Origin: Flavimaricola sp. | Lineage (GTDB): Bacteria; Pseudomonadota; Alphaproteobacteria; Rhodobacterales; Rhodobacteraceae | Direction: 5' to 3' | Assembly (NCBI GenBank): GCA_029255105.1 | Contig: JAQWWH010000016.1 | Location: forward strand, 1 to 64,000 | Length of the DNA stretch: 64,000 bases | Shown: one piece after another, positions 1-64,000 of the stretch | Position numbering within the stretch: position 1 is the stretch's first letter | How the letters are laid out: every line of letters begins with the position of its first letter | Notes under the pieces: model-generated | The model's input: the letters and a program-made list of their open reading frames with translations, nothing else | Database searches by the model: none | What the model was told of the DNA's origin: nothing | Program-made: the position numbers and the translations under genes

Positions 1-320
1 TCGGGCGATAGGGGGTCAGGTCTGATAGGAGCAGGCAGGCGGACAGGGCCGCGCAAGGCGGGTCAGAGTCGGGCGAGGACTGAGACCTGCGCACCGTGAA
101 ACCGTTCACACAGCCGGGCACGGTCGCCGATATTGAAGACTCGGATCATGGCCGTGGGTTGTATCCGTCCGCGGCCCCCCCCGCAAGTCTCGCGGTAGCG
201 TTACCACGGTTCCGGCCAGAGCCTCTGGCGCGCTCCGAGATCCACCCTATTTAAAGATGGCCCTCATGAAGGCGGCCCGTCTGACGGCAGACCATGTGAA
301 GGGTAGAGTAGGAGATCGAA
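1..320. other. Left-edge intergenic region
   Basis: I see no gene I can support here. The stretch holds two operator-like inverted repeats. One is GTGAA-ACCG-TTCAC at 96-109. The other is a 15-base palindrome at 215-229 with arms GCCAGAG/CTCTGGC around one C. An AT-rich TATTTAA at about 248-254 could be a -10 element for the downstream gene. A ribosome binding site GGAGA lies at 311-315, six bases before the ATG at 321. A minus-strand gene starting near position 92 and leaving the window is possible but cannot be judged. Confidence 0.4.
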
Positions 321-962
321 ATGACATCCACCCTGTCCAAAGTCGCCACACTGGCCATCGGGGCCGGGCTGTCCGGCAGTCTGGCCGTCGCCGAAGGGGT
401 CTATCACGGGTACGAAACCCCCCGCTACACAATTGAGCAAAGCGTTGGTGAGGCCGAGCTGCGGGCCTATGAACCCCACTTACTGGCCGAAGTCACCGTG
501 TCCGGTGATCGCGATTCGGCGCTGAGCCGGGGGTTTCAGGTGCTTGCGAACTACATTTTCGGCGGCAACACATCGGCGTCCAAGGTCGCCATGACCGCCC
601 CCGTCAGCCAAAGCCAAAGCGAGACAATCGCGATGACCGCTCCCGTCACCCAGACAGGTGAAGGGGGCCTGTGGACCGTCACCTTCATGATGCCCGCACA
701 ATACACCGAAGACACCTTGCCGGTCCCGAACAGCGAGGCAATCCGCTTTGTCCGGACCGAGCCTGAGCGCAAGCTGGTCCTGATGTTCTCGGGCCGAGCG
801 ACCGACAGGTCGTTGGCCCAAAAGACGGAAGAGCTGCGGGCCATCGCCGCCCGCGCCGGAATCGAACTGTCAAGGTCGCCCGTCTTTGCGTTTTACGACG
901 ACCCCTTTACCATGCCCTGGAACCGGCGGAACGAAGTGGCGTTCATGGTTGACGGCTCCTAG
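321..962 (+). CDS. SOUL-family heme-binding protein
   Basis: A 213-residue protein with an N-terminal hydrophobic segment (residues 5-24, cut probably after VAEG or SLAVA), so it is likely exported. The rest matches the SOUL/HEBP fold: YETPRYTIEQ near residue 31, the repeated KVAMTAPV and IAMTAPV motifs around residues 88 and 103, and WTVTFMMPAQY near 118. Members bind heme or related tetrapyrroles; the physiological role in bacteria is not settled. The ATG at 321 has a good Shine-Dalgarno (GGAGA at 311-315). The gene is monocistronic and its TAG stop shares the tetranucleotide CTAG with the stop of the convergent ABC-F gene. Confidence 0.85.
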   Translation: MTSTLSKVATLAIGAGLSGSLAVAEGVYHGYETPRYTIEQSVGEAELRAYEPHLLAEVTVSGDRDSALSRGFQVLANYIFGGNTSASKVAMTAPVSQSQSETIAMTAPVTQTGEGGLWTVTFMMPAQYTEDTLPVPNSEAIRFVRTEPERKLVLMFSGRATDRSLAQKTEELRAIAARAGIELSRSPVFAFYDDPFTMPWNRRNEVAFMVDGS

Positions 963-2476
963 GCCGTTTCGCTTACTTTAAAGAATGCGTCCGGGCTTTC
1001 CACCTCGACCAGCTTGCCCCTGTCGATTTGCCAGTACCGGTTGCCCACGTTGCGGACAAAGCTTCGGTCATGGCTGACCAGAAGGCAGGTCGCCCCCTGT
1101 TCGAGCAACTCGGTTTCGAGTGCTTCTTGCCCTTCGATATCAAGGTGGTTGGTCGGTTCGTCGAGCAGGTAAAAGTTGGGGTGGGTCAGACGCAGGACGA
1201 GCATGGCAAGCCGGGCCTTCTGCCCCCCTGACAGGGCGCGAAGGGGACCGTTTTGCAGATCGATGCTCATGCCCGCCCCGGCAAGATGGCCCCGCGCCCG
1301 TTGGTCCCCGACATCGAACCGGCTTGTAATCGCTTCGAGAGGGGTGGCCGCAGCGTCAAGCTGCGACAGGGCCTGATCGGAATATCCGGGCACGACCGAC
1401 GGCGTACTCCGTATTGCTGCATCGTCCTGACCCTGCAGCGCGGCGGCTAGTCGCGTGACAAGCCGGGTCTTGCCCATGCCGTTGCGGCCCAGAAGGACGA
1501 TCCGGTCGCCCTTTTCGATCCAGACCTTGCCGGTTCGAAACAGACGCCGACCATCGGGGGTGGCGATCTCGGCATCGTCGAATGTGACCAAAGCCCTTGC
1601 GTGGGTGCCGCTGTTGGACAACCGGATCGCCCCGGCCGACCGTTCGGCATGGGCGGGCCGGGCGCTATCCTCAAGCCGGGCAGCCCGGTCCTTGAGCTGT
1701 TTGGTCTTGGTGATCAACAGGTCTGAGCCCGAGTTGATCCCGATATTCTTGAGCTTGGCCGCTTGCCTGCGGAGCTGTGCGGCCTTTTTCATGTCGTTGT
1801 CGAATTGGCGGCCGTCTGCCGCGTCCATCTCGTCCAGCGCGACCCTTGCGTGGCTGAAGGGCAGGGGGAACAGGCGCGACCGTTCGGACCGCAGGAACAG
1901 GGTCCGGTTTGTGACCGCGTCCAGAAAGGCCCGGTCATGGCTGGCGATCAACATCGGAAGGTCGCGGGGCAGGGAGGCGATCCAACGCTCAAGCAGGGCG
2001 ATCCGGGCAAGGTCCAGATGGTTGGTCGGCTCGTCCATCAACAGAAGATCAGGCTCGGTCACCCAGACCCGGGCAAGCATGGCCAACCGCTGCCAGCCGC
2101 CCGACAGCTCGGCCAGCCGAGTGCCGCGCAACTCTTGCGGGATCGACATGTCATCAAGGACTATGTCCACCCGCCAGCCTTCGAATTCGGCCTGTTCGGG
2201 GGCGAGGGCCGACAGCACGAGGGCATGTAGCGTCAGGTCCGACAGGTCGGCGGGAATGTCCTGTTCCAGATGCCCAATTCGCAAGCCCCGGGCGCGGGTC
2301 ACCTCGCCGTTGGTTGGTTCGTGGGTTCCGGACAGGCAGCGGAGCAGGGTGGATTTGCCGCGCCCGTTGGCTGCGACAAGTCCAACGCGGTCGCCCTTGC
2401 CGATGACAAGGTCGAGGCCGGAAAACAGGGGAACGCCAAGGGTGACGCTGAGGTTGCGGATGGCAAGTTGGGTCAT
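959..2476 (-). CDS. ABC-F family ATPase
   Basis: A 505-residue soluble protein with two ABC ATPase domains and no membrane segments, the layout of ABC-F translation factors or antibiotic-resistance proteins that act on the ribosomal E site. Domain 1 has a Walker A NGRGKST near residue 36, signature LSGGWQRL near 125 and Walker B LLLMDEPTNHLD near 145. Domain 2 has NGMGKT near 328, LSGGQKARL near 417 and LLDEPTNHLD near 438. Both Walker A loops depart from the usual GPNGAGKST (AANGRGKST and GRNGMGKTR). The ATG has no clear Shine-Dalgarno, and the 5' leader (2477-2650) is unusually rich in hairpins, so regulation in the leader is plausible. Confidence 0.9.
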   Translation of the reverse strand: MTQLAIRNLSVTLGVPLFSGLDLVIGKGDRVGLVAANGRGKSTLLRCLSGTHEPTNGEVTRARGLRIGHLEQDIPADLSDLTLHALVLSALAPEQAEFEGWRVDIVLDDMSIPQELRGTRLAELSGGWQRLAMLARVWVTEPDLLLMDEPTNHLDLARIALLERWIASLPRDLPMLIASHDRAFLDAVTNRTLFLRSERSRLFPLPFSHARVALDEMDAADGRQFDNDMKKAAQLRRQAAKLKNIGINSGSDLLITKTKQLKDRAARLEDSARPAHAERSAGAIRLSNSGTHARALVTFDDAEIATPDGRRLFRTGKVWIEKGDRIVLLGRNGMGKTRLVTRLAAALQGQDDAAIRSTPSVVPGYSDQALSQLDAAATPLEAITSRFDVGDQRARGHLAGAGMSIDLQNGPLRALSGGQKARLAMLVLRLTHPNFYLLDEPTNHLDIEGQEALETELLEQGATCLLVSHDRSFVRNVGNRYWQIDRGKLVEVESPDAFFKVSETA

Positions 2477-2980
2477 GGTCTACTCTGGTCTGGCGGGACC
2501 GTTCGTCCCGGTGTTCTGGTGTCGCGGCAGGTTTTGCCGCCCGAGATGGGCAGACCGGGGCGTTTTGCAAATGTGCTCCCTGATCAGCCCCGCAAACGTG
2601 TCTGCGGGGCGGAGACAGGGCCAACGTGTCGATGTTGGTGCCAGACCATGGTCACCGAACCTTTCGTATCTGATGCGCAAAGGCTGCCATTGCGGGGGAA
2701 CCGATGCAAGGTTTCAGTCCGTTGCCCTCTGTTTGTCCTGGCCGAAACCCCGTCTTTCAGGCCGGATCAGCTGACCGTGGCGCAATTGCCCGTCCCTGTC
2801 TGCCTGCGCTGATCGGGTTTATTGAAAACTGCCGACAGGAGGTTTACTGTAAAAGAATCTCAGCGCCGGAGACGTGTGTGCGGCGTAATTCAGGAGGACG
2901 ATGATCTGTCACCCAACACTTCGGCGGCACCTGCCGCCAACGACGCCCCGGCACGGCATCACATTGATGGTGCAAGCGGC
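2477..2980. other. Long divergent intergenic region with hairpins and a possible uORF
   Basis: About 500 bases separate the ABC-F start (minus) from the chosen rsfS start (plus). On the ABC-F side there are three perfect stems: CGGGAC/GTCCCG (2494-2510), GCGGCA/TGCCGC (2524-2540) and GCCCCGCA/TGCGGGGC (2587-2610). On the rsfS side AGGAGG (2892-2897) precedes an out-of-frame ATG at 2901. That ATG opens a 27-codon frame whose TGA overlaps the GTG at 2981. The rsfS frame itself is open upstream to a TTG at 2822, so part of this stretch may be coding. Confidence 0.45.
2587..2610 (-). promoter_or_regulatory. Hairpin in the ABC-F leader
   Basis: A perfect 8-bp stem (GCCCCGCA at 2587-2594 and TGCGGGGC at 2603-2610) around an 8-base loop. 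It lies 111 bases upstream of the ABC-F start codon and is followed in the direction of transcription by two further stems at 2524-2540 and 2494-2510. None is followed by a T-run, so a simple intrinsic attenuator is not evident. Translational or ribosome-stall control is the other option. Confidence 0.4.
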
Positions 2981-3337
2981 GTGAAACAGGCAACAAGCGA
3001 TGCGCTTCTTGGCGCGGTGATTGCCTCTCTCGAAGATGATAAGGCTGAAGAAGTTGTGCAGATTGATCTGCGCGGCAAGTCCGAGATGGGCGACTGGATG
3101 GTCGTGGCATCGGGCCGGTCGTCCCGTCAGGTCGGCGCGATTGCCGAGAACCTGACAGATCGGCTCAAGCAGGAGTTTGGTCTGGTCAGCAAGGTCGAAG
3201 GCAAGGAAACCGGCGACTGGGTGCTGATCGACACGGGCGACATCATAGTCCATGTGTTCCGCCCCGAAGTTCGCGAGTTCTACCAGCTCGAGAAGATGTG
3301 GATGCCGTCCCCCTCTGCGGCGGAAAAGTTCCGCTGA
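2981..3337 (+). CDS. rsfS: Ribosomal silencing factor RsfS
   Basis: RsfS binds ribosomal protein L14 (uL14) and blocks subunit joining during starvation. The core is clear: DALLGAVIASLEDDKAEEVV, DLRGKSEMGDWMVVASGRS, RQVGAIAENLTDRLKQE, VEGKETGDWVLIDTGDIIVH and FRPEVREFYQLEKMW. I chose the GTG at 2981 (118 residues, the normal family length), which overlaps the stop of a small upstream frame as GTGA. Longer in-frame starts exist at GTG 2876 and TTG 2822, and would add a low-complexity N-terminus. rlmH follows 16 bases later, as is usual for this pair. Confidence 0.9.
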   Translation: MKQATSDALLGAVIASLEDDKAEEVVQIDLRGKSEMGDWMVVASGRSSRQVGAIAENLTDRLKQEFGLVSKVEGKETGDWVLIDTGDIIVHVFRPEVREFYQLEKMWMPSPSAAEKFR

Positions 3338-3353
3338 CCGGACACCCGGTTCG

Positions 3354-3824
3354 ATGCGGGTGACGATATGCGCGGTCGGCCGCCTACGCAGCGGACCGGA
3401 GCGTGTGCTTCTGGACGACTACATCAAGCGGTTTGACAGAACCGGACGGGCGCTGGCGCTTGGCCCGGCTTCAGTCGTTGAGGTTGATGACCGCAAGGGC
3501 GGCGGCATGCCGGCAGAGGCCACCTTGCTGGCCCGCGCGGTGCCGGACGGCGCGCTTATCTGCGTGCTGGACGAGCGGGGCGTTCAGATGCCGTCCCCGG
3601 ATTTTGCCGAAAAATTAGGGGCTTGGCGTGACCAGGGCCGGTCGGATGTGGCCTTTGTTATTGGCGGTGCCGATGGGATTGACCCCACCTTGCGCGCCCG
3701 TGCCGATGCGGCCTTGTCCTTTGGCCAGATGGTCTGGCCCCATATGCTGGTCCGGGTGATGCTGGCTGAACAGCTGTACCGCGCGGCGTCAATCCTGGCG
3801 GGCAGTCCCTATCACCGCGCCTGA
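3354..3824 (+). CDS. rlmH: 23S rRNA (pseudouridine-1915-N3)-methyltransferase RlmH
   Basis: A 156-residue SPOUT methyltransferase that methylates pseudouridine 1915 of helix 69 in the assembled 70S ribosome. Recognised by MRVTICAVGRLRSGPE at the N-terminus, the central LDERG motif, the SAM-binding knot FVIGGADG near residue 103, and the C-terminus SFGQMVWPHMLVRVMLAEQLYRA with its YRA-AGSPYH tail. The ATG at 3354 is chosen because the family begins exactly here; an upstream extension to 3252 lacks homology-like sequence. It is co-oriented with rsfS directly upstream, an arrangement common across bacteria. Confidence 0.95.
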   Translation: MRVTICAVGRLRSGPERVLLDDYIKRFDRTGRALALGPASVVEVDDRKGGGMPAEATLLARAVPDGALICVLDERGVQMPSPDFAEKLGAWRDQGRSDVAFVIGGADGIDPTLRARADAALSFGQMVWPHMLVRVMLAEQLYRAASILAGSPYHRA

Positions 3825-3844
3825 GGTGCAAAGGGTGGGGCTTG

Positions 3845-3899
3845 GACCCTCCGGGGGGAGTATTTGGAACAAAGCGAAGCAGAGGCCGTTCACCTCTGC
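3845..3899. repeat. Dispersed-type intergenic element with hairpin
   Basis: The gap between rlmH and gpmI carries CCCTCCGGGGGGAG followed by TATTTGGAACAAAG (about 3846-3874). This resembles short sequences that, from memory, recur after genes in many Rhodobacterales genomes. It is followed by a perfect stem GCAGAGG (3879-3885) / CCTCTGC (3893-3899) with a 7-base loop. There is no T-run. It may act as an mRNA boundary or leader hairpin for gpmI. Confidence 0.4.
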
Positions 3900-3944
3900 C
3901 TTCTGCTGGGGTAGAAGCGGCGTGCAGTAGAAGGAATGCCTGCC

Positions 3945-5465
3945 ATGAGTGCTTTCAAACCGGTTGTCCTGTGTATTCTTGATGGCTGGGGCTTGCGGGC
4001 TGAAATCGAGGCGAATGCGCCGGTGCTGGCGGATACCCCCACCTTCGACCGGATTATGGCGACCTGTCCCAATGCCCGGCTGATCACACATGGTCCCGAT
4101 GTTGGTCTGCCGAGCGGCCAGATGGGCAATTCCGAGGTTGGCCATACCAATATCGGTGCGGGCCGTGTGGTGGCCATGGACCTGGGCCAGATTGATCTGG
4201 CGATCGAGGATGGATCTTTTGCCCGGTCGCCCGCGATTTTGACATTTGTGGAGGCGCTGAAGAAGAGCGGCGGCACCGCGCACCTGATGGGCGTCATCTC
4301 GGATGGCGGTGTCCACGGTCATATCGACCATGTTGTTGCAGCGGCGGATGCCATTACGGCGCTGGGCGTGCCTGTGGTCATCCATGCCATCACCGATGGT
4401 CGCGATGTGGCGCCGACGTCCGCCAAATCCTTCATCGATGATCTTCAGTCCAGGCTACCCGAGGGCGCGACGATTGCAACAGTGATCGGCCGCTACTTTG
4501 CTTTGGACCGCGACAACAGGTGGGACCGGGTGCAGACCGCCTATTATGCGATGGTCCTTGGCCAAGGCGGTCAGGCAGCGACTGCCGCCGCGGCGGTTCA
4601 GGCCGCAACCGATGGTGGCACGACGGACGAGTTCATTCCTGCCACGGTCATTGGCGACTACCCGGGTATGCAACCGGCTGACGGCCTGTTTTGCCTCAAC
4701 TTTCGGGCCGATCGGTCCCGCGAGATCCTTGCCGCTGTCGCTAACCCTGACTTTGATGGCTTTGATAGAGGGCCCGCCCCGACATTGGCCGCCCGGCTGG
4801 GGATGGTTGAGTATTCGGTGGATCACAAGGCATGGTATGCGGCCGTATTTCCCAAGCGCGAGATCGTGAATACGATCGGCGAATGGGTGGCCAAGCACCG
4901 CCTGCGCCAGTTTCGTCTGGCCGAGACCGAAAAGTATCCCCATGTCACCTTCTTTCTGAACGGCGGCAAGGAAGCTGCGGAGGTGGGAGAGGATCGCAAG
5001 ATGCCGAAATCCCCCAAGGTCGCCACCTATGATCTTCAGCCCGAGATGTCCTCTGTCGAGGTGACCGATGCCTTTGTCGGGGCCATCGAGGCTGGCTACG
5101 ACCTGATCGTGACGAACTATGCCAACCCGGACATGGTCGGCCATACCGGTGATCTGGCCGCAGCGATGAAGGCCTGCGAAGCCGTTGATCGCGGTCTGGC
5201 GCGTGTTGTCACAGCCCTTGAGGCGGCCGGGGGGGCGATGATCGTGACGGCGGATCATGGCAATTGCGAGGTCATGGTGGACCCGGTGACCGGTGGTCCG
5301 CATACCGCCCATACCACCAATCCCGTCCCGGTCGCACTGGTTGGTGGGCCGGAGGGTGTCACCCTGCGCGATGGTCGCCTTGCTGATCTTGCCCCGACGC
5401 TGCTTGACCTGATGGGCCTCGAGTTGCCGCCCGAGATGACCGGGCGGAGCCTGATCGTCCGGTGA
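3945..5465 (+). CDS. gpmI: 2,3-bisphosphoglycerate-independent phosphoglycerate mutase
   Basis: A 506-residue cytosolic Mn-dependent glycolytic enzyme converting 3-phosphoglycerate and 2-phosphoglycerate. Seen: LCILDGWG at the N-terminus (metal aspartate), GNSEVGHTNIGAGR near residue 60 (phosphoserine nucleophile), GRDVAPTSA, IGRYFALDRDNRWDR, FRADRSREI, and C-terminal NYANPDMVGHTG and VTADHGN metal ligands. The ATG at 3945 is preferred over the ATG at 3936 because the AAGGA at 3931-3935 abuts the latter but sits at normal distance from the former. The gene ends in TGATG overlap with the EnvC-like gene. Confidence 0.97.
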   Translation: MSAFKPVVLCILDGWGLRAEIEANAPVLADTPTFDRIMATCPNARLITHGPDVGLPSGQMGNSEVGHTNIGAGRVVAMDLGQIDLAIEDGSFARSPAILTFVEALKKSGGTAHLMGVISDGGVHGHIDHVVAAADAITALGVPVVIHAITDGRDVAPTSAKSFIDDLQSRLPEGATIATVIGRYFALDRDNRWDRVQTAYYAMVLGQGGQAATAAAAVQAATDGGTTDEFIPATVIGDYPGMQPADGLFCLNFRADRSREILAAVANPDFDGFDRGPAPTLAARLGMVEYSVDHKAWYAAVFPKREIVNTIGEWVAKHRLRQFRLAETEKYPHVTFFLNGGKEAAEVGEDRKMPKSPKVATYDLQPEMSSVEVTDAFVGAIEAGYDLIVTNYANPDMVGHTGDLAAAMKACEAVDRGLARVVTALEAAGGAMIVTADHGNCEVMVDPVTGGPHTAHTTNPVPVALVGGPEGVTLRDGRLADLAPTLLDLMGLELPPEMTGRSLIVR

Positions 5466-6583
5466 TGCTTCGCCTTGTCCTTCTATGCCTTGCCCTTGCG
5501 GGCGCGGCCGAGGCCCAGGGCGATACGGCCCTTGCCGCGCAGGCTGCTGCGGAACGGCTTGAGGCAGCGGGCGTGATGCTGCGCCAGGCGGACGGGTCAA
5601 GCGACCGCATCGCTGCCCTGACCGAGACGGTTCGGGCCTATGAGGATGGTCTGGTCGCCTTGCGGGATGGCCTTCGCCGTGCCGCGATCCGGCAGCGGGC
5701 CATCGAGACAGAACTTGATGCCCGGTCGGACGAGGTCTCGCGACTGTTGGCGGTTCTTCTGACGATGGGTCGGGCCCCAGCGCCCTTGCTGCTGCTGCAC
5801 CCCTCAGGTCCCTTGGGCACCGCCCGGTCGGGCATGATCGTGTCCGACGTTACCCCGGCCCTTCAGGCCAAGGTCGACGAACTGGCGCGCGACCTCGAGG
5901 AGGTGTCCCAATTGCGGGCCTTGCAAGACAGTGCTGCCGACACCCTGCGCCAGGGACTGCAAGGCGCGCAGGAGGCCCGCGCGGCCCTGGCCGAGGCGGT
6001 ATCGGACCGGACCGATCTGCCCCGCCGGTTTATCGAGGATCCGGTCAGAACCGCCCTTCTTGTTGCATCGACCGAGACGCTGGCCGCCTTTGCCGGTGGT
6101 TTGGGGGATCTGGTCGATGAGGACCTTGGCGGCATTAGCCCTGATGCGACATCCCTGAAGGGCACAATTGCCTTGCCCGTACAGGGTGCAGTCCTGCGCA
6201 GGTTCAACGAGGCGGATTCTGCGGGTGTCGTTCGTCCCGGTCTTGTGATCGCGGCCCGTCCGAGGGCGCTGGTCATCACCCCTGTGGCCGCAACGGTCCG
6301 ATTTCGCGGTCCACTTCTGGACTATGGAAACGTTGTGATTCTGGAGCCTGCAGCCGACGTCCTTTTTGTGCTGGCGGGCCTGGCGGAGGTTTTCGGCGAG
6401 GCCGGCGAAGTCCTGCCGCAGGGTACTCCGGTCGGGATGATGGGCGGAGAGCAGCCCGACGTTGACGCGATTTTGACTGAAAGCGCCTCTGGCGCGGGTG
6501 CTTCTCGGTCGGAGACCCTTTATCTCGAGGTGCGGGAAGGGCAATCTGCCATTGATCCCGCGGCATGGTTCGCGCTGGACTGA
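5465..6583 (+). CDS. EnvC-like murein hydrolase activator (degenerate LytM)
   Basis: A 372-residue exported protein with a signal peptide (residues 1-18, LALAGAAEA), a long helical region predicted as coiled coil (about 20-190), and a C-terminal M23/LytM-like domain (about 245-372). The zinc ligands expected in an active M23 peptidase are absent: the sequence reads RPGLVIAARP, VLAGLAEV and TLYLEVRE where His-bearing motifs should be. That is the pattern of EnvC-type activators, which switch on periplasmic amidases at division. Start ATG 5465 overlaps the gpmI stop; a GTG at 5462 is equally possible. ctpA follows, fitting a cell-wall operon. Confidence 0.85.
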   Translation: MLRLVLLCLALAGAAEAQGDTALAAQAAAERLEAAGVMLRQADGSSDRIAALTETVRAYEDGLVALRDGLRRAAIRQRAIETELDARSDEVSRLLAVLLTMGRAPAPLLLLHPSGPLGTARSGMIVSDVTPALQAKVDELARDLEEVSQLRALQDSAADTLRQGLQGAQEARAALAEAVSDRTDLPRRFIEDPVRTALLVASTETLAAFAGGLGDLVDEDLGGISPDATSLKGTIALPVQGAVLRRFNEADSAGVVRPGLVIAARPRALVITPVAATVRFRGPLLDYGNVVILEPAADVLFVLAGLAEVFGEAGEVLPQGTPVGMMGGEQPDVDAILTESASGAGASRSETLYLEVREGQSAIDPAAWFALD

Positions 6584-6605
6584 CGCATTTAGGAAGATGG
6601 CAGAC

Positions 6606-7970
6606 ATGAAAAAACTTCTGATGGCTACTGTGGCGGGCACTGTCCTTGGTCTTGTCGTGACCACGCAGGTAGCAGGCCCCCTGATTGCGCAGGAGGCAGA
6701 GCGGAGTTCGAGCGTTTATGAGCAGCTTGATCTGTTCGGTGACATCTTCGAGCGGATTCGGGCGCAATATGTCGAGGAAGTCGATCCTGCTGATCTGATC
6801 GAAGCGGCCATAAACGGCATGCTGACCTCACTTGATCCCCATTCAAGCTACTTGTCCCCCGATGATGCCGCCGACATGCGGCTTCAGACCCGGGGCGAGT
6901 TTGGCGGTCTTGGCATCGAGGTGACCCAGGAAGAGGGTTGGGTAAAGGTCGTCTCCCCCATGGACGGCACCCCGGCCGATGCTGCTGGCATGATGTCGGG
7001 CGATTTCATCACTGCGGTTGACGGTCAAAGTACGCTTGGTCTGACCCTTGATGAGGCGGTGGAAATGATGCGCGGTCCGGTTGGGTCCGAAATCATCATC
7101 ACCGTTGTACGCGAAGGACAGGCTGAACCCTTTGATGTTTCGATCATTCGTGACACCATCCGAATGACGGCTGTGCGGGCAAGGACCGAAGGTGACACCG
7201 TCGTCCTGCGTATCAGCACCTTCAACGATCAGACCTACCCCAACCTGCGCGATGGCCTTACCGCCCAAATCGAAGAGGCAGGTGGGATCGAGAACGTCAA
7301 CGGCATCGTCCTTGATTTGCGTAACAACCCCGGCGGTCTATTGAACCAGGCAGTCTATGTATCGGACGCTTTCCTCGAGGCTGGCGAGATCGTGTCGACC
7401 CGTGGCCGGTTGCCGTCCGATGGGGATCGCTACAATGCAACCCCGGACGATCTGGCGAACGGCCTGCCGATCGTCGTGCTGATCAACGGCGGCTCGGCCA
7501 GTGCGTCGGAAATTGTGGCAGGTGCCTTGCAGGACCATCGCCGCGCCATTGTTGTCGGGACCCAGTCGTTCGGCAAAGGCTCTGTCCAGACGGTGATGCC
7601 ACTACGGGGTGATGGCGCCATGCGGCTGACAACGGCACGTTACTACACGCCCTCTGGTCGCTCGATCCAGTCGCTGGGTATTTCGCCGGACATCATCGTC
7701 CAACAGCCGCCCCGCCGCCCGATTGACGAAGAGGCCGTGGATACCGAGGCAAACGTCCGCGCCGAGGCTGATCTTCGGGGTGCGCTGAACAACACCAGCC
7801 TGACCGAGGACGAGCTGCGCGTGATCCAGGAAGATCGCGCTCGCGCCGAAGCTGCCGCAGCCCTGAGGGAAGAGGATTATCAGCTGGCCTATGCCATCGA
7901 CATTCTTAAGGGTCTGTCAGCCCTGGCCCCGGCGGCCATGACCGAAGCCCCTGTCGCCGACGCAAACTAG
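6606..7970 (+). CDS. ctpA: Carboxy-terminal processing peptidase (S41)
   Basis: A 454-residue periplasmic serine protease with an N-terminal signal or anchor (MKKLLMATVAGTVLGLVVTT). A PDZ domain (about 85-165; FGGLGIEVTQEEG, VVSPMDGTPADAAG) is followed by the S41 catalytic core. The catalytic serine lies in NGGSASASEIVAGAL and the lysine in SFGKGSVQT. Homologues trim or degrade envelope proteins, often with a TPR lipoprotein adaptor, to control peptidoglycan hydrolases. The ATG at 6606 is preferred: AGGAAG at 6591-6596 is well spaced for it and too close for the ATG at 6597. The next gene starts immediately after the stop. Confidence 0.95.
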   Translation: MKKLLMATVAGTVLGLVVTTQVAGPLIAQEAERSSSVYEQLDLFGDIFERIRAQYVEEVDPADLIEAAINGMLTSLDPHSSYLSPDDAADMRLQTRGEFGGLGIEVTQEEGWVKVVSPMDGTPADAAGMMSGDFITAVDGQSTLGLTLDEAVEMMRGPVGSEIIITVVREGQAEPFDVSIIRDTIRMTAVRARTEGDTVVLRISTFNDQTYPNLRDGLTAQIEEAGGIENVNGIVLDLRNNPGGLLNQAVYVSDAFLEAGEIVSTRGRLPSDGDRYNATPDDLANGLPIVVLINGGSASASEIVAGALQDHRRAIVVGTQSFGKGSVQTVMPLRGDGAMRLTTARYYTPSGRSIQSLGISPDIIVQQPPRRPIDEEAVDTEANVRAEADLRGALNNTSLTEDELRVIQEDRARAEAAAALREEDYQLAYAIDILKGLSALAPAAMTEAPVADAN

Positions 7971-8471
7971 GTGTCACCGACGGTGTCCCTGACCCCCGAA
8001 GAGATCGCGGCACGACCCTACCGCCCCTGCGTTGGCCTGATGGTCGTCAACGCAGCGGGCAAGGTTTTTGTCGGGCAGCGCCGCGACCGCGATCACGATG
8101 CCTGGCAGATGCCCCAGGGCGGTATCGACAAGGGCGAATCGCCCGAGGCCGCCGCCCTTCGCGAACTTTGGGAAGAGACAGGGATCACCTCCGACAACGC
8201 CCGGATCGAGGCCTGGACGAAGGAACCTGTTCCCTATGATCTGCCCCCCGAGATCGTGCCGACCATCTGGAGAGGGCGCTACCGGGGCCAGATGCAGCAT
8301 TGGGCGCTGATCCGGTTTCTGGGCATGGACGACCAGATTGATCTGTCGATCCACCAGCAAGAGTTTTCGCGCTGGCGCTGGGCGGACCCGGACGAATTGG
8401 TGGCTGGTATCGTTCCGTTCAAGAAAGCGGTGTACGAGCAAGTGGTTCGGGAACTGGGTCCGCTGATCTAA
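7971..8471 (+). CDS. rppH: RNA pyrophosphohydrolase RppH
   Basis: A 166-residue Nudix hydrolase that removes pyrophosphate from 5'-triphosphorylated RNA (or hydrolyses dinucleoside polyphosphates), starting mRNA decay. It shows [21 protein letters not shown], the [11 protein letters not shown] motif of the RppH/NudH branch, and the Nudix box GGIDKGES followed by RELWEETGI. The C-terminus ([12 protein letters not shown]) also fits the family. The start is a GTG directly abutting the ctpA TAG; a second GTG at 7983 is an alternative. Co-transcription with ctpA is likely. Confidence 0.93.
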
Positions 8472-8594
8472 GCCCGTCTGCCGTATTGCCAGCGTTTGTG
8501 CTTTTCGTCGGACATCCGACGCACGCGAGAGCGTGAACAAGATTGCAGCAATGTAAGCTTTTCGACACCCGGGCGTGAGCCTTGGCCCCCAATT

Positions 8595-8622
8595 CTGTCT
8601 CATCCGTTCAATGAGACAGGAG
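8595..8622 (+). promoter_or_regulatory. Perfect hairpin abutting the htrA ribosome binding site
   Basis: CTGTCTCAT (8595-8603) and ATGAGACAG (8611-8619) form a 9-bp perfect inverted repeat around a 7-base loop. The right arm runs into the AGGAG Shine-Dalgarno (8618-8622) of the HtrA-type protease at 8629. As RNA it could limit ribosome access in a temperature-dependent way; as DNA it could be a stress-regulator site. Only the symmetry and position are observed. Confidence 0.45.
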
Positions 8623-8628
8623 CCATCA

Positions 8629-9735
8629 ATGAACACCTTCCGACTTCCCGTGAAACTGGCCCTGGCCAGCACCTTGGCGGCGACAGCCGCCATGGCGATT
8701 GTCCCAGGTGCCGCACTTGCCGTGCCGGCTGGCGGATATGCCGACCTGGTCGAGGACCTGTCGCCCGGCGTTGTTTACATTGAAGTAAGCTCGACCAGCC
8801 CGGCCGAGATGCAGATGCCGGACCTCCCGCCTGGGATGAACAAAGAAGACTTCATGCGCCGTTTCGGGCCATTGATGCCCAATTTCCCGAACCCGGAACC
8901 GACCCGGGGTCTGGGAACCGGTTTCATCATTTCCCAAGATGGCCAGATCGTCACAAACAACCATGTGGTTGAAGGCGCGACTGCAATCACCGTCACTTTG
9001 TCGGATGGCCAGGTCTTTGATGCCGAGGTAATCGGCACCGATCCTCTGACCGACGTCGCCCTGATCAAGATCAATGCAGACGTGGAACTGACCCCGCTTG
9101 AGTTCGGTGCCTCCTCCGAGATGCGCGCGGGGGATGAGGTCCTTGCCATCGGCAATCCCTTTGGATTGGGTAACACGGTTACCTCGGGCATCGTTTCTGC
9201 CGTCGCCCGCAACATCAACTCTGGTCCCTACGACGACTTCATCCAGACCGACGCTGCGATCAACCGGGGCAACTCGGGCGGTCCGCTGTTCAATAACGAC
9301 GGACAGGTCATTGGCATGAACACCATGATCTTTTCGCCCGGTGGCGGATCGGTCGGGATCGGCTTTGCTGTGCCCTCTGACATGATCACCGACATCGTGG
9401 CCGATCTGGCAGATGATGGAACGATCACCCGTGGCTGGCTGGGCGTTCAGATCCGCCCGATGAGTGAAGAGGTCGCCAGCGTCCTGGGCTATGACGCCCC
9501 GGTCGGCGCTGTGGTCGAGGTCGTGTCGGATGACAGCCCCGCTGCGGCGGCGGGCCTGAAGGCTGGTGATATCATCCTGAGTTTTGCTGGGATCGAGATC
9601 GAGGACACTCAAAGCCTGCAACGCGCTGTTGCGGACGTCGATCCCGGAACGGTTGCGCAGGCCATGGTTCTTCGCAAGGGCACAGAGGTGACGATAGACG
9701 TGACCCTTGGGACCCTTCCGGTCAGCAACACCTGA
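8629..9735 (+). CDS. Periplasmic HtrA/Deg-family serine protease, single PDZ
   Basis: A 368-residue exported protease with a signal peptide (residues 1-32, ending AALAVPA). The trypsin-like core has His in VTNNHVVEG (about residue 107), Asp in LTDVALIKI (about 138) and Ser in NRGNSGGPLF (about 212). One PDZ domain follows (about 270-360, WLGVQIRP, AAAAGLKAGDII). DegP/DegQ have two PDZ domains and DegS has one, but this protein has a cleavable signal rather than an obvious anchor. The ATG at 8629 has a strong AGGAG; a longer frame from 8575 lacks one. A terminator follows at 9782-9821. Confidence 0.93.
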   Translation: MNTFRLPVKLALASTLAATAAMAIVPGAALAVPAGGYADLVEDLSPGVVYIEVSSTSPAEMQMPDLPPGMNKEDFMRRFGPLMPNFPNPEPTRGLGTGFIISQDGQIVTNNHVVEGATAITVTLSDGQVFDAEVIGTDPLTDVALIKINADVELTPLEFGASSEMRAGDEVLAIGNPFGLGNTVTSGIVSAVARNINSGPYDDFIQTDAAINRGNSGGPLFNNDGQVIGMNTMIFSPGGGSVGIGFAVPSDMITDIVADLADDGTITRGWLGVQIRPMSEEVASVLGYDAPVGAVVEVVSDDSPAAAAGLKAGDIILSFAGIEIEDTQSLQRAVADVDPGTVAQAMVLRKGTEVTIDVTLGTLPVSNT

Positions 9736-9781
9736 ATTCGCACGGAGACGCCCCAAGTCTCTACTCCAGTGCGATGCCGTC

Positions 9782-9821
9782 ATGCCGCCGCAAAGTCCCT
9801 GCGGCGGCATGATGTGCTTTT
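9782..9821. terminator. Bidirectional intrinsic terminator
   Basis: A perfect 11-bp stem ATGCCGCCGCA (9782-9792) / TGCGGCGGCAT (9800-9810) with a 7-base loop, followed by TTTT at 9818-9821. It lies between the htrA-type gene and the convergent sensor kinase and can end both transcripts. Confidence 0.75.
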
Positions 9822-9829
9822 GGGGACCG

Positions 9830-11185
9830 TTAAGCGGGGGGAAAGGCGACTTCGACGACCAGCCCCGGGGCGTTGTCACCAAGTGACAAGGTCGCACCAT
9901 GCAGGTCACAGATCGCGGCGACGAGGCTAAGGCCAAGCCCGCTCCCCTCACTCGTCCTGCTGCTTTCCAGACGGTAGTGGCGGCGCAGCACGTTACCGCG
10001 TTCGGCCTCTGGCACGCCGGGCCCGTCGTCGCGGATAGTCAGCCGGGCGCCATCGGGGTGATCGGTAACAGCGACGGTGATCGTGCTTCCCGCAGGTGTG
10101 TGGCGCAATACGTTCTCGATCAGGTTCGCGGCGACCTGGCCCAACAGGTTCCTCTCTCCATGCACTTTCGCTGGGCCTTTGCCGGGGGCCAAAACAAGTT
10201 GGTGCCCACTTTCTTCGGCTGAAGGTTCGTAGACATCGAAAAGGCCGGCAATCAGCGGCCGCAACTCAAGGTCCGCAAAGCCTGATCGGGGTCCCGCCCC
10301 TTCGATCTGGGCGATCTGAAGAAGCGACTGAAAGGTGCGGACAATCTGTGCGGTCTCTGATTGCGCGGTGTCGACGATTTCCGCCTGGGCAGGTGTCAGG
10401 GCATCGGTCGCGGCCAGGCGTTCCAGCAGGACCGAAACGCGCTGGATCGGGGTTCTGAGATCGTGGGCAATATCGGCAGAGACCTGGCGGAGGGATGAGA
10501 CACTCGCCGCCTGAGCCTCGGCCATCCGGTTCACCGCCGCCCCGATATCGGACAGGTCGTCCGGGGCGCCGGGCAGGGCAGGGACACGGGTGTCGAGCTG
10601 GCCCTTTGTCAGACTACGCAGGGCATTCCGGATCGCCTCGACCCGGTTGCGCGCGCGGCGGGCGGCCCAAACGCCGATCCCGGTGGCGACGATCAGAGTT
10701 GGCAGAAGGTTGACCAGAAGGATAACGGTAAACGTCTCCCAGAGGCTGGTGACATATTCGCGGTTGCGGGCCATCGTCAGACTGCCCTGCCCGACCCGTC
10801 CTGCCACGATCAGATAGCTGTCGGCCAAGGCGGATTGGTCCAGTGGAATGCGGCTTGCCGGCACGATACTGAGGCCCGAGAGGGCCGGCAGACCCGGCAC
10901 GTTGCTGAGCCTGCTGCCGCTGTCGGTCCTGTAGTCGATGATCAGCGTTTCCGGCGGGGCGGTGGCGATATCGGCCAAAAGGCGTTCGATCAGCGCGGCC
11001 TGATTGCGCACCAGCTTGTAGCTGTCAAAATCCTCAAGTACCTGCGCACGAAGGTTGGCGTCGGCGGACCGCGTGACGATGACAAAGGCCGCCCCGAAAC
11101 TCAGCAAAGTCGAGATCGAAAAGACCGCGATCAGTCGCGCTGTCAGGCGGAGTGGCGTGGACCGCGATATTGGTCCGCCCGTCAT
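9830..11185 (-). CDS. Sensor histidine kinase (OmpR-partner class)
   Basis: A 451-residue membrane kinase. Two transmembrane segments (about 15-38 and 148-170) bracket a periplasmic sensor domain of about 110 residues. A HAMP linker follows (RNALRSLTKGQLDTRVP), then the H-box ADIAHDLRTPIQRV (His near residue 240), N-box NLIENVLRHTP, G1 DDGPGVP and G2 GSGLGLSL. The C-terminus ends soon after the ATPase domain. It overlaps the upstream regulator gene by ATGA, so the pair is translated together. The signal is unknown; neighbours encode envelope proteases and lytic transglycosylases. Confidence 0.93.
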   Translation of the reverse strand: MTGGPISRSTPLRLTARLIAVFSISTLLSFGAAFVIVTRSADANLRAQVLEDFDSYKLVRNQAALIERLLADIATAPPETLIIDYRTDSGSRLSNVPGLPALSGLSIVPASRIPLDQSALADSYLIVAGRVGQGSLTMARNREYVTSLWETFTVILLVNLLPTLIVATGIGVWAARRARNRVEAIRNALRSLTKGQLDTRVPALPGAPDDLSDIGAAVNRMAEAQAASVSSLRQVSADIAHDLRTPIQRVSVLLERLAATDALTPAQAEIVDTAQSETAQIVRTFQSLLQIAQIEGAGPRSGFADLELRPLIAGLFDVYEPSAEESGHQLVLAPGKGPAKVHGERNLLGQVAANLIENVLRHTPAGSTITVAVTDHPDGARLTIRDDGPGVPEAERGNVLRRHYRLESSRTSEGSGLGLSLVAAICDLHGATLSLGDNAPGLVVEVAFPPA

Positions 11186-11856
11186 TCCGCGTCGATCCTG
11201 TAGCCCGCGCCCCGGACAGTCGTGATCAGCTCTTTGTCAAAGGGCTTGTCGACCTTGGCCCGTAGTCGGCTGATATGAGTTTCAACCACGTTGGTCTGGG
11301 GGTCAAAGTGGATGTCCCACACGGATTCGAGCAACATGGTCCGCGTCTGCACCCGGCCCTTGCGCCGCAGAAGGTGCTCCAGAAGGGCAAATTCGCGGGG
11401 TAGCAGATCTATCGTCTGGCCCGCCCGCGTGACCTTGCGGGTCAAAAGGTCGACCTCCAGATCGCGGGCGCGCAGGGTCACGGGTGCGTCCGACATCTGT
11501 GGGCGGCGGCCAAGGGCGTTGATCCGGGCCGAAAGCTCGCCAAAGGCGAAGGGTTTGACAAGGTAGTCATCAGCCCCTGCGTTCAGCCCTTCGATCCGGT
11601 CGTTGACGCCGCCGAGAGCAGTTAACAACAGGACAGGGGACAGGTTGCGTGCTCCGCGCAACGTCTTGACCACGGACAATCCGTCCAGACCGGGCAGCAT
11701 CCTGTCGATGACGATGACGTCATAGGTTCCAACCGTTGCCTGAACGAGACCATCGGCCCCGTTGTCGATCAGATCGACAACGTGCCCCTCTTGCCGCAGG
11801 CCGTCTGCGATATAGGCCCCGGTCGTCTTGTCATCTTCGATGACGAGTATCTTCAT
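11182..11856 (-). CDS. OmpR-family response regulator
   Basis: A 224-residue two-domain regulator. The receiver (about 1-115) has the acidic pocket VIEDDK, the phosphoacceptor Asp in VIDRMLPGLDG (near residue 51), the conserved Thr in LLLTALG and Lys in DYLVKPF. The C-terminal winged helix (about 130-222) has LPREFALLEHLLRRKGRV and VETHISRLRAKVD. The ATG at 11856 (MKILVIEDD) is the family start; the frame stays open upstream without homology. It pairs with the kinase by ATGA overlap. A short inverted repeat ATTAC/GTAAT (11951-11966) about 95 bases upstream could be an autoregulatory site. Confidence 0.94.
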   Translation of the reverse strand: MKILVIEDDKTTGAYIADGLRQEGHVVDLIDNGADGLVQATVGTYDVIVIDRMLPGLDGLSVVKTLRGARNLSPVLLLTALGGVNDRIEGLNAGADDYLVKPFAFGELSARINALGRRPQMSDAPVTLRARDLEVDLLTRKVTRAGQTIDLLPREFALLEHLLRRKGRVQTRTMLLESVWDIHFDPQTNVVETHISRLRAKVDKPFDKELITTVRGAGYRIDAE

Positions 11857-11950
11857 CTTTGTCCCTGTCACAACGGCGCGTCGCTGCTGCCCAACATGGG
11901 GTGGATTGAACAAGGATGCCAGATCCGCCCCCACCCAGCCTTGCAGGGGC

Positions 11951-11966
11951 ATTACTTCGGTGTAAT
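11951..11966. promoter_or_regulatory. Inverted repeat upstream of the regulator gene
   Basis: ATTAC (11951-11955) and GTAAT (11962-11966) around six bases, in the gap between the transglycosylase gene and the two-component pair. This is a candidate regulator-binding site; only the symmetry and position support it. Confidence 0.3.
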
Positions 11967-11973
11967 CCGGGGA

Positions 11974-13185
11974 CTAGCGCAGACGTTCCAGCAAAGAGGG
12001 CGGGGCGTAGCCGTCGGGCGTCAGTCCGTTGGCCAATTGCCAGGCGCGGATTGCGTCAACCGTGTTCGGCCCGATAAGGCCGTCGACACCTTGGGTGGAA
12101 AACCCGGCTTCGGTCAGCCTTTCCTGCAATTCCTTGCGTTCGGCAAAGGTCAGGGCCCGGTCTTCGAAGGGCCATTCGGCCTCGATCGGGGCGCCACCGC
12201 GCAACCGGTCGGCAAGGTGCCCCACGGCGATGACGTAGCTGTCGGCGGTGTTGTACCGCTCAATGGCGGCGAAGTTGTCAAAGATCATGAAGGCTGCGCC
12301 CTTGGCTCCGGCAGGTAAGAGGATCGAGGCAAGGCCATGGTTCGGCACCGGCGCGCCCGTCCGGTCAAGGACCCCGATCTCGGCCCAGGCCCCCGGCATC
12401 TTGCGCACGGTTCTGTCGGCAAGTGTGTAGTCGAACCCCTCGGGCAGGCGAACCTCAACCCCCCAAGGCTGGCCTTCGACCCAGCCTGCCGACTGCAGGT
12501 AATGGGCGGTCGAGGCGAGGGCATCGGTTGGGTCATCGCTCCAGATATCGCGGCGTCCGTCGCCCCGGAAATCCTGGGCCAGATCCAGGAACGAGGTGGG
12601 CATGAATTGCGTGTGGCCCATCGCCCCTGCCCAGCTTCCCCGCATGTCGCCGGCCGCGACGTCCCCATTCTGCAAGATCGTCAGCGCCCCAAGAAGCTGG
12701 CGTTCAAAGAACGCCCCCCGTCGCCCGTCCGAGGCGAGTGTGGCCAGAGCAGAAATGGTAGGTGTATCGCCACGCACCGCCCCATAGGCGCTCTCGAGGC
12801 CCCAGATGGCGGCAACAACGTGGCGGTCAACGCGATAGCGGGCTTCGATCTCGGCCAAGAGGCCGGCGTGTTCGGCCAGCCGGGCCTGACCGTTGCGAAT
12901 GCGGCCCTCTGACACCGCGGTGGACAGGTAGTCCCAAAGGGTCTTGGTAAACTCGTTTTGATTGCGATCCCTCTCGACCACTATGGGCAAATAGGTCAGG
13001 CCCGCAAAAGCAGCTTCCATGGTGTTTGGACTGATCCCCTCAGCCTCAGCTCTTGGGCGAAAGCCGTCGATCCACAGAGTCAGGGCGGTGGCAGGGTCGG
13101 TAGCGGGCATGGACAGGCTTTCCGGCGTTTGGGCCGCTCCACTTAGAGGGAGGGACAGGCAAAGGGCAAGGACCACGGCGCGCAT
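11974..13185 (-). CDS. MltB-like lytic murein transglycosylase, secreted paralogue
   Basis: A 403-residue periplasmic protein with a signal peptide (residues 1-18, SLPLSGAAQ). The SLT_2/MltB-type domain (about 35-330) has the catalytic Glu in IWGLESAYG and the GSWAGAMGHTQFMPTSF motif. A C-terminal peptidoglycan-binding repeat follows (about 340-400, FSTQGVDGLIGPNTVDAIRAWQ). It cleaves glycan strands to 1,6-anhydro ends. It is 1 base from its upstream paralogue (TGATG overlap), with which it shares the whole domain order, so this is a tandem duplication with different sorting. Confidence 0.92.
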   Translation of the reverse strand: MRAVVLALCLSLPLSGAAQTPESLSMPATDPATALTLWIDGFRPRAEAEGISPNTMEAAFAGLTYLPIVVERDRNQNEFTKTLWDYLSTAVSEGRIRNGQARLAEHAGLLAEIEARYRVDRHVVAAIWGLESAYGAVRGDTPTISALATLASDGRRGAFFERQLLGALTILQNGDVAAGDMRGSWAGAMGHTQFMPTSFLDLAQDFRGDGRRDIWSDDPTDALASTAHYLQSAGWVEGQPWGVEVRLPEGFDYTLADRTVRKMPGAWAEIGVLDRTGAPVPNHGLASILLPAGAKGAAFMIFDNFAAIERYNTADSYVIAVGHLADRLRGGAPIEAEWPFEDRALTFAERKELQERLTEAGFSTQGVDGLIGPNTVDAIRAWQLANGLTPDGYAPPSLLERLR

Positions 13186-14441
13186 CAGCCTAGCCCTTGC
13201 AACAGGCGACGGGTGGCGATGCCGGTGACGGAAAGTCTGTTTGCCGCCTCATAGGCCCGAATGGCGGCCTCGGTATTGCTACCGATGACGCCGTCGGTCC
13301 CTTGGGTGTCAAAACCGGCCGCTGTCAGCCGCTCTTGTATCCGGCGCCTGTCGGCCTGTGTCAGTCCATTGGCGTCGGGGGCAAAGTCGCCTTGAATCGG
13401 CGGCCGGCCTAGTAGCCGGTCGGACAGGTGACCGACACCGATGACGTATTTCTCAGAGTTGTTGTAGCGGGCGATGACTGCGAAGTTGCCAAAGATCATA
13501 AAGGCCGGTCCGGTCGCCCCATCGGGCAAGAGGATCGCCGCCGACCCATAGTCGGGCACTTCGCGTCCCCGCATGTCCCGCACCCCGAGGCTGGCCCATT
13601 CGGATGTGCTGCGGGTGGCGGATCGGCCTGTAAGCGCAGTATTGATCCCTGGCGGAAGCTGGACCTCGACGCCCCAGGGCTGACCACGGGTCCAGCCAGA
13701 GCGTGCGAGGTACGCACCGGTCGAGGCAAGGGCATCTGTCGGATCGTCCGCCCAGATGTCGCGCCTGCCGTCGCCCCTGAAATCCACTGCATAGGCCTCG
13801 TAAGAGGTTGGGATGAATTGAGTGTGGCCCATCGCCCCTGCCCAACTGCCCGTCATGCGGCTTGGGGTGATGTCGCCGTTTTGCAGGATGCGGAGGGCGG
13901 CCATAAGCTGCCCCTGGAAAAAGTTTGCCCTGCGGCCTTCGTAGGCCAACGTCGAGGTGGACGAGATCACAGGGATGTTGCCCCGCCGGGTGCCATAGCG
14001 GCTTTCCAATCCCCAGACAGAGGCAAGGACATGCGCCTCTATCCCATAGCGCGCTTCGACCTCGGCCAACAGGCTACCATAGCCCGCGAGGTTCTGTTGC
14101 CCCAGCCCGATCCTGTCAGTTGAGGCGGCGATGGCCAGATAATCCTCAAGCGTACGGGTGGTCTCGGTCTGGTTGCGGTCTCGTTCGATCACGCCTGGGA
14201 CAAAGCCTGCAAATGAGAAGGCTGTGTCAAAGGTGCGTTCAGCAATCCCGCTGGAAACGGCCCGGGGGCGAAACCCGGCAACCCATGCATCCCAACCGGC
14301 GTTGGGGACCGTCGGCAAGGGAGGCGTCTCAGCGGCGCGTGCGGTCACCAGCGCCGCATTGCAGGGCACACCGCCCCGGCTGCAGCCCGTCAGTCCGAGG
14401 GCCAAAAGCCCCAAGACCACCTGTCGTCGTGTCTGCTTCAT
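13185..14441 (-). CDS. MltB-like lytic murein transglycosylase, lipoprotein paralogue
   Basis: A 418-residue protein with a lipoprotein signal ending in LTGC (Cys near residue 20), so probably membrane-anchored. The catalytic domain (about 45-345) has VWGLESRYG with the catalytic Glu and SWAGAMGHTQFIPTSYEAYAVDF. A C-terminal peptidoglycan-binding repeat (FDTQGTDGVIGSNTEAAIRAYE) follows. It is the promoter-proximal member of a tandem pair; the soluble paralogue follows with a 1-base overlap. The pair upstream of a two-component system suggests, but does not prove, a shared envelope-stress role. Confidence 0.92.
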   Translation of the reverse strand: MKQTRRQVVLGLLALGLTGCSRGGVPCNAALVTARAAETPPLPTVPNAGWDAWVAGFRPRAVSSGIAERTFDTAFSFAGFVPGVIERDRNQTETTRTLEDYLAIAASTDRIGLGQQNLAGYGSLLAEVEARYGIEAHVLASVWGLESRYGTRRGNIPVISSTSTLAYEGRRANFFQGQLMAALRILQNGDITPSRMTGSWAGAMGHTQFIPTSYEAYAVDFRGDGRRDIWADDPTDALASTGAYLARSGWTRGQPWGVEVQLPPGINTALTGRSATRSTSEWASLGVRDMRGREVPDYGSAAILLPDGATGPAFMIFGNFAVIARYNNSEKYVIGVGHLSDRLLGRPPIQGDFAPDANGLTQADRRRIQERLTAAGFDTQGTDGVIGSNTEAAIRAYEAANRLSVTGIATRRLLQGLG

Positions 14442-14543
14442 CCTGCCGTCCCCGTCTGATGCGAGTCTTGGGCAAAGGATAGCCCAGATCAGCAGATCTA
14501 GAAACCAGAGGTTGAACAGGTGGGCGTCTTCTTGCCCGGTGGG

Positions 14544-16835
14544 TTAGCGACGTGTTCGGCTTACCTTGCGCTTGACCTTTTCCGCCTTTGCACGGGCGGC
14601 ACCGACCTTGCGGCGGGGTGGCTTGCCCTTGCCTGTTCCCCGGCCCGGTCCCCGGCCTTTTCCCCTGCCGTTGCTTGGCCCCTTGGGCATGATCTGCTCG
14701 TCCAGCTTGACCAGTTCAGCGATCAACCCGCCCGAGATCGGGGCAGCTTCGGCCAGCTTGACGGTTACTTTCTGGCCAAGTCCGATGACGGTTCCGGTGT
14801 CCGCGCCCATCAAGGTCTGACTGTCGGCGTCAAAGTGAAAGAACTCTGCCCCCAGGGTCCGGATAGGGATCAGGGCGTCGGCCCCGGTTTCATCCAGCTT
14901 TACGAAGACCCCGAAACGGGCAATGCCACTGATCCGGCCGGTCATCTCGGCCCCGATCCGATCCGACAGAAACGCGGCCAGATAGCGGTCCGTCGTATCC
15001 CGTTCGGCCATCATAGAGCGGCGTTCAGCCTCGCTGATTTGTTGGGCCGTCTGATCAAGGTGGTCGATATCCTCGGGCGACAGGCCATCCTTGCCCCAGT
15101 GATGGGCGGTGATCAGGCCACGATGCACGATCAGGTCGGAATAACGCCGGATGGGCGAGGTGAAATGGGCGTAGTTGCGCAGAGCGAGGCCGAAGTGGCC
15201 AAAATTCTCGGCGTTGTAATAGGCCTGCGTCATTGCCCGAAGGGTGGACATGTTGATGACTTCGTCGTGGTCCGTCCCTTCGGCCTGCGCCAAAAGCCGG
15301 TTGAGGTGCGACGTGTGCAGCACCTGCCCCTTGGCCAGCGTCATGCCGGATGCTGCTGCAATCTCGCGCAGGGCATCAAGCTTCTCGGGGCTTGGCTCTT
15401 CGTGGACCCGAAACAGGAGCGGGGTCTTTTTGGCGATCAGCGTCTCGGCGGCAGCGACATTGGCCAGCACCATGAACTCTTCGATCAAACGGTGGGCGTC
15501 GAGGCGGTCCTTGTAGCCAATGGACTCGATCGTGCCCTGTTCGGTCAGGACGATCTTGCGTTCGGGCAGGTCCAGATCCAGCGGTTGACGGGCGGCGCGG
15601 GCCTTTGCCAAGGCCTCGTAGGCCGCATAGAGCGGCCGCAGGACCGGGTCGAGTAATGGCGCTGTCTTGTCCGAGGGATTGCCGTCAATCGCCTCCTGCA
15701 CCTCTTCATACGACAGCGACGCGACAGAGCGCATGAGGCCGCGGGTAAACCGATGCTCGATCTTGTTGCCCTGGGCGTCGATCCGCATCCGAACGGCGAT
15801 GCAGGCCCGCGCCACTCCTTCGTGAAGCGAGCACAGGTCGCCCGAGAGCCGGTCCGGCAGCATCGGCACCACCCGATCGGGAAAATAGGTGGAGTTGCCA
15901 CGCATCCGCGCCTCGCGGTCGAGGGCAGAGCCAGATGTGACGTAATGGGCGACGTCGGCGATGGCTACCCAAAGCACAAAGCCGCCAGGGTTGCCCAGGT
16001 CCGGGTCGTGCTGTGCTAGGACGGCGTCGTCACGGTCCCTGGCGTCGGCAGGGTCAATGGTCAGAAGCGGGACGTCGCGCAGGTCTTCGCGTCCGTCCAG
16101 ACCGGCAGGCTCTGCCGCGTCAGCCTCGGCCATGACCGGGTCGGGGAAGTGATCGGGGATACCGTGCTGGTGAATGGCAATCAGGCTGACCGCCTTTGGT
16201 GCAGACGGATCGCCCAGACGGCTGATGATACGAGCCTTGGGCAGGCCAAGGCGACCCTTGGGGCCTGCCTGTTCAGCCTCGACCAGCTCGCCGTCGCGGG
16301 CGCCCTGTTCGTTTCCGGCAGACACCACCCATTGCTTGTCAGAGCCCTTTTCGATGGGCAGAATGCGCCCCACTTCCGAGCCTTTGCGATAGACCCCCAG
16401 TATCCGCAGCGGGTTCGTCCCGATCTTTCGGATCAGCCGGGCGGTGTGGGTATGGTCTTCTTCGCCGGGGGTTTCGGTCAGACGGGCCAGGATGCGGTCA
16501 CCGCCCCCGATGGCGTCGGCGGCGCGGGGCAACACCAGAATGCGCGGCTCTGCCCCTTCACCGGACCATTCCAGCGGCCGGGCGAAGAGGTCGCCTTGAT
16601 CGTCTGGATCTAGCACGAGCAAAACGGAAACGGGTGGCAGGCGGTCCGGGTCGCGGTAGGACTTGCCCCGCTTGGCCAGATGGCCCTCGTCCTCAAGCTC
16701 TTTCAGGAGCCTTTTGAGGTCAATTCTTGCGGCGCCCTTGATACCGAAGGCCTTGGCGATGTCGCGTTTGGCGGTCAGGGCGGGATTGTCCGCGATCCAT
16801 TGCAGGATGGCGTCCTTGGTTGGGATCTGGCTCAT
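14544..16835 (-). CDS. rnr: Ribonuclease R
   Basis: A 763-residue 3'-5' exoribonuclease of the RNB family that degrades structured RNA. Seen: an N-terminal helix-turn-helix-like segment (KDAILQWIADNPALTAKRDIAKAF), cold-shock-like domain, and the RNB core with DLRDVPLLTIDPADARDRDDAV (metal aspartates). RFTRGLMRSVASLSYEEVQ, RYAHFTSPIRRYSDLIVHR (as NYAHFTSPIRRYSDL) and a C-terminal S1 domain (GRISGIARFGVFVKLDETGADALI) are also seen. The tail is a long Lys/Arg/Gly-rich extension (GRGKGRGPGRGTGKGK), typical of RNase R. The ATG at 16835 has a strong AGGAGGGG Shine-Dalgarno. It lies downstream of dapE on the same strand. Confidence 0.96.
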   Translation of the reverse strand: MSQIPTKDAILQWIADNPALTAKRDIAKAFGIKGAARIDLKRLLKELEDEGHLAKRGKSYRDPDRLPPVSVLLVLDPDDQGDLFARPLEWSGEGAEPRILVLPRAADAIGGGDRILARLTETPGEEDHTHTARLIRKIGTNPLRILGVYRKGSEVGRILPIEKGSDKQWVVSAGNEQGARDGELVEAEQAGPKGRLGLPKARIISRLGDPSAPKAVSLIAIHQHGIPDHFPDPVMAEADAAEPAGLDGREDLRDVPLLTIDPADARDRDDAVLAQHDPDLGNPGGFVLWVAIADVAHYVTSGSALDREARMRGNSTYFPDRVVPMLPDRLSGDLCSLHEGVARACIAVRMRIDAQGNKIEHRFTRGLMRSVASLSYEEVQEAIDGNPSDKTAPLLDPVLRPLYAAYEALAKARAARQPLDLDLPERKIVLTEQGTIESIGYKDRLDAHRLIEEFMVLANVAAAETLIAKKTPLLFRVHEEPSPEKLDALREIAAASGMTLAKGQVLHTSHLNRLLAQAEGTDHDEVINMSTLRAMTQAYYNAENFGHFGLALRNYAHFTSPIRRYSDLIVHRGLITAHHWGKDGLSPEDIDHLDQTAQQISEAERRSMMAERDTTDRYLAAFLSDRIGAEMTGRISGIARFGVFVKLDETGADALIPIRTLGAEFFHFDADSQTLMGADTGTVIGLGQKVTVKLAEAAPISGGLIAELVKLDEQIMPKGPSNGRGKGRGPGRGTGKGKPPRRKVGAARAKAEKVKRKVSRTRR

Positions 16836-16879
16836 GGCCCCTCCTAGCATGACTAACCGGGGGGCGTCATGGGCAAACC

Positions 16880-16896
16880 CCGGGGCGCTGCCCCGG
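16880..16896 (-). terminator. Hairpin between dapE and rnr
   Basis: CCGGGGC / GCCCCGG, a perfect 7-bp stem with a 3-base loop, inside a longer GC-rich palindromic run (16877-16903). On the dapE side it is flanked by the ATACTTTTGGCGAGATGA-like sequence. No T-run follows on either strand. It is likely an mRNA boundary or stabilising hairpin. Confidence 0.45.
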
Positions 16897-16927
16897 ACCC
16901 CGGGATACTTTTGGCGAGATGAGGATG

Positions 16928-18079
16928 TCAGGCGAAGTAATCGCGCAAGATCCGGCTGTAGATGGCCTTGAGTTGGTGGATCTGGTCGATGGCGACCCTT
17001 TCGTCGACCTGATGCATCGTCTTGCCCACCAGCCCGAACTCAACAACCGGGCAGTGATCCTTCACGAAGCGGGCATCCGAGGTGCCGCCCGATGTGGACA
17101 GGACCGGCTTGACGCCGGTTTCCGCCTCGACCGCCCTGCCTATCAGGTCGGACAGGTCCCCGGGCGGTGTCACGAAGCTTTCGCCCGAGACCTTGACCCG
17201 CATGTCGATACTGACGCCGAAGGCGCTGGCGGCGTCGTCGACCTCATTTTGCATCCAGTCGATCAGGGCGCTGCTGGTGTGATGATCATTGAACCGGATG
17301 TTGACCGTGCTGCGGCATTGGGCGGGGACAACATTGGTGGCCGGGTTGCCGGTGTCGATGGTCACGATGGCAAGGGACGAGGGGTCGAAATGGTCCGAGC
17401 CGGTGTCAAGCTGGCGCGAGGCAAGCCGGTCCATCAGACGCGCCATGGCTGGCAAGGGATTGACGTAGAGCGACGGGTAGGCCGAATGCCCCTGCACCCC
17501 GGTGACAGTAAAAAAGGCATTGAGCGACCCGCGCCGCCCGATCTTCATCGCCTCGCCCATGGTGGTGGGGCATGTGGGTTCCCCGACAAGGCAGACGGAC
17601 ATCGCCTCGCCCGCTTTGGCCATCCAGTCGAGCAGGGCGGTGGTCCCATGTAGGGCGTCGCCCTCTTCGTCGCCGGTAATGGCCAGGATCACGGCCCCGT
17701 CGGGGGGCGTGTCCCGGACAAAGTCGATGGCGGCCGCGGCAAAGGCCGCCACCCCGGATTTCATGTCGGTCGCGCCGCGCCCATAGAGATACCCGTCTTT
17801 GATTTCGGCCCCGAAGGGCGCGACGCTCCAGTCGTCTGGATTGCCCAGCGGCACTACGTCCGTATGCCCGTTGAAGCCAAAACTGCGATTGGCCCCCTGC
17901 CGCCCCCAGCGGGCAAAGAGATTGGCGATCCCTTCGCGGTCGACCCTTGTGCAGGTAAAACCGGCCGCCTCGAGCGCCTCTTGCAGGACCCCGAGGGCCC
18001 CACCTTCGACAGGCGTGATGGACGGGCATTGCACGAGGGCGGCCGTGAGGGCAACGGGATCGGTGGGAGAGTGGGTCAT
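16928..18079 (-). CDS. dapE: Succinyl-diaminopimelate desuccinylase
   Basis: A 383-residue M20 metallopeptidase-fold enzyme that hydrolyses N-succinyl-LL-diaminopimelate, giving LL-DAP for lysine and peptidoglycan. Seen: [13 protein letters not shown], the metal motifs [11 protein letters not shown] and [12 protein letters not shown], the catalytic Glu in [17 protein letters not shown], and C-terminal [11 protein letters not shown]. The ATG at 18079 is the family start, with AAGGA upstream; the frame stays open to 18370 without homology. The acyl-transferase dapD is 3.3 kb away on the same strand, separated by two opposite-strand Hint genes and one small gene. Confidence 0.96.
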
Positions 18080-18216
18080 TGCGGCGGTTCCTTTTGCCTT
18101 TGAGGTAGCTGTGGGACGGCAGGGATGCAATCGCCACTGTTGCGATGAGGTGACACGGGGCGGCTGTTCCGGGTGGTGCGGGCCAAATACCGGTCGAGAA
18201 ATCAAAATAACACAGT

Positions 18217-18268
18217 ACCTTAGGCAAAACAAAACGACCCGAGGCAGGGTAAACGCAAGACCTAAGGT
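18217..18268. promoter_or_regulatory. Separated inverted repeat upstream of the Hint operon
   Basis: ACCTTAGG (18217-18224) and CCTAAGGT (18261-18268) are perfect inverted copies 44 bases apart, about four helical turns, in the dapE/Hint divergent gap. A tandem 7-mer TCTGGTA occurs at 18292-18305. These could be paired binding sites for a regulator of the Hint genes or dapE; nothing else supports this. Confidence 0.3.
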
Positions 18269-18361
18269 GCAACAAAGCAGTCTGCACCAAATCTGGTATC
18301 TGGTATCGGGCACGCCCGGACCGGCGATTGCATTTTGGCCTGGGCGAAAGCGGGGCACATC

Positions 18362-19942
18362 ATGGTTCAAGGCGTCGAACTTACCTACACCAATGCATCG
18401 GCAATGCAGATGGCTCAGACGATTTTCGGCAACGGGGTGCAGGTCGTCAGTGCCAGCTACTCAGGATCAAACTATTCGTCTGCCGTCTACTCGAACGGGA
18501 ATGCCGTTTCACCCAACGTCGTTCCGGGCGACACCGGGGTCATCCTATCGACGGGTCGCGCCTCTGACTTTACCAACCAGGGTGGTGGTTCGAACGATTC
18601 TACGTCGACATCGACGAATACGGGCGGCCAGAACAACAACCCGGATTTCAACGCGATCGCGGGAACCTCGACCTACGATGCGTCCTACTTGGACATGACA
18701 TTCATCCCCACCGGGGATGTCATGACCATTCAGTTCGTGTTCTCGTCGGAGGAGTATCCCGAATACTCCAACTCGATCTACAACGATGTCGTCGGTGTCT
18801 GGGTGAATGGCGAGTTGGTGCCACTGTCGGTCACCGACAGTGCAGCTTCGGTGACCGAGATCAACCAGACGGATAACGTCAACCTGTTCAACAACAACAC
18901 GGCTGATCAGTTCAACACCGAGATGGACGGATTTACCGTCACCATGACCTTGACCATTCCGGTTACATCGGGGGCCGAGAACACCATCAGGATCGGTATC
19001 GCCGACACCTCTGACAGCAGCTACGACTCGAACCTGCTGATTGGCGGCAATTCCTTGCAAACCGTCCTGGTGGCCCAGGACGACGCCATGACGGTCATGG
19101 AGGGGCAAACCAAAGTCATCGACGTTCTGGCAAACGATGTGAACGTGACGGGCGGCACCCTTGTGGTCACGCACATCAACGGGCAGCCCGTGTCGGCGGG
19201 GGATACGATCACCCTTCTCACGGGGCAGGACGTCACACTAAACGCTGATGGGACCCTGACGATTGTCACGGATTCGGACAATGACAAGATCTCGTTCACC
19301 TACGGTGTGGAAAGCAAGGACGGCAGCGGCAACGTTCTTGAGAACGACGTAGGCTTTGTCACCGTCGATACGGTCCCCTGCTTTGTCGCAGGGACCCGGA
19401 TCACGACGCCCCAGGGCGAAGTCGCGGTCGAGACGTTGCGCCCGGGCGATCTGGTCCTGACGAAGGATGACGGTTTTCAGCCCCTGCGTTGGAGTGGGGA
19501 GCGCCAGGTCAGGGCCGAGGGTAAGCTGGCCCCGATCCGCATCCTGGCAAATACGTTTGGGCGCCACGGGCAGTTGATGGTCTCACCGCTGCATCGGGTT
19601 TTGGTCTCCGGCAGCCAGGCCGAGCTTCTTTTTGGTGAGTCTGAGGTGCTAGTGGCCGTCCGGGATCTTGTGAACGACTCAAGCATTCGGCCCGTTGAGG
19701 GTGGCTATGTCACCTACGTTCATTTGATGTTTGACCAGCATCAGGTGGTCTTTGCAGAAGGCCTAGGTACCGAAAGCTTCCTACCCGGCCCGCAAACAAA
19801 GTCCCTGTTCGAGAGGGACGCGATCGAGGAAATTTGCTCGATCTTTCCCGAGCTCGATCCTGAGACGGGCGAGGGCTATGGTCCGGCGGCCCGCCGCATA
19901 TTGCGCCGCTATGAGGCGCAGTTGTTGGTCAAGGCGGCCTAA
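18362..19942 (+). CDS. Hint-domain protein with choice-of-anchor-L-like N-terminus
   Basis: A 526-residue protein without a classical signal peptide. The N-terminal part (about 1-225) resembles choice-of-anchor-L domains: [62 protein letters not shown]/cadherin-like segment follows (about 230-335, [21 protein letters not shown]). The C-terminal Hint (hedgehog/intein) module starts at [15 protein letters not shown] with its nucleophile Cys, then [19 protein letters not shown] and a SPLHR His motif. Hint domains can self-cleave, so processing is possible. The ATG at 18362 is favoured over a TTG at 18335. The next gene starts 3 bases downstream. Confidence 0.85.
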
Positions 19943-19945
19943 CCG

Positions 19946-21052
19946 GTGACAGGCCTGCCCCTCAAATGGATCGCGCTGCGCGACTGGTTGTCCGAGCAAG
20001 GTCATCTGTTCAGGCCGGCCGACGCCGCAGCCCAACCCAACCCCGCGCTGCCCTTGCAACAGGGCACCGTCCTGATCGAATTCCACCACGAACCGACAAA
20101 GTCCCCGAAGAACATTGTCAGGTATAGCCGTAGGGACCCTTCTCCGGCGGTGCTGACCCTCCGGCTTGATCCCGATGGGACCTTGGCCTTGCTGCGGCGT
20201 CAGGGCGCGCGGGACGCGCTTTATGCCCTATCCCTTCCCCAGTTGTTGTCGGGGGAAGGGGCGCAGGTGCAATATGGTTGGGACCTGTCGCGCAACACCG
20301 GATTTCTGGCGGTCAGCCTGCCCTTTCGGGGTATTACCCGCATCATCGAATTGCCGGGTGCCCTACCATTGGAGCATAGGGATATCGCGGGGTTGGCCGG
20401 GGCCGCCTTCCAAGGGGGGCCGGGACTGGAGCGGATTGCGATTGCCGAGGGTTTGGCACCGGTCGGACCGATGCCCTCATTACCGGGAAATGGATTTGTC
20501 CCGACACCGGGCGGTCTGGTCCGGCTGGACGCACTGACACCCGGGATGCGGATCATCGCAGCCGACGGTGAACCGGCCGAGGTGACCTGGGCCGGGCACG
20601 TCCATTTGCCGGCCGGGGGCCTCAATGCCCCGTGCCTATTGCGTGCCCCCTACTTTGGCCTGAACGGCGATCTCATCGTCAGTGCTGGCGCGGTGATGCG
20701 TCTGCAGGGCGCCGAAGTGGAGTATCTGTTTGGACGCCCCGATGTGTCAGTCGTCGTGCGGGACCTTGTCGATGACACCCGAATCTTGCCGGTTTCGGCC
20801 ATGCATGAACTGGCAAATCCCATGGTGCGGCCGTTTCACCAGGTCCTACTGAACAGGCGGGTTCCCATCGTCCTGTCCGGCGCGGTGTTCGAAACTTTGG
20901 ACACCTCAACCCTTCAGACCAACCCTGTCCTTTGGAAGTGGTCCGTTCTGAACGCCCTTGAACCGGCAGTGTTGCCCCAAGAAGGGGCCGTCCATCCGCC
21001 TATTTTACGAGACTATGAAGCGCTTAGTCTGCGTCAGATGCGGGCAGCCTAG
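19946..21052 (+). CDS. Degenerate Hint-domain protein
   Basis: A 368-residue protein starting at GTG 19946, three bases after the preceding Hint gene, so probably co-transcribed. The N-terminal half (about 30-150; GTVLIEFHHEP, AVLTLRLDPDGTLALLRR) looks like a lectin/LamG-type beta sandwich. The C-terminal half aligns with the Hint module next door (LTPGMRIIAADGEPAEVTWAG, VSVVVRDLVDDTRILPV). However, the PCFVAGTR start is replaced by GNGFVPTPGG, losing the Cys, and the SPLHR motif by SAGAV, losing the His. Self-cleavage is therefore unlikely. It may be a structural partner or an eroding copy. Confidence 0.75.
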   Translation: MTGLPLKWIALRDWLSEQGHLFRPADAAAQPNPALPLQQGTVLIEFHHEPTKSPKNIVRYSRRDPSPAVLTLRLDPDGTLALLRRQGARDALYALSLPQLLSGEGAQVQYGWDLSRNTGFLAVSLPFRGITRIIELPGALPLEHRDIAGLAGAAFQGGPGLERIAIAEGLAPVGPMPSLPGNGFVPTPGGLVRLDALTPGMRIIAADGEPAEVTWAGHVHLPAGGLNAPCLLRAPYFGLNGDLIVSAGAVMRLQGAEVEYLFGRPDVSVVVRDLVDDTRILPVSAMHELANPMVRPFHQVLLNRRVPIVLSGAVFETLDTSTLQTNPVLWKWSVLNALEPAVLPQEGAVHPPILRDYEALSLRQMRAA

Positions 21053-21053
21053 G

Positions 21054-21401
21054 TCAGGATGTTTTCGACCCTGGGGCTTCGTCGTAGAACGGGGTCATCT
21101 GGGCGACGATGACACTGTTTTCGTCGAGCGCCCGCTGCATCAAGGCCTGTTCGTCCGCGTCGATGTCGTGACCTTCGGCAAGCCTCTCTTCCAGTGTGCC
21201 ATAGCCCGACACGTCCAGAGGGGCGAGTTCGGCCTGCTTGAGGATGGCGACCGTCTCACGCACCGCCTCGGCCTCGTCTATTCCGCTGGCGTAGCACATC
21301 AGCGCCGCCCCGGTGGCCCCGTCAGGCAGGCCGTCGCCTTTGCGGCGGCCCACCTCGACCAGCAGGGTGTAGACCTGTTGCTTGCTTCCTGGTTTGGGCA
21401 T
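21054..21401 (-). CDS. Small conserved-looking protein in the dap operon
   Basis: A 115-residue soluble acidic protein I do not recognise (KQQVYTLLVEVGRRKGDGLPDGATGAALMCYAS, GYGTLEERLAEGHDID). No signal peptide or membrane segment. It lies 11 bases downstream of dapD on the same strand and ends 1 base from the convergent Hint gene stop. The coupling to dapD suggests a role in or near lysine/peptidoglycan precursor synthesis, but this is context only. Confidence 0.7.
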   Translation of the reverse strand: MPKPGSKQQVYTLLVEVGRRKGDGLPDGATGAALMCYASGIDEAEAVRETVAILKQAELAPLDVSGYGTLEERLAEGHDIDADEQALMQRALDENSVIVAQMTPFYDEAPGSKTS

Positions 21402-21412
21402 GATTATCCTGT

Positions 21413-22237
21413 TCAGTCCCGCAACAGCTCGTTGATGCCGGTCTTGGAGCGGGTCTGCGCATCGACCCGCTTGACGATGACGGCGCAGTACAGGTTGATC
21501 CCGTTCTTTGACGGCATGGAGCCTGCCACGACCACCGAATAGGGCGGTACTTCGCCATAGCTCACGGTGCCCGTCTCGCGGTCCACGATCTTGGTGGACT
21601 TGCCGATAAAGACACCCATCCCCAGCACCGACCCTTCGCGGACGATGCAGCCTTCGACAACCTCGGAGCGGGCCCCGATAAAGCAGTTGTCCTCAATGAT
21701 GGTCGGACCGGCCTGCATCGGCTCAAGCACTCCGCCGATGCCAACTCCGCCAGACAGGTGGACGTTCTTGCCGATCTGCGCGCAAGAGCCGACGGTGGCC
21801 CAGGTGTCGACCATGGTGCCCGAATCGACGTAGGCGCCAAGGTTGACGAACGATGGCATCAGAACCACGCCGGGCGCGATGAAGGCGGATTTGCGCACGA
21901 TGGCATTGGGCACGGCGCGAAAGCCTGCGGCCTTCCACTGGTCGTCGCCCCAGCCCGCGAACTTGCTGTCGACCTTGTCCCACCAGCCGCCACCCTGCGG
22001 GCCACCGGACTGTGGTTCCATGTCTTTTATCCGAAAGCCCAGCAGAACAGCCTTCTTGGCCCATTGGTTGACGTGCCAGTCATTGCCCTGCTTTTCCGCT
22101 ACGCGCAGTTTGCCGCTGTCGAGGGCGTTCAAAGTGTCCTCGATCGCATCGCGGGTTTCGCCTGTGGTGGCGGGCGTGATTTCGTCACGAGCCTCCCATG
22201 CGGCTTCGATGGCAGTTTCAAGCTGGGCGTTGGACAT
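21413..22237 (-). CDS. dapD: Tetrahydrodipicolinate N-succinyltransferase
   Basis: A 274-residue left-handed beta-helix acyltransferase that succinylates tetrahydrodipicolinate in lysine/DAP synthesis. Seen: [23 protein letters not shown] near the N-terminus, [16 protein letters not shown], then hexapeptide repeats ([59 protein letters not shown]). Full length. The start at 22237 gives the usual N-terminus. The small gene at 21054-21401 follows; dapE is farther downstream on the same strand beyond the Hint pair. Confidence 0.97.
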
Positions 22238-22306
22238 CGTCAGGCTTCCTTGGCGTCAGGGATCAAATTTTGAGGTTGTCTAGCGACGTGTGGGGCAGGG
22301 CGCAAT

Positions 22307-23248
22307 CTATCGTTCGGCGAATGGTCCGGGATCTGGGTTGGCGCCACAGACCAGAACCGCCACCGTTTCACCCGGTTCAGGGACATACGCCCCCGAGATC
22401 AGGGCCGCGAGGGCGGTCGCCCCGGCCGGCTCCACGAACTGGCGCAGTTCCTGCCAAAGGAGGCGCTGGGCGGCGACGATGTCCGCATCTGTCACAAGGA
22501 CCGAGTTAACGCCCTGCGATACCGCCAGATCATAGCACAAACGCCCGATCCGCGAGGCACCCAGTGCGTTTGCCGCGATCCCGCCAACCGACACCACGGT
22601 CTCGGGGCCTTGGGACAGGGCGGCATGCAGGGTTGGGGCCAATTCCGGTTCGACCGCGACGATCTTGCGCCGACCTTGCGTCCAGGCCATCGCCCCGCCG
22701 ATCAGGCCGCCGCCTCCGACAGCGATCAGGACGGTGTCGGCCTCCAGCCCTTGCTCCTCCCATTCCAGCATCAGCGCGCCTTGCCCGGCGAGGGTCAAGG
22801 GGGCGTCATAGGCGTGGATCTGCATGGCGCCGGTATGCGCCTCATGGGTCTGCGCCGCTGCTAGGGCGTCAGCGTAGGTTCCGGGCACGACGACCAGATC
22901 CGCGCCGGTACTGCGAACCAGTTCGATCTTGGTCTGGCCCGCGTATTCAGGGACAAAGATCCGGGCCGGGTAACCCAAGGCGTGGGCTGCAAATCCGACC
23001 GCCGCCCCGTGGTTGCCACCAGAGGCGGCAACCACGCCGGCGGCCGGGACATCGACGGACAAAAGGGCGTTGAAAGCCCCCCGCAACTTGAAGCTGCCCG
23101 TGGATTGAAGGTTCTCGAGCTTTATCTCGGCGGGCCGGGCCTGCCACAGTCTGGACGTGGTCAGGACCGGGGTCCGTTGGACATGGCCCTGGATGCGGTT
23201 GGCCGCGGCTCGAATGTCCTCGGGGCTGGGAGGGCGAAAATCAGACAA
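22307..23248 (-). CDS. PLP-dependent threonine/serine dehydratase family
   Basis: A 313-residue fold-type II PLP enzyme. The PLP lysine lies in STGSFKLRGAFNALL (about residue 50), the phosphate-binding Gly-rich loop is AVGGGGLIGG, and substrate-binding ASGGNHG is present. It lacks a C-terminal ACT regulatory domain, as in catabolic threonine dehydratase or serine racemase-like enzymes. The start is probably TTG at 23248: AGGAG lies six bases upstream and the sequence LSDFRPPSPEDIRAAANRI begins there as expected. An open frame continues to 23593 but reads into the divergent LOG gene. It lies 70 bases downstream of the dapD start and is transcribed independently. Confidence 0.88.
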   Translation of the reverse strand: MSDFRPPSPEDIRAAANRIQGHVQRTPVLTTSRLWQARPAEIKLENLQSTGSFKLRGAFNALLSVDVPAAGVVAASGGNHGAAVGFAAHALGYPARIFVPEYAGQTKIELVRSTGADLVVVPGTYADALAAAQTHEAHTGAMQIHAYDAPLTLAGQGALMLEWEEQGLEADTVLIAVGGGGLIGGAMAWTQGRRKIVAVEPELAPTLHAALSQGPETVVSVGGIAANALGASRIGRLCYDLAVSQGVNSVLVTDADIVAAQRLLWQELRQFVEPAGATALAALISGAYVPEPGETVAVLVCGANPDPGPFAER

Positions 23249-23431
23249 GGGCGTCTCCTGAAAGGATGGATTGCGGCAAGCTGCCACCCGGCCGGGCAGA
23301 AGGCAACTTGGACCGGTCGACGTCCACGGGGCGTTGCTTGATCGCCTGCGGGCCCTGTGCGACAGTCTGCAAAGCTCGGCAAAGTCGTTTCCCGCCTCGC
23401 CAGAGTGCGCACCAAACAGTTGGATACATTC

Positions 23432-24277
23432 ATGAGTGATCTTCGCCGCAGCCGCTTTCGGGACAGCAAACAAGACAGCAGAACCGCGCGCGAGGTTCCT
23501 CAAACCCCGCAAACCCTGTCGCCGACTTACAAGCTGGCCTTTGCGGATGATGCCTTTCTGTACCGCCCGGAATTGCGGCCCGTCCGGCTGCAACTGGAGT
23601 TGCTGAAAACAGAAATGGCCCTGGACGAAGAAGGCGTGGATTCAACCATCGTCCTGTTTGGCGGCGCCCGCATCCCCGAGGCGGCCAACAAGGCCGGTGC
23701 CCGGACTAAGACACTGTCCGATCTTTCGGTCTACTACGAAGAGGCCCGGCGCTTCGCCCGCATGATGACCGAGAGGTCTTTGGCGGGTGGCGGACGCGAC
23801 GACATCATTGCGACCGGCGGTGGCCCCGGGGTGATGGAGGCGGGCAACCGGGGCGCGGCGGATGCCGGGGGCAAATCCATTGGTCTGAACATCGTCCTGC
23901 CGCACGAACAGGCCCCAAACCCCTATGTGACGCCCGAGCTATGCTTTAACTTTCACTATTTCGCGATCCGGAAGATGCATTTCCTGATGCGGGCGCGGGC
24001 TGTCTGCGTGTTTCCGGGGGGCTTTGGGACGCTGGACGAGATGTTCGAGACGCTGACCCTTATTCAGACGGGCCGGATGGTGCAGGTGCCATTTCTGTTA
24101 TTTGGTCGGGCCTTTTGGGAAAAGATCATCAACTGGGATGCGCTTGCGGATGCCGGAACAATCTCAGCTCAGGACCTATCGCTGTTCCGGTTCGTCGAAA
24201 TAGCCGAAGAGGCCATTGCCGCCATCGACAACTGGGATGGGGCCGGGACCAAGCGGTCCGAGATACCAGGTCGGTAG
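23432..24277 (+). CDS. LOG-family protein (TIGR00730-type)
   Basis: A 281-residue protein of the LOG family, whose characterised members release nucleobases from nucleoside monophosphates (cytokinin riboside phosphoribohydrolase or nucleotide N-glycosidase). The two signature motifs are present: GGGPGVMEAGNRGA (about residues 131-144) and PGGFGTLDEMFE (about 191-202). An extra N-terminal stretch of about 60 residues is polar and probably disordered. ATG 23432 (MSDLRRSRFR) was chosen; an upstream ATG-like frame to 23357 is unsupported. Two strong hairpins follow at 24276-24347. A role in nucleotide salvage is inferred from the family only. Confidence 0.87.
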   Translation: MSDLRRSRFRDSKQDSRTAREVPQTPQTLSPTYKLAFADDAFLYRPELRPVRLQLELLKTEMALDEEGVDSTIVLFGGARIPEAANKAGARTKTLSDLSVYYEEARRFARMMTERSLAGGGRDDIIATGGGPGVMEAGNRGAADAGGKSIGLNIVLPHEQAPNPYVTPELCFNFHYFAIRKMHFLMRARAVCVFPGGFGTLDEMFETLTLIQTGRMVQVPFLLFGRAFWEKIINWDALADAGTISAQDLSLFRFVEIAEEAIAAIDNWDGAGTKRSEIPGR

Positions 24278-24347
24278 AGCAGCCAAAACCTGGGCAAAGA
24301 TTTTGGCTACTCTGGAATAACGCGAAGAATTTTCACGAAAATTCTTC
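24276..24347. terminator. Double hairpin between convergent genes
   Basis: Two stems in tandem. The first pairs AGCCAAAA (24281-24288) with TTTTGGCT (24301-24308), extended by AGAG/CTCT across one mismatch. The second is a perfect 11-bp palindrome, GAAGAATTTTC (24324-24334) / GAAAATTCTTC (24337-24347), with a 2-base loop. The second overlaps the TGA of the convergent oxidoreductase gene. They sit between two convergent genes, so termination in both directions is likely. The second, AT-rich palindrome is unlike the local composition. Confidence 0.6.
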
Positions 24348-25473
24348 AGGTGTCGCGCGGTATCCAGACTCCATCGCCACGGGACGACCGGACGCAGGCA
24401 TCGATGAACCACATGCCGTCCAGACCGGCCTCAATCCCCGGCAAAAGGGCCCCGTTCCCATTGCCACTGATGAGGTCCGCGGCATCCGTGTAGACGTTGG
24501 CAAAGCCTTCCAGATAGCCTTCGGGGTGACCCGGCGGGATGCGTGTCCAATTACCGGCGCCGCCCCCCAGTCCGGCCCCGCCACGGGTCAGCAGCTGTTT
24601 CGGCTGTCCCAGCGGGGCAAAGGTCATGACATTGGGGTTTTCTTGACCCCATTCGATGCCGCCCTTGTCGCCGTATATCCGTAGCCGAAGCCCGTTTTCA
24701 TTGCCGGACGCCACCTGAGAGGCCCAGACCATCCCTTTCGCGCCGCCTTCGAAGCGCAACAAGATGTGGGCGTTGTCATCCACCAGACGACCTTCACCGA
24801 ACATGTGCAGATCCGCAGCCAGCGCCGAGGGGCGCAAGCCCGTGACAAACCCAAGCAGATTGAACGCGTGGGTGCCGATGTCCCCGATCGCGCCACCCGC
24901 ACCCGCCTGGGCCGGATCGGTGCGCCAGACCGCCTGCTTGTTCCCCGTGGACTCAACATTGCTGGCCAGCCAGTCCTGGGCATATTCTGCCTGCACGACA
25001 CGGATCGTTCCAAGATCGCCGCGTGCAATCATCTCGCGGGCCTGCCGCATAAGGGGGTAGCCGGTGTAGTTGTGGGTCAGAACGAAATGCGCCTTTGACG
25101 CCGCGACCGCATCGGCGATGGACTGGGCCTGCTCAAGCGTTGCAGCCAGCGGTTTGTCGCAGATCACCGAAATCCCGGCCTCGAGAAAGGCGATGACAGG
25201 TCCGGCATGCATGTGGTTCGGCGTGACGATCGATACGGCCTGGATGCCATCCTGGCGACCGGCCTCGACCCGCGCCATTTCCTTGTAGTCGGCATAAGAG
25301 CGGTCAGCCGCGATCCCAAGCTCTGCCGCGCTGGCCGCTGCCCGCTCTGCGTTTGCCGAAAGCGCGCCTGCGACCAGTTCAAATCGGTCGTCGATGCGGC
25401 TGGCGATCCGGTGCACAGCGCCGATGAAGGCGCCCTTGCCGCCGCCGACCATTCCAAGTCTGATCCGGTTCAT
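24346..25473 (-). CDS. Gfo/Idh/MocA oxidoreductase (first copy)
   Basis: A 375-residue NAD(P)-dependent sugar dehydrogenase-like protein. The N-terminal Rossmann domain (about 1-130) shows RLGMVGGGKGAFIGAVHR and the catalytic-lysine motif ICDKPLA near residue 110. The C-terminal alpha/beta domain (about 135-375) has VLTHNYTGYPLMRQAREMI, IGDIGTHAFNLLGF and a His typical of the family. Substrate unknown. The ATG overlaps the upstream TIM-barrel stop (25470-25473), in an operon lacI-epimerase-oxidoreductase. The same enzyme pair occurs again on the other side of the transporter genes, suggesting two steps on related sugars. Confidence 0.9.
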   Translation of the reverse strand: MNRIRLGMVGGGKGAFIGAVHRIASRIDDRFELVAGALSANAERAAASAAELGIAADRSYADYKEMARVEAGRQDGIQAVSIVTPNHMHAGPVIAFLEAGISVICDKPLAATLEQAQSIADAVAASKAHFVLTHNYTGYPLMRQAREMIARGDLGTIRVVQAEYAQDWLASNVESTGNKQAVWRTDPAQAGAGGAIGDIGTHAFNLLGFVTGLRPSALAADLHMFGEGRLVDDNAHILLRFEGGAKGMVWASQVASGNENGLRLRIYGDKGGIEWGQENPNVMTFAPLGQPKQLLTRGGAGLGGGAGNWTRIPPGHPEGYLEGFANVYTDAADLISGNGNGALLPGIEAGLDGMWFIDACVRSSRGDGVWIPRDT

Positions 25474-26525
25474 AGGCCCAGCATCCTTTTGATTGTTGCC
25501 TGATCCCGTTCTCCGCCAGCAAAGTCGTCAAAGGCCCGGCCTGCCTTTTCGATCAGATGCGACGCGATGAACGGTGCCCCTTCAGCGGCGCCCTGCTCGG
25601 GCGATTTGATGCAGCACTCCCACTCCATCACGGCCCAGCTGTCGTACCCGTACTGGGTGAGCTTGGAAAAGATCGAGGCGAAATCGACCTGGCCGTCGCC
25701 AAGGGACCGGAACCGGCCCGCCCGGTCGACCCATGGCTGATAACCTGAATAGACACCTTGCCGGCCATCAGGATTGAACTCTGCATCCTTCACGTGGAAG
25801 GCGTTGATGCGATCGTGGTAGAGGTCGATGAACGCCAGATAGTCGAGCTGTTGCAGGACAAAATGCGACGGGTCGTAGTTGATCATCGCGGCCACATGTC
25901 CGCCGCAGGCGTCCACGAACATTTCGTAGGTCGCGCCGTCAAACACATCCTCACCAGGGTGAATTTCGTACCCGATGCTGACCCCGTGGTCAGCATAGTG
26001 GTCAAGGATCGGCGTCCAGCGCCGGCCGAGTTCGGAAAAGGTCTCTTCGATCAGGCCTTCGGGGCGTTGGGGCCAGGGGTAGATGTAGGGAAATGCCAGC
26101 GATCCGGTAAAGCTGACCGAGGTCGGCAGGCCAAGCCTTTCCGATGCAACGGCTGCTTTCATCATCTGGTCAACGGCCCAGGCCTGCCGCTTGGCCGGAT
26201 TGCCGCGACAGTCTGCCGGGGCGAAGGCGTCAAAGGCAAGGTCGTAGGCCGGGTTTACCGCCACCAACTGACCCTGAAGGTGGGTCGACAGTTCCGTGAT
26301 GGTGACGCCTGCGTCGGCACAGATGCCCTCGACTTCATCGCAATAGGTCTGGCTTTCAGCGGCCTTGGAAAGATCGAACAGTCGGCCGTCGAACGTCGGG
26401 ATCTGGACGCCCGTGTACCCCAGCCCTGCTGCCCAGCCAACAATCCCCTCAAGGGTGTTGAAGGGGGCCTCATCGCCTGCGAATTGGGCCAGGAAAACTC
26501 CGGGTCCCTTGATCTGTGTCGTCAT
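25470..26525 (-). CDS. Sugar phosphate isomerase/epimerase-like TIM barrel (first copy)
   Basis: A 351-residue xylose isomerase-like (AP_endonuc_2) TIM barrel. Likely metal ligands lie in GYEIHPGEDVFDG, INYDPSHFVLQ, NAFHVKDAEFN and AVMEWECC. Such proteins isomerise, epimerise or cleave sugars, including 3-keto-glycosides in recently described pathways. The ATG at 26525 is preferred to a TTG at 26531 and lies 2 bases after the lacI stop. It overlaps the following oxidoreductase as ATGA. Longer than its partner copy at 34527 (248 residues), so the two are not recent duplicates. Confidence 0.88.
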   Translation of the reverse strand: MTTQIKGPGVFLAQFAGDEAPFNTLEGIVGWAAGLGYTGVQIPTFDGRLFDLSKAAESQTYCDEVEGICADAGVTITELSTHLQGQLVAVNPAYDLAFDAFAPADCRGNPAKRQAWAVDQMMKAAVASERLGLPTSVSFTGSLAFPYIYPWPQRPEGLIEETFSELGRRWTPILDHYADHGVSIGYEIHPGEDVFDGATYEMFVDACGGHVAAMINYDPSHFVLQQLDYLAFIDLYHDRINAFHVKDAEFNPDGRQGVYSGYQPWVDRAGRFRSLGDGQVDFASIFSKLTQYGYDSWAVMEWECCIKSPEQGAAEGAPFIASHLIEKAGRAFDDFAGGERDQATIKRMLGL

Positions 26526-26527
26526 GG

Positions 26528-27616
26528 TCAAGCCTTTGTCGTGTTGCGGTCTGGTCGTTTCAAAATGCGGTGCCGGGCCGGTGGGATGTCTATGTCTGGC
26601 GCAATCGGAAGCTCCAGCCCCTGAAGTGGTGGCAGTTCAGGCTGTCGGATCGCCTGCATGGCTGCGCGGGCAAGAAATTCGCCGGCTTCTTTCACGTCCT
26701 CGTCTACCACGATGATCTGTTCGCGAAAGTACTTTAGGAATGGAATCGCTTCTTTTGCCACAACATCGATATCGGTTCCGACGTCAAAGCCTTCGGCCTC
26801 CATCGCCGATACGACTGCCATGGTCGCATTGGCAGAGGCCGCAATGATGCCATCATAGGTGGGGTCGTCCCGCAGAAGGTCACCGATATAGGCACGGACC
26901 TCATCGGCGGTGCTGTCGCTGGTTATTTTGTCGGCGCTCAACAAGGTAACCCCGGCGCCGGCTGCCTCGTCCCGGGTGCCTTCAAGCATCTCGCGTCCAT
27001 AATTGTGCTCGGCCGGTGGGGCAATCAAAAGCAGGCGCTTTCGACCCCTCTTGACCAGCGCCTGAATCGCCAACCGGCCGAAGGCCTCGTTGTCAAAGTC
27101 GTAGTAGGGATGCTTGTCGGACCAAATTGTGCGGCCATGGGTGGCAAAAGGGAACCCGCGCTCCATCAGGTAGGCGACGCGGGGGTCCTCGGGTTTGATC
27201 TGGTTAAATATGATGGCGTCGGCAGAGCCTGTTTCAACGATGTAGTGGATAGGCTTCATCGGGTCGTCATCTGCAAAGAACGGGGTGACAATCATGTGAT
27301 AGGGCGTCCCCTGCAGCCCCCCGGCAATCGACGAGATGAGCCTGGCGGTATGGTTCATCATGTCATGTTCGGTGGACAACACCAGGCTGATCACATTGGT
27401 CCGACCCGTGCGCAAACGCACGCCGGCCCGGTTCGGGACATATCCGATTTCCGCCGCGATTCTGCGCACCAGGGCCTTGGTATTGCTGCCAATATCAGGG
27501 GCGTCGTTCAATGCGCGGCTGACAGTCGGCACCGCCAGCCCGCTGAGCTGCGAGATGGTCTTTAGCGTCGGCTTGCCGGTCGATTCCCGGGTTGCCACGT
27601 CGGGCGCAGGTTTCAT
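26528..27616 (-). CDS. LacI-family transcriptional regulator
   Basis: A 362-residue repressor. The N-terminal helix-turn-helix is clear (TLKTISQLSGLAVPTVSRAL, then NDAPDIGSNTKALVRRIAAE and GYVPNRAGVRLRTGRT hinge helix), followed by a periplasmic-binding-protein-like effector domain (about 75-340). The ATG at 27616 follows CAGGGG; a GTG at 27631 is an alternative. It is divergent from the ABC importer, and a 34-base palindrome overlies that promoter. Autoregulation and induction by the imported sugar are the simplest reading. Confidence 0.92.
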   Translation of the reverse strand: MKPAPDVATRESTGKPTLKTISQLSGLAVPTVSRALNDAPDIGSNTKALVRRIAAEIGYVPNRAGVRLRTGRTNVISLVLSTEHDMMNHTARLISSIAGGLQGTPYHMIVTPFFADDDPMKPIHYIVETGSADAIIFNQIKPEDPRVAYLMERGFPFATHGRTIWSDKHPYYDFDNEAFGRLAIQALVKRGRKRLLLIAPPAEHNYGREMLEGTRDEAAGAGVTLLSADKITSDSTADEVRAYIGDLLRDDPTYDGIIAASANATMAVVSAMEAEGFDVGTDIDVVAKEAIPFLKYFREQIIVVDEDVKEAGEFLARAAMQAIRQPELPPLQGLELPIAPDIDIPPARHRILKRPDRNTTKA

Positions 27617-27763
27617 AGAACCCCTGTCCACTTGTCCCCCTTCGCCCTGAATTCACAGGATTTTATTGAATATTCCACGCACTTCGACACCGTTGTTCTA
27701 CGCAGTTTCAGGGCGCCTCAGGCCGCTATGTGATGGCGGCAATGATAGCGCCAACAATAATTC

Positions 27764-27791
27764 TTGCCAGCGCAAACTAAATCGATATAGA
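27764..27791 (+). promoter_or_regulatory. Promoter of the mannoside importer operon
   Basis: TTGCCA (27764-27769) and TATAGA (27786-27791) are separated by 16 bases, a fair match to a housekeeping -35/-10 pair. It lies 37 bases before the GTG of the binding-protein gene. The -10 sits inside the left half of a palindrome (27777-27810), as expected for repression by the divergent LacI protein. Confidence 0.5.
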
Positions 27792-27810
27792 AATTTCTAC
27801 AACGATTTAG
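27777..27810. promoter_or_regulatory. Palindromic operator candidate
   Basis: A nested palindrome with one common centre. Outer arms are CTAAATCG (27777-27784) and CGATTTAG (27803-27810). The inner perfect palindrome TAGAAATTTCTA is at 27788-27799. Fifteen of 17 base pairs are symmetric. It covers the -10 element and the likely transcription start, just before the GGGAGG ribosome binding site (27815-27820). A LacI-type operator usually has a CG centre, which this lacks, so it could instead serve as an mRNA hairpin or bind another regulator. Confidence 0.55.
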
Positions 27811-27827
27811 AACAGGGAGGAAGAATC

Positions 27828-29057
27828 GTGAAACTTACAACCAAGTTGCTCGCAGCCACCGCGATCGTTTCGGCCGGTGCCGCTGGTGCGACAGAACTGG
27901 AAGTCATGCATTGGTGGACGTCAGGCGGCGAGGCTGCTGCCGTCTCCAAGTTTGCCGAGGCGTGGGACGCCACCGGCAACACTTGGGTTGACGGCGCGAT
28001 TGCCGGTGGCGGCGACACCGCCCGCCCGATCATGGTCTCGCGCATCCTGGGTGGCGATCCGCCGGCAGCGTTCCAGTTCAACCACGGCCGTCAGGCCGAG
28101 GAATTGGTCGAGGCGGGCCTGATCCTCGACATCACCGACGTGTCCGAGGCCGAAGGCTGGGCCGACATCATCACGCCTTCCTCTCTGCTTGACAGCTGCA
28201 CCTATGACGGCCGCGTTTTCTGTGTGCCGGTCAACATTCACTCCTGGCAGTGGATGTGGCTTTCGAACGGTGCCTACGCAGCGGCAGGCGTGCCCGTTCC
28301 TACCAACTGGGGAGAGTTCGTTTCCACGGCTCCAGCCCTACGCGAAGCTGGTATCGTCCCGCTCGCCATGGGTGGTCAGTCCTGGCAGCAGAACGGCGCT
28401 TTTGGCGTGATGGCGCTGGCGCTTGCCGGCAAGGAAGCCTGGCTGGCCGTCAATCAGGACAAGAACGCCGACGTGGTGATGGGTCCGGAATATGCCCGCG
28501 TGTTCGAAGCTTTTGGCGCGGCGCGCGATCTGTCCACTGGCCTGAACGTCCAGGACTGGAACCAGGCGACCGCCGCTGTCATTGACGGGTCGGCGGGTGC
28601 GCAGATCATGGGTGACTGGGCACAGGGCGAATTCGCCGTTGCCGGTTCCGTGGCAGGCACCGACTATTCCTGCCTGCCGGGTCTGGGTGAAGTTGCCCTG
28701 CTCGACACCGGTGGTGATGCGTTCTTCTTCCCCGTCACCGGAGATCCCGAGATCGAGGCTGCTCAGAAAGAGCTTGCCGCGCTCATGCTGTCGCCGGCCG
28801 TTCAGGTCTCGTTCAACTCGGCCAAGGGATCGCTTCCCGTTCGTCCCGACGTTGACCTGACCACCGTGAACGAGTGCACGCAGAAGGGCCTCGACCTGCT
28901 GGCCGCAGGCTCCACTGTACCTGCAGGCACGCAGCTTCTGTCGCCGGACACCGTAACCCAACTGAACGACCTGATGACCGAGTTCTGGAGCACGCCGTCG
29001 ATGACTGCGGCCGAAGTTCAGCAGCAGTACTCTGACATCATCGCTGACGCAGACTGA
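27828..29057 (+). CDS. Sugar ABC transporter substrate-binding protein
   Basis: A 409-residue periplasmic family-1 binding protein with a signal peptide (residues 1-21, ending AAGATE). The mature start ELEVMHWWTSGGEAAAVSKF is typical of glucose/mannose-type binding proteins. Other markers are GGGDTARPIMVSRILGGDPP and VPVNIHSWQWMWLSNGAYA. The start is GTG 27828, decided by GGGAGG at 27815-27820; upstream ATG-like frames lack one. It is the first gene of the importer operon, separated from the permease genes by a hairpin that can raise its expression relative to them. Confidence 0.93.
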   Translation: MKLTTKLLAATAIVSAGAAGATELEVMHWWTSGGEAAAVSKFAEAWDATGNTWVDGAIAGGGDTARPIMVSRILGGDPPAAFQFNHGRQAEELVEAGLILDITDVSEAEGWADIITPSSLLDSCTYDGRVFCVPVNIHSWQWMWLSNGAYAAAGVPVPTNWGEFVSTAPALREAGIVPLAMGGQSWQQNGAFGVMALALAGKEAWLAVNQDKNADVVMGPEYARVFEAFGAARDLSTGLNVQDWNQATAAVIDGSAGAQIMGDWAQGEFAVAGSVAGTDYSCLPGLGEVALLDTGGDAFFFPVTGDPEIEAAQKELAALMLSPAVQVSFNSAKGSLPVRPDVDLTTVNECTQKGLDLLAAGSTVPAGTQLLSPDTVTQLNDLMTEFWSTPSMTAAEVQQQYSDIIADAD

Positions 29058-29083
29058 TCTTCGCGTTAGGCTGAGACAAGGGG

Positions 29084-29104
29084 CGGGCCTCCTCCGGGGG
29101 CCCG
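29084..29104 (+). terminator. Intercistronic hairpin after the binding-protein gene
   Basis: CGGGCCTCC (29084-29092) pairs with GGGGGCCCG (29096-29104) over 9 bp with one G-T pair and a 3-base loop. No T-run follows. Such hairpins between binding-protein and permease genes commonly stabilise the upstream message or attenuate read-through. Confidence 0.55.
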
Positions 29105-29156
29105 TTCCGTCCCGATGACCGGTCTTGACAACCCCGACCCATGAGGGAGGCTACCC

Positions 29157-30095
29157 ATGGCGCTAGCGGAAGAGGCATCCCGTACAACGACGCGGACGGA
29201 CGCGGCCCCGGTTCGACGACCGAACAGATGGCTCAAGAATTTGACCGGCAAGGTCGCAATGCTGCCGATGATCCTGACAGCCCTCGTCATCTTTCTGGGC
29301 GGCACGATCTGGACCATCGTTTATTCCTTTACCGATTCAGGCCTGTTGCCCCGGCTGCGCTGGAACGGACTGGCGCAATACGAGCGCCTGTGGTCCAGCC
29401 GCAAATGGCTGGTCTCGATCGAAAACCTCGCCCTTTATGGCGTCCTGTCGGTGATCCTGACGCTGTTCATCGCCTTTACGCTCGCCGCCCTGCTGGACCG
29501 CAAGATCCGGTTCGAGGACGCGTTCCGGACTATTTTCCTGTATCCCTTTGCCCTGTCGTTCATCGTCACCGGCCTCGTTTGGCAATGGATCCTGAACCCC
29601 GAGTTCGGCATCCAGGGCATCGTGCGCGGTATGGGATGGGAAACCTTCAACTTTGATCCGCTCTATAACCCCAATATCGTCATGTACGGCCTGCTGATCG
29701 CGGGCCTGTGGCAGGGCACCGGCCTGATCATGTGCATCATGTTGGCCGGCCTGCGCGGCATCGACGAGGACATCTGGAAGGCCGCCCGCGTCGACGGGAT
29801 CGGCACGGTCAAGACCTATGTGGTGGTCATCATACCGATGATGCGCCCGGTCTTCGTGACTTCGCTGGTACTGATCGGGGCGGGGATCGTGAAACTCTAT
29901 GACCTTGTCGTCGCCCAGACCTCGGGCGGGCCAGGGATCTCTTCCGAAGTGCCCGCGAAATACGTCATGAACACGATGTTCGGTGGCCAGAACCTGGGAC
30001 AGGGATTTGCCGCCTCGACCATGATGATGGTGATGGTGTTCATCATCCTGATCCCTTGGGCCTACCTTGAATTCGGAGGAAAGAAGCGTGGTTGA
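29157..30095 (+). CDS. Sugar ABC transporter permease 1
   Basis: A 312-residue inner-membrane protein with about six transmembrane helices (first at 32-55, last near 285-305). The binding-protein-dependent permease EAA loop reads GLRGIDEDIWKAARVDGIGTV around residues 197-217. It is the MalF-like partner of the gene at 30088. The start ATG has GAGGGAGG upstream. The final codons overlap the start of the second permease, so the two are translationally linked. Confidence 0.93.
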   Translation: MALAEEASRTTTRTDAAPVRRPNRWLKNLTGKVAMLPMILTALVIFLGGTIWTIVYSFTDSGLLPRLRWNGLAQYERLWSSRKWLVSIENLALYGVLSVILTLFIAFTLAALLDRKIRFEDAFRTIFLYPFALSFIVTGLVWQWILNPEFGIQGIVRGMGWETFNFDPLYNPNIVMYGLLIAGLWQGTGLIMCIMLAGLRGIDEDIWKAARVDGIGTVKTYVVVIIPMMRPVFVTSLVLIGAGIVKLYDLVVAQTSGGPGISSEVPAKYVMNTMFGGQNLGQGFAASTMMMVMVFIILIPWAYLEFGGKKRG

Positions 30096-31005
30096 TATGG
30101 CAACAAACGCAGCCTCCGGGTCGGCGCTCAACCCCCGTGGGCCCAAGCCCAAAAAGGCCTTCAGCCGGGGTAATATCATTGTTTATGGCACGCTGTTCGT
30201 CGTCGCGATCTATTACGCGCTGCCGCTATACGTGATGATCGTGACCTCGCTGAAGGGGATGCCTGAAATTCGCATGGGAAACATCTTTTCCCCTCCCATG
30301 GAGATCACGTTCCAACCTTGGGTCAAGGCCTGGCAGGAGGCTTGCACCGGCATCAACTGCGACGGCCTTAGCCGGGGGTTCTGGAACTCGGTCCGAATCC
30401 TGATCCCGTCGGTCATCATCTCTGTCGCGGTGGCCAGTGTGAACGGCTACGCGCTGTCGATGTGGAAGTTCAAGGGATCGGAGGTGTTCTTTACCATCCT
30501 GATGATCGGGGCCTTCATCCCCTATCAGGTCATGCTGTATCCAATTGTGATCCTGCTGCGCGAAGCGGGCCTGTACGGATCGCTGACAGGCCTTGTGCTG
30601 GTCCATGTGGCGTTCGGGATGCCGATCAATACGCTCTTGTTCCGAAACTACTTCGCCTCGATCCCAGATGAATTGTTCAAGGCAGCGCGGGTCGATGGTG
30701 CGGGATTCTGGGCGATCTTTTTCCGGATCATGCTGCCCATGTCGCTGCCGATCTTTGTCGTGTCTCTGATCATTCAGGTTACCGGCATCTGGAATGACTT
30801 CCTGTTTGGCGTGATCTTCACCTCGCAGGACCTGTATCCGATGACGGTTCAGCTGAACAACATCGTCAACTCGGTGCAGGGGGTGAAGGAATACAACGTC
30901 AACATGGCGGCGACCCTGATCACCGGCCTTGTGCCTCTCATCATCTACTTTGCCTCCGGCAAACTCTTCGTCCGGGGCATTGCCGCCGGCGCGGTCAAAG
31001 GCTGA
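30088..31005 (+). CDS. Sugar ABC transporter permease 2
   Basis: A 305-residue MalG-like inner-membrane permease with about six transmembrane helices. The EAA loop reads ASIPDELFKAARVDGAGF and the C-terminus is SGKLFVRGIAAGAVKG, as usual in this class. The GTG at 30088 is chosen because GGAGGA (30075-30080) is correctly spaced for it; ATG 30097 is farther and TTG 30067 lacks a site. It overlaps the upstream permease by 8 bases and is followed after 5 bases by the ATPase gene. Confidence 0.92.
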   Translation: MVDMATNAASGSALNPRGPKPKKAFSRGNIIVYGTLFVVAIYYALPLYVMIVTSLKGMPEIRMGNIFSPPMEITFQPWVKAWQEACTGINCDGLSRGFWNSVRILIPSVIISVAVASVNGYALSMWKFKGSEVFFTILMIGAFIPYQVMLYPIVILLREAGLYGSLTGLVLVHVAFGMPINTLLFRNYFASIPDELFKAARVDGAGFWAIFFRIMLPMSLPIFVVSLIIQVTGIWNDFLFGVIFTSQDLYPMTVQLNNIVNSVQGVKEYNVNMAATLITGLVPLIIYFASGKLFVRGIAAGAVKG

Positions 31006-31010
31006 TACTC

Positions 31011-32095
<1,085 letters not shown>

Positions 32096-32099
<4 letters not shown>

Positions 32100-34501
32100 C
32101 ATCAAACGATGCGCCCTCCGATCTGGCGGGGGCATGGCACCTGCGGGATGCCGAGGGGGAACATGATTGTACCATGCTCCTGCCCGGCGATGTGATCAGC
32201 ACACTGTATGATGCAGGGCTGATCCCCGATCCCTATTGGGGCCGCAATGAATACGATCTGCGCTGGATCGCTGACCGGGACTGGACGGTCAGTCGCAGGA
32301 TCACGCTCGACCGGACGGACGTGGACCTTGTCCTGTCAGGCGTTGATTGCGTGGCAACGGTTCGGCTGGGCGGGCAGATCGTCCACGAGTCCGCCAACGT
32401 TTTTCGCAGCTACCGGATTGATCTGTCCCGGTTCGCTGTGGTGGGCGAGCAGGACTTGTCGATCACGCTGCATTCCAGCACAGCCGCTGCTGATGCGCTT
32501 CAGGCCGAACAGCCCTTTTACATTCCCTATCAGCAAGCCAACAGCCCGATCCGCAACGGCAACATGCTGCGCAAGGTCCAATGTGACTTTGGCTGGGACT
32601 GGAACATCGCCCTTGCGCCCATGGGGCTATACGGTGAGGTCCGGATTGAACCGCAGGCCCAGCCGCGTATTGAGGCCCTCGCGATACATCAGGCTCATGC
32701 CGACGATGCCGTCGCCCTGACCGTGACCGCCGACATGGCAGAAGCCGAAGGTAAGGTGGTCATCATCGGTTTCGCCGGGCAAGAGGTGGAAGAGGTGGTG
32801 TCGGGGGGCAAAGTCTCGGTTGTCTTCGACATCGACAATCCCGAACTGTGGTGGCCCGCCGGACTGGGGGATCAACACCTGCACGATCTGACCGTGACCT
32901 GTGGCACCGCGACTGCCCACCGGCGGATCGGGTTGCGCAAGATGGAACTTGTGACGGAACAGGACGCCGCCGGTCTTGGGTTCAAGTTCCGCGTCAACGG
33001 GCATGACACCTTTGCCCGTGGCAGCAACTGGATCCCCGCCGACGCACTCGCCGGGCGGATCACGCCAGAGGCGACGCGCGACCTGCTTCAATCGGCCGTC
33101 GACGCCAACATGAACATGATCCGTGTCTGGGGCGGCGGGCGGTACGAGCCGGATTGGTTCTACGACACGTGTGACGAGTTGGGGTTGATGGTCTGGCAGG
33201 ACTTCATGTTCTCTTGCAACCTCTACCCCTCGACCCCCGCGTTTCTGGCCGAGGTCGATGCAGAGGTGCGCGAGAACGTCGCCCGGATGCATCACCACGC
33301 CTGCCTGGCCGTCTGGTGCGGCGACAACGAGCTGGTCGGTGCCCTGACCTGGTTCGAAGAAAGCCGCAAGGACCGCGACCGCTACCTCGTCAATTACGAC
33401 CGGCTGAACCGCTGCATCGAGGTGGCGTTGAAAGAGACGGACCCCGAGGCGATCTGGTGGCCGTCCTCGCCCACAACGGGCCCGATGAGCTTTGGCGACG
33501 CCTGGCACGACGACGGCTCTGGCGACATGCATTTCTGGTCGGTCTGGCACGAAGGACGTGACTTTGATCACTACCGCGATGTGTCGCCCCGGTTCTGTTC
33601 CGAATTCGGGTTCCAGTCCTATCCGTCCATGGACGTGATCCGCCGCTTTGCGGATCCCAAGGATTTCAACATCGCGGCCCCTGTGTTGGAAAGCCACCAG
33701 AAGAACGCAGGCGGTAATGCCCGAATCGCCGAGACCATGTTCCGATACTTCCGCTGGCCGGAAAAGTTCGAGGATTTCGTCTGGCTTAGCCAGGTGCAGC
33801 AAGGTCTGGCGATCAAGACCGCCGTGACCCATTGGCGGGGACTTCGGCCGCATTGCATGGGCGCGTTGATCTGGCAGTTGAACGATACCTGGCCTGTCTG
33901 CTCCTGGGCGTCGCTGGATCATGGCGGCGGCTGGAAACTGCTGCACTACATGGCCGAGAATTTCTTTAACCCGGTGACGGTTGTCGCGGTGCCGACGGAC
34001 GACCTAATCGTCTTGCGCGGTGTCAATGATGGGCGCGACGCGGTTAGCCTGACAGTCGATGCCTTTGCGGTGAACATGGCTGGTGAAACCCGTCCATTGG
34101 GTTCGGGGTCGGCCAGTGTCGGGAGGGCGGCGACCGACCTCATGCAGCTCAAGGCAGATGCTTTGCACCCTGACGAAATGCTGGCCTTTGCATGGTCGGA
34201 CGAGGCGGGCAACCGCTCGGGCGATCTGTTTGCTCCGCGTCCGCACAAGGCTTACGACCTCTTGCCGCCACAGCTGACACATTCGGTCCAGTCCGAAGGG
34301 GATATCTGGCGCATAACCGTCGCGACAAAGGCGCTGGCCCATTTCGTCACGCTCGAGGCTGACCAGCCGGGTCGGTTCAGCACCAACGCCTTTGCCCTGT
34401 TCCCCGGCCATCCGGCCAGCGTCACGTTTACCCCGCGCGAGGCCGGGCGGACCCCGACCTTTGCCCTGCGCGATCTGCACACCGCCACCATGGCGCACTG
34501 A
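32096..34501 (+). CDS. Beta-mannosidase, glycoside hydrolase family 2
   Basis: An 801-residue intracellular hydrolase without a signal peptide, cleaving beta-mannosides from the non-reducing end. The GH2 mannosidase layout is clear: N-terminal sugar-binding domain (NEYDLRWIADRDWTVSRR), then a TIM barrel with ANMNMIRVWGGGRYEPDWFY. The acid/base Glu lies in WCGDNELVGAL (about residue 412) and the nucleophile Glu in SEFGFQSYPSMD (about 503). QDFMFSCNLYP is typical of mannosidases rather than beta-galactosidases. GTG start overlapping the ATPase stop. It probably acts on short mannosides or mannobiose brought in by the adjacent importer. Confidence 0.93.
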
Positions 34502-34526
34502 ATAACGACCCAGAAGGAAACCCAAA

Positions 34527-35273
34527 ATGGCTTCGATTTCTTATCAGCTTTACTGCTCGCGCAACTTTCCCCCGATCGAGGCCACCCTCGCCATGTTGGC
34601 CGACACCGGGTTTCACGAGGTCGAAGGCTATGGCGGCCTTTATGGCGACCTGTCCGGCCTTGTGGCCGCTCTGGACAAGACCGGGCTCAAGATGACGTCG
34701 GGCCACTTTGGCCTTGATATGGTTGAGGATGACCCTGCCGGAACGGTTGCTGCGGCCAAGGCGCTGGGCATGTCCAAGGTCTATGTGCCTGCGATCAAGC
34801 CCGACATGCGCCCGACCGATGCGGCGGGCTGGGCTGCCTTTGGCAAGCGTCTGGCCGAAGCAGGCAAGCCGGTCATGGATGCAGGCTTTACCTTTGGGTG
34901 GCACAACCACGACTTTGAATTCGTCGACCTGGGTGGGGCCGACCTGCCGATCGACTTGATCGCCCAAGGGTCGGATGATCTGACACTCGAACTTGATCTG
35001 GGGTGGGTCCGTGTCGCGGGCCATGACCCGGTTGCCTGGCTGCAAAAGTACGCGGGCCGGATCAGCGCCGTCCATGTCAAGGATATCGCTGCAGATGGAG
35101 AAGCCACCGATGAGGACGGTTGGGCCGATGTGGGCCATGGCATCATGGATTGGGCGACCATCATGCCCGCCGTTGCCGCTGCCGGCATTACCCACTTCGT
35201 GGCCGAACACGACAACCCCAGCGATCATGCCCGGTTTGCCCGCCGGTCGCTGGCAACGATGAAAACCTTTTAA
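34527..35273 (+). CDS. Sugar phosphate isomerase/epimerase-like TIM barrel (second copy)
   Basis: A 248-residue AP_endonuc_2-type TIM barrel, about 100 residues shorter than the copy at 25470. Putative metal ligands are in FGWHNHDFEF, LTLELDLGWV, AVHVKDIAAD and FVAEHDNPSD. The ATG has GAAGGA upstream and the gene lies 25 bases after the mannosidase stop. The oxidoreductase at 35285 follows after 11 bases. The pair may convert the released sugar, or act on keto-sugar intermediates made by the oxidoreductases; substrate unknown. Confidence 0.88.
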   Translation: MASISYQLYCSRNFPPIEATLAMLADTGFHEVEGYGGLYGDLSGLVAALDKTGLKMTSGHFGLDMVEDDPAGTVAAAKALGMSKVYVPAIKPDMRPTDAAGWAAFGKRLAEAGKPVMDAGFTFGWHNHDFEFVDLGGADLPIDLIAQGSDDLTLELDLGWVRVAGHDPVAWLQKYAGRISAVHVKDIAADGEATDEDGWADVGHGIMDWATIMPAVAAAGITHFVAEHDNPSDHARFARRSLATMKTF

Positions 35274-35284
35274 GGATCAACCCC

Positions 35285-36418
35285 ATGGGACAACTTGGCG
35301 TCGGCATCATTGGATGCGGCAACATCTCGACCACCTATCTTACCTTTGCGCCGCTCTTCAAATCGCTGAAGCTGGTGGCGGTGGCCGATATCAACATGGA
35401 CTCTGCCCGGCAGAAGGCCGAGGAATACGGCGTTCGCGCGGACACGGTCGATGACCTGCTGAAGGCCAGCGACGTTGACGTGATCGTCAACCTGACGATT
35501 CCGGCCGTGCACTACGCGATCACCCGCCGGATCCTCGAGGCGGGCAAACATGCCTATTCGGAAAAGCCGCTGGTCCTGACCCTCGACGAAGGCAAGGACC
35601 TGCGCGATTTGGCCGAGGCCAAAGGCCTTCGCATTGGCTCTGCCCCCGACACCTTTATGGGCGGGGCGCACCAACTGGCCCGGGCTGCAATCGACGAAGG
35701 TCAGGTGGGCCGTATCATCGGGGGCACCTGTCATGTCATGGGACACGGCATGGAAGGCTGGCATCCCAATCCGGACTTCTTTTATCAGCCCGGAGCGGGT
35801 CCCATCCTTGATATCGGTCCCTACTATGTCACCAACCTGATCCAGCTGATCGGACCTGTAAAGTCCGTCGCCTCGCTGGCGACGGCGACCTTCGCCACCC
35901 GTACCATCGCCAACGGGCCGCGCCTGGGCGAGACTGTTCCGGTGGATACCCCGACGAACATCCATGCCTTGCTTGAATTTGCCAACGGAGCCACCGTGAC
36001 CCTTGGTGCAAGCTGGGACGTCTGGAAGCATCGTCATGCCAACATGGAGCTTTACGGAGAGACGGGATCGCTTTTTGTCCCTGACCCCAACTTCTTTGGT
36101 GGCACCGTCGAAAAGGCAGGATCGGACGGTGTCGTCGTGCCGCTGGACGAGCGGGGCCACCCGTTTGGCGTGCCCAACCACACCAGCAATGATGGGGCCC
36201 CTCGGGCCAACTACCGCTGCGCTGGTCTGGCCGATATGGCGACCGCCATCGACGAGGGTCGCAAGCATCGGTGCGACATAGACCTTGCGGTTCACGCCGT
36301 CGACGTGATGACCTCGATCCTCAAGGCAGGCGAGGAGAAGCGGTTCGTCGACATGACGACCACTTGCGAGCGTCCTGCAGCCCTTAGCCCGGCCGAAGCA
36401 CAGGCTCTGATGGTTTGA
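35285..36418 (+). CDS. Gfo/Idh/MocA oxidoreductase (second copy)
   Basis: A 377-residue dehydrogenase. The Rossmann domain has LGVGIIGCGNISTTYLTFAP and the catalytic-lysine motif HAYSEKPLVLTLDEG. The C-terminal domain has GPILDIGPYYVTNLIQLIGP with the Asp-His-type pocket region. ATG 35285 follows AAGGA; the frame is open upstream into the TIM-barrel gene without homology. It ends the operon at a clear terminator. The first copy at 24346 differs throughout, so the two probably have different substrates or act in sequence. Confidence 0.9.
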   Translation: MGQLGVGIIGCGNISTTYLTFAPLFKSLKLVAVADINMDSARQKAEEYGVRADTVDDLLKASDVDVIVNLTIPAVHYAITRRILEAGKHAYSEKPLVLTLDEGKDLRDLAEAKGLRIGSAPDTFMGGAHQLARAAIDEGQVGRIIGGTCHVMGHGMEGWHPNPDFFYQPGAGPILDIGPYYVTNLIQLIGPVKSVASLATATFATRTIANGPRLGETVPVDTPTNIHALLEFANGATVTLGASWDVWKHRHANMELYGETGSLFVPDPNFFGGTVEKAGSDGVVVPLDERGHPFGVPNHTSNDGAPRANYRCAGLADMATAIDEGRKHRCDIDLAVHAVDVMTSILKAGEEKRFVDMTTTCERPAALSPAEAQALMV

Positions 36419-36423
36419 AACTA

Positions 36424-36451
36424 CAAAGCCCCGATGAGAATTGGGGCTTTG
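36424..36451 (+). terminator. Terminator of the mannoside operon
   Basis: CAAAGCCCC (36424-36432) / GGGGCTTTG (36443-36451), a perfect 9-bp stem with a 10-base loop, six bases after the oxidoreductase stop. A short T-run (TTTT at 36454-36457) follows. It also faces the convergent unknown gene ending at 36484. Confidence 0.7.
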
Positions 36452-36483
36452 ACTTTTACTGCTGCTCCAACTTCACGCCATTG

Positions 36484-37281
36484 TCAGGCGTTCGTAGGCG
36501 CCACCTGTGTGGTCGTCTTTGGCGCGATGGTCTTCCATTCCGTAATCGCCCGACCAAACGCGCCGCGCAGAGCAGGATCCTCGATCACCTTGCCGCCTTC
36601 GGTCGCCGATCGGACAAGCGGTTCCATCTCCTGGATGCGGCGGGCGAGTGCGATCATACGCAAGTTCTGGTTGGCCTTGCTTTGGGGCCGGACAATGTAG
36701 CCGGGCTGCACATTTTCCAGTTCTGGTTTTGATGTCATCAGCGCCTCGAACGAGCCATCCTCGACCTTTGCGGTTACATGATGATGGAAGGCAACGGCCC
36801 CCGGCACAAAGACAGTTGCACTCAGGTTCCGGCTCGTTTCGCGAAGCTGAACCACGTTAAACTCAGTATACATCCGGATGACATAGGACGCGACGGGGTT
36901 CAGCGGCGCAAAAGTATCGAACGGAATGGGCTGCTGAGTGACCATCAGGATGTTCTGCAGCGCCTGAAGCAGGTCAGAAACAGACTTGGCCCCAACCACC
37001 TTCATAAACTTTTCCGACATCTTCTTGGACGGACCCTCGGCCTGCGTGATGGCGCCGTTTGCATCCTTGCGTGGCACGAAAAAGCTGATGCCGTTGGGCA
37101 GGGGCGCACCCTTTTGAGGGGTAAGCTGTGACAGAGGTTTGCCCTCTTGCGCCACATGATCCCACTGCCAAAGATGACGCCACACACCTTGCATGATGAT
37201 AGGATCGGCCAGCATTGCGGCACGTTCTGCGGACGACACTGGGGTAACGTCGAATTCCAGTTTGTTAAGGCGGATTTTCAT
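36484..37281 (-). CDS. Unrecognised 265-residue protein
   Basis: I do not recognise this protein. From ATG 37281 it reads MKIRLNKLEFDVTPVSSAER and is soluble, with no signal peptide or membrane helix. A probable beta-rich middle (VASYVIRMYTEFNVVQLRE, NLSATVFVPGAVAFHHHV) is followed by a C-terminal helical part (NQNLRMIALARRIQEMEP). CAGGAAGAG lies upstream of the ATG. Two 60-base stretches counted by hand (36841-36900, 36961-37020) are 31/60 and 30/60 GC, lower than neighbouring genes, hinting at acquisition. It sits between the mannoside operon terminator and rlmN, with no functional context. Confidence 0.65.
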   Translation of the reverse strand: MKIRLNKLEFDVTPVSSAERAAMLADPIIMQGVWRHLWQWDHVAQEGKPLSQLTPQKGAPLPNGISFFVPRKDANGAITQAEGPSKKMSEKFMKVVGAKSVSDLLQALQNILMVTQQPIPFDTFAPLNPVASYVIRMYTEFNVVQLRETSRNLSATVFVPGAVAFHHHVTAKVEDGSFEALMTSKPELENVQPGYIVRPQSKANQNLRMIALARRIQEMEPLVRSATEGGKVIEDPALRGAFGRAITEWKTIAPKTTTQVAPTNA

Positions 37282-37343
37282 GGCGCTCTTCCTGTCATGA
37301 GTTGCCTCTTCAATAGGCCACGGCGCGTCGGGCGCAAGGGCTG

Positions 37344-38519
37344 TCAGAGACCTGTTTCGGCGGCAATCTCGGCCTTGCTCTTGCGGGCCCGCTCGGTCGC
37401 GGACTTGAGCTGGCCACAGGCGGCCATGATATCCTCGCCCCTTGGCGTGCGGATGGGCGAGGCATACCCGGCCTTGTAGATGATATCGGCAAAGGCCCTG
37501 ATGCGATTGTTCGACGACCGCTTGTAGGGCGCGCCGGGCCATTCGTTGAATGGGATCAGGTTGATCTTGGCTGGGATGCCGTCGATCAGTTTGACAAGAC
37601 GGCGGGCGTCTTCGTCGCTGTCGTTCACGCCGTCGAGCATGACATACTCAAATGTGATCCGTTCGGAATTGGAGACCTTGGGATAGTCACGCAAGGCGTC
37701 CAGCAACTCAGCAATGTTCCAGCGCTTGTTGATGGGGACCAGTTTGTCGCGCACCTCGTCGGTGGTTGCGTGGAACGAGATGGCCAGCATGCAGCCGATC
37801 TCGTTGGCAGTGCGCGCAATCTCGGGCACGACGCCGCTGGTCGACAGGGTGATCCGGCGGCGGGATAGGCTAAGCCCCTCCGGGTCCATCGCGATCTTCA
37901 TCGCGTCGCGGACGTTCTCAAAATTGTACAGCGGTTCGCCCATGCCCATGAGGACGATGTTCGACAACAGTCGGGTTTCATCCTTTGGGGCACCCGGCAC
38001 CGGCCATTCGTTCAGATCGTCGCGGGCGAGCATGACCTGCCCGATAACCTCGGCGGCGGTCAGGTTGCGCACCAGCTTTTGCGTACCGGTGTGGCAGAAC
38101 GAACAGGTCAGCGTGCAGCCAACCTGGGACGAAATGCAAAGCGTCCCCCGGTCTTCTTCGGGGATGTAGACTACTTCGACTTCGTGCCCGCCTGCGATGC
38201 GGACCAGATACTTGCGGGTGCCGTCTTCGCTGACCTGCTTGGTCACCACCTCGGGTAGGGCGATGGTGAATTTGTCGGCCAGTAGGGCGCGGTAGTCCTT
38301 GGCGAGGTTCGTCATCTCGGCAAAGTCGCGGACGCCCCAGTGATAGATCCATTGCCAGATCTGGCCCACACGCATCTTCGCCTGTTTTTCGGGGGTTCCT
38401 GCCGCGATAAGCGCGTCGCGCATCGCGTCGCGTGTCAGACCAACAAGGTTGAGCAACCCTTCAGGCGCCTTGCGGGGCAGGGTCAGCACGTCTTGAGTGA
38501 TGGGCGCAGTGGCGGTCAT
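37344..38519 (-). CDS. rlmN: Dual-specificity RNA methyltransferase RlmN
   Basis: A 391-residue radical SAM enzyme that methylates C2 of A2503 in 23S rRNA and A37 of some tRNAs. Seen: the [20 protein letters not shown]-terminal module, [18 protein letters not shown] with the CxxxCxxC cluster motif (about residue 123), [20 protein letters not shown] and [10 protein letters not shown]. The methyl-carrying Cys lies in the C-terminal ACGQLKS. The ATG at 38519 matches the family start ([20 protein letters not shown]). Upstream on the same strand is the IalB-family gene. Confidence 0.96.
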
Positions 38520-38643
38520 GAGCGTTCTCGTATCAATGGCAGAGGCTTTCACTACAGCAAAGCTGTGCAGTTGCCAAATGCTGCATTACATGGATCGCAT
38601 CAAAAGCTGGCAGCCGTTGAGACCCCCGGCCACCGCTGGCACC

Positions 38644-39174
38644 CTAGCTGGCGCAGCGACGCTGAGCCTCTTCCACGGCGGCGGTAAAACCAAGCAGCGA
38701 GAAGGTGTCACGCGTCGTTGTGCCCCGACCAGATACACCTGTCAAAATCGCTGACGCGCCAATCTTCATCGCCTCAACAATCCGGCTGTCATCTTCTGGC
38801 GTAGCGGGCCATGCCCATTCACCTTCGGTAAACAACTGATACTCGGTCCCACCGATATCCAGAGTGACCGTTGATCCACCAGCAAACGGATAGCCACCGG
38901 TAAAGGTGACCTGGCCGTTCACGCCCTGGCTGGGGCGGTAAAATACAAACAGCAGCGTCTCACCCCTGTTCACCTGAACCGGTTGACCGTCCCGGGTGTT
39001 TACCTGCTCTTTCGGTGCCGAGACACCAAAGCATTCGCTTGGATCGGTTTCCTCGAAGACGCTCCAGTCGGTCGAGGCGGCAACACGGTTGGTCGCCTCT
39101 TCCTGAGCCAGTCCCATGCTGGCCATGAATGCCAAGGAAACGGCACCGAAGATACGGGGTAGAAGTAGTGTCAT
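38644..39174 (-). CDS. IalB-family (invasion-associated locus B) exported protein
   Basis: A 176-residue periplasmic protein with a signal peptide (residues 1-23, ending MGLAQEE). It shows the IalB-type core: WSVFEETDPSECFGVSAPKE, TLLFVFYRPSQGVNGQVTF, ELFTEGEWAWP-like region (QLFTEGEWAWPATPEDD) and the basic C-terminus SGRGTTTRDTFSLLGFTAA. The family is named for a Bartonella entry factor but is widespread in free-living alphaproteobacteria, where its function is unclear. It is divergent from the asparaginase gene and 124 bases upstream of rlmN. Confidence 0.85.
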   Translation of the reverse strand: MTLLLPRIFGAVSLAFMASMGLAQEEATNRVAASTDWSVFEETDPSECFGVSAPKEQVNTRDGQPVQVNRGETLLFVFYRPSQGVNGQVTFTGGYPFAGGSTVTLDIGGTEYQLFTEGEWAWPATPEDDSRIVEAMKIGASAILTGVSGRGTTTRDTFSLLGFTAAVEEAQRRCAS

Positions 39175-39369
39175 CGTGAAGACTCCAAACTGTCCTTGCC
39201 TCTGATCGTTCCTCGCACGGGGCGCATTCTTGCCGGCACCTTTCGGCTGGTCGGAACGGGTTCAACGCGATAGCCAGAGGGATAACAAGAAATTGCCGTC
39301 TGGGGAAAGCCCTGATCGGTCACAAGGTTGCGCGGAAAGCCGCCAGTTCGTTGCCATAGGAGATTCGTC

Positions 39370-40356
39370 ATGCGAAGTGACGTCGAATTGATCGAAGCAA
39401 CCCGGGGAGGCCGGGTCGAATGTGTCCACCGGGGTCACGTTGTCGTCTGCGACAGCAAGGGTGAGATCACCTTTGCACTGGGCGACCCTTCGGCGATCAT
39501 CTTTCCCCGATCCGCGTGCAAGATGCTTCAGGCTTTGCCCATGGTGGAAAGCGGGGCGGCAAAGTCCCTTCGGCAGGACCAGTTGGCCCTGTCCTGCGCA
39601 AGCCATATTGGCGCCGCCTACCACACCGACAGAGTCCGGGCCTGGCTGGCCGATCTTGGTCTGTCAGACGCAGATTTCCGTTGTGGTCCACAGGAACCCT
39701 CTGACCGGGAAGCGCGCGACGGACTTATCCGGGCGGGTGAAAGCCCGTGTCAGTATCACAACAACTGCTCAGGCAAGCACACCGGTTTCCTGACCTTCAA
39801 CCAGCATTTGGGTGGCGGACCCGACTATATTGACCCGGATCATCCTGTTCAGAAGGCTGTGAAGGCGACGTTCGAAGAAGTGACCGGCGAGGATAGCCCC
39901 GGCTTTGGCATTGACGGCTGTTCAGCCCCGAACCATGCGACCTCGGTCCACGGAATGGCCCGGGCGATGGCCAGTTTTGCCAGCGCCCATGACCGCAGCG
40001 GGGCGCGGGCAGAAGGCCAGCAGGCCCTGATCGAGGCCATGATGACCTACCCCGAACTCGTTTCTGGTGAGGGTAAGCCTACAACAGAACTGATGCGCCT
40101 GACCGCCGGTCGTGCCGCTATCAAGAGCGGCGCGGACGGGGTCTATGTCGCCATCATCCCCGAATTGCGGGTGGGTGTGGCCCTCAAGATTTCGGACGGC
40201 GGGGACGTGGCAAAGGCTGTCGCGATGGCGTCGGTTCTGCGCAAGCTTGGCATTCTGCCTCAGACTGACAAGGCAGATGCCTGGACCCGCTGGGCCATAA
40301 CCAACCGCAACAACTGGGTCACCGGCGAAATCCGGGCGACAGCGGCGCTGGCCTAG
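39370..40356 (+). CDS. Rhizobial-type L-asparaginase (Asparaginase_II)
   Basis: A 328-residue cytosolic amidohydrolase of the Asparaginase_II family, hydrolysing asparagine to aspartate and ammonia. The metal-site residues known for rhizobial enzymes are visible: Cys and Lys in HNNCSGKHTGFL (about residue 137) and Cys in IDGCSAPN (about 190). PRSACKMLQALPMVESG is also typical. ATG 39370 follows TAGGAGA; an upstream frame to 39328 is unsupported. Its TAG shares the tetranucleotide CTAG with the stop of convergent serB. Confidence 0.92.
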   Translation: MRSDVELIEATRGGRVECVHRGHVVVCDSKGEITFALGDPSAIIFPRSACKMLQALPMVESGAAKSLRQDQLALSCASHIGAAYHTDRVRAWLADLGLSDADFRCGPQEPSDREARDGLIRAGESPCQYHNNCSGKHTGFLTFNQHLGGGPDYIDPDHPVQKAVKATFEEVTGEDSPGFGIDGCSAPNHATSVHGMARAMASFASAHDRSGARAEGQQALIEAMMTYPELVSGEGKPTTELMRLTAGRAAIKSGADGVYVAIIPELRVGVALKISDGGDVAKAVAMASVLRKLGILPQTDKADAWTRWAITNRNNWVTGEIRATAALA

Positions 40357-41222
40357 GGGGCAAAGTCCTGGCGGGCGTAGCCCTGTAGATACAGGAGGGC
40401 CGTCAGGTCCCCGCGGTTTACCCGGATATCGCACCGGGCCTGCACGGATGGCTTGGCGTGCAGGGCCACCCCGGTCCCGGCCAACCCAAGCATGCCCAGA
40501 TCATTGGCGCCATCGCCCACGGCAAGGACATCGGCTGGGTTGATCCCCAAGCGGGCCGTAATGTCGTGCAGGGCCTGCACTTTCGCCTCGCGCCCCAGAA
40601 TCGGGCGGCCAACCTCTCCGGTAAGTTTTCCGTCCTCGATCAGCAGGCTATTGGCGCGGTTCTCGTCAAAGCCCAACTGTGCTGACACCGCCTGCGTGAA
40701 CGCCGTGAACCCGCCGGATACAAGGGCGGCATAGGCCCCGGCGGCCTTCATGGTGGACAGCAGTGCTGGACCGCCGGGCATCAGCGTGATGCGATGGGTC
40801 CAAACCTCGTCGATCATCGTGGCGGGCAGACCCTTCAACAGGCCGACCCGCTCTATCAGCGCCCCTTCAAAGTCCAACTCGCCATTCATCGCCCGCGCGG
40901 TGATGTCCGCGACCTTTGGGCCTACACCGGCGGCATCGGCCAGTTCGTCGATGCACTCCTGCTGGATCATGGTCGAGTCCATGTCGGCCAGAAGCATCTT
41001 TTTCTTCCGCCCCTCGGCGGACTGGACGATAAGATCGACAGCCTGCGCTTGCAAGTCCTCCCAGACAGACCATCGGGTATCCGGTATGGCAGGCATGTCA
41101 AACTCTGCCGCCTCTCCACCAGATAACCAGCGCAGCGGTCCGCCGCCCCAGGCACCGCGGAGCGCCTCTGCCATTGCAGGGGCAAGGCTACCAGGGGCAG
41201 CGATCAGGGTTGCTACAAACAT
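40353..41222 (-). CDS. serB: Phosphoserine phosphatase SerB
   Basis: A 289-residue HAD-family phosphatase, last step of serine synthesis. Motif I is LLADMDSTMIQQECIDELA (nucleophile Asp near residue 80). Other features are MNGELDFEGALIERVGLLKG, motif II region SGGFTAFTQAV, and motifs III/IV KVQALHDITARLG and VLAVGDGANDLGML. The N-terminal 65 residues are a degenerate ACT-like segment. It is downstream of the sulfotransferase by a 1-base overlap and converges with the asparaginase gene at CTAG. Confidence 0.95.
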   Translation of the reverse strand: MFVATLIAAPGSLAPAMAEALRGAWGGGPLRWLSGGEAAEFDMPAIPDTRWSVWEDLQAQAVDLIVQSAEGRKKKMLLADMDSTMIQQECIDELADAAGVGPKVADITARAMNGELDFEGALIERVGLLKGLPATMIDEVWTHRITLMPGGPALLSTMKAAGAYAALVSGGFTAFTQAVSAQLGFDENRANSLLIEDGKLTGEVGRPILGREAKVQALHDITARLGINPADVLAVGDGANDLGMLGLAGTGVALHAKPSVQARCDIRVNRGDLTALLYLQGYARQDFAP

Positions 41223-42073
41223 CAGTTGGCCTCCTGCGGGACGATGCGGGGCAAGGCGGCAAGCATTGGTGCCCGTTCGGCCTCTATCCGGGCCATCAAA
41301 CGAGGGTTCTCTGCCCGAAACCTTTCGGCAAACGCAAGGTTTTTGTCTGTGCCCAGTTTGCGATGAGCTTCCTTGAAGGACAGGTCATCGGGTAGGTCCT
41401 GGCCAAGGTGGTGGGCAAGCCACTGAGCGATCTGCATCGGCCCCAGATCCGACAGCGTTTCGTAGCTAAGGCGCAAGAGTGGCGCAGATGAGCGGGCCAG
41501 ATAGGCCTCGGTTTGCACTTCGCGCCAGCGGATCGCCTGAAGCCGATTGCGAATGTCGAGCGCATCATAGGTGAACGCTGCGTCCCCTTTGGCCCGTTCA
41601 TCTGCAGTCAATCCAGTGTCATGGCCAATTTTGGTCTGCCGCATCCGGCTGACCGAAACCGCCTGCAGCACGATATCCTCCCGAATCAGCCAGATCAGAC
41701 GCGACGGAGCGACTAGGGCATCAAACCGGGCCTCGGTCCCGAAGTTCATTTTCAGGTGATCGTAGGTGATTTCAAAACCCATCAGGTCGCCAATCTTACG
41801 GGTCCTGTGCATCCGGTCGACATATGTCTCGAGCGTATTGACGCCATGGGCCCTCGCATTTGGCTTAACATGGGCGGGATTGTAGCATTCGCCGGGCCGA
41901 CCTAGTTGATCGGTCTGGCCAAGAATATCCGTCAACCGGGAACTGCCGCTGCGCGGGGTAAAGAAGATGGCGTAGACTTGACTGGGCGGCGCGATCTTTG
42001 CCGCCTTGGCAGCGCGTTCGGGATTGTGGGAAAGTCCCCTAAACGGCCAGTAACTACATTGCCGCAACTTCAT
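41222..42073 (-). CDS. Stf0-like sulfotransferase
   Basis: A 283-residue PAPS-dependent sulfotransferase-like protein. The 5'-phosphosulfate loop reads YAIFFTPRSGSSRLTDIL (about residues 34-51) and the Stf0-type GRPGECYNP follows. Other markers are MGFEITYDHLKMNF, a 3'-phosphate loop region LIWLIREDIVLQAVS and RWREVQTEAYL near the C-terminus. Characterised Stf0 sulfates trehalose; the acceptor here is unknown. ATG 42073 was chosen; the frame extends to TTG 42115. It overlaps serB by 1 base, so the two are probably co-transcribed, an unexpected pairing. Confidence 0.8.
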   Translation of the reverse strand: MKLRQCSYWPFRGLSHNPERAAKAAKIAPPSQVYAIFFTPRSGSSRLTDILGQTDQLGRPGECYNPAHVKPNARAHGVNTLETYVDRMHRTRKIGDLMGFEITYDHLKMNFGTEARFDALVAPSRLIWLIREDIVLQAVSVSRMRQTKIGHDTGLTADERAKGDAAFTYDALDIRNRLQAIRWREVQTEAYLARSSAPLLRLSYETLSDLGPMQIAQWLAHHLGQDLPDDLSFKEAHRKLGTDKNLAFAERFRAENPRLMARIEAERAPMLAALPRIVPQEAN

Positions 42074-42339
42074 CCAAACAGAGAATGGAATAGGGAGACG
42101 CGAGAACAGGCGCAAAAGGAGAGTTCCTTTCCGTCGAGACGACCAGTTGCAAGATGTCCCGGCTTGGGGATTGCCCGGTTTCTAGCGGGCTTCGCGGCTA
42201 GGGGGAAGGGAAGAGCAGCAAGTCTGGGCGTTTCCGATTGGCGGCAAAGGCTCGACGATTTTGGGATGTTCCCGGCACTCTGCCATCTTTTTCCGACTTG
42301 CCGCCTCCTGCGCAACCCTCTATCCCGACAGGTGGGACA

Positions 42340-42381
42340 CCCCTCCCCAACGAGGGGCGCTTATCTGGAAGGATAGCAGCA
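42340..42381 (+). promoter_or_regulatory. Structured leader of serC (serC-type RNA motif)
   Basis: Just before serC, CCCCTC (42340-42345) pairs with GAGGGG (42352-42357). Then UAUC (42362-42365) pairs with GAUA (42372-42375), holding the GGAAGGA ribosome binding site in its loop. Position and shape fit the serC leader RNA described in alphaproteobacteria (Rfam serC), recalled from memory, not tested. It would place the serC-serA operon under translational or attenuation control. The ligand or mechanism of that motif is not established. Confidence 0.5.
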
Positions 42382-43536
<1,155 letters not shown>

Positions 43537-43554
43537 CGTGGGTCCTGACCCACG
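43537..43554 (+). terminator. Hairpin just after serC
   Basis: CGTGGGTC / GACCCACG with a 2-base loop, a perfect 8-bp stem beginning at the base after the serC stop. Its inner stem GTGGGTC/GACCCAC is the same as the core of the longer palindromes at 43577 and 52424, so it is a shortened relative of that element. Confidence 0.5.
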
Positions 43555-43576
43555 ACCATTTCCAAACAGTCCAAAC

Positions 43577-43602
43577 GTAAGGTGGGTTTGAACCCACCTT
43601 AC
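43577..43602. repeat. Dispersed palindrome, copy 1 (serC-serA gap)
   Basis: A perfect 26-base palindrome with 12-base arms beginning GTAAGGTGGGTT and ending AACCCACCTTAC, loop TG. A second copy with the same outer arm lies at 52424-52449. It stands between serC and serA on the coding strand of both, followed by a pyrimidine-rich CTCTGTCATCCC but no T-run. It probably acts as an mRNA-stabilising or attenuating hairpin. Confidence 0.65.
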
Positions 43603-43629
43603 TCTGTCATCCCAAGTTAGGAGCCCGAT

Positions 43630-45225
43630 ATGGCCCCCCGTGTACTCATCTCTGATGCCCTCTCTGACGCTGCCGTCCAGATATTTCGCGACCGTGGCAT
43701 CGACGTCGATTTCCAGCCCGCGCTGGGCAAGGACAAGGAGGCGCTTGCCGCCATCATCGACCAGTACGATGGCCTTGCCATCCGGTCCTCCACCAAGGCC
43801 ACCGAAAAGCTGATCGAAAAGGCCAACAACCTCAAGGTCATCGGCCGCGCCGGTATCGGGGTCGACAATGTCGACATTCCTGCCGCGTCGAAAAAGGGGA
43901 TCATCGTGATGAACACCCCTTTCGGCAACTCGATCACCACGGCCGAACACGCCATCTCGCTGATGCTGGCCGTTGCCCGGCAAATTCCCGAGGCCAACGC
44001 ATCGACCCATGCGGGCAAATGGGAAAAGTCCCGCTTCATGGGGGTTGAACTGACTGGCAAGACCCTCGGCGTGATCGGCGCCGGCAACATCGGCTCTATC
44101 GTCATCGACCGGGCCCGTGGTCTGCGGATGAAGGTCATCGCCTACGACCCCTTCCTGTCCGAAGAGCGGGCGACCGAGATCGGCGTTGAGAAGGTCGAGC
44201 TTGACGGCATTCTGACCCGCGCCGATTTCATCACCCTGCACGTCCCGCTGACCGACCAGACCCGCAACATTCTGAGCCGTGAGGCCATTGCAAAGCTCAA
44301 GCCCGGCGTTCGCATCATCAACTGCGCCCGGGGCGGTCTTGTCGACGAAGAGGCATTGGCTGAGGCGATCAAGTCGGGCCACGTCGCCGGCGCCGCCTTT
44401 GACGTCTTTGCGGTAGAGCCTGCAACGGAAAGCCCGTTGTTCAACCTGCCCAACGTGGTCGTCACCCCGCACCTTGGCGCCGCCACGACCGAAGCACAGG
44501 AAAACGTGGCCCTTCAGGTCGCTGAACAGATGTCGGACTACCTTTTGACCGGGGCCGTCACCAACGCCATCAACATGCCCTCGATCAGTGCAGAAGAGGC
44601 CAAGGTCATGGGCCCCTGGATTGCCCTGTCCGGTCACCTGGGCAACTTTATCGGCCAGATGACGGACGAGCCGATCAAGGCGATCAACGTCCTATATGAC
44701 GGGGTCGTTAGCTCCATGAACGCGTCGGCCCTGAACTGTGCGGTCATCGCGGGCATCATGCGCCGGGTGAACCCGGACGTGAACATGGTCTCGGCCCCCG
44801 TCATCGCCAAGGAACGGGGCATCCAGATCTCGACCACCCGTCAGGATCAGTCCGGCATGTTCGAAGGCTATGTCAAAGTGACGGTCGTGACGGAAAAGCG
44901 GGAACGCTCGGTTGCGGGAACGGTCTTTTCGGACGGCAAGCCCCGCTTCATCCAGATCAAGGGCATCAACATCGACGCCGAGATTGGCCAGCACATGGTC
45001 TACACCACGAACGAGGATGTCCCGGGCATCATCGGTGCACTGGGCCAGACAATGGGCGAAAACGGGGTGAACATCGCCAACTTTACCCTTGGCCGTTCGG
45101 CCCGGAACGGTGAGGCGATCGCGATCCTTTATGTGGACGAAGCGGTGCCCGAGGCCGTCCTCGACAAGCTGCGGGCGACAGGCAAGTTCCAGCAGGTCAA
45201 GGCGCTGTCCTTCGCGGTCGACTAG
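43630..45225 (+). CDS. serA: D-3-phosphoglycerate dehydrogenase
   Basis: A 531-residue long-form PGDH, first step of serine synthesis. The N-terminal substrate domain is followed by the NAD-binding Rossmann fold (KTLGVIGAGNIGSIVIDRAR, near residue 140). Catalytic residues are in INCARGGLVDEEAL and VTPHLGAATTEAQ. Next come the intervening ASB-type domain and a C-terminal ACT domain (MVYTTNEDVPGIIGALGQTMG) for serine feedback. Full length. AGGAGC precedes the ATG. It is the second gene of the serC-serA operon. Confidence 0.97.
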   Translation: MAPRVLISDALSDAAVQIFRDRGIDVDFQPALGKDKEALAAIIDQYDGLAIRSSTKATEKLIEKANNLKVIGRAGIGVDNVDIPAASKKGIIVMNTPFGNSITTAEHAISLMLAVARQIPEANASTHAGKWEKSRFMGVELTGKTLGVIGAGNIGSIVIDRARGLRMKVIAYDPFLSEERATEIGVEKVELDGILTRADFITLHVPLTDQTRNILSREAIAKLKPGVRIINCARGGLVDEEALAEAIKSGHVAGAAFDVFAVEPATESPLFNLPNVVVTPHLGAATTEAQENVALQVAEQMSDYLLTGAVTNAINMPSISAEEAKVMGPWIALSGHLGNFIGQMTDEPIKAINVLYDGVVSSMNASALNCAVIAGIMRRVNPDVNMVSAPVIAKERGIQISTTRQDQSGMFEGYVKVTVVTEKRERSVAGTVFSDGKPRFIQIKGINIDAEIGQHMVYTTNEDVPGIIGALGQTMGENGVNIANFTLGRSARNGEAIAILYVDEAVPEAVLDKLRATGKFQQVKALSFAVD

Positions 45226-45234
45226 GTCCAGCTG

Positions 45235-46446
45235 TCAGGCCGGGGCGGTTTCCGCCTCGGCCGTTTCCGCCGTTGCTTGGGCGCGGCCAAAGATGCGCAG
45301 GATCAGCACCAGGACAAGGATCGTCCCAAAGGCACCTATAGAGGGCAGGTTGGGTGACCGCAGTTCTGCCAGCGAGATAAAGAGCCCGTATCCTGAGGCA
45401 AGCCAACCCGACAGGACAAGCGCCGCGCATTCCGCCTTGCTTGCCAATCGCGCCAGGTCCGGAGCGGCCAGAGCAAGCGCCAAGAAAATGAGCGCCATGT
45501 CGTAGTCATAGCCATAGGGGCTGACGAGGGCAGACGCGACGGCGGCCAGTGCCGTGATCCGGCGGGCGGACCAGCCCTTCATCTGCACCGCGACGACAGC
45601 GCCAAGGGCAATGCAGGCCACGCCCACATGCAGCCCAAGCGCCACAGCACCGGGCAGGCCAAACGACGTCAGTGCTGCAAACACCGACGTCATGCGGAAC
45701 AGTTGGAAGCCGCCTTGGGACAGGTATTCGCCAGACGCCTGCATCCCATCCAGAAATGCAGGCCAGATCCCCCAACCCATGAAAATGCCGGAAAGGGCAG
45801 CGCTGACAAGAACGGTCACTGCCGCCACGGCGATGACGCCCCAACGGGCAGAGACAAGGGCCAGCACCGACAGCCCAACCGCCAGATGCGGCTTGACGAT
45901 CATCAGACCGAGCGGCAACCCCGCCCGCCTACCGGATCGCACGATCCAAAGGCAGAACAGGCCTGCAATCGCCCCGGTCAGAAATCCGTTCTGCCCGGTC
46001 AGGATATTGGTCATCAGGAAGGGCAGGGCGGCGATCAGCACGACCCCGAACCAATCCCCGCTAAGTCTGTGCAGCACCAAAAGGTATAACGCAAGCGTTC
46101 CACTCATGAACAGACCATAGCCAAGCCAGACTGGAACAAGCGAAAGGCAGGCCACCACGAGCCCGAAAACGGGCGGATAGGACCAAAGCATCAAGGCCCC
46201 GTCATTCACTATGCTGCTTTGGATCTGGGCAAAGGCAGTAACGTCATAGGCCGCTGCTCCGCTGCCCTCCCGGATCATCGTGCCGACCAGGTGAAAGATG
46301 TGATAGTCTATGACACCGGCATCGCCAAAGGTGCCAGCCCCCATGAATTTCTGCATCATCAGGGCAATGGTCGCATATAGGCAGACCAGAACGCCTGGTG
46401 CTGCCCTTTGTCCTATGCGCTTCACAGCGACTATGGGATCTGTCAT
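45235..46446 (-). CDS. GT87-like integral membrane glycosyltransferase
   Basis: A 403-residue membrane protein with about 9-11 transmembrane helices, resembling DUF2029/GT87 polyprenol-phosphate-dependent mannosyltransferases (PimE type). The N-terminal loop has DYHIFHLVGTMIREG with an acidic residue after the first helix, typical of GT-C enzymes. NILTGQNGFLTGAIAGLFC and GLPLGLMIVKPHLAVG match the family. The ATG at 46446 has GAAGGA; a second ATG at 46479 is possible. Divergent from a GtrB-like gene that could supply its lipid-linked sugar. Ends 10 bases from serA. Confidence 0.8.
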   Translation of the reverse strand: MTDPIVAVKRIGQRAAPGVLVCLYATIALMMQKFMGAGTFGDAGVIDYHIFHLVGTMIREGSGAAAYDVTAFAQIQSSIVNDGALMLWSYPPVFGLVVACLSLVPVWLGYGLFMSGTLALYLLVLHRLSGDWFGVVLIAALPFLMTNILTGQNGFLTGAIAGLFCLWIVRSGRRAGLPLGLMIVKPHLAVGLSVLALVSARWGVIAVAAVTVLVSAALSGIFMGWGIWPAFLDGMQASGEYLSQGGFQLFRMTSVFAALTSFGLPGAVALGLHVGVACIALGAVVAVQMKGWSARRITALAAVASALVSPYGYDYDMALIFLALALAAPDLARLASKAECAALVLSGWLASGYGLFISLAELRSPNLPSIGAFGTILVLVLILRIFGRAQATAETAEAETAPA

Positions 46447-46655
46447 CCGATGATTTCCTTCGGCATCTCTTTTTGTCATCCTCCGCCTGATTGTTTCGGC
46501 AGAGGCAACGACAGTCGTGCCGGTCCAATGCGGCAAGAGTACGGCTGACCAAAGGAAATCAGAGGGATTGTGATCGTCTGGCCCGCCCAAAGTGGCTGTG
46601 AAAGGCCCTGATGCTGCCACATTGTGAACAAGGAGATCGGCCAGCTTTGGGATCG

Positions 46656-46690
46656 AACCGACCAATCCGGAAACAATCACCGGATCGGTT
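46656..46690 (+). promoter_or_regulatory. Hairpin in the leader of the GtrB-like gene
   Basis: AACCGA (46656-46661) and TCCGG (46666-46670) pair with TCGGTT (46685-46690) and CCGGA (46680-46684), leaving a 4-base bulge and a 9-base loop. It ends 24 bases before the ATG of the glycosyltransferase at 46715. The remainder of the 268-base divergent gap shows no clear promoter. Confidence 0.4.
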
Positions 46691-46714
46691 GCAGGATGAT
46701 TTGGTGGGCGGCCC

Positions 46715-47716
46715 ATGGAACAAGCAAAGCAAAGCCAGGACCCAGTCGGCAGCGGCGCGGCCGCAGCCGCCTCCCGGCTCGTCTCGATCGTGGTGCCTGT
46801 CCTGAACGAACAGGCAGCGATCGCCCCTTTCATGGGCCAGATCCACCGGGTTCTTGACCTGCTTGCCCCCGAGCACCGTTTTGAAGTGGTTTTCGTAAAC
46901 GACGGCAGCACCGACGGGACTGAATTCGTTATCCGCAGCCTCATGATCACGGACACCACAGTCCGGCTCGTCAACCTGTCGCGTAACTTTGGCAAGGACG
47001 CCGCCCTTTGCGCTGGCCTCGAACATGCACGTGGAGAGGCTGTCATCCCGATGGATGTCGACTTGCAAGATAGTCCCGATGTCCTGCCCGAGATGATCGC
47101 CAAATGGCGTCGCGGAGCCAAGGTGGTCAACGCCCGCCGGACCGACCGGTCCTCTGACACCTGGCTCAAGCGGACATCGGCACAGCTGTTCTATCGCGCC
47201 TTCAACGCCCTGGCCGACCAAAGCATCCCCGCCGATGTGGGCGACTATCGCCTGCTCGACCGCCAGGTGGTGGACGTCATCCTGACGTTGGGAGAGCGGG
47301 CCCGCTTCAACAAGGCGCTTTTCAGCTGGGTGGGCTTTGAAACCGACGAAGTGACGTTCGAGAGGGCCGCCCGCAAGACTGGCCAGACCGCCTGGTCCTA
47401 CTGGAAACTCTGGAACTTTGCCCTTGATGGCATCTTTTCCTCAACGACGAAGCCGCTGCGCATCTGGTCCTACCTGGGTAGCCTGATCGCCCTGAGTGCT
47501 TTTGCCTACGCGGCATTCATCTTTATCCACACTCTGGTCACGGGGGCGGCAACGCCCGGTTATGCCTCGACCGTAATCCTCATCCTTTTCTTTGGTGGCC
47601 TGAACCTCTTGGCTATTGGAATCGTGGGCGAATATGTCGGCCGCATCCTGACTGAGGTTCGCGAAAGGCCGCTTTACATAGTACGTTCGGTGCATGGCGC
47701 CGAAGAGAGGACCTGA
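46715..47716 (+). CDS. GT2 polyprenyl-phosphate glycosyltransferase (GtrB/ArnC type)
   Basis: A 333-residue membrane-bound transferase that loads a sugar from a nucleotide donor onto undecaprenyl phosphate at the cytoplasmic face. The GT2 domain (about 20-230) has SIVVPVLNEQAAIAPF, VVFVNDGSTDGT, NLSRNFGKDAALCAGL and the DXD-type VDLQDSPDVLPEMI. Two C-terminal transmembrane helices follow (about 248-275 and 288-312). It starts a run with a methyltransferase and a GtrA flippase, so the lipid-linked sugar is probably flipped and used for surface glycosylation. Confidence 0.92.
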   Translation: MEQAKQSQDPVGSGAAAAASRLVSIVVPVLNEQAAIAPFMGQIHRVLDLLAPEHRFEVVFVNDGSTDGTEFVIRSLMITDTTVRLVNLSRNFGKDAALCAGLEHARGEAVIPMDVDLQDSPDVLPEMIAKWRRGAKVVNARRTDRSSDTWLKRTSAQLFYRAFNALADQSIPADVGDYRLLDRQVVDVILTLGERARFNKALFSWVGFETDEVTFERAARKTGQTAWSYWKLWNFALDGIFSSTTKPLRIWSYLGSLIALSAFAYAAFIFIHTLVTGAATPGYASTVILILFFGGLNLLAIGIVGEYVGRILTEVRERPLYIVRSVHGAEERT

Positions 47717-47717
47717 C

Positions 47718-48455
47718 ATGGATCGCCTTGTCTACGACCGCATGGACGCATTGGAAGAAGCGCATTGGTGGTTTGCCGCCCGCCGCGACATCATCGCCAA
47801 GATCATTGGACGACTGGCCAAGCTGCCGGCCCGGCCCCGTATCCTTGAGGCTGGCTGTGGCACCGGGGGCAACCTTGCCCTCCTGTCCTCTTTCGGTGAG
47901 GTGGACGCGTTTGAATATGACGCCGAGGCGGCATCCCGGGCAGAACGCAAATCGGGGATAAGCGTGCCCTTTGGCGCATTGCCCGACCAGATCCCCCATG
48001 GCGACACGAGCTATGATCTGATCGGACTGTTCGACGTGCTGGAGCATGTCGAGGATCATGTCGGCACCCTGCGGGCGCTGGGCGGTCGGCTTGGCCCTGA
48101 TGGCCGGGTCATCGTCACGGTTCCTGCCCTGCCGTGGCTTTGGTCCAAGCATGACGAACGCCACCACCATTTCCGCCGATATACCCGCCGTTCCTTGCGC
48201 AAGGCGGCAGAAGAGGCAGGGTTGCAGGTTGACCGTTCCTTCTACTTCAACTTCTTCCTCTTGCCCGTCGCGATGGGCCTGAGGGCAGCCAAGGCCGCGT
48301 TGGGCAAAGATGCCCCGGATGACACTATGCCGTCCTCGAGGTTGAACCGGGCGCTTTACAACGTGTTCTCGTCCGAACGGCACTTGATCGGCAGGGTCAG
48401 CCTGCCGGTTGGCCTGTCGGTCTGCGCAGTTCTCAAGCGGGGCGACGCAAGCTGA
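47718..48455 (+). CDS. Class I SAM-dependent methyltransferase
   Basis: A 245-residue Rossmann-fold methyltransferase. Motif I is ILEAGCGTGGNLALLS (about residue 45), the acidic motif II is VDAFEYDAEA, and motif IV DLIGLFDVLEHVEDH. The RHHHFRRYTRRSLRKAAEEAG segment is often seen in methyltransferases of surface-glycan loci. The C-terminal part has a hydrophobic stretch. ATG 47718 has GAGAGGA; it follows the GT2 stop by 1 base and shares TGATG with gtrA. It may methylate the transferred sugar or its lipid carrier. Confidence 0.88.
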   Translation: MDRLVYDRMDALEEAHWWFAARRDIIAKIIGRLAKLPARPRILEAGCGTGGNLALLSSFGEVDAFEYDAEAASRAERKSGISVPFGALPDQIPHGDTSYDLIGLFDVLEHVEDHVGTLRALGGRLGPDGRVIVTVPALPWLWSKHDERHHHFRRYTRRSLRKAAEEAGLQVDRSFYFNFFLLPVAMGLRAAKAALGKDAPDDTMPSSRLNRALYNVFSSERHLIGRVSLPVGLSVCAVLKRGDAS

Positions 48456-48844
48456 TGTTGCGCCAGATCGCACGGTTCGCCGGGGTCGGTCTGGTGGCCA
48501 CGCTTTGTCACGTTTGCCTGGCTAGTCTGTTGGCCGGGGTCTGGGCTCTGCCGCCGCAGACAGCCAATCTTGCAGGTTTTCTCACCGCATTCGGACTTAG
48601 CTACCTTGGCCACGCCAAGGTGACGTTTCAGGTGCGCGGCGGGCATGGCACCCATCTTCCCCGCTTTCTGGCCGTTGCGGCCCTCGGGCTGACGTTGAGC
48701 AGCGGGATTACATGGCTGATCAGCGATCAGGGCGGTCATCCAGTCTGGTTGGCAATGATTGCCGTGGGCCTCGCCGTGCCCAGCCTGACCTATGTCCTGT
48801 CGCGCCTTTGGGCCTTTGCCCCGGCTCAAGGCAGGGCCATCTGA
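48455..48844 (+). CDS. GtrA-family flippase-like membrane protein
   Basis: A 129-residue integral membrane protein with four predicted helices (about 8-28, 38-56, 70-90, 98-118). The family signature IARFAGVGLVATLCHVCLA is at the N-terminus and AGFLTAFGLSYLGHAKVTF in the middle. GtrA proteins are thought to flip polyprenyl-phosphate-linked sugars. It ends the three-gene run GT2-methyltransferase-GtrA with a TGATG overlap, giving a module that resembles serotype-converting gtr operons. Confidence 0.9.
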   Translation: MLRQIARFAGVGLVATLCHVCLASLLAGVWALPPQTANLAGFLTAFGLSYLGHAKVTFQVRGGHGTHLPRFLAVAALGLTLSSGITWLISDQGGHPVWLAMIAVGLAVPSLTYVLSRLWAFAPAQGRAI

Positions 48845-48854
48845 CAAGGGCTGA

Positions 48855-49940
48855 CTAAAGAAGGTGCCCGGACTTTGCCGCCTTGGTGGCGAGGTAATGG
48901 TGGTTGTGCCTGTTCTCACCCACTTTCAGGGGAACACGCTCGGTCACGGTCACGCCGCAGGCCTCCATCCGGGACACCTTGGCGGGGTTGTTGGTCATCA
49001 GGCGGACGCTTGAAAATCCCATGCGTTTGAGGATTTCGGCCCCGATCCGAAAGTCCCGTTCATCATCTTCAAAGCCCAGGCGGTGATTGGCCTCAACCGT
49101 GTCAAAGCCTTGATCTTGCAAGGAATAGGCGCGCATCTTGTTCGCCAGCCCGATGCCTCGGCCTTCCTGGTTGAGGTACAACAGAACGCCCGCACCTTCG
49201 GACCCCATCTGAGCCAGTGCCCCGCGCAACTGCGGTCCGCAGTCGCATTTGAGAGAGCCAAGAAGATCGCCGGTAAAGCAAGCTGAATGCAGGCGGGACA
49301 GGACCGGCTTGTTGCGGTCCGGCATGCCGATTTCGACAGCATAATGCTCTTCGGCGCCGTCGTCGGGACGAAAGATGTGCAGCCGCCCGGCCTCGGATAC
49401 GTCCAGCGGCAACCGGGCCGAGATCACGGGGGACAGGGCAGCAAGGCTTGTGTCGACCGCCGCGCTGGCGGGCAGGCTGGTCAGGTCGTGGGCAAGGGCA
49501 AAGGCCCCGGCATCGGGAACAGACAGGACAAGGGCCGCCGGCAAGAGGCGGGCGGCCTTGGTCAGCGCGATCGCGGCCCGGTGCAGATCGGCCCCGCCAT
49601 CCCGCAAAGTTCGCAGCGGACCCTTCATCGGACTGCGCAGATCGTCGGCGGGGTCGGCCACGCTTCGGACCCAGGCAAGGCCGGCGTCCGACGGTAGGGC
49701 AACGCGCGCCACATCGCCGTCATAGGCGCGGGCCCGCAAGGTTTCTGCCCGCCATGAGGTGATCGCCAGAACCGGCTCTCCTCCCAGTGCCTTGAGCGAC
49801 GCAAGCCGGGCCGCATCAACGGTTTCGGCCGCGATAACGACTGCCCCTTGGCCGTCTGCGCACAACACGACAGGCACGCCCATGCGCAAATCTGCGCGAG
49901 CGCGGGCCCGTCGTTCTGTCATATCCGGGGCAAAACTCAT
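48855..49940 (-). CDS. ribA: GTP cyclohydrolase II with N-terminal extension
   Basis: A 361-residue enzyme committing GTP to riboflavin synthesis. The catalytic part (about 165-361) has the zinc motif RLHSACFTGDLLGSLKCDCG, LYLNQEGRGIGLANKMRAYS, NHRLGFEDDERDFRIGAEIL and RLMTNNPAKV. E. coli RibA is about 196 residues, so the N-terminal 150 residues are extra. They look like a degenerate domain (VVIAAETVDAARLASLKAL), common in alphaproteobacteria. ATG 49940; divergent from the response-regulator gene. Confidence 0.94.
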   Translation of the reverse strand: MSFAPDMTERRARARADLRMGVPVVLCADGQGAVVIAAETVDAARLASLKALGGEPVLAITSWRAETLRARAYDGDVARVALPSDAGLAWVRSVADPADDLRSPMKGPLRTLRDGGADLHRAAIALTKAARLLPAALVLSVPDAGAFALAHDLTSLPASAAVDTSLAALSPVISARLPLDVSEAGRLHIFRPDDGAEEHYAVEIGMPDRNKPVLSRLHSACFTGDLLGSLKCDCGPQLRGALAQMGSEGAGVLLYLNQEGRGIGLANKMRAYSLQDQGFDTVEANHRLGFEDDERDFRIGAEILKRMGFSSVRLMTNNPAKVSRMEACGVTVTERVPLKVGENRHNHHYLATKAAKSGHLL

Positions 49941-50097
49941 GCCGATCTGATCCCTTTTCCATCAAGGACCTAGTCCGAAATGGCCAAAAATGAAACATTT
50001 GGCGACAATGCCACACGACGGCGTGAACTTTGTGCAGCAGAACTTGCCGGACTGGTACCTGCCACACATCTCTACCGCAAAGGAAGTGGAGGCTGTC

Positions 50098-50784
50098 ATG
50101 GGACAACTCAAGAAAATTCTACTCGTTGATGACGACGAAGATCTGCGCGAAGCTCTGAGTGAGCAACTCGTGATGACTGAAGACTTTGACGTATTCGAAG
50201 CGGCAGATGGTGCGGATGCCATGGTCAAGGCCAAGGCCGGTCTTTACGACCTTGTCATTCTTGACGTCGGCCTGCCCGACACGGATGGGCGCGAACTGTG
50301 CCGGGTGATGCGCAAGCAAGGGGTCAAGTGTCCGATTCTGATGCTGACCGGCCACGACAGCGACAGTGACACGATCCTGGGCCTTGATGCCGGGGCCAAC
50401 GACTATGTCACCAAGCCGTTCCGCTTTCCGGTCCTACTGGCGCGGATCCGGGCGCAGTTGCGGACCCATGAACAGTCCGAGGACGCGATTTTTCAGCTTG
50501 GCCCCTACACCTTCAAGCCGGCGCAAAAGATGCTGATCACCGAGGATGACAAAAAGGTCCGGCTAACTGAAAAAGAGACGAATATCCTGAAGTTTCTCTA
50601 CCGGGCGTCCGAAGGGATCGTTCCGCGGGACGTGCTGCTGCACGAGGTCTGGGGCTACAACGCCGGTGTGACCACTCACACATTGGAAACACACATCTAC
50701 AGATTGCGCCAAAAGATCGAGCCAGATCCCTCCAATGCTCGTCTGTTGGTGACAGAATCAGGTGGGTATCGATTGGTCGCGTGA
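50098..50784 (+). CDS. OmpR-family response regulator (CenR-like)
   Basis: A 228-residue orphan regulator with no kinase nearby. The receiver has ILLVDDDEDLREAL, the phospho-Asp in LVILDVGLPDTDG (near residue 57), LMLTGHDSDSDTI and YVTKPFRFPVLLARI. The winged helix (about 135-228) has LTEKETNILKFLYRA and VTTHTLETHIYRLRQKIEP. Wording such as GHDSDSDTILGLDAGANDYV strongly recalls the alphaproteobacterial envelope regulator CenR, but this is from memory. ATG 50098 has GGAGG upstream; an earlier frame from 49990 is not supported. Confidence 0.9.
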   Translation: MGQLKKILLVDDDEDLREALSEQLVMTEDFDVFEAADGADAMVKAKAGLYDLVILDVGLPDTDGRELCRVMRKQGVKCPILMLTGHDSDSDTILGLDAGANDYVTKPFRFPVLLARIRAQLRTHEQSEDAIFQLGPYTFKPAQKMLITEDDKKVRLTEKETNILKFLYRASEGIVPRDVLLHEVWGYNAGVTTHTLETHIYRLRQKIEPDPSNARLLVTESGGYRLVA

Positions 50785-50971
50785 CCGTGGTTCGGACTAA
50801 TTGGCATGCGTCGCATTGAGGCCACAGCAGCAGGATAATTGTTTTTGCGGTGTTCAAAGTTTTCGCGAACGCCTTATTACGATCTCACCGGCGTATCACC
50901 TTGCGGGCAGAGGGACATCGTTCCGCGGCGAGGGTTCATATTAGACTTCGTTGGTTTCCTTAGAATCCCCC

Positions 50972-51045
50972 GGTGGCGGGGTTATGCCACCACCTCCCTG
51001 TTGGACTTGCTCGGGTCATCCTGTTGGATGAACCCGGGTTTTTTT
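50972..51045 (+). ncRNA. Candidate small RNA with two hairpins
   Basis: A -10 box TAGAAT (50961-50966) is followed by stem GGTGGC (50972-50977) / GCCACC (50986-50991). Next come a single-stranded linker containing CCTCCC (50993-50998) and the terminator stem. The CCTCCC is complementary to Shine-Dalgarno sequences, as in trans-acting regulators of the alphaproteobacteria. The expected length is about 74 nt. No clear -35 (TTCATA lies 20 bases upstream). It could alternatively be only the leader or terminator of something longer. Confidence 0.5.
51012..51045 (+). terminator. Strong intrinsic terminator
   Basis: CGGGTCATCC (51012-51021) pairs with GGATG and ACCCG (51026-51036) across one bulged A, with loop TGTT, followed by seven T (51039-51045). 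This is the best intrinsic terminator in the window. It ends either the response-regulator message or the candidate small RNA. Confidence 0.85.
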
Positions 51046-51184
51046 CGTCCACCATCGGTATAGGCGCTGAGGCCAAGTCCCGGCTTGCTCTCAATATTGA
51101 CTTTCGCCGCAAAAATCGGGTTGACCAAACTATACTAAATTGTCTGAAATGATCCCACATAGTTGAATTTCAGGAAGTTTTTTC

Positions 51185-51511
51185 ATGACGAGATTTTTCA
51201 GACTTGCTCCGGCACTTGCCGCGGCGTTTCTTGCCGCCGCACCTGTAGCTGCCCAGTCAACCGAGACGATCCGCATCCGGAACCAGTCTGGCATGACCCT
51301 ATATACGCTTTATGCATCTCCCACGTCGAACAATAGCTGGGAGAATGATCTTTTGGGGTCGCGGGTCCTGAACAACGGAAGCTCGGTCGATTTCACATTC
51401 AGAAACGTGCGAAACTGCAATTACGATTTCCGTTTCGAATTCACGACAGGCCAGGTCGTGACCAGAGTCGTTAACATCTGCTCGGTCGGAACCTATACGC
51501 TGAACCGCTAG
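51185..51511 (+). CDS. Small secreted protein of unknown function
   Basis: A 108-residue protein with a clear signal peptide (residues 1-23, ending APVAAQ). The mature part of about 85 residues is beta-rich (TIRIRNQSGMTLYTLYAS, DLLGSRVLNNGSSVDFTF) with two Cys (in NVRNCNYDF and VNICSVG) that could form a disulfide. It is periplasmic or secreted; I do not recognise a characterised family. Two 60-base stretches (51301-51360, 51421-51480) count as 27/60 and 29/60 GC, low for this region. Start ATG 51185; monocistronic. Confidence 0.75.
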   Translation: MTRFFRLAPALAAAFLAAAPVAAQSTETIRIRNQSGMTLYTLYASPTSNNSWENDLLGSRVLNNGSSVDFTFRNVRNCNYDFRFEFTTGQVVTRVVNICSVGTYTLNR

Positions 51512-51633
51512 AAAAATGCGCCGCATCCCTGATCGGGTGCGGTGCCCTGGCGGCAGGTCGGTCGGCGGTGGTTATCGAGGCCAGGACAGGCTATCGAGGC
51601 ATTCTGCAATCGCCCCCGCACAGGAACCTGCCG

Positions 51634-52422
51634 ATGTCGTTCACTCTTGCCACCTGGAACATCAATTCGGTGCGCCTGCGCGCCGGTCTGGTCGCACGCC
51701 TCCTGACTGCTGAGTCGCCCGATGTGCTGTGCCTGCAAGAGTGCAAAAGCCCGGTCGACAAGATCCCCGTCGAAGTCTTTGAGGCCCTTGGCTACAGCCA
51801 CATGGTTGCCCGCGGTCAGAAGGGCTACAACGGGGTAGCAATCCTCTCCAAGCGCCCCATCGTTGAAGTGGCCGCGCATGACTTTGCCGATCTGGGCCAC
51901 GCCCGCCATGTAGCGGGACAGTTGGACAACGGCGTGATCATCCACAATTTCTACGTCCCTGCCGGTGGCGATGTTCCGGACCGTTCCGTCAACGAGAAGT
52001 TCGGCCAGAAACTCGATTACCTGACCCAGATGCGCGATCACTTTCGGGCAGAGGCTCCGGCCCGGTCGATTCTTGTCGGGGACCTGAACATTGCCCCGCG
52101 CGAGGATGACGTCTGGGATCACAAGAAACTGCTCAAGATCGTGAGTCACACCCCGATCGAGGTAGAGCATCTGGCCGAGGTGCAGGACGCGGGAGCATGG
52201 GTCGATGTGACCCGGCAGGATATCCCCGAGGGGCCATTGTTCAGCTGGTGGTCATACCGGGCCGCCGATTGGGATACGGCCGACAAGGGGCGTCGACTGG
52301 ATCACGTCTGGGCAACGTCCGATATTGCGGCCGCGGGACATGGCAGCAAGGTCGTCCGGGCCGCGCGTGGCTGGGAACAACCCAGCGATCACGCCCCGGT
52401 TTTCGCGACCTTCGATCTTTGA
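51634..52422 (+). CDS. xth: Exodeoxyribonuclease III
   Basis: A 262-residue AP endonuclease / 3'-5' exonuclease of base-excision repair. Family motifs: LATWNINSVRLR at the N-terminus, LCLQECKSPVDKIP (catalytic Glu), GYNGVAILSKRPI, NFYVPAGG, VGDLNIAPREDDVWD (Asp-Asn), RLDHVWATSDI and the terminal SDHAPVFATF (catalytic Asp-His). ATG 51634 has AGGAACC; upstream frame to 51568 is unsupported. It converges on an SGNH esterase gene with a dispersed palindrome between them. Confidence 0.95.
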   Translation: MSFTLATWNINSVRLRAGLVARLLTAESPDVLCLQECKSPVDKIPVEVFEALGYSHMVARGQKGYNGVAILSKRPIVEVAAHDFADLGHARHVAGQLDNGVIIHNFYVPAGGDVPDRSVNEKFGQKLDYLTQMRDHFRAEAPARSILVGDLNIAPREDDVWDHKKLLKIVSHTPIEVEHLAEVQDAGAWVDVTRQDIPEGPLFSWWSYRAADWDTADKGRRLDHVWATSDIAAAGHGSKVVRAARGWEQPSDHAPVFATFDL

Positions 52423-52423
52423 G

Positions 52424-52449
52424 GTAAGGTGGGTCATGACCCACCTTAC
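52424..52449. repeat. Dispersed palindrome, copy 2 (xth gap)
   Basis: A perfect 26-base palindrome: left arm GTAAGGTGGGTC and right arm GACCCACCTTAC, loop AT. It starts 2 bases after the xth stop and lies between convergent genes. Compared with copy 1 at 43577 the innermost pair changed from T-A to C-G on both arms, a compensatory change that keeps the stem. It probably serves as a bidirectional terminator. Confidence 0.65.
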
Positions 52450-52461
52450 TTTGCCGTCACC

Positions 52462-53103
52462 TTAGAGCGCCCTGATCGCCTCGGCCACGGCTTTACCCAA
52501 GACCTCGTGGGCCGGGGGATCGTAGTGGATGCCGTCCACTGGGCTTACGAAAATATGTTGCCCAGCATCCAGAAACCCGCAGCCCCTTGCTTTGGCGAGA
52601 TCGGCAAAAAGTGCCGGAAGCTCGAGCGAGGTTGCCCTCGCGCCATAGAACTCACCAGCGATTGGCCCCTGTTCCAGAACCGGTGGCGGGCAGATGACAA
52701 GGACTTTGAACCCTCCGTGCCGGGTCTGCATTTCGTCGCCCAGGGCAATGTCCAGCAGGCTGGCAATACCGGCGGTGACCATGGCGGGCGTCGCTCCGAA
52801 CCGGGTCTTTACGTCGTTGGTGCCCAACATCACCGTCATGGCGTCGATGGGGCCGTGGCTGCACAGCGCGATCCGAAGGCCGGGTTGCCCGTTCATATGA
52901 GCGCCCATTATCGGATCATCGAATTGTGCGCTCCGACCGGGAAGCCCTTCTTCGATGATCGTCCAGTCGGGGGCAAGGGCCGCCGCTGCGATGCACGGCC
53001 AACGCGTCCGGTCATCAAAGCGCTCGTAGGCTCTGCCCCTTTCGATGATCGGGGGGCTTCCGTGGGTATTGCTGTCTCCAAAGCAAAGCAGGGTCTTGGT
53101 CAT
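52462..53103 (-). CDS. SGNH/GDSL-family hydrolase
   Basis: A 213-residue cytosolic-looking esterase. The GDSL block is LCFGDSNTHGSPP (catalytic Ser near residue 9), block II Gly in NEGLPGRSAQ-like EEGLPGRSAQFDD. Block III is MLGTNDVKTRF (Asn) and block V DGIHYDPPAH (Asp/His pair). This is an arylesterase/acyl-hydrolase type of SGNH enzyme with unknown substrate. ATG 53103 has AAGGAG; the frame is open to 53238 without a better start. Confidence 0.88.
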   Translation of the reverse strand: MTKTLLCFGDSNTHGSPPIIERGRAYERFDDRTRWPCIAAAALAPDWTIIEEGLPGRSAQFDDPIMGAHMNGQPGLRIALCSHGPIDAMTVMLGTNDVKTRFGATPAMVTAGIASLLDIALGDEMQTRHGGFKVLVICPPPVLEQGPIAGEFYGARATSLELPALFADLAKARGCGFLDAGQHIFVSPVDGIHYDPPAHEVLGKAVAEAIRAL

Positions 53104-53271
53104 CGGGCGGCGCTCCTTCGGCGACGGGTGTTCCGATGGCAAGCCTAGACGGTCCTGATCTCGGTGCAATCCCTTGCTAACGACGGCGCGTTCGACCAAA
53201 CGGGCAGATGACCCTTGGCGCTGGGCCCAAGGAAGCACATATAAGTCGAAACGCGATTAAGGAGACGGATC

Positions 53272-54180
53272 ATGCTCGGGCTCGGAGAAACCCCCACCGC
53301 CGCGACCACAGATATTATTGACGGATCAGACGCCAGCTTCATGGCTGATGTGGTGGAAGCATCCAAAACAGTACCGGTGATCGTGGATTTCTGGGCCACT
53401 TGGTGCGGCCCGTGCAAGACCCTCGGACCGGCTCTTGAGGCCGCGGTGACCAAGGCCAAGGGCAAGGTCAAGCTGGTCAAGATCGATGTCGACCAGAACC
53501 AGGCCTACGCTTCTCAGCTGAAGGTTCAGTCAATCCCGACGGTCTACGCCTTTTGGCAGGGGCAACCGGTGGATGGCTTCCAGGGGGCCCTGCCGCCCAG
53601 CCAGGTTGATGAGTTCGTCAACAAGATGGTCGCCCTTGCGGGGGGCGAGGATGAAGGTCTGGCCGAGGCTGTCGCCGCCGCCGAGGCGATGTTGGAAGAG
53701 GGCGATGTGACCGGCGCGGTCGAAACCTTTGCCGCGGTCCTGTCGGAAGAGCCTCATAATGCCCCGGCCTATGGTGGACTGGTCCGCGCCCACATCACTT
53801 TGGGCGAACTTGATCAGGCCGAGGCCATCCTGAACGGTGCGCCCGCCGAAATCGCGACCGCACCTGAACTTGAAACCGCTCACGCTTTGCTGGAACTGTC
53901 ACGTCAGGCGGCGAATGCTGGACCTGTGGCTGACCTCAGGGCATTGGTAGAGGCCAATCCTGACGATCATGCAGCCCGCTTCGATCTGGCTACGGCTTTG
54001 CATGCCAGCGGCGAGGTTGAGGCCGCGGTGGATGAGCTGCTGACCATCTTCCGCAAGGATCGCGAGTGGAACGAAGGGGCGGCCAAGACCCAATTGTTCA
54101 AGATTTTTGACGCTTTGTCGGCAAAGGATCCGATTGCCCTGAATGGTCGGCGTAAACTCTCGTCCCTTATATTTGCCTGA
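53272..54180 (+). CDS. CnoX-like thioredoxin with TPR domain
   Basis: A 302-residue protein: an N-terminal thioredoxin domain (about 15-125) with intact WCGPC active site and VQSIPTVYAFWQGQ cis-proline loop, then a TPR-like helical domain (about 130-300). E. coli CnoX (YbbN) lacks the full redox motif but shares this layout and passes damaged proteins to GroEL/DnaK. This copy keeps both cysteines, so redox activity is likely. ATG 53272 with AAGGAG. It begins a run with a Lon-N protein and Trm112. Confidence 0.88.
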   Translation: MLGLGETPTAATTDIIDGSDASFMADVVEASKTVPVIVDFWATWCGPCKTLGPALEAAVTKAKGKVKLVKIDVDQNQAYASQLKVQSIPTVYAFWQGQPVDGFQGALPPSQVDEFVNKMVALAGGEDEGLAEAVAAAEAMLEEGDVTGAVETFAAVLSEEPHNAPAYGGLVRAHITLGELDQAEAILNGAPAEIATAPELETAHALLELSRQAANAGPVADLRALVEANPDDHAARFDLATALHASGEVEAAVDELLTIFRKDREWNEGAAKTQLFKIFDALSAKDPIALNGRRKLSSLIFA

Positions 54181-54207
54181 GGCAAGGAGTGGGCTAGGTC
54201 CCCGAAC

Positions 54208-54849
54208 ATGACAAAACCCATCGACCTTCCCGATATCGTTCCGGTCTTTCCCTTGCCCGGGGCGCTGCTGCTGCCGCGTTCCCGGTTGCCGCTGCACCTG
54301 TTCGAGCCGCGCTATCTGCAAATGCTCGAAGACGTGATGAAAACCTCCCATCGCCTGATCGGGATGATCCAGCCCTATGATGCACCCGGCCAGAACGGAA
54401 AACTGCACAGCATCGGCTGCTCGGGCCGGTTGACTGCGTTTTCCGAAACTGAGGATGGCCGCTACATGATCACCCTCTCTGGCATGTCCCGTTTTCGCAT
54501 CGTCAAAGAGGTTGAAGGGTTCACCCCCTACCGCCGTTGCGAAGTGGCCTGGAATGGGTTTGAGCGTGATCTGGGTCCGACTGAAACAGATACCCAGTTC
54601 GATCGGGCAGAATTCATGAACCTGCTTGGCCGGTTTTTTGACGACCGGGGCCTGTCCACCGATTGGGAATCCCTTCAGGAGGCCGAAGACGAACTGCTGA
54701 TCAATTCACTTTCGATGCTTTGCCCCTTCGACCCTGAGGACAAGCAGGCTTTGCTTGAGGCGCCATCTCTGTCCACCCGGCGTGAGACCCTGGTAACCCT
54801 TATCGAGTACGCCCTGCGCGGCGGCACCAATGATGAGGTGATGCAATGA
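54208..54849 (+). CDS. Lon N-terminal (substrate-binding) domain protein
   Basis: A 213-residue LON_substr_bdg protein without any protease part: [28 protein letters not shown] at the N-terminus (residues 7-34), [18 protein letters not shown] in the middle and a helical C-terminal part. Stand-alone copies are widespread in alphaproteobacteria; function is not established, perhaps peptide or chaperone-like binding. It lies 27 bases after the CnoX-like gene and overlaps trm112 as ATGA, suggesting a shared proteostasis transcript. Confidence 0.9.
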
Positions 54850-55028
54850 GTGATGAAGATCGGTTCGACCCCCGCATGGTAGAGGCGCTGGTGTGCCCGC
54901 AGACCCATGGCCTGCTGACCTATGATGCAGAGCGGCAAGAGCTTATCAGCAAGAGTGCGGGCCTTGCCTATCCGATCCGGGGTGGCATCCCGGTGATGCT
55001 GGCCGACGAAGCGCGGCAACTCGACTAG
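54846..55028 (+). CDS. Trm112-family protein
   Basis: A 60-residue zinc-ribbon-like protein ([32 protein letters not shown]) matching Trm112/YcaR. It keeps only one Cys of the zinc ligands (CPQTHG). In eukaryotes and archaea Trm112 activates methyltransferases; in bacteria the role is unclear. It is translated from an ATGA overlap with the Lon-N gene and is the last gene before the convergent UbiH-like gene. Confidence 0.88.
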
Positions 55029-55036
55029 TCGGGAAT

Positions 55037-56254
55037 CTAGCCCTTCATCAGGCTGGGCAAGTCCCCTGTAAGGCCTGCAGCCTCGCGGATGAATTTCCGT
55101 CGCACGGCTGGCATGGCGTTCACCGCCCCCATGCCAAAGTCTCGCAGTCCGCGCAGGACAGGGTTGTCATTCGAGAACACCCTGTTGAACACGTCCGTCG
55201 CCAGCGCCAGGCTTGCCGTATCAAATCGCCGCCACTGCTGATAACGCCCCAGTGCGGCTGCGCCACCGGGGTCTTCGCCCCGCTTCCGCGCTGCCGCCAG
55301 AACGTCGGCAAGGGCGGCGACATCGCGTAGTCCGGCATTTAGACCCTGCCCCGCAATTGGGTGCACCCCATGCGCCGCGTCGCCCACCAAGACCACCCTT
55401 TGCCCGACAAAGCTGTCGGCAAGGGTCAGCCCCAACGGATAGGTGTAGCGCCGTCCCGTAAGGGTGATCTGGCCCAGAAAGCTGCCAAAGGCCGGGCGCA
55501 GCGCGTCAAGAAAGCCCGCGTCATCAAACTCCATGATCTCGGCCGCGCGGTCCTTTTCCTCACTCCAGACGATGGCGCTGCGATTTTCGGTCAGCGGCAG
55601 GATGGCAAGAGGGCCGGAAGGCATGAAGAACTGGTGGGCTATTCCGCCATGTGGCTTTTCATGGCTTACGGCACAGACGATCGCTGTCTGGTCATAGCCC
55701 CAGCCCATCCGCCCGATGCCCGCACGCGCTGCTGTCCCGCTTGACCGACCATCGGCCCCAACCAGAAGCGACCCGGTCAGCACCCTGCCAGAGCGCAGCG
55801 TTACCTGAACACCCCTCGCGTCTGTCGACTGGGCGACAACCTCTTCACCGGCCAGATGGGTGATGCCATCTGTTGCATCCATCGCGCCTAGCAGAGCCAG
55901 CCGCAGGTGCCGATCCTCGACCATATGGCCCATTGGCCCTTCTTCGATCTCGGCATGATCAAAGTGGAGCATCCAGGGGCTTGGCCCTTCGCCAGCCCTG
56001 CCGTCTGTTACCTTGATCTCAAGCATTGGCTGGGCATACAGGGCGAGGTCGTCCCAAAGCCCCAACGCCGTCAGCATCCGTCGCGAGGCAAGCGCAAGGG
56101 CGTAGGCCCGCCCGTCAAAGTCCGGATCGGCGCGGGTGTCGCGGGGTAGGGCGTCAATCACGGTCACGGTAAACCCGGACCGGGCCAGAGCAAGGGCCAG
56201 CACTGGCCCGTTCAGCCCGCCGCCGACGATCAGTATGTCACTGTCATTCTTCAT
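55037..56254 (-). CDS. UbiH-family FAD-dependent hydroxylase
   Basis: A 405-residue class A flavin monooxygenase of ubiquinone synthesis. The FAD dinucleotide fold ILIVGGGLNGPVLALALARSG is at the N-terminus, DGRAYALALASRRML follows, and the second FAD motif is VVLVGDAAHGVHPIAGQGLNAGLRD (about residue 290). Hydroxylation position (UbiH, UbiF or UbiL type) cannot be told from sequence alone. ATG 56254 is the family start. Divergent from the amidase gene at 56352. Confidence 0.9.
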   Translation of the reverse strand: MKNDSDILIVGGGLNGPVLALALARSGFTVTVIDALPRDTRADPDFDGRAYALALASRRMLTALGLWDDLALYAQPMLEIKVTDGRAGEGPSPWMLHFDHAEIEEGPMGHMVEDRHLRLALLGAMDATDGITHLAGEEVVAQSTDARGVQVTLRSGRVLTGSLLVGADGRSSGTAARAGIGRMGWGYDQTAIVCAVSHEKPHGGIAHQFFMPSGPLAILPLTENRSAIVWSEEKDRAAEIMEFDDAGFLDALRPAFGSFLGQITLTGRRYTYPLGLTLADSFVGQRVVLVGDAAHGVHPIAGQGLNAGLRDVAALADVLAAARKRGEDPGGAAALGRYQQWRRFDTASLALATDVFNRVFSNDNPVLRGLRDFGMGAVNAMPAVRRKFIREAAGLTGDLPSLMKG

Positions 56255-56351
56255 GTGCGGGACTATGGCTCGTTGCTCTCGATTGTCCATGCAGGGATTG
56301 TCCCTGCGACGGCAGGCCGCTACCAATTCGGCACACATCGGAGGGCGAATA

Positions 56352-57677
56352 ATGGAAGATTGGCTGAAGGCATCGGCGGCGGACCTGGGGCGGGGCATCG
56401 GAGAGGGTCAGATTGATCCGGTGGCGCTGACGAAAACCTATCTTGAGGCCATTGCCTCCCACCCCCTCAAGGACCGCATCTATGCGCGGGTGACCGAAGA
56501 TCGTGCGCTGGCCGAGGCGACAGCCGCTGCAGACCGCGCCCGCGCCGGTCAACGGCGCAGCCCGCTGGATGGTGTGCCTGCCAGCTGGAAGGATCTTTTT
56601 GACACGGCTGGTGTCGCGACCGAGGCCGGGACGGCCCTTATGGCGGGCCGGGTGCCTACAGCAGATGCCGCCGTCCTGACCCATGCGACGGCCATGGGGC
56701 TGGTCTGTCTGGGCAAGACCCATATGTCCGAGATCGCCTTTTCCGGGCTGGGTTATAACCCGGTTGCCGCGACCCCCCCTTGCGTGAATGATCCCGATGC
56801 AGTGCCGGGCGGGTCCTCGTCCGGGGCGGCGGCTTCTGTTGCCTTCGACTTTGCTCCGATCGGGATCGGCTCGGATACGGGCGGGTCCGTTCGGGTGCCC
56901 TCTGCCTGGAACGATCTGGTCGGGTTCAAACCTGCTCATGGGGCATTGTCGACCGAAGGTGTCGTCCCGCTGTGCGCCTCGTTCGATACGGTTGGCCCGC
57001 TCTGCCGCACGGTCGAGGACGCTGCGCTGACCTATGCCGCCCTTGGTGGATCAGCACCGGCATTGGGCGGTGCGTCGCTGAAAGGCGCCCGGCTTTTGGT
57101 GATCGAGACGATCGGGATGGAGGATGTCGACGACATTCCCGCCGCTGCCTTTGAAGGGGCGGTTGGGGCGCTGACCGACGCGGGTGCCACTGTAACCCGA
57201 GGCGAGGTTCCTTGCCTGCGCGACGCCTTTGACCTGACCGCGACACTCTATCCGTCCGAGGCCTACGCCTATTGGAAACCCTATGTAGAGGCCGCCCCGG
57301 ACAAGATGTTCCACCAGATCCTTGAACGGGTTCAGGCGGGTGGAAGTGTTCTGGCAATCGACTTTATCGCCGGCTGGGCCCGGCTGCGCGCGCTGCGTCA
57401 GCAATGGCTTGCCGAGACATCGGCCTATGACGCTGTGATCTGCCCCACCGTTGCGCTCATGCCGCCCAAGCTTGACCGGTTGATCGCCGAGGATGCCTAC
57501 TACAAGGCAGCCAACCTCAAGACCCTGCGCAATACCCGCATCGCCAACCTCATGGGCCTGGCCTCGCTTAGCCTGCCGACCGGGGTGCCGTCCTGCGGGA
57601 TTATGCTGTCTGCTCCTTCCGGTGCCGAAGGCCGGCTTTTGCGGTTGGGTGCGGCGGCAGAGGCTGCCTTGGCCTAA
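56352..57677 (+). CDS. Amidase-signature enzyme
   Basis: A 441-residue Ser-Ser-Lys amidase. The catalytic Lys is in PASWKDLFDTAG (about residue 79). The nucleophile region is GGSSSGAAASVAFDFAPIGIG, with Ser near 156 (GGSSSG) and the second Ser in GSDTGGSVRVPSAW (about 180). GLVCLGKTHMSEIAFSG and CPTVALMPP also fit. The substrate is unknown, and the family ranges from indoleacetamide hydrolase to GatA; no gatB/C is near. ATG 56352 with GGAGGG. The aminotransferase follows after 117 bases. Confidence 0.9.
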   Translation: MEDWLKASAADLGRGIGEGQIDPVALTKTYLEAIASHPLKDRIYARVTEDRALAEATAAADRARAGQRRSPLDGVPASWKDLFDTAGVATEAGTALMAGRVPTADAAVLTHATAMGLVCLGKTHMSEIAFSGLGYNPVAATPPCVNDPDAVPGGSSSGAAASVAFDFAPIGIGSDTGGSVRVPSAWNDLVGFKPAHGALSTEGVVPLCASFDTVGPLCRTVEDAALTYAALGGSAPALGGASLKGARLLVIETIGMEDVDDIPAAAFEGAVGALTDAGATVTRGEVPCLRDAFDLTATLYPSEAYAYWKPYVEAAPDKMFHQILERVQAGGSVLAIDFIAGWARLRALRQQWLAETSAYDAVICPTVALMPPKLDRLIAEDAYYKAANLKTLRNTRIANLMGLASLSLPTGVPSCGIMLSAPSGAEGRLLRLGAAAEAALA

Positions 57678-57794
57678 ATGCCACAAACGGCTTGGGTGAC
57701 CCTCTGGAATTGCGTCGTTTTTCTGGACAGAGGGGGTGCGGGGCGGCTAGTTTGAGGTGAACGGGGCGTCAATGACCCCGAGACTGAGGCAGCA

Positions 57795-58973
57795 ATGGTT
57801 TTCCCCGAGCGGTTTTCGGACCTACCGGACTATGCATTCCCGCGTCTGCGGAAACTCCTCGACGTTCATGGGCCGGGCGGCGACCCTATTGCCATGACCA
57901 TCGGCGAGCCGCGCCACGCGTTTCCCGATTGGGTGGGCGAAGTTCTGGCCGCCTATGTAGGCGAATTTGCCAAGTATCCGCCCAATGAGGGCACGCCCGA
58001 ATTGCTTGCTGCGATCTCTGGCTGGATCGGACGGCGCTACGACGTTGACGTCGCCCCCGACCGTATCATGGCGCTGAATGGTACCCGCGAAGGGCTATAC
58101 AATGCGGCCATGGCGCTTTGCCCTGAAACCAAGGGTGGGGGGAGGCCCGTCATCCTGACGCCGAACCCCTTCTATCAGGTCTATGCCGTCGCCGCCCTGT
58201 CCGTCGGGGCAGAGCCTGTTTATGTGAACGCTATGGCTGAAACCGGGCACCTTCCCGATTTTGCCAGTCTGCCCAAGGATATCCTTGACCGGACCGCCAT
58301 CGCCTACATCTGTTCGCCCGCCAATCCGCAGGGTGCTGTGGCCGATGCCGCCTACTGGCGCACCCTGATCGGTCTGGCAGAGGCGCATGACTTCCAGATT
58401 TTCGCCGATGAATGCTATTCTGAGATTTGGCGGGACACTGCACCTGTCGGGGCTCTTCAAATCGCCGCCGAGATGGGGGCGGACCCTGAGCGGGTTGTGG
58501 TGTTCCATTCGCTGTCCAAACGGTCGAACCTGCCGGGCCTTCGCTCTGGGTTTGTGGCCGGTGGTCCCGGGTCCATTGCCCGTATCCGCCAGCTTCGGGC
58601 TTATGCCGGTGCGCCCTTGCCCCTGCCGTTGCAACGGGTGGCCGAAAGGGTCTGGGCCGAGGAAAGCCATGTCGAGGAAAGCCGTGCCCTTTATCAGCGC
58701 AAGTACCAGATCGCGGATCAGGTACTGGAGGGGGTGCCGGGCTATGTCGGCCCACCGGCCGGATTTTTTCTGTGGCTGCCCGTCGCCGATGGCGAAGGCG
58801 CGGCGTTAAAGCTTTGGCAAGAGACAGGGGTCCGGGTTTTGCCCGGCTCCTATCTTAGCCGCGATACGGCCGAGGGAAATCCCGGTGCCGGATACATAAG
58901 GGTCGCCCTGGTGGCCCCAACACAAGAAATGCAGCGCGGTCTAAGTTTGATCCGCGACTGTTTGTACGACTGA
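57795..58973 (+). CDS. Class I/II aminotransferase (DapC-like)
   Basis: A 392-residue fold-type I PLP aminotransferase. Seen: TIGEPRHAFPDWV, NGTREGLYNAAMALC, TPNPFYQVYAVAAL, the AYICSPANPQG motif, FADECYSEIW and the PLP lysine in FHSLSKRSNLPGLRSG (about residue 240). The LSKRSNLPGLRSGF form is typical of succinyl-DAP aminotransferase (DapC), which would complete the dapD-dapE branch in this window, but related aminotransferases share it. Transcribed with ftsK (15-base gap) and separated from the amidase by 117 bases. Confidence 0.85.
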   Translation: MVFPERFSDLPDYAFPRLRKLLDVHGPGGDPIAMTIGEPRHAFPDWVGEVLAAYVGEFAKYPPNEGTPELLAAISGWIGRRYDVDVAPDRIMALNGTREGLYNAAMALCPETKGGGRPVILTPNPFYQVYAVAALSVGAEPVYVNAMAETGHLPDFASLPKDILDRTAIAYICSPANPQGAVADAAYWRTLIGLAEAHDFQIFADECYSEIWRDTAPVGALQIAAEMGADPERVVVFHSLSKRSNLPGLRSGFVAGGPGSIARIRQLRAYAGAPLPLPLQRVAERVWAEESHVEESRALYQRKYQIADQVLEGVPGYVGPPAGFFLWLPVADGEGAALKLWQETGVRVLPGSYLSRDTAEGNPGAGYIRVALVAPTQEMQRGLSLIRDCLYD

Positions 58974-58988
58974 GAGGCGAAAGAGCAG

Positions 58989-61973
58989 ATGGCATATCAG
59001 ACCCGTGACCGCGATCCCCTTTTGGACAGCACCATGCAGGCCGCCATCGAGAAGCGTGGCAAAGAGCTTCTAGGTCTTGGCCTGGTTGTCTTGGGCGTGC
59101 TGGTGGCGATGATGATCGGCAGCTACACGCCTGATGATCCGAACTGGATGCTGGCCTCTGATGCACCCGTTCAGAATTGGTTGGGCCGGTTGGGCGCGTC
59201 TCTGGCGCAGCCATTGTTCATGATCGGAGGGGCCTCGACCTGGGGCATCGCCCTGATCCTTTTGGTATGGGGTATCCGCCTTGCGGCCCATCGTGGTGCC
59301 GACCGCGCAATGGCCCGCATCGTGTTTGCGCCCATCGCAGTTGCCCTGGCCGCTGTCTACGCCGCGACACTCGCGCCTCCGGCCGGCTGGCCTCACAGCT
59401 TTGGGGTCGGTGGCCTGTTTGGCGACACGGTCCTGAGCGTCCTTCTGACCATTGTCCCCCTAGGCCCTATTGTGACGGTCAAGCTGATGTCTTTGCTGAC
59501 CGGTGTCCTGATGCTGCTGCTTGGGGCCTATGTGCTGGGCTTTACAAAGTCTGAACTGGCGACAGGCTGGCGCCTGTTTCTGGTTGGGCTGATCATTTCC
59601 TACGAATACCTTCTGAAGGCCCTCGGGCTTGGTGCAAAAGTCTCGTTGCGTGGGGCACAGGGAATGCAGACCCGTCTTGGGACATTCCTGGCCGACCGTC
59701 GCGCCCGCGCCGAGGCAGACGCGGCGCGCCCCGCTGCCCTGAAAATGCCCGCCGATGCGCGGCAAAGCGAGGTTCAGCGCGTTGCCGCAGTGGTCCGTGC
59801 AAATCCGATCATGCCGACAAGTCGGTCGCCCGCGCCCGCACCAACCGGCCACCGTATGCCCCCTCCGCTTACTGCAACGCATGAAGCTTCAGCACCTTTA
59901 GCTGCCGCCCCACTTGTCGCGCCTTCGCGGCCCGCGGCGCCCGCGCCCGCCGCATCAGGGTTTCTGTCCCGCATGCCGTCGATCCTGAAACGTCAGGACC
60001 CCCGCGAGAACGCCATGCCAGAGCCGGAGCTGGTTGACCCCGGGACCTGGTCCGGGGCCGCCCCCGCGCATGACGATGACCGGATCAAGGCCCGCATTTC
60101 GGATGCCATTCGCAACCGGGTGCGCTCACCCGAAACGGCAGCGCCCCGGATCGAACCCGAGGTCACCCGTCCGCGCGGTCCGATGCCATTGATCCTTGAC
60201 CTTAATCGGCCAGCCGTACCTGTCGAGCCCATCGTGGAAGAGCCTGCGCAAAACGTCGCGGCCCTCGAAGAAATCGAACTGGACGACAATGTCTTTGATG
60301 ACGATCCCTGGATCGAATCGTCACCCTATGTCGCAAGTCCCCTTCCCGTGGCAGAGCCGCGCAAGGCTGTCGTTCAACACACGCCTCGCCGCCCCACACA
60401 ACCATCGACCCGGGCACGTGCCGAGGCACAACCTGCCCTGCCGCTTGAGGACAAGTACGCGGCCTATGAGTATCCGCCCCTTAACCTACTGACCAACCCG
60501 GTCGAGGTTGAGCGGCACCACCTGAGCGACGACGCCCTGGAAGAAAACGCCCGTATGTTGGAAAGCGTCCTCGACGATTATGGCGTCAAGGGCGAGATCG
60601 TTAGCGTGCGGCCCGGACCGGTTGTCACGATGTACGAGCTTGAGCCAGCACCGGGTCTCAAGGCCAGCCGTGTCATCGGTCTGGCCGACGACATTGCCCG
60701 GTCCATGTCGGCCTTGTCTGCCCGCGTCTCGACCGTTCCCGGCCGCAGCGTTATCGGGATCGAGTTGCCAAACGCCAACCGCGAGAAGGTGGTGCTGCGC
60801 GAAATCATTTCGGCCCGCGACTTTGGCGACAGCCAGATGCGTTTGCCGCTGGCGCTGGGCAAGGATATCGGCGGCCAGCCGATCATCGCCAACCTGGCCA
60901 AGATGCCACACCTGCTGATTGCCGGGACCACCGGGTCGGGTAAGTCGGTGGCGATCAACACCATGATTCTCAGCCTCCTTTACAAGCTGACGCCCGAGGA
61001 ATGCCGCCTGATCATGATCGACCCCAAGATGCTGGAACTTAGCGTCTATGACGGCATTCCCCATTTGCTCTCTCCCGTTGTGACCGACCCCAAGAAGGCG
61101 GTCGTCGCACTGAAGTGGGTGGTGGGCGAGATGGAAGAACGCTACCGCAAGATGTCGAAGATGGGTGTCCGCAACATTGAAGGCTACAACGGCCGCGTTC
61201 GTGATGCCCTTTCGCGCAACGAGACCTTCAGCCGGACGATCCAGACCGGGTTTGACGAAGAGACCGGCGATCCGATCTTTGAGACCGACGAGATCGTGCC
61301 AGAGGTTCTGCCCTATATCGTCGTTATCGTGGACGAGATGGCAGACCTGATGATGGTCGCCGGCAAAGAGATCGAGGCCTGCATCCAGCGCCTGGCACAG
61401 ATGGCGCGTGCGTCCGGTATCCACCTGATTATGGCGACCCAGCGCCCCTCTGTCGATGTGATCACCGGTACGATCAAGGCGAACTTCCCCACCAGGATCA
61501 GCTTCCAGGTGACGTCCAAGATCGACAGCCGCACGATCCTGGGGGAACAGGGTGCTGAACAGCTGCTGGGCATGGGCGACATGCTTTATATGGCCGGTGG
61601 TAGCCGGATCACCCGCGTCCATGGCCCCTTCTGTTCGGATGAAGAGGTCGAAGAGATCGTGAACTACCTCAAGGGCTTTGGTCCGCCGGAATACATGTCT
61701 GGGGTTGTTGACGGTCCGGACGAGGATGCGGAATCGAGCATTGATGCTGTGCTTGGCCTTGGCGGAAATACTGACGGCGAGGACGCGCTCTATGACATGG
61801 CCGTTCAGATCGTAGCCAAAGATCGCAAGTGTTCCACCAGCTATATCCAGCGCAAACTGGCCATCGGCTACAACAAGGCCGCGCGTCTTGTTGAACAGAT
61901 GGAGGACCAGGGGGTGGTGACCGCGGCCAACCATGTTGGCAAGCGCGAGATCCTCATTCCTGAAACTCACTAG
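58989..61973 (+). CDS. ftsK: DNA translocase FtsK
   Basis: A 994-residue membrane-anchored DNA pump acting in chromosome dimer resolution and division. Four N-terminal transmembrane helices (about 30-190) precede a Pro/Ala-rich linker (about 230-500). The motor has Walker [17 protein letters not shown] (about residue 650), Walker [18 protein letters not shown] (about 778) and [20 protein letters not shown]. The C-terminal gamma winged helix ([22 protein letters not shown]) recognises KOPS. Full length; shorter linker than in E. coli. Terminator-like stems follow at 61998-62049, then lolA. Confidence 0.97.
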
Positions 61974-61997
61974 GCGGGAAACCAGATTGAACAGGCC

Positions 61998-62049
61998 GGG
62001 CCGGGACAATGTCCTGGCCCATTTGTTTGGGCACCTTGGGGTGCCTTTT
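61998..62049 (+). terminator. Tandem hairpins after ftsK
   Basis: GGGCCGGGAC (61998-62007) / GTCCTGGCCC (62011-62020) with loop AAT and one G-T pair, then GGCACC (62030-62035) / GGTGCC (62040-62045) with loop TTGG and TTTT. The second is a typical intrinsic terminator. Together they should end the ftsK message before lolA. Confidence 0.7.
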
Positions 62050-62053
62050 GGCA

Positions 62054-62093
62054 ATGGATAGCCGACGACAATGCCCCGTTATCGACTATCCAT
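62054..62093. promoter_or_regulatory. Long inverted repeat upstream of lolA
   Basis: ATGGATAG (62054-62061) and CTATCCAT (62086-62093) are perfect inverted arms around 24 bases, 64 bases before the lolA start. It may be a regulator site or a leader hairpin; it is not part of the preceding terminator. Confidence 0.35.
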
Positions 62094-62156
62094 CCAGTTC
62101 GTGATGGGAATCAACCCGGCGGGGGCTAGCCCCGATTCCGACCAAGGACTAAGTGG

Positions 62157-62756
62157 ATGCGTATGAAACATGCCCTGATCTCTGTCTTTCTCGCGCTGGC
62201 GGCCTTACCGGCCCATGCTCAGCAATTGTCCCTGCAGGAAATCTCGGGCTACCTGAACCGACTTCAGACGGCGCAGGGCGGGTTCACCCAGATCAATTGG
62301 GACGGGACGATCTCGACCGGGACCATCTATATCAAACGGCCGGGGCGGATGCGGTTCGAATATGCCCCGCCGGACGCCAGCCTTGTCATTGCGGGCGGGG
62401 GATCCGTCGCGATCTTTGATCCAAGATCAAACGCAGGTCCGGACCGCTACCCCCTGAACCAGACACCGCTATCGATCATCCTGGCCCGCAATGTGGACCT
62501 GACGCGCGCGCGTATGGTAACAGGGCACACCTCGGACGGGACCACGACAAGCGTCACGGCCCAAGACCCAGAAAACCCCGAATACGGGAGCATCACGATG
62601 GTCTTCACGTCCAATCCCGTCGAGCTTCGGCAATGGGTTGTCATTGACAGCAGCGGTCAGCAGACCGTCGTCATTCTAAACGACCTGCAATCGGGCGGGC
62701 AGATCGGCGACATCTTGTTCAACATTCAGGCCGCCGAACTGGCCTTCGGAAACTGA
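62157..62756 (+). CDS. lolA: Outer-membrane lipoprotein carrier protein LolA
   Basis: A 199-residue periplasmic chaperone that ferries lipoproteins from LolCDE to the outer membrane. Signal peptide at residues 1-22 (SVFLALAALPAHAQQ). The LolA beta-barrel is recognisable by YLNRLQTAQGGFTQINWDG, GTIYIKRPGRMRFEYAPPDA, NQTPLSIILARNVDL and the C-terminal QIGDILFNIQAAEL. Start GTG/ATG at 62157-62163 is near; MRMKHALISVFLALA includes an internal Met at residue 3. No ribosome binding site stands out. It lies downstream of ftsK, as in many proteobacteria. Confidence 0.93.
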   Translation: MRMKHALISVFLALAALPAHAQQLSLQEISGYLNRLQTAQGGFTQINWDGTISTGTIYIKRPGRMRFEYAPPDASLVIAGGGSVAIFDPRSNAGPDRYPLNQTPLSIILARNVDLTRARMVTGHTSDGTTTSVTAQDPENPEYGSITMVFTSNPVELRQWVVIDSSGQQTVVILNDLQSGGQIGDILFNIQAAELAFGN

Positions 62757-62789
62757 CATTCTTGGACACGCCCCGGCGGGGTGCGCGCC

Positions 62790-63374
62790 TTATGCCCTGC
62801 CGCAAGCGGCCAGTTGGGCGTCGTAGAGCGCGGCTCGTGCTTCGAGTTCGCCCGCAATTCGAAGCAGCCAGGATTTGCTGTTGTAGGACCCGCGGCGATA
62901 TCCAGTGCGCCCCTCATGATAGGCAAGGTATTGGTTGCGGGTGTCTGACAAAGGGATGCCAAGCTCTCGGTTGCTGGCCGTCATGTACCAACCCATAAAG
63001 TCGGTCGCATCGCGGATGTCGTCCCGCCGCGACCGGCGGCCGCCTTCGTCGCCCTGGTATTCGGCCCAGGTTCCGTCGAGGGCCTGGCTATAACCAAAGG
63101 CTGACGATTGGCGCCCCACCGGAATGACCCCAAGGGCATACCGATGCGGCGGCCGCGCATTCGCGATGAATTTGCTTTCTTGGTAGATGATGGCCATCTG
63201 AACGTGGATCGGCACGCCCCATTTCCGCTCAGTCGCCCGAAAGGCGCGCAGGTAGTTCGGGTGCTGCGCAACGATGCTGCATGCATTGTCCAACTCGCGC
63301 GGGGCGGCATATTCCCGATTGCCACACCCGGCCAACAAGGCCGTCAGGATCAAAGCGCGAAAGAGTCTGCTCAT
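62790..63374 (-). CDS. SLT-domain lytic transglycosylase lipoprotein
   Basis: A 194-residue lipoprotein with signal ending LLAGC (Cys near residue 17). The SLT-type domain has MAIIYQESKFIANA with the probable catalytic Glu near residue 67, RQSSAFGYSQALDGTWAEYQ and NQYLAYHEGRTGYRRGSYN, typical of EcfA/MltE-like small transglycosylases. It probably cleaves peptidoglycan from the outer membrane. ATG 63374. It is convergent with lolA and divergent from hspQ, with a 245-base gap upstream. Confidence 0.9.
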   Translation of the reverse strand: MSRLFRALILTALLAGCGNREYAAPRELDNACSIVAQHPNYLRAFRATERKWGVPIHVQMAIIYQESKFIANARPPHRYALGVIPVGRQSSAFGYSQALDGTWAEYQGDEGGRRSRRDDIRDATDFMGWYMTASNRELGIPLSDTRNQYLAYHEGRTGYRRGSYNSKSWLLRIAGELEARAALYDAQLAACGRA

Positions 63375-63619
63375 CGGCCTCTCGCTTTGTCTTGTTCATT
63401 TTTTGAAAGACTAGCCGATCTTGATCGCTCTGAAAACGGTCAAGAGGTCACAAAAGGCAAGCAATCGCCGTTTTGCCTCCCCTAACTCCAAAACGCGGCC
63501 CGGTGCGGGATAACGGACTGTGGTTCTTGGCGGCACAGACTGTTTCGATGCAGAATCGGGCCTAAGCGTAGACATTTGGACATCGAAAGGCGTATCACGA
63601 ACTCGGGGGTTCATAGACC
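63375..63619. other. Divergent region between the SLT lipoprotein and hspQ
   Basis: A non-coding 245-base stretch. It has an inverted pair AGGCAA/TTGCCT near 63451-63474 and CTTG-type motifs that could be heat-shock promoter elements for hspQ, but I cannot assign a promoter with confidence. A GC-poor run TTTTTTGAAAG (63400-63410) lies upstream of the lipoprotein gene. No tRNA could be folded here. Confidence 0.35.
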
Positions 63620-63946
63620 ATGCTAAAGACACGAGCGAAATATCATTTGGGACAAGTGGTGCGGCATCGAAAGCACCCGTTCCGGGGCGTCGTTTTCGAC
63701 GTTGATGCGATGTTCAACAACACCGAGGAGTGGTATCAGGCCATCCCCGAAGAGAGCCGGCCCGAAAGGGACCAGCCCTTTTACCACCTGCTCGCCGAAA
63801 ATGACCAAAGCTACTACGTGGCCTATGTGTCCGAGCAGAACCTGATTGCCGACTACTCCGGCCAGCCTGTGCAGCACCCCGACCTCGAAGACATCTTCGG
63901 GCCGTTTGAAGACGGACAATACCCCTTGCAACTGCAGCTGAACTGA
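63620..63946 (+). CDS. hspQ: Heat shock protein HspQ (YccV-like)
   Basis: A 108-residue hemimethylated-DNA-binding-domain protein (YKYHLGQVVRHRKHPFRGVVFDVD-type core, seen as KYHLGQVVRHRKHPFRGVVF). DQPFYHLLAENDQSYYVAYV and LIADYSGQPVQHPDLEDIF also match HspQ. In E. coli HspQ is a Lon substrate/adaptor that enhances degradation of other proteins. Start ATG 63620 follows GGGGG at 63605-63609. A single gene; the convergent gamma-glutamyltransferase ends just after it. Confidence 0.92.
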   Translation: MLKTRAKYHLGQVVRHRKHPFRGVVFDVDAMFNNTEEWYQAIPEESRPERDQPFYHLLAENDQSYYVAYVSEQNLIADYSGQPVQHPDLEDIFGPFEDGQYPLQLQLN

Positions 63947-63956
63947 GGCGAACGCC

Positions 63957-64000
63957 TTAGTAGCCTAAAGCAATGCCGTCCTTTCGCGGATCGGATCCGC
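63957..64000 (-). CDS. Gamma-glutamyltransferase, C-terminal fragment
   Basis: Only the last 14 codons are in the window. Read on the minus strand they give GSDPRKDGIALGY then TAA (63957-63959). That ending is characteristic of alphaproteobacterial gamma-glutamyltranspeptidases, as recalled from family members. The enzyme would hydrolyse or transpeptidate glutathione. It converges on hspQ with a 10-base gap. Confidence 0.6.
   Translation of the reverse strand, partial: GSDPRKDGIALGY

What the first reader, a model, noticed from the sequence alone, without database searches (positions are those of the whole stretch)
18362..21052. Tandem Hint proteins: one with intact catalytic residues, one apparently dead
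The first gene keeps the Hint start PCFVAGTR and the SPLHR His motif. The second, three bases downstream, aligns with it through [16 protein letters not shown] and [16 protein letters not shown] but has GNGFVPTPGG and SAGAV in those two places. A co-transcribed active/inactive pair, each with a different sensor-like N-terminal domain (choice-of-anchor-L versus lectin-like), suggests a two-component surface system or a decoy/regulator. This is inference; the residue losses are observed.
Basis: partly seen in the sequence, partly recalled or inferred. Interest (0 to 1): 0.7.

Follow-up and report, generated by a model that had tools for sequence, protein, structure and literature searches.

The report
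Dead self-cutting domain beside live one
Many bacteria of one marine family keep, at one fixed chromosomal spot, a lectin-like protein whose self-cutting (Hint) domain has lost its cutting residues, usually right behind a sister protein whose Hint domain looks intact, which points to an old, maintained pseudo-enzyme and not a decaying gene.

Summary
Gene A (18362-19942) is choice-of-anchor-L + Ig + Hint_2; gene B (19946-21052) is a jelly-roll, lectin-like domain + degenerate Hint_2. In 92 distinct A proteins Cys1 and the block-B His are invariant. In 127 distinct B proteins Cys1 survives in 3 and that His in 13 (Gln in 105); 124 lack a Cys/Ser1 + His pair. B keeps the Hint fold with Ser178 at the Cys1 place, is under purifying selection and lies beside dapE across the family.

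The 'two-component' reading is only partly supported. Of 80 named A loci, 75 have a B-profile frame just behind A. But about 66 of 183 B-bearing family genomes lack a full A; the solo Bs examined lie at the same locus and are equally dead, and A presence changes at least 20 times on the B tree.

Most likely B is a pseudo-Hint lectin whose Hint is kept as a non-cleaving structural or export module, while A self-cleaves. The mechanism is inferred. My literature searches found no description. New variant of a known kind.

The parts
18362..19942 (+). gene A: choice-of-anchor-L + Big_9 Ig + intact Hint_2 protein, 526 aa, pI 4.1
   Evidence: AlphaFold model pLDDT 83.9, pTM 0.65
18407..19057 (+). choice-of-anchor-L domain of A (residues 16-232)
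   Evidence: NCBIfam NF038133, 160 bits; MAM module is the first plausible Foldseek match, 3.4e-6
19070..19333 (+). Big_9 Ig-like domain of A (residues 237-324)
   Evidence: Pfam PF17963, 28.5 bits; matches split Ig-like domains of RTX adhesins at Z about 11
19376..19789 (+). Hint_2 domain of A (residues 339-476)
   Evidence: 175 bits; BIL domain 2lwy Z 14.5 over residues 337-472
19379..19381 (+). Cys340, predicted nucleophile (Cys1)
   Evidence: invariant in 92 of 92 distinct A proteins; aligned with intein residue 1
19592..19594 (+). His411, block-B His (SPxH)
   Evidence: 92 of 92
19790..19939 (+). C-terminal tail of A after the Hint core
   Evidence: tail motif in 70 of 92 A proteins against 2% in shuffles
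19943..19945 (+). three-base gap between the A stop and the B start codon
   Evidence: 55 of 82 A-B pairs lie between a 4-base overlap and a 10-base gap
19946..21052 (+). gene B: pseudo-Hint protein, 368 aa
   Evidence: AlphaFold model pLDDT 92.0, pTM 0.90
19955..20467 (+). N-terminal jelly-roll (CBM40/LamG-type, lectin-like) domain of B, residues 4-174
   Evidence: Foldseek and VIA matches to sialidase CBM40/lectin domains, Z 11-12, and LamG/LNS domains; no Pfam match
20468..20896 (+). degenerate Hint domain of B, residues 175-317
   Evidence: Hint_2 50.7 bits; BIL 2lwy Z 13.0, hedgehog 1at0 Z 10.9
20477..20479 (+). Ser178 at the Cys1 position of B
   Evidence: in 127 B proteins: Gly 41, Thr 32, Ser 28, Ala 12, Trp 9, Cys 3, Leu 1, Arg 1
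20690..20692 (+). Ala249 at the block-B His position of B
   Evidence: Gln in 105, His in 13 of 127
20897..21049 (+). C-terminal tail of B, shared with A
   Evidence: tail motif in 106 of 127 B proteins

Best explanation
B is a pseudo-autoprocessing protein. A jelly-roll, lectin-like domain is packed on a Hint fold that long ago lost self-cleavage and has since been kept as a non-cleaving structural or export/anchoring module together with its C-terminal tail. A, translated just ahead of it in most members, is the live counterpart: an acidic adhesin-like protein whose Hint is predicted to make an N-S acyl shift at Cys340 and so release its N-terminal part or pass it to an acceptor. B therefore stays whole, while A is cut. 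The pair is made together where both exist, but B has a function that does not need A. Shown: residue states, fold match, selection, gene order, presence and absence. Inferred: cleavage by A, lack of cleavage by B, export, ligand binding.
For: Intact residues in A, lost in B. Fold kept: B model pLDDT 92.0, pTM 0.90, BIL/intein/hedgehog matches Z 11-13 over residues 175-317. Loss is old and stable: on a 124-row B tree C/noC needs 1 change and H/noH 4. The His is replaced by one residue, Gln, in 105 of 127. Selection: dN/dS of B 0.048-0.215 in 10 non-identical close pairs, like A (0.053-0.212). B persists without A at the same locus. Shared C-terminal tail motif in 70 of 92 A and 106 of 127 B. 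The two-domain B model has pTM 0.90, while A has 0.65, as expected if the B halves form one unit and the A halves are loosely joined (my reading of pTM). Two other Hint_2 proteins of the same genome carry RTX repeats before a C-terminal Hint, as in type I secretion substrates, and A and B show no hydrophobic N-terminal stretch. Mutation of the block-B His generally gives inactive precursor or blocked cleavage in inteins (passage of PMC7765530).
Against: No biochemistry. Ser stands at position 1 in the window's B and in 28 of 127 Bs, and Ser1 can be an intein nucleophile; one intein works without the block-B His (passage of PMC7765530). The strong co-occurrence of A and B (117 of 144 A genomes have B; odds ratio 12, not corrected for kinship) hints at a joint function that this explanation does not need. 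Export was not tested; no secretion genes lie in the pair.
Confidence: 0.5

Rival explanations
1. B is a dedicated pseudo-enzyme partner of A: its dead Hint binds A's Hint and controls, times or directs its cleavage.
For: Tight, mostly overlapping or nearly touching gene pair (55 of 82 between -4 and +10 bases); strong co-occurrence; the homologous fold would fit a heterodimer.
Against: About 66 of 183 B genomes lack A. Solo B keeps the same residues. 5 of 80 named A loci have no B frame. No excess of A-B over B-dapE distance correlation.
Confidence: 0.2
2. B acts in trans on any of the several live Hint_2 proteins of the cell, not on A alone (a general Hint partner or acceptor).
For: The own genome has 12 Hint_2 matches, so live Hints remain where A is missing; B survives loss of A.
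Against: No direct evidence; counts of live Hint_2 proteins in A-less genomes were not made.
Confidence: 0.15
3. B still processes itself by other chemistry, with Ser1 or Thr1 as nucleophile or with another residue.
For: Ser or Thr at position 1 in 60 of 127 Bs; the window's B has Ser178; the third A-invariant His (460) is kept in 92 of 127; three Bs keep Cys1 and the block-B His (L056, L114, L199).
Against: Position 1 is Gly, Ala, Trp, Leu or Arg in 64 of 127. The block-B His is gone in 114 of 127. No Cys column of the B Hint reaches more than 21 of 127. The window's B has lost all four positions.
Confidence: 0.1
4. B is a decaying duplicate without a function.
For: Catalytic residues lost; six of the 75 named B-profile frames are short or split (L131, L138, L151, L154, L168, L178), which may be decay or assembly error.
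Against: dN/dS 0.05-0.22, open frames across the family, fold and locus kept.
Confidence: 0.05

Closest known systems
Hint_2 domain proteins (Pfam PF13403) of Rhodobacteraceae
   Same: Both proteins match the family above its cut-off; C-terminal position and, in most, the tail motif.
   Different: B lacks Cys1 and the block-B His that all A proteins keep, and has a lectin-like domain seen in no other Hint_2 hit (the other listed hits start at query residue 123 or later).
Bacterial intein-like (BIL) domains, type B
   Same: Nearest solved fold (2lwy, itself a Clostridium BIL); A has Cys1 and block-B His but shows ESFLPG where inteins have His-Asn, like type B, which cleaves without splicing (passage of PMC4031507).
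   Different: B has lost the N-terminal chemistry; no BIL protein or activity was compared here beyond structure and profile.
Hedgehog C-terminal autoprocessing domain
   Same: Fold match at Z 10.9 (1at0) for B; C-terminal Hint followed by a short extra region.
   Different: No evidence of sterol or any adduct; B lacks the catalytic Cys.
CBM40 / LamG lectin domains (sialidase lectin domains)
   Same: Predicted jelly-roll fold of B residues 4-174 at Z 11-12; weak profile match to a CBM40, E 0.03.
   Different: No Pfam match; ligand residues not compared; solved relatives are parts of other proteins.
Degraded DnaB intein of Arthrobacter (pseudogene) and other dead inteins
   Same: Hint fold without the block-B His.
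   Different: Known from a review passage only (PMC7765530); there a single pseudogene, here a conserved family.

Membership tests
Hint_2 (PF13403) | profile score above the curated cut-off | tested here: met
   A 175 bits, B 50.7 bits, cut-off 28.4
Hint_2 as an autoprocessing enzyme (gene A) | Cys1 and block-B His present | tested here: met
   92 of 92 distinct A proteins have both
Hint_2 as an autoprocessing enzyme (gene A) | self-cleavage | not testable with these tools
   needs purified protein
Hint_2 as an autoprocessing enzyme (gene B) | Cys/Ser1 together with block-B His | tested here: not met
   absent in 124 of 127 Bs and in the window's B
Hint superfamily fold (gene B) | Hint fold | tested here: met
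   predicted model, BIL 2lwy Z 13.0, rmsd 2.2, 118 aligned; 6riy Z 12.0; 1at0 Z 10.9
BIL type B (gene A) | no C-terminal His-Asn motif | tested here: met
   by eye: ESFLPG at residues 471-476, where the intein matches end
choice-of-anchor L (gene A) | NF038133 above cut-off | tested here: met
   160 bits, cut-off 27
CBM40 / LamG (gene B N-terminus) | Pfam profile match | tested here: not met
   only Hint_2 reported for B at E up to 1
CBM40 / LamG (gene B N-terminus) | jelly-roll fold | tested here: met
   predicted model, Z 11-12 to CBM40-type lectin domains
CBM40 / LamG (gene B N-terminus) | glycan binding | not testable with these tools
   binding assay needed
type I secretion substrate (A and B) | export without N-terminal signal peptide | tested here: inconclusive
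   no hydrophobic N-terminal stretch, A pI 4.1, B pI 6.3; no RTX repeats in A or B

The most novel reading that the evidence does not exclude
The dead Hint of B works in trans on the thioester made by live Hints: B is the docking partner and acceptor, so that A's adhesin part (or that of other live Hint_2 proteins) is joined to the lectin-bearing B, giving a two-part surface complex made by an enzyme/pseudo-enzyme Hint couple.
Probability: 0.08. Interest if true: 0.88.

Novelty: new variant of a known kind. Interest (0 to 1): 0.58.

Why it matters
Hint domains are known as self-cutting or self-splicing modules; dead ones are known here only as decayed inteins from a review passage. A Hint family that lost catalysis long ago, swapped the catalytic His for Gln in most members, and is still under selection at one syntenic locus across a bacterial family would be a pseudo-enzyme branch of the superfamily. 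It makes a plain question testable: what is a Hint fold good for once it cannot cut? It also offers a natural live/dead pair for dissecting what PF13403 domains do in Rhodobacteraceae, where they are numerous (12 matches in this genome) and reported as over-represented in fast-responding marine members (passages of PMC12487129).

Tried and rejected
Decay or pseudogene: rejected on dN/dS and open frames. Frame or reading error: rejected, since B is an intact ORF with relatives in many genera. Mobile element or plasmid gene: no plasmid match by tblastn at E 1e-5, and the locus is syntenic between rnr/dapE and dapD. An alternative conserved Cys in B (class 3-like chemistry): no Cys column above 21 of 127. 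Excess A-B coevolution: partial r(A,B given dapE) 0.337, 0 of 2000 permutations as high, but r(B,dapE given A) 0.377 and r(A,dapE given B) 0.243, so nothing beyond shared descent at one locus is shown.

Weak or failed steps. In one search the dapE query was translated out of frame; its hits are still at the dapE place, and repeats the test with the right frame on 40 other loci. The Hint tree (quick) has three outgroup rows (L009-L011) taken from the wrong strand and did not show B as one clade; I draw nothing from it on B's origin. The B tree is a quick, unrooted LG+G4 tree, so loss and gain of A cannot be told apart on it. The presence table uses E-value limits I chose by eye (B best E up to about 1e-45, A up to about 1e-180): 149 strong and 34 weaker B genomes, the weaker ones not fetched; A includes paralogues on the dapD side, and some 'B only' genomes keep A fragments (L201, L059) or more distant choice-of-anchor-L proteins. 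Place lists are capped at 150 rows. Foldseek's whole-model rankings for A and B mix domains, and low-TM rows were ignored. Pfam, NCBIfam and PDB profile searches gave no name for B's N-terminal domain. PADLOC and PHROGs were not searched.

Literature: searches listed no paper on a paired or inactive Hint_2 in Rhodobacteraceae. I saw passages (not whole texts) of PMC12487129, PMC7664689, PMC7765530, PMC4031507, PMC2953401 and PMC3933643, and listings only of the rest. The library holds open-licence papers only.

Full report
What is there. Gene A (18362-19942) and gene B (19946-21052) lie head to tail with three bases between them. A has a choice-of-anchor-L domain, a Big_9 Ig domain and a Hint_2 domain matching the full profile. 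B has an N-terminal part without a Pfam match and a Hint_2 match that begins only at profile position 9. The own genome has 12 Hint_2 matches, and B is the weakest.

Residues. I collected A and B relatives from 18 stretches of unnamed family genomes and 80 named loci found with the A alignment, then 40 more loci where B had no listed A beside it. After removal of identical sequences there are 92 A, 14 A-paralogue and 127 B proteins. Cys1: A 92 of 92, B 3 of 127 (Gly 41, Thr 32, Ser 28, Ala 12, Trp 9, Leu 1, Arg 1). Block-B His: A 92 of 92, B 13 of 127, with Gln in 105. His454: A 91 of 92, B 20 of 127 (Gln 85). His460: A 91 of 92, B 92 of 127. No B keeps Cys1 without the block-B His, while 10 keep that His without Cys1, so the Cys was probably lost first (inference). 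The three Bs with both (L056, L114, L199) group with L047, which has lost both (support 99 for the four). In the window's B the four positions are Ser178, Ala249, Gln299 and Arg305.

Fold. The AlphaFold model of B (63-row alignment) has mean pLDDT 92.0 and pTM 0.90. VIA alignment of the 1000 best Foldseek chains gives, for residues 175-317, the Clostridium BIL domain 2lwy (Z 13.0, rmsd 2.2, 118 aligned), class 3 inteins (6riy Z 12.0, with residue 178 facing intein residue 1) and hedgehog 1at0 (Z 10.9); for residues 4-174 it gives CBM40-type lectin domains of sialidases (Z 11-12). A profile search against PDB sequences gives the gp41-1 intein (E 0.00056) and 2lwy (E 0.0022) from profile position 176-178 on, and a CBM40 at E 0.03. 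A's model is weaker (pLDDT 83.9, pTM 0.65); its Hint matches 2lwy at Z 14.5 with residue 340 facing intein residue 1.

Selection. In 10 non-identical close pairs dN/dS is 0.048-0.215 for B, 0.053-0.212 for A and 0.030-0.162 for dapE (Nei-Gojobori; dS is near saturation in some pairs; an eleventh pair, L177/L049, is one genome twice).

Gene order. Of 80 named A loci, 75 have a B-profile frame just behind A on the same strand; 71 of these score over 200 bits and six are short or split; five have none (L111, L123, L129, L132, L159). Of 82 A-B pairs, 55 lie between a 4-base overlap and a 10-base gap, and 17 have the 4-base overlap. In the 17 B-bearing stretches, dapE-like sequence lies beside the pair in 17 and rnr in 16 (dapE query out of frame, see Tried and rejected). 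In 40 further loci dapE is next to B and divergent in 39; L202 ends at a contig end.

Distribution. A survey of 394 family genomes with the B and A profiles gives, at limits chosen by eye, both 117, B only 66, A only 27, neither 184 (Fisher odds ratio 12, not corrected for kinship). Of 150 listed B hits in 149 genomes, 85 have a listed A within 600 bases upstream on the same strand and 65 do not; both lists are capped. In 190 genomes of the class three match the B profile at E 1e-20, all of the window's family. On a 124-row B tree presence of A beside B needs 29 changes, at least 20 forced by well supported branches, while Cys/no Cys needs 1 and His/no His 4. The dead residues are the same in paired and solo B (block-B Gln in 68 of 85 paired and 38 of 43 solo rows).

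Reading. B is an old pseudo-Hint that is maintained with or without A. The simplest account is a lectin-like protein in which the Hint fold and tail serve as a non-cleaving module, beside a live, self-cleaving adhesin-like protein A. A shared tail motif in 70 of 92 A and 106 of 127 B proteins (2% in shuffles) and Hint domains behind RTX repeats in two other proteins of the genome fit an export or anchoring role of the module, which remains inference. In Ruegeria pomeroyi an exoproteome study found no peptides from the predicted intein region of a secreted RTX protein and proposed splicing (passage of PMC2953401), so processing of such domains in exported roseobacter proteins is plausible. A dedicated A-B partnership is not excluded, but B's independence of A speaks against it as the main role.

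Known or new. Fold and family are known; a conserved, catalytically dead Hint_2 family, mostly encoded behind a live one, was not found described in searches. I rate it a new variant of a known kind.

Noticed in passing
L009:1360-2169 (-), L010:1489-1962 (-), L011:1495-2073 (-): Three more Hint_2 proteins of the same genome appear, by eye, to lack Cys1 and the block-B His, so 4 of 12 Hint_2 matches in this genome may be dead.
   Followed up: partly
L198, L202, L209, L210, L213; also L108, L116, L117, L119, L120, L147, L153, L169, L176, L180: A second choice-of-anchor-L + Hint protein (A paralogue) lies farther along the same locus, on the dapD side of B; in the 14 paralogue sequences aligned (some from other loci of the set) Cys1 and the block-B His are kept.
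   Followed up: partly
L056:7115-8224, L114:7427-8560, L199 (B at 5384): Three B proteins of one clade keep Cys1 and the block-B His and may still be active: a natural test of the ancestral state.
   Followed up: no
L003:1-1878, L004:1-2055: Two Hint_2 proteins of the own genome have RTX calcium-binding repeats before a C-terminal intact-looking Hint.
   Followed up: no
window 18071-18361: A/B and dapE are divergent and share the upstream stretch; whether they share a regulator was not examined.
   Followed up: no
L131, L138, L151, L154, L168, L178: B-profile frames that are short or split behind an intact A: either recent decay of B or assembly errors.
   Followed up: no
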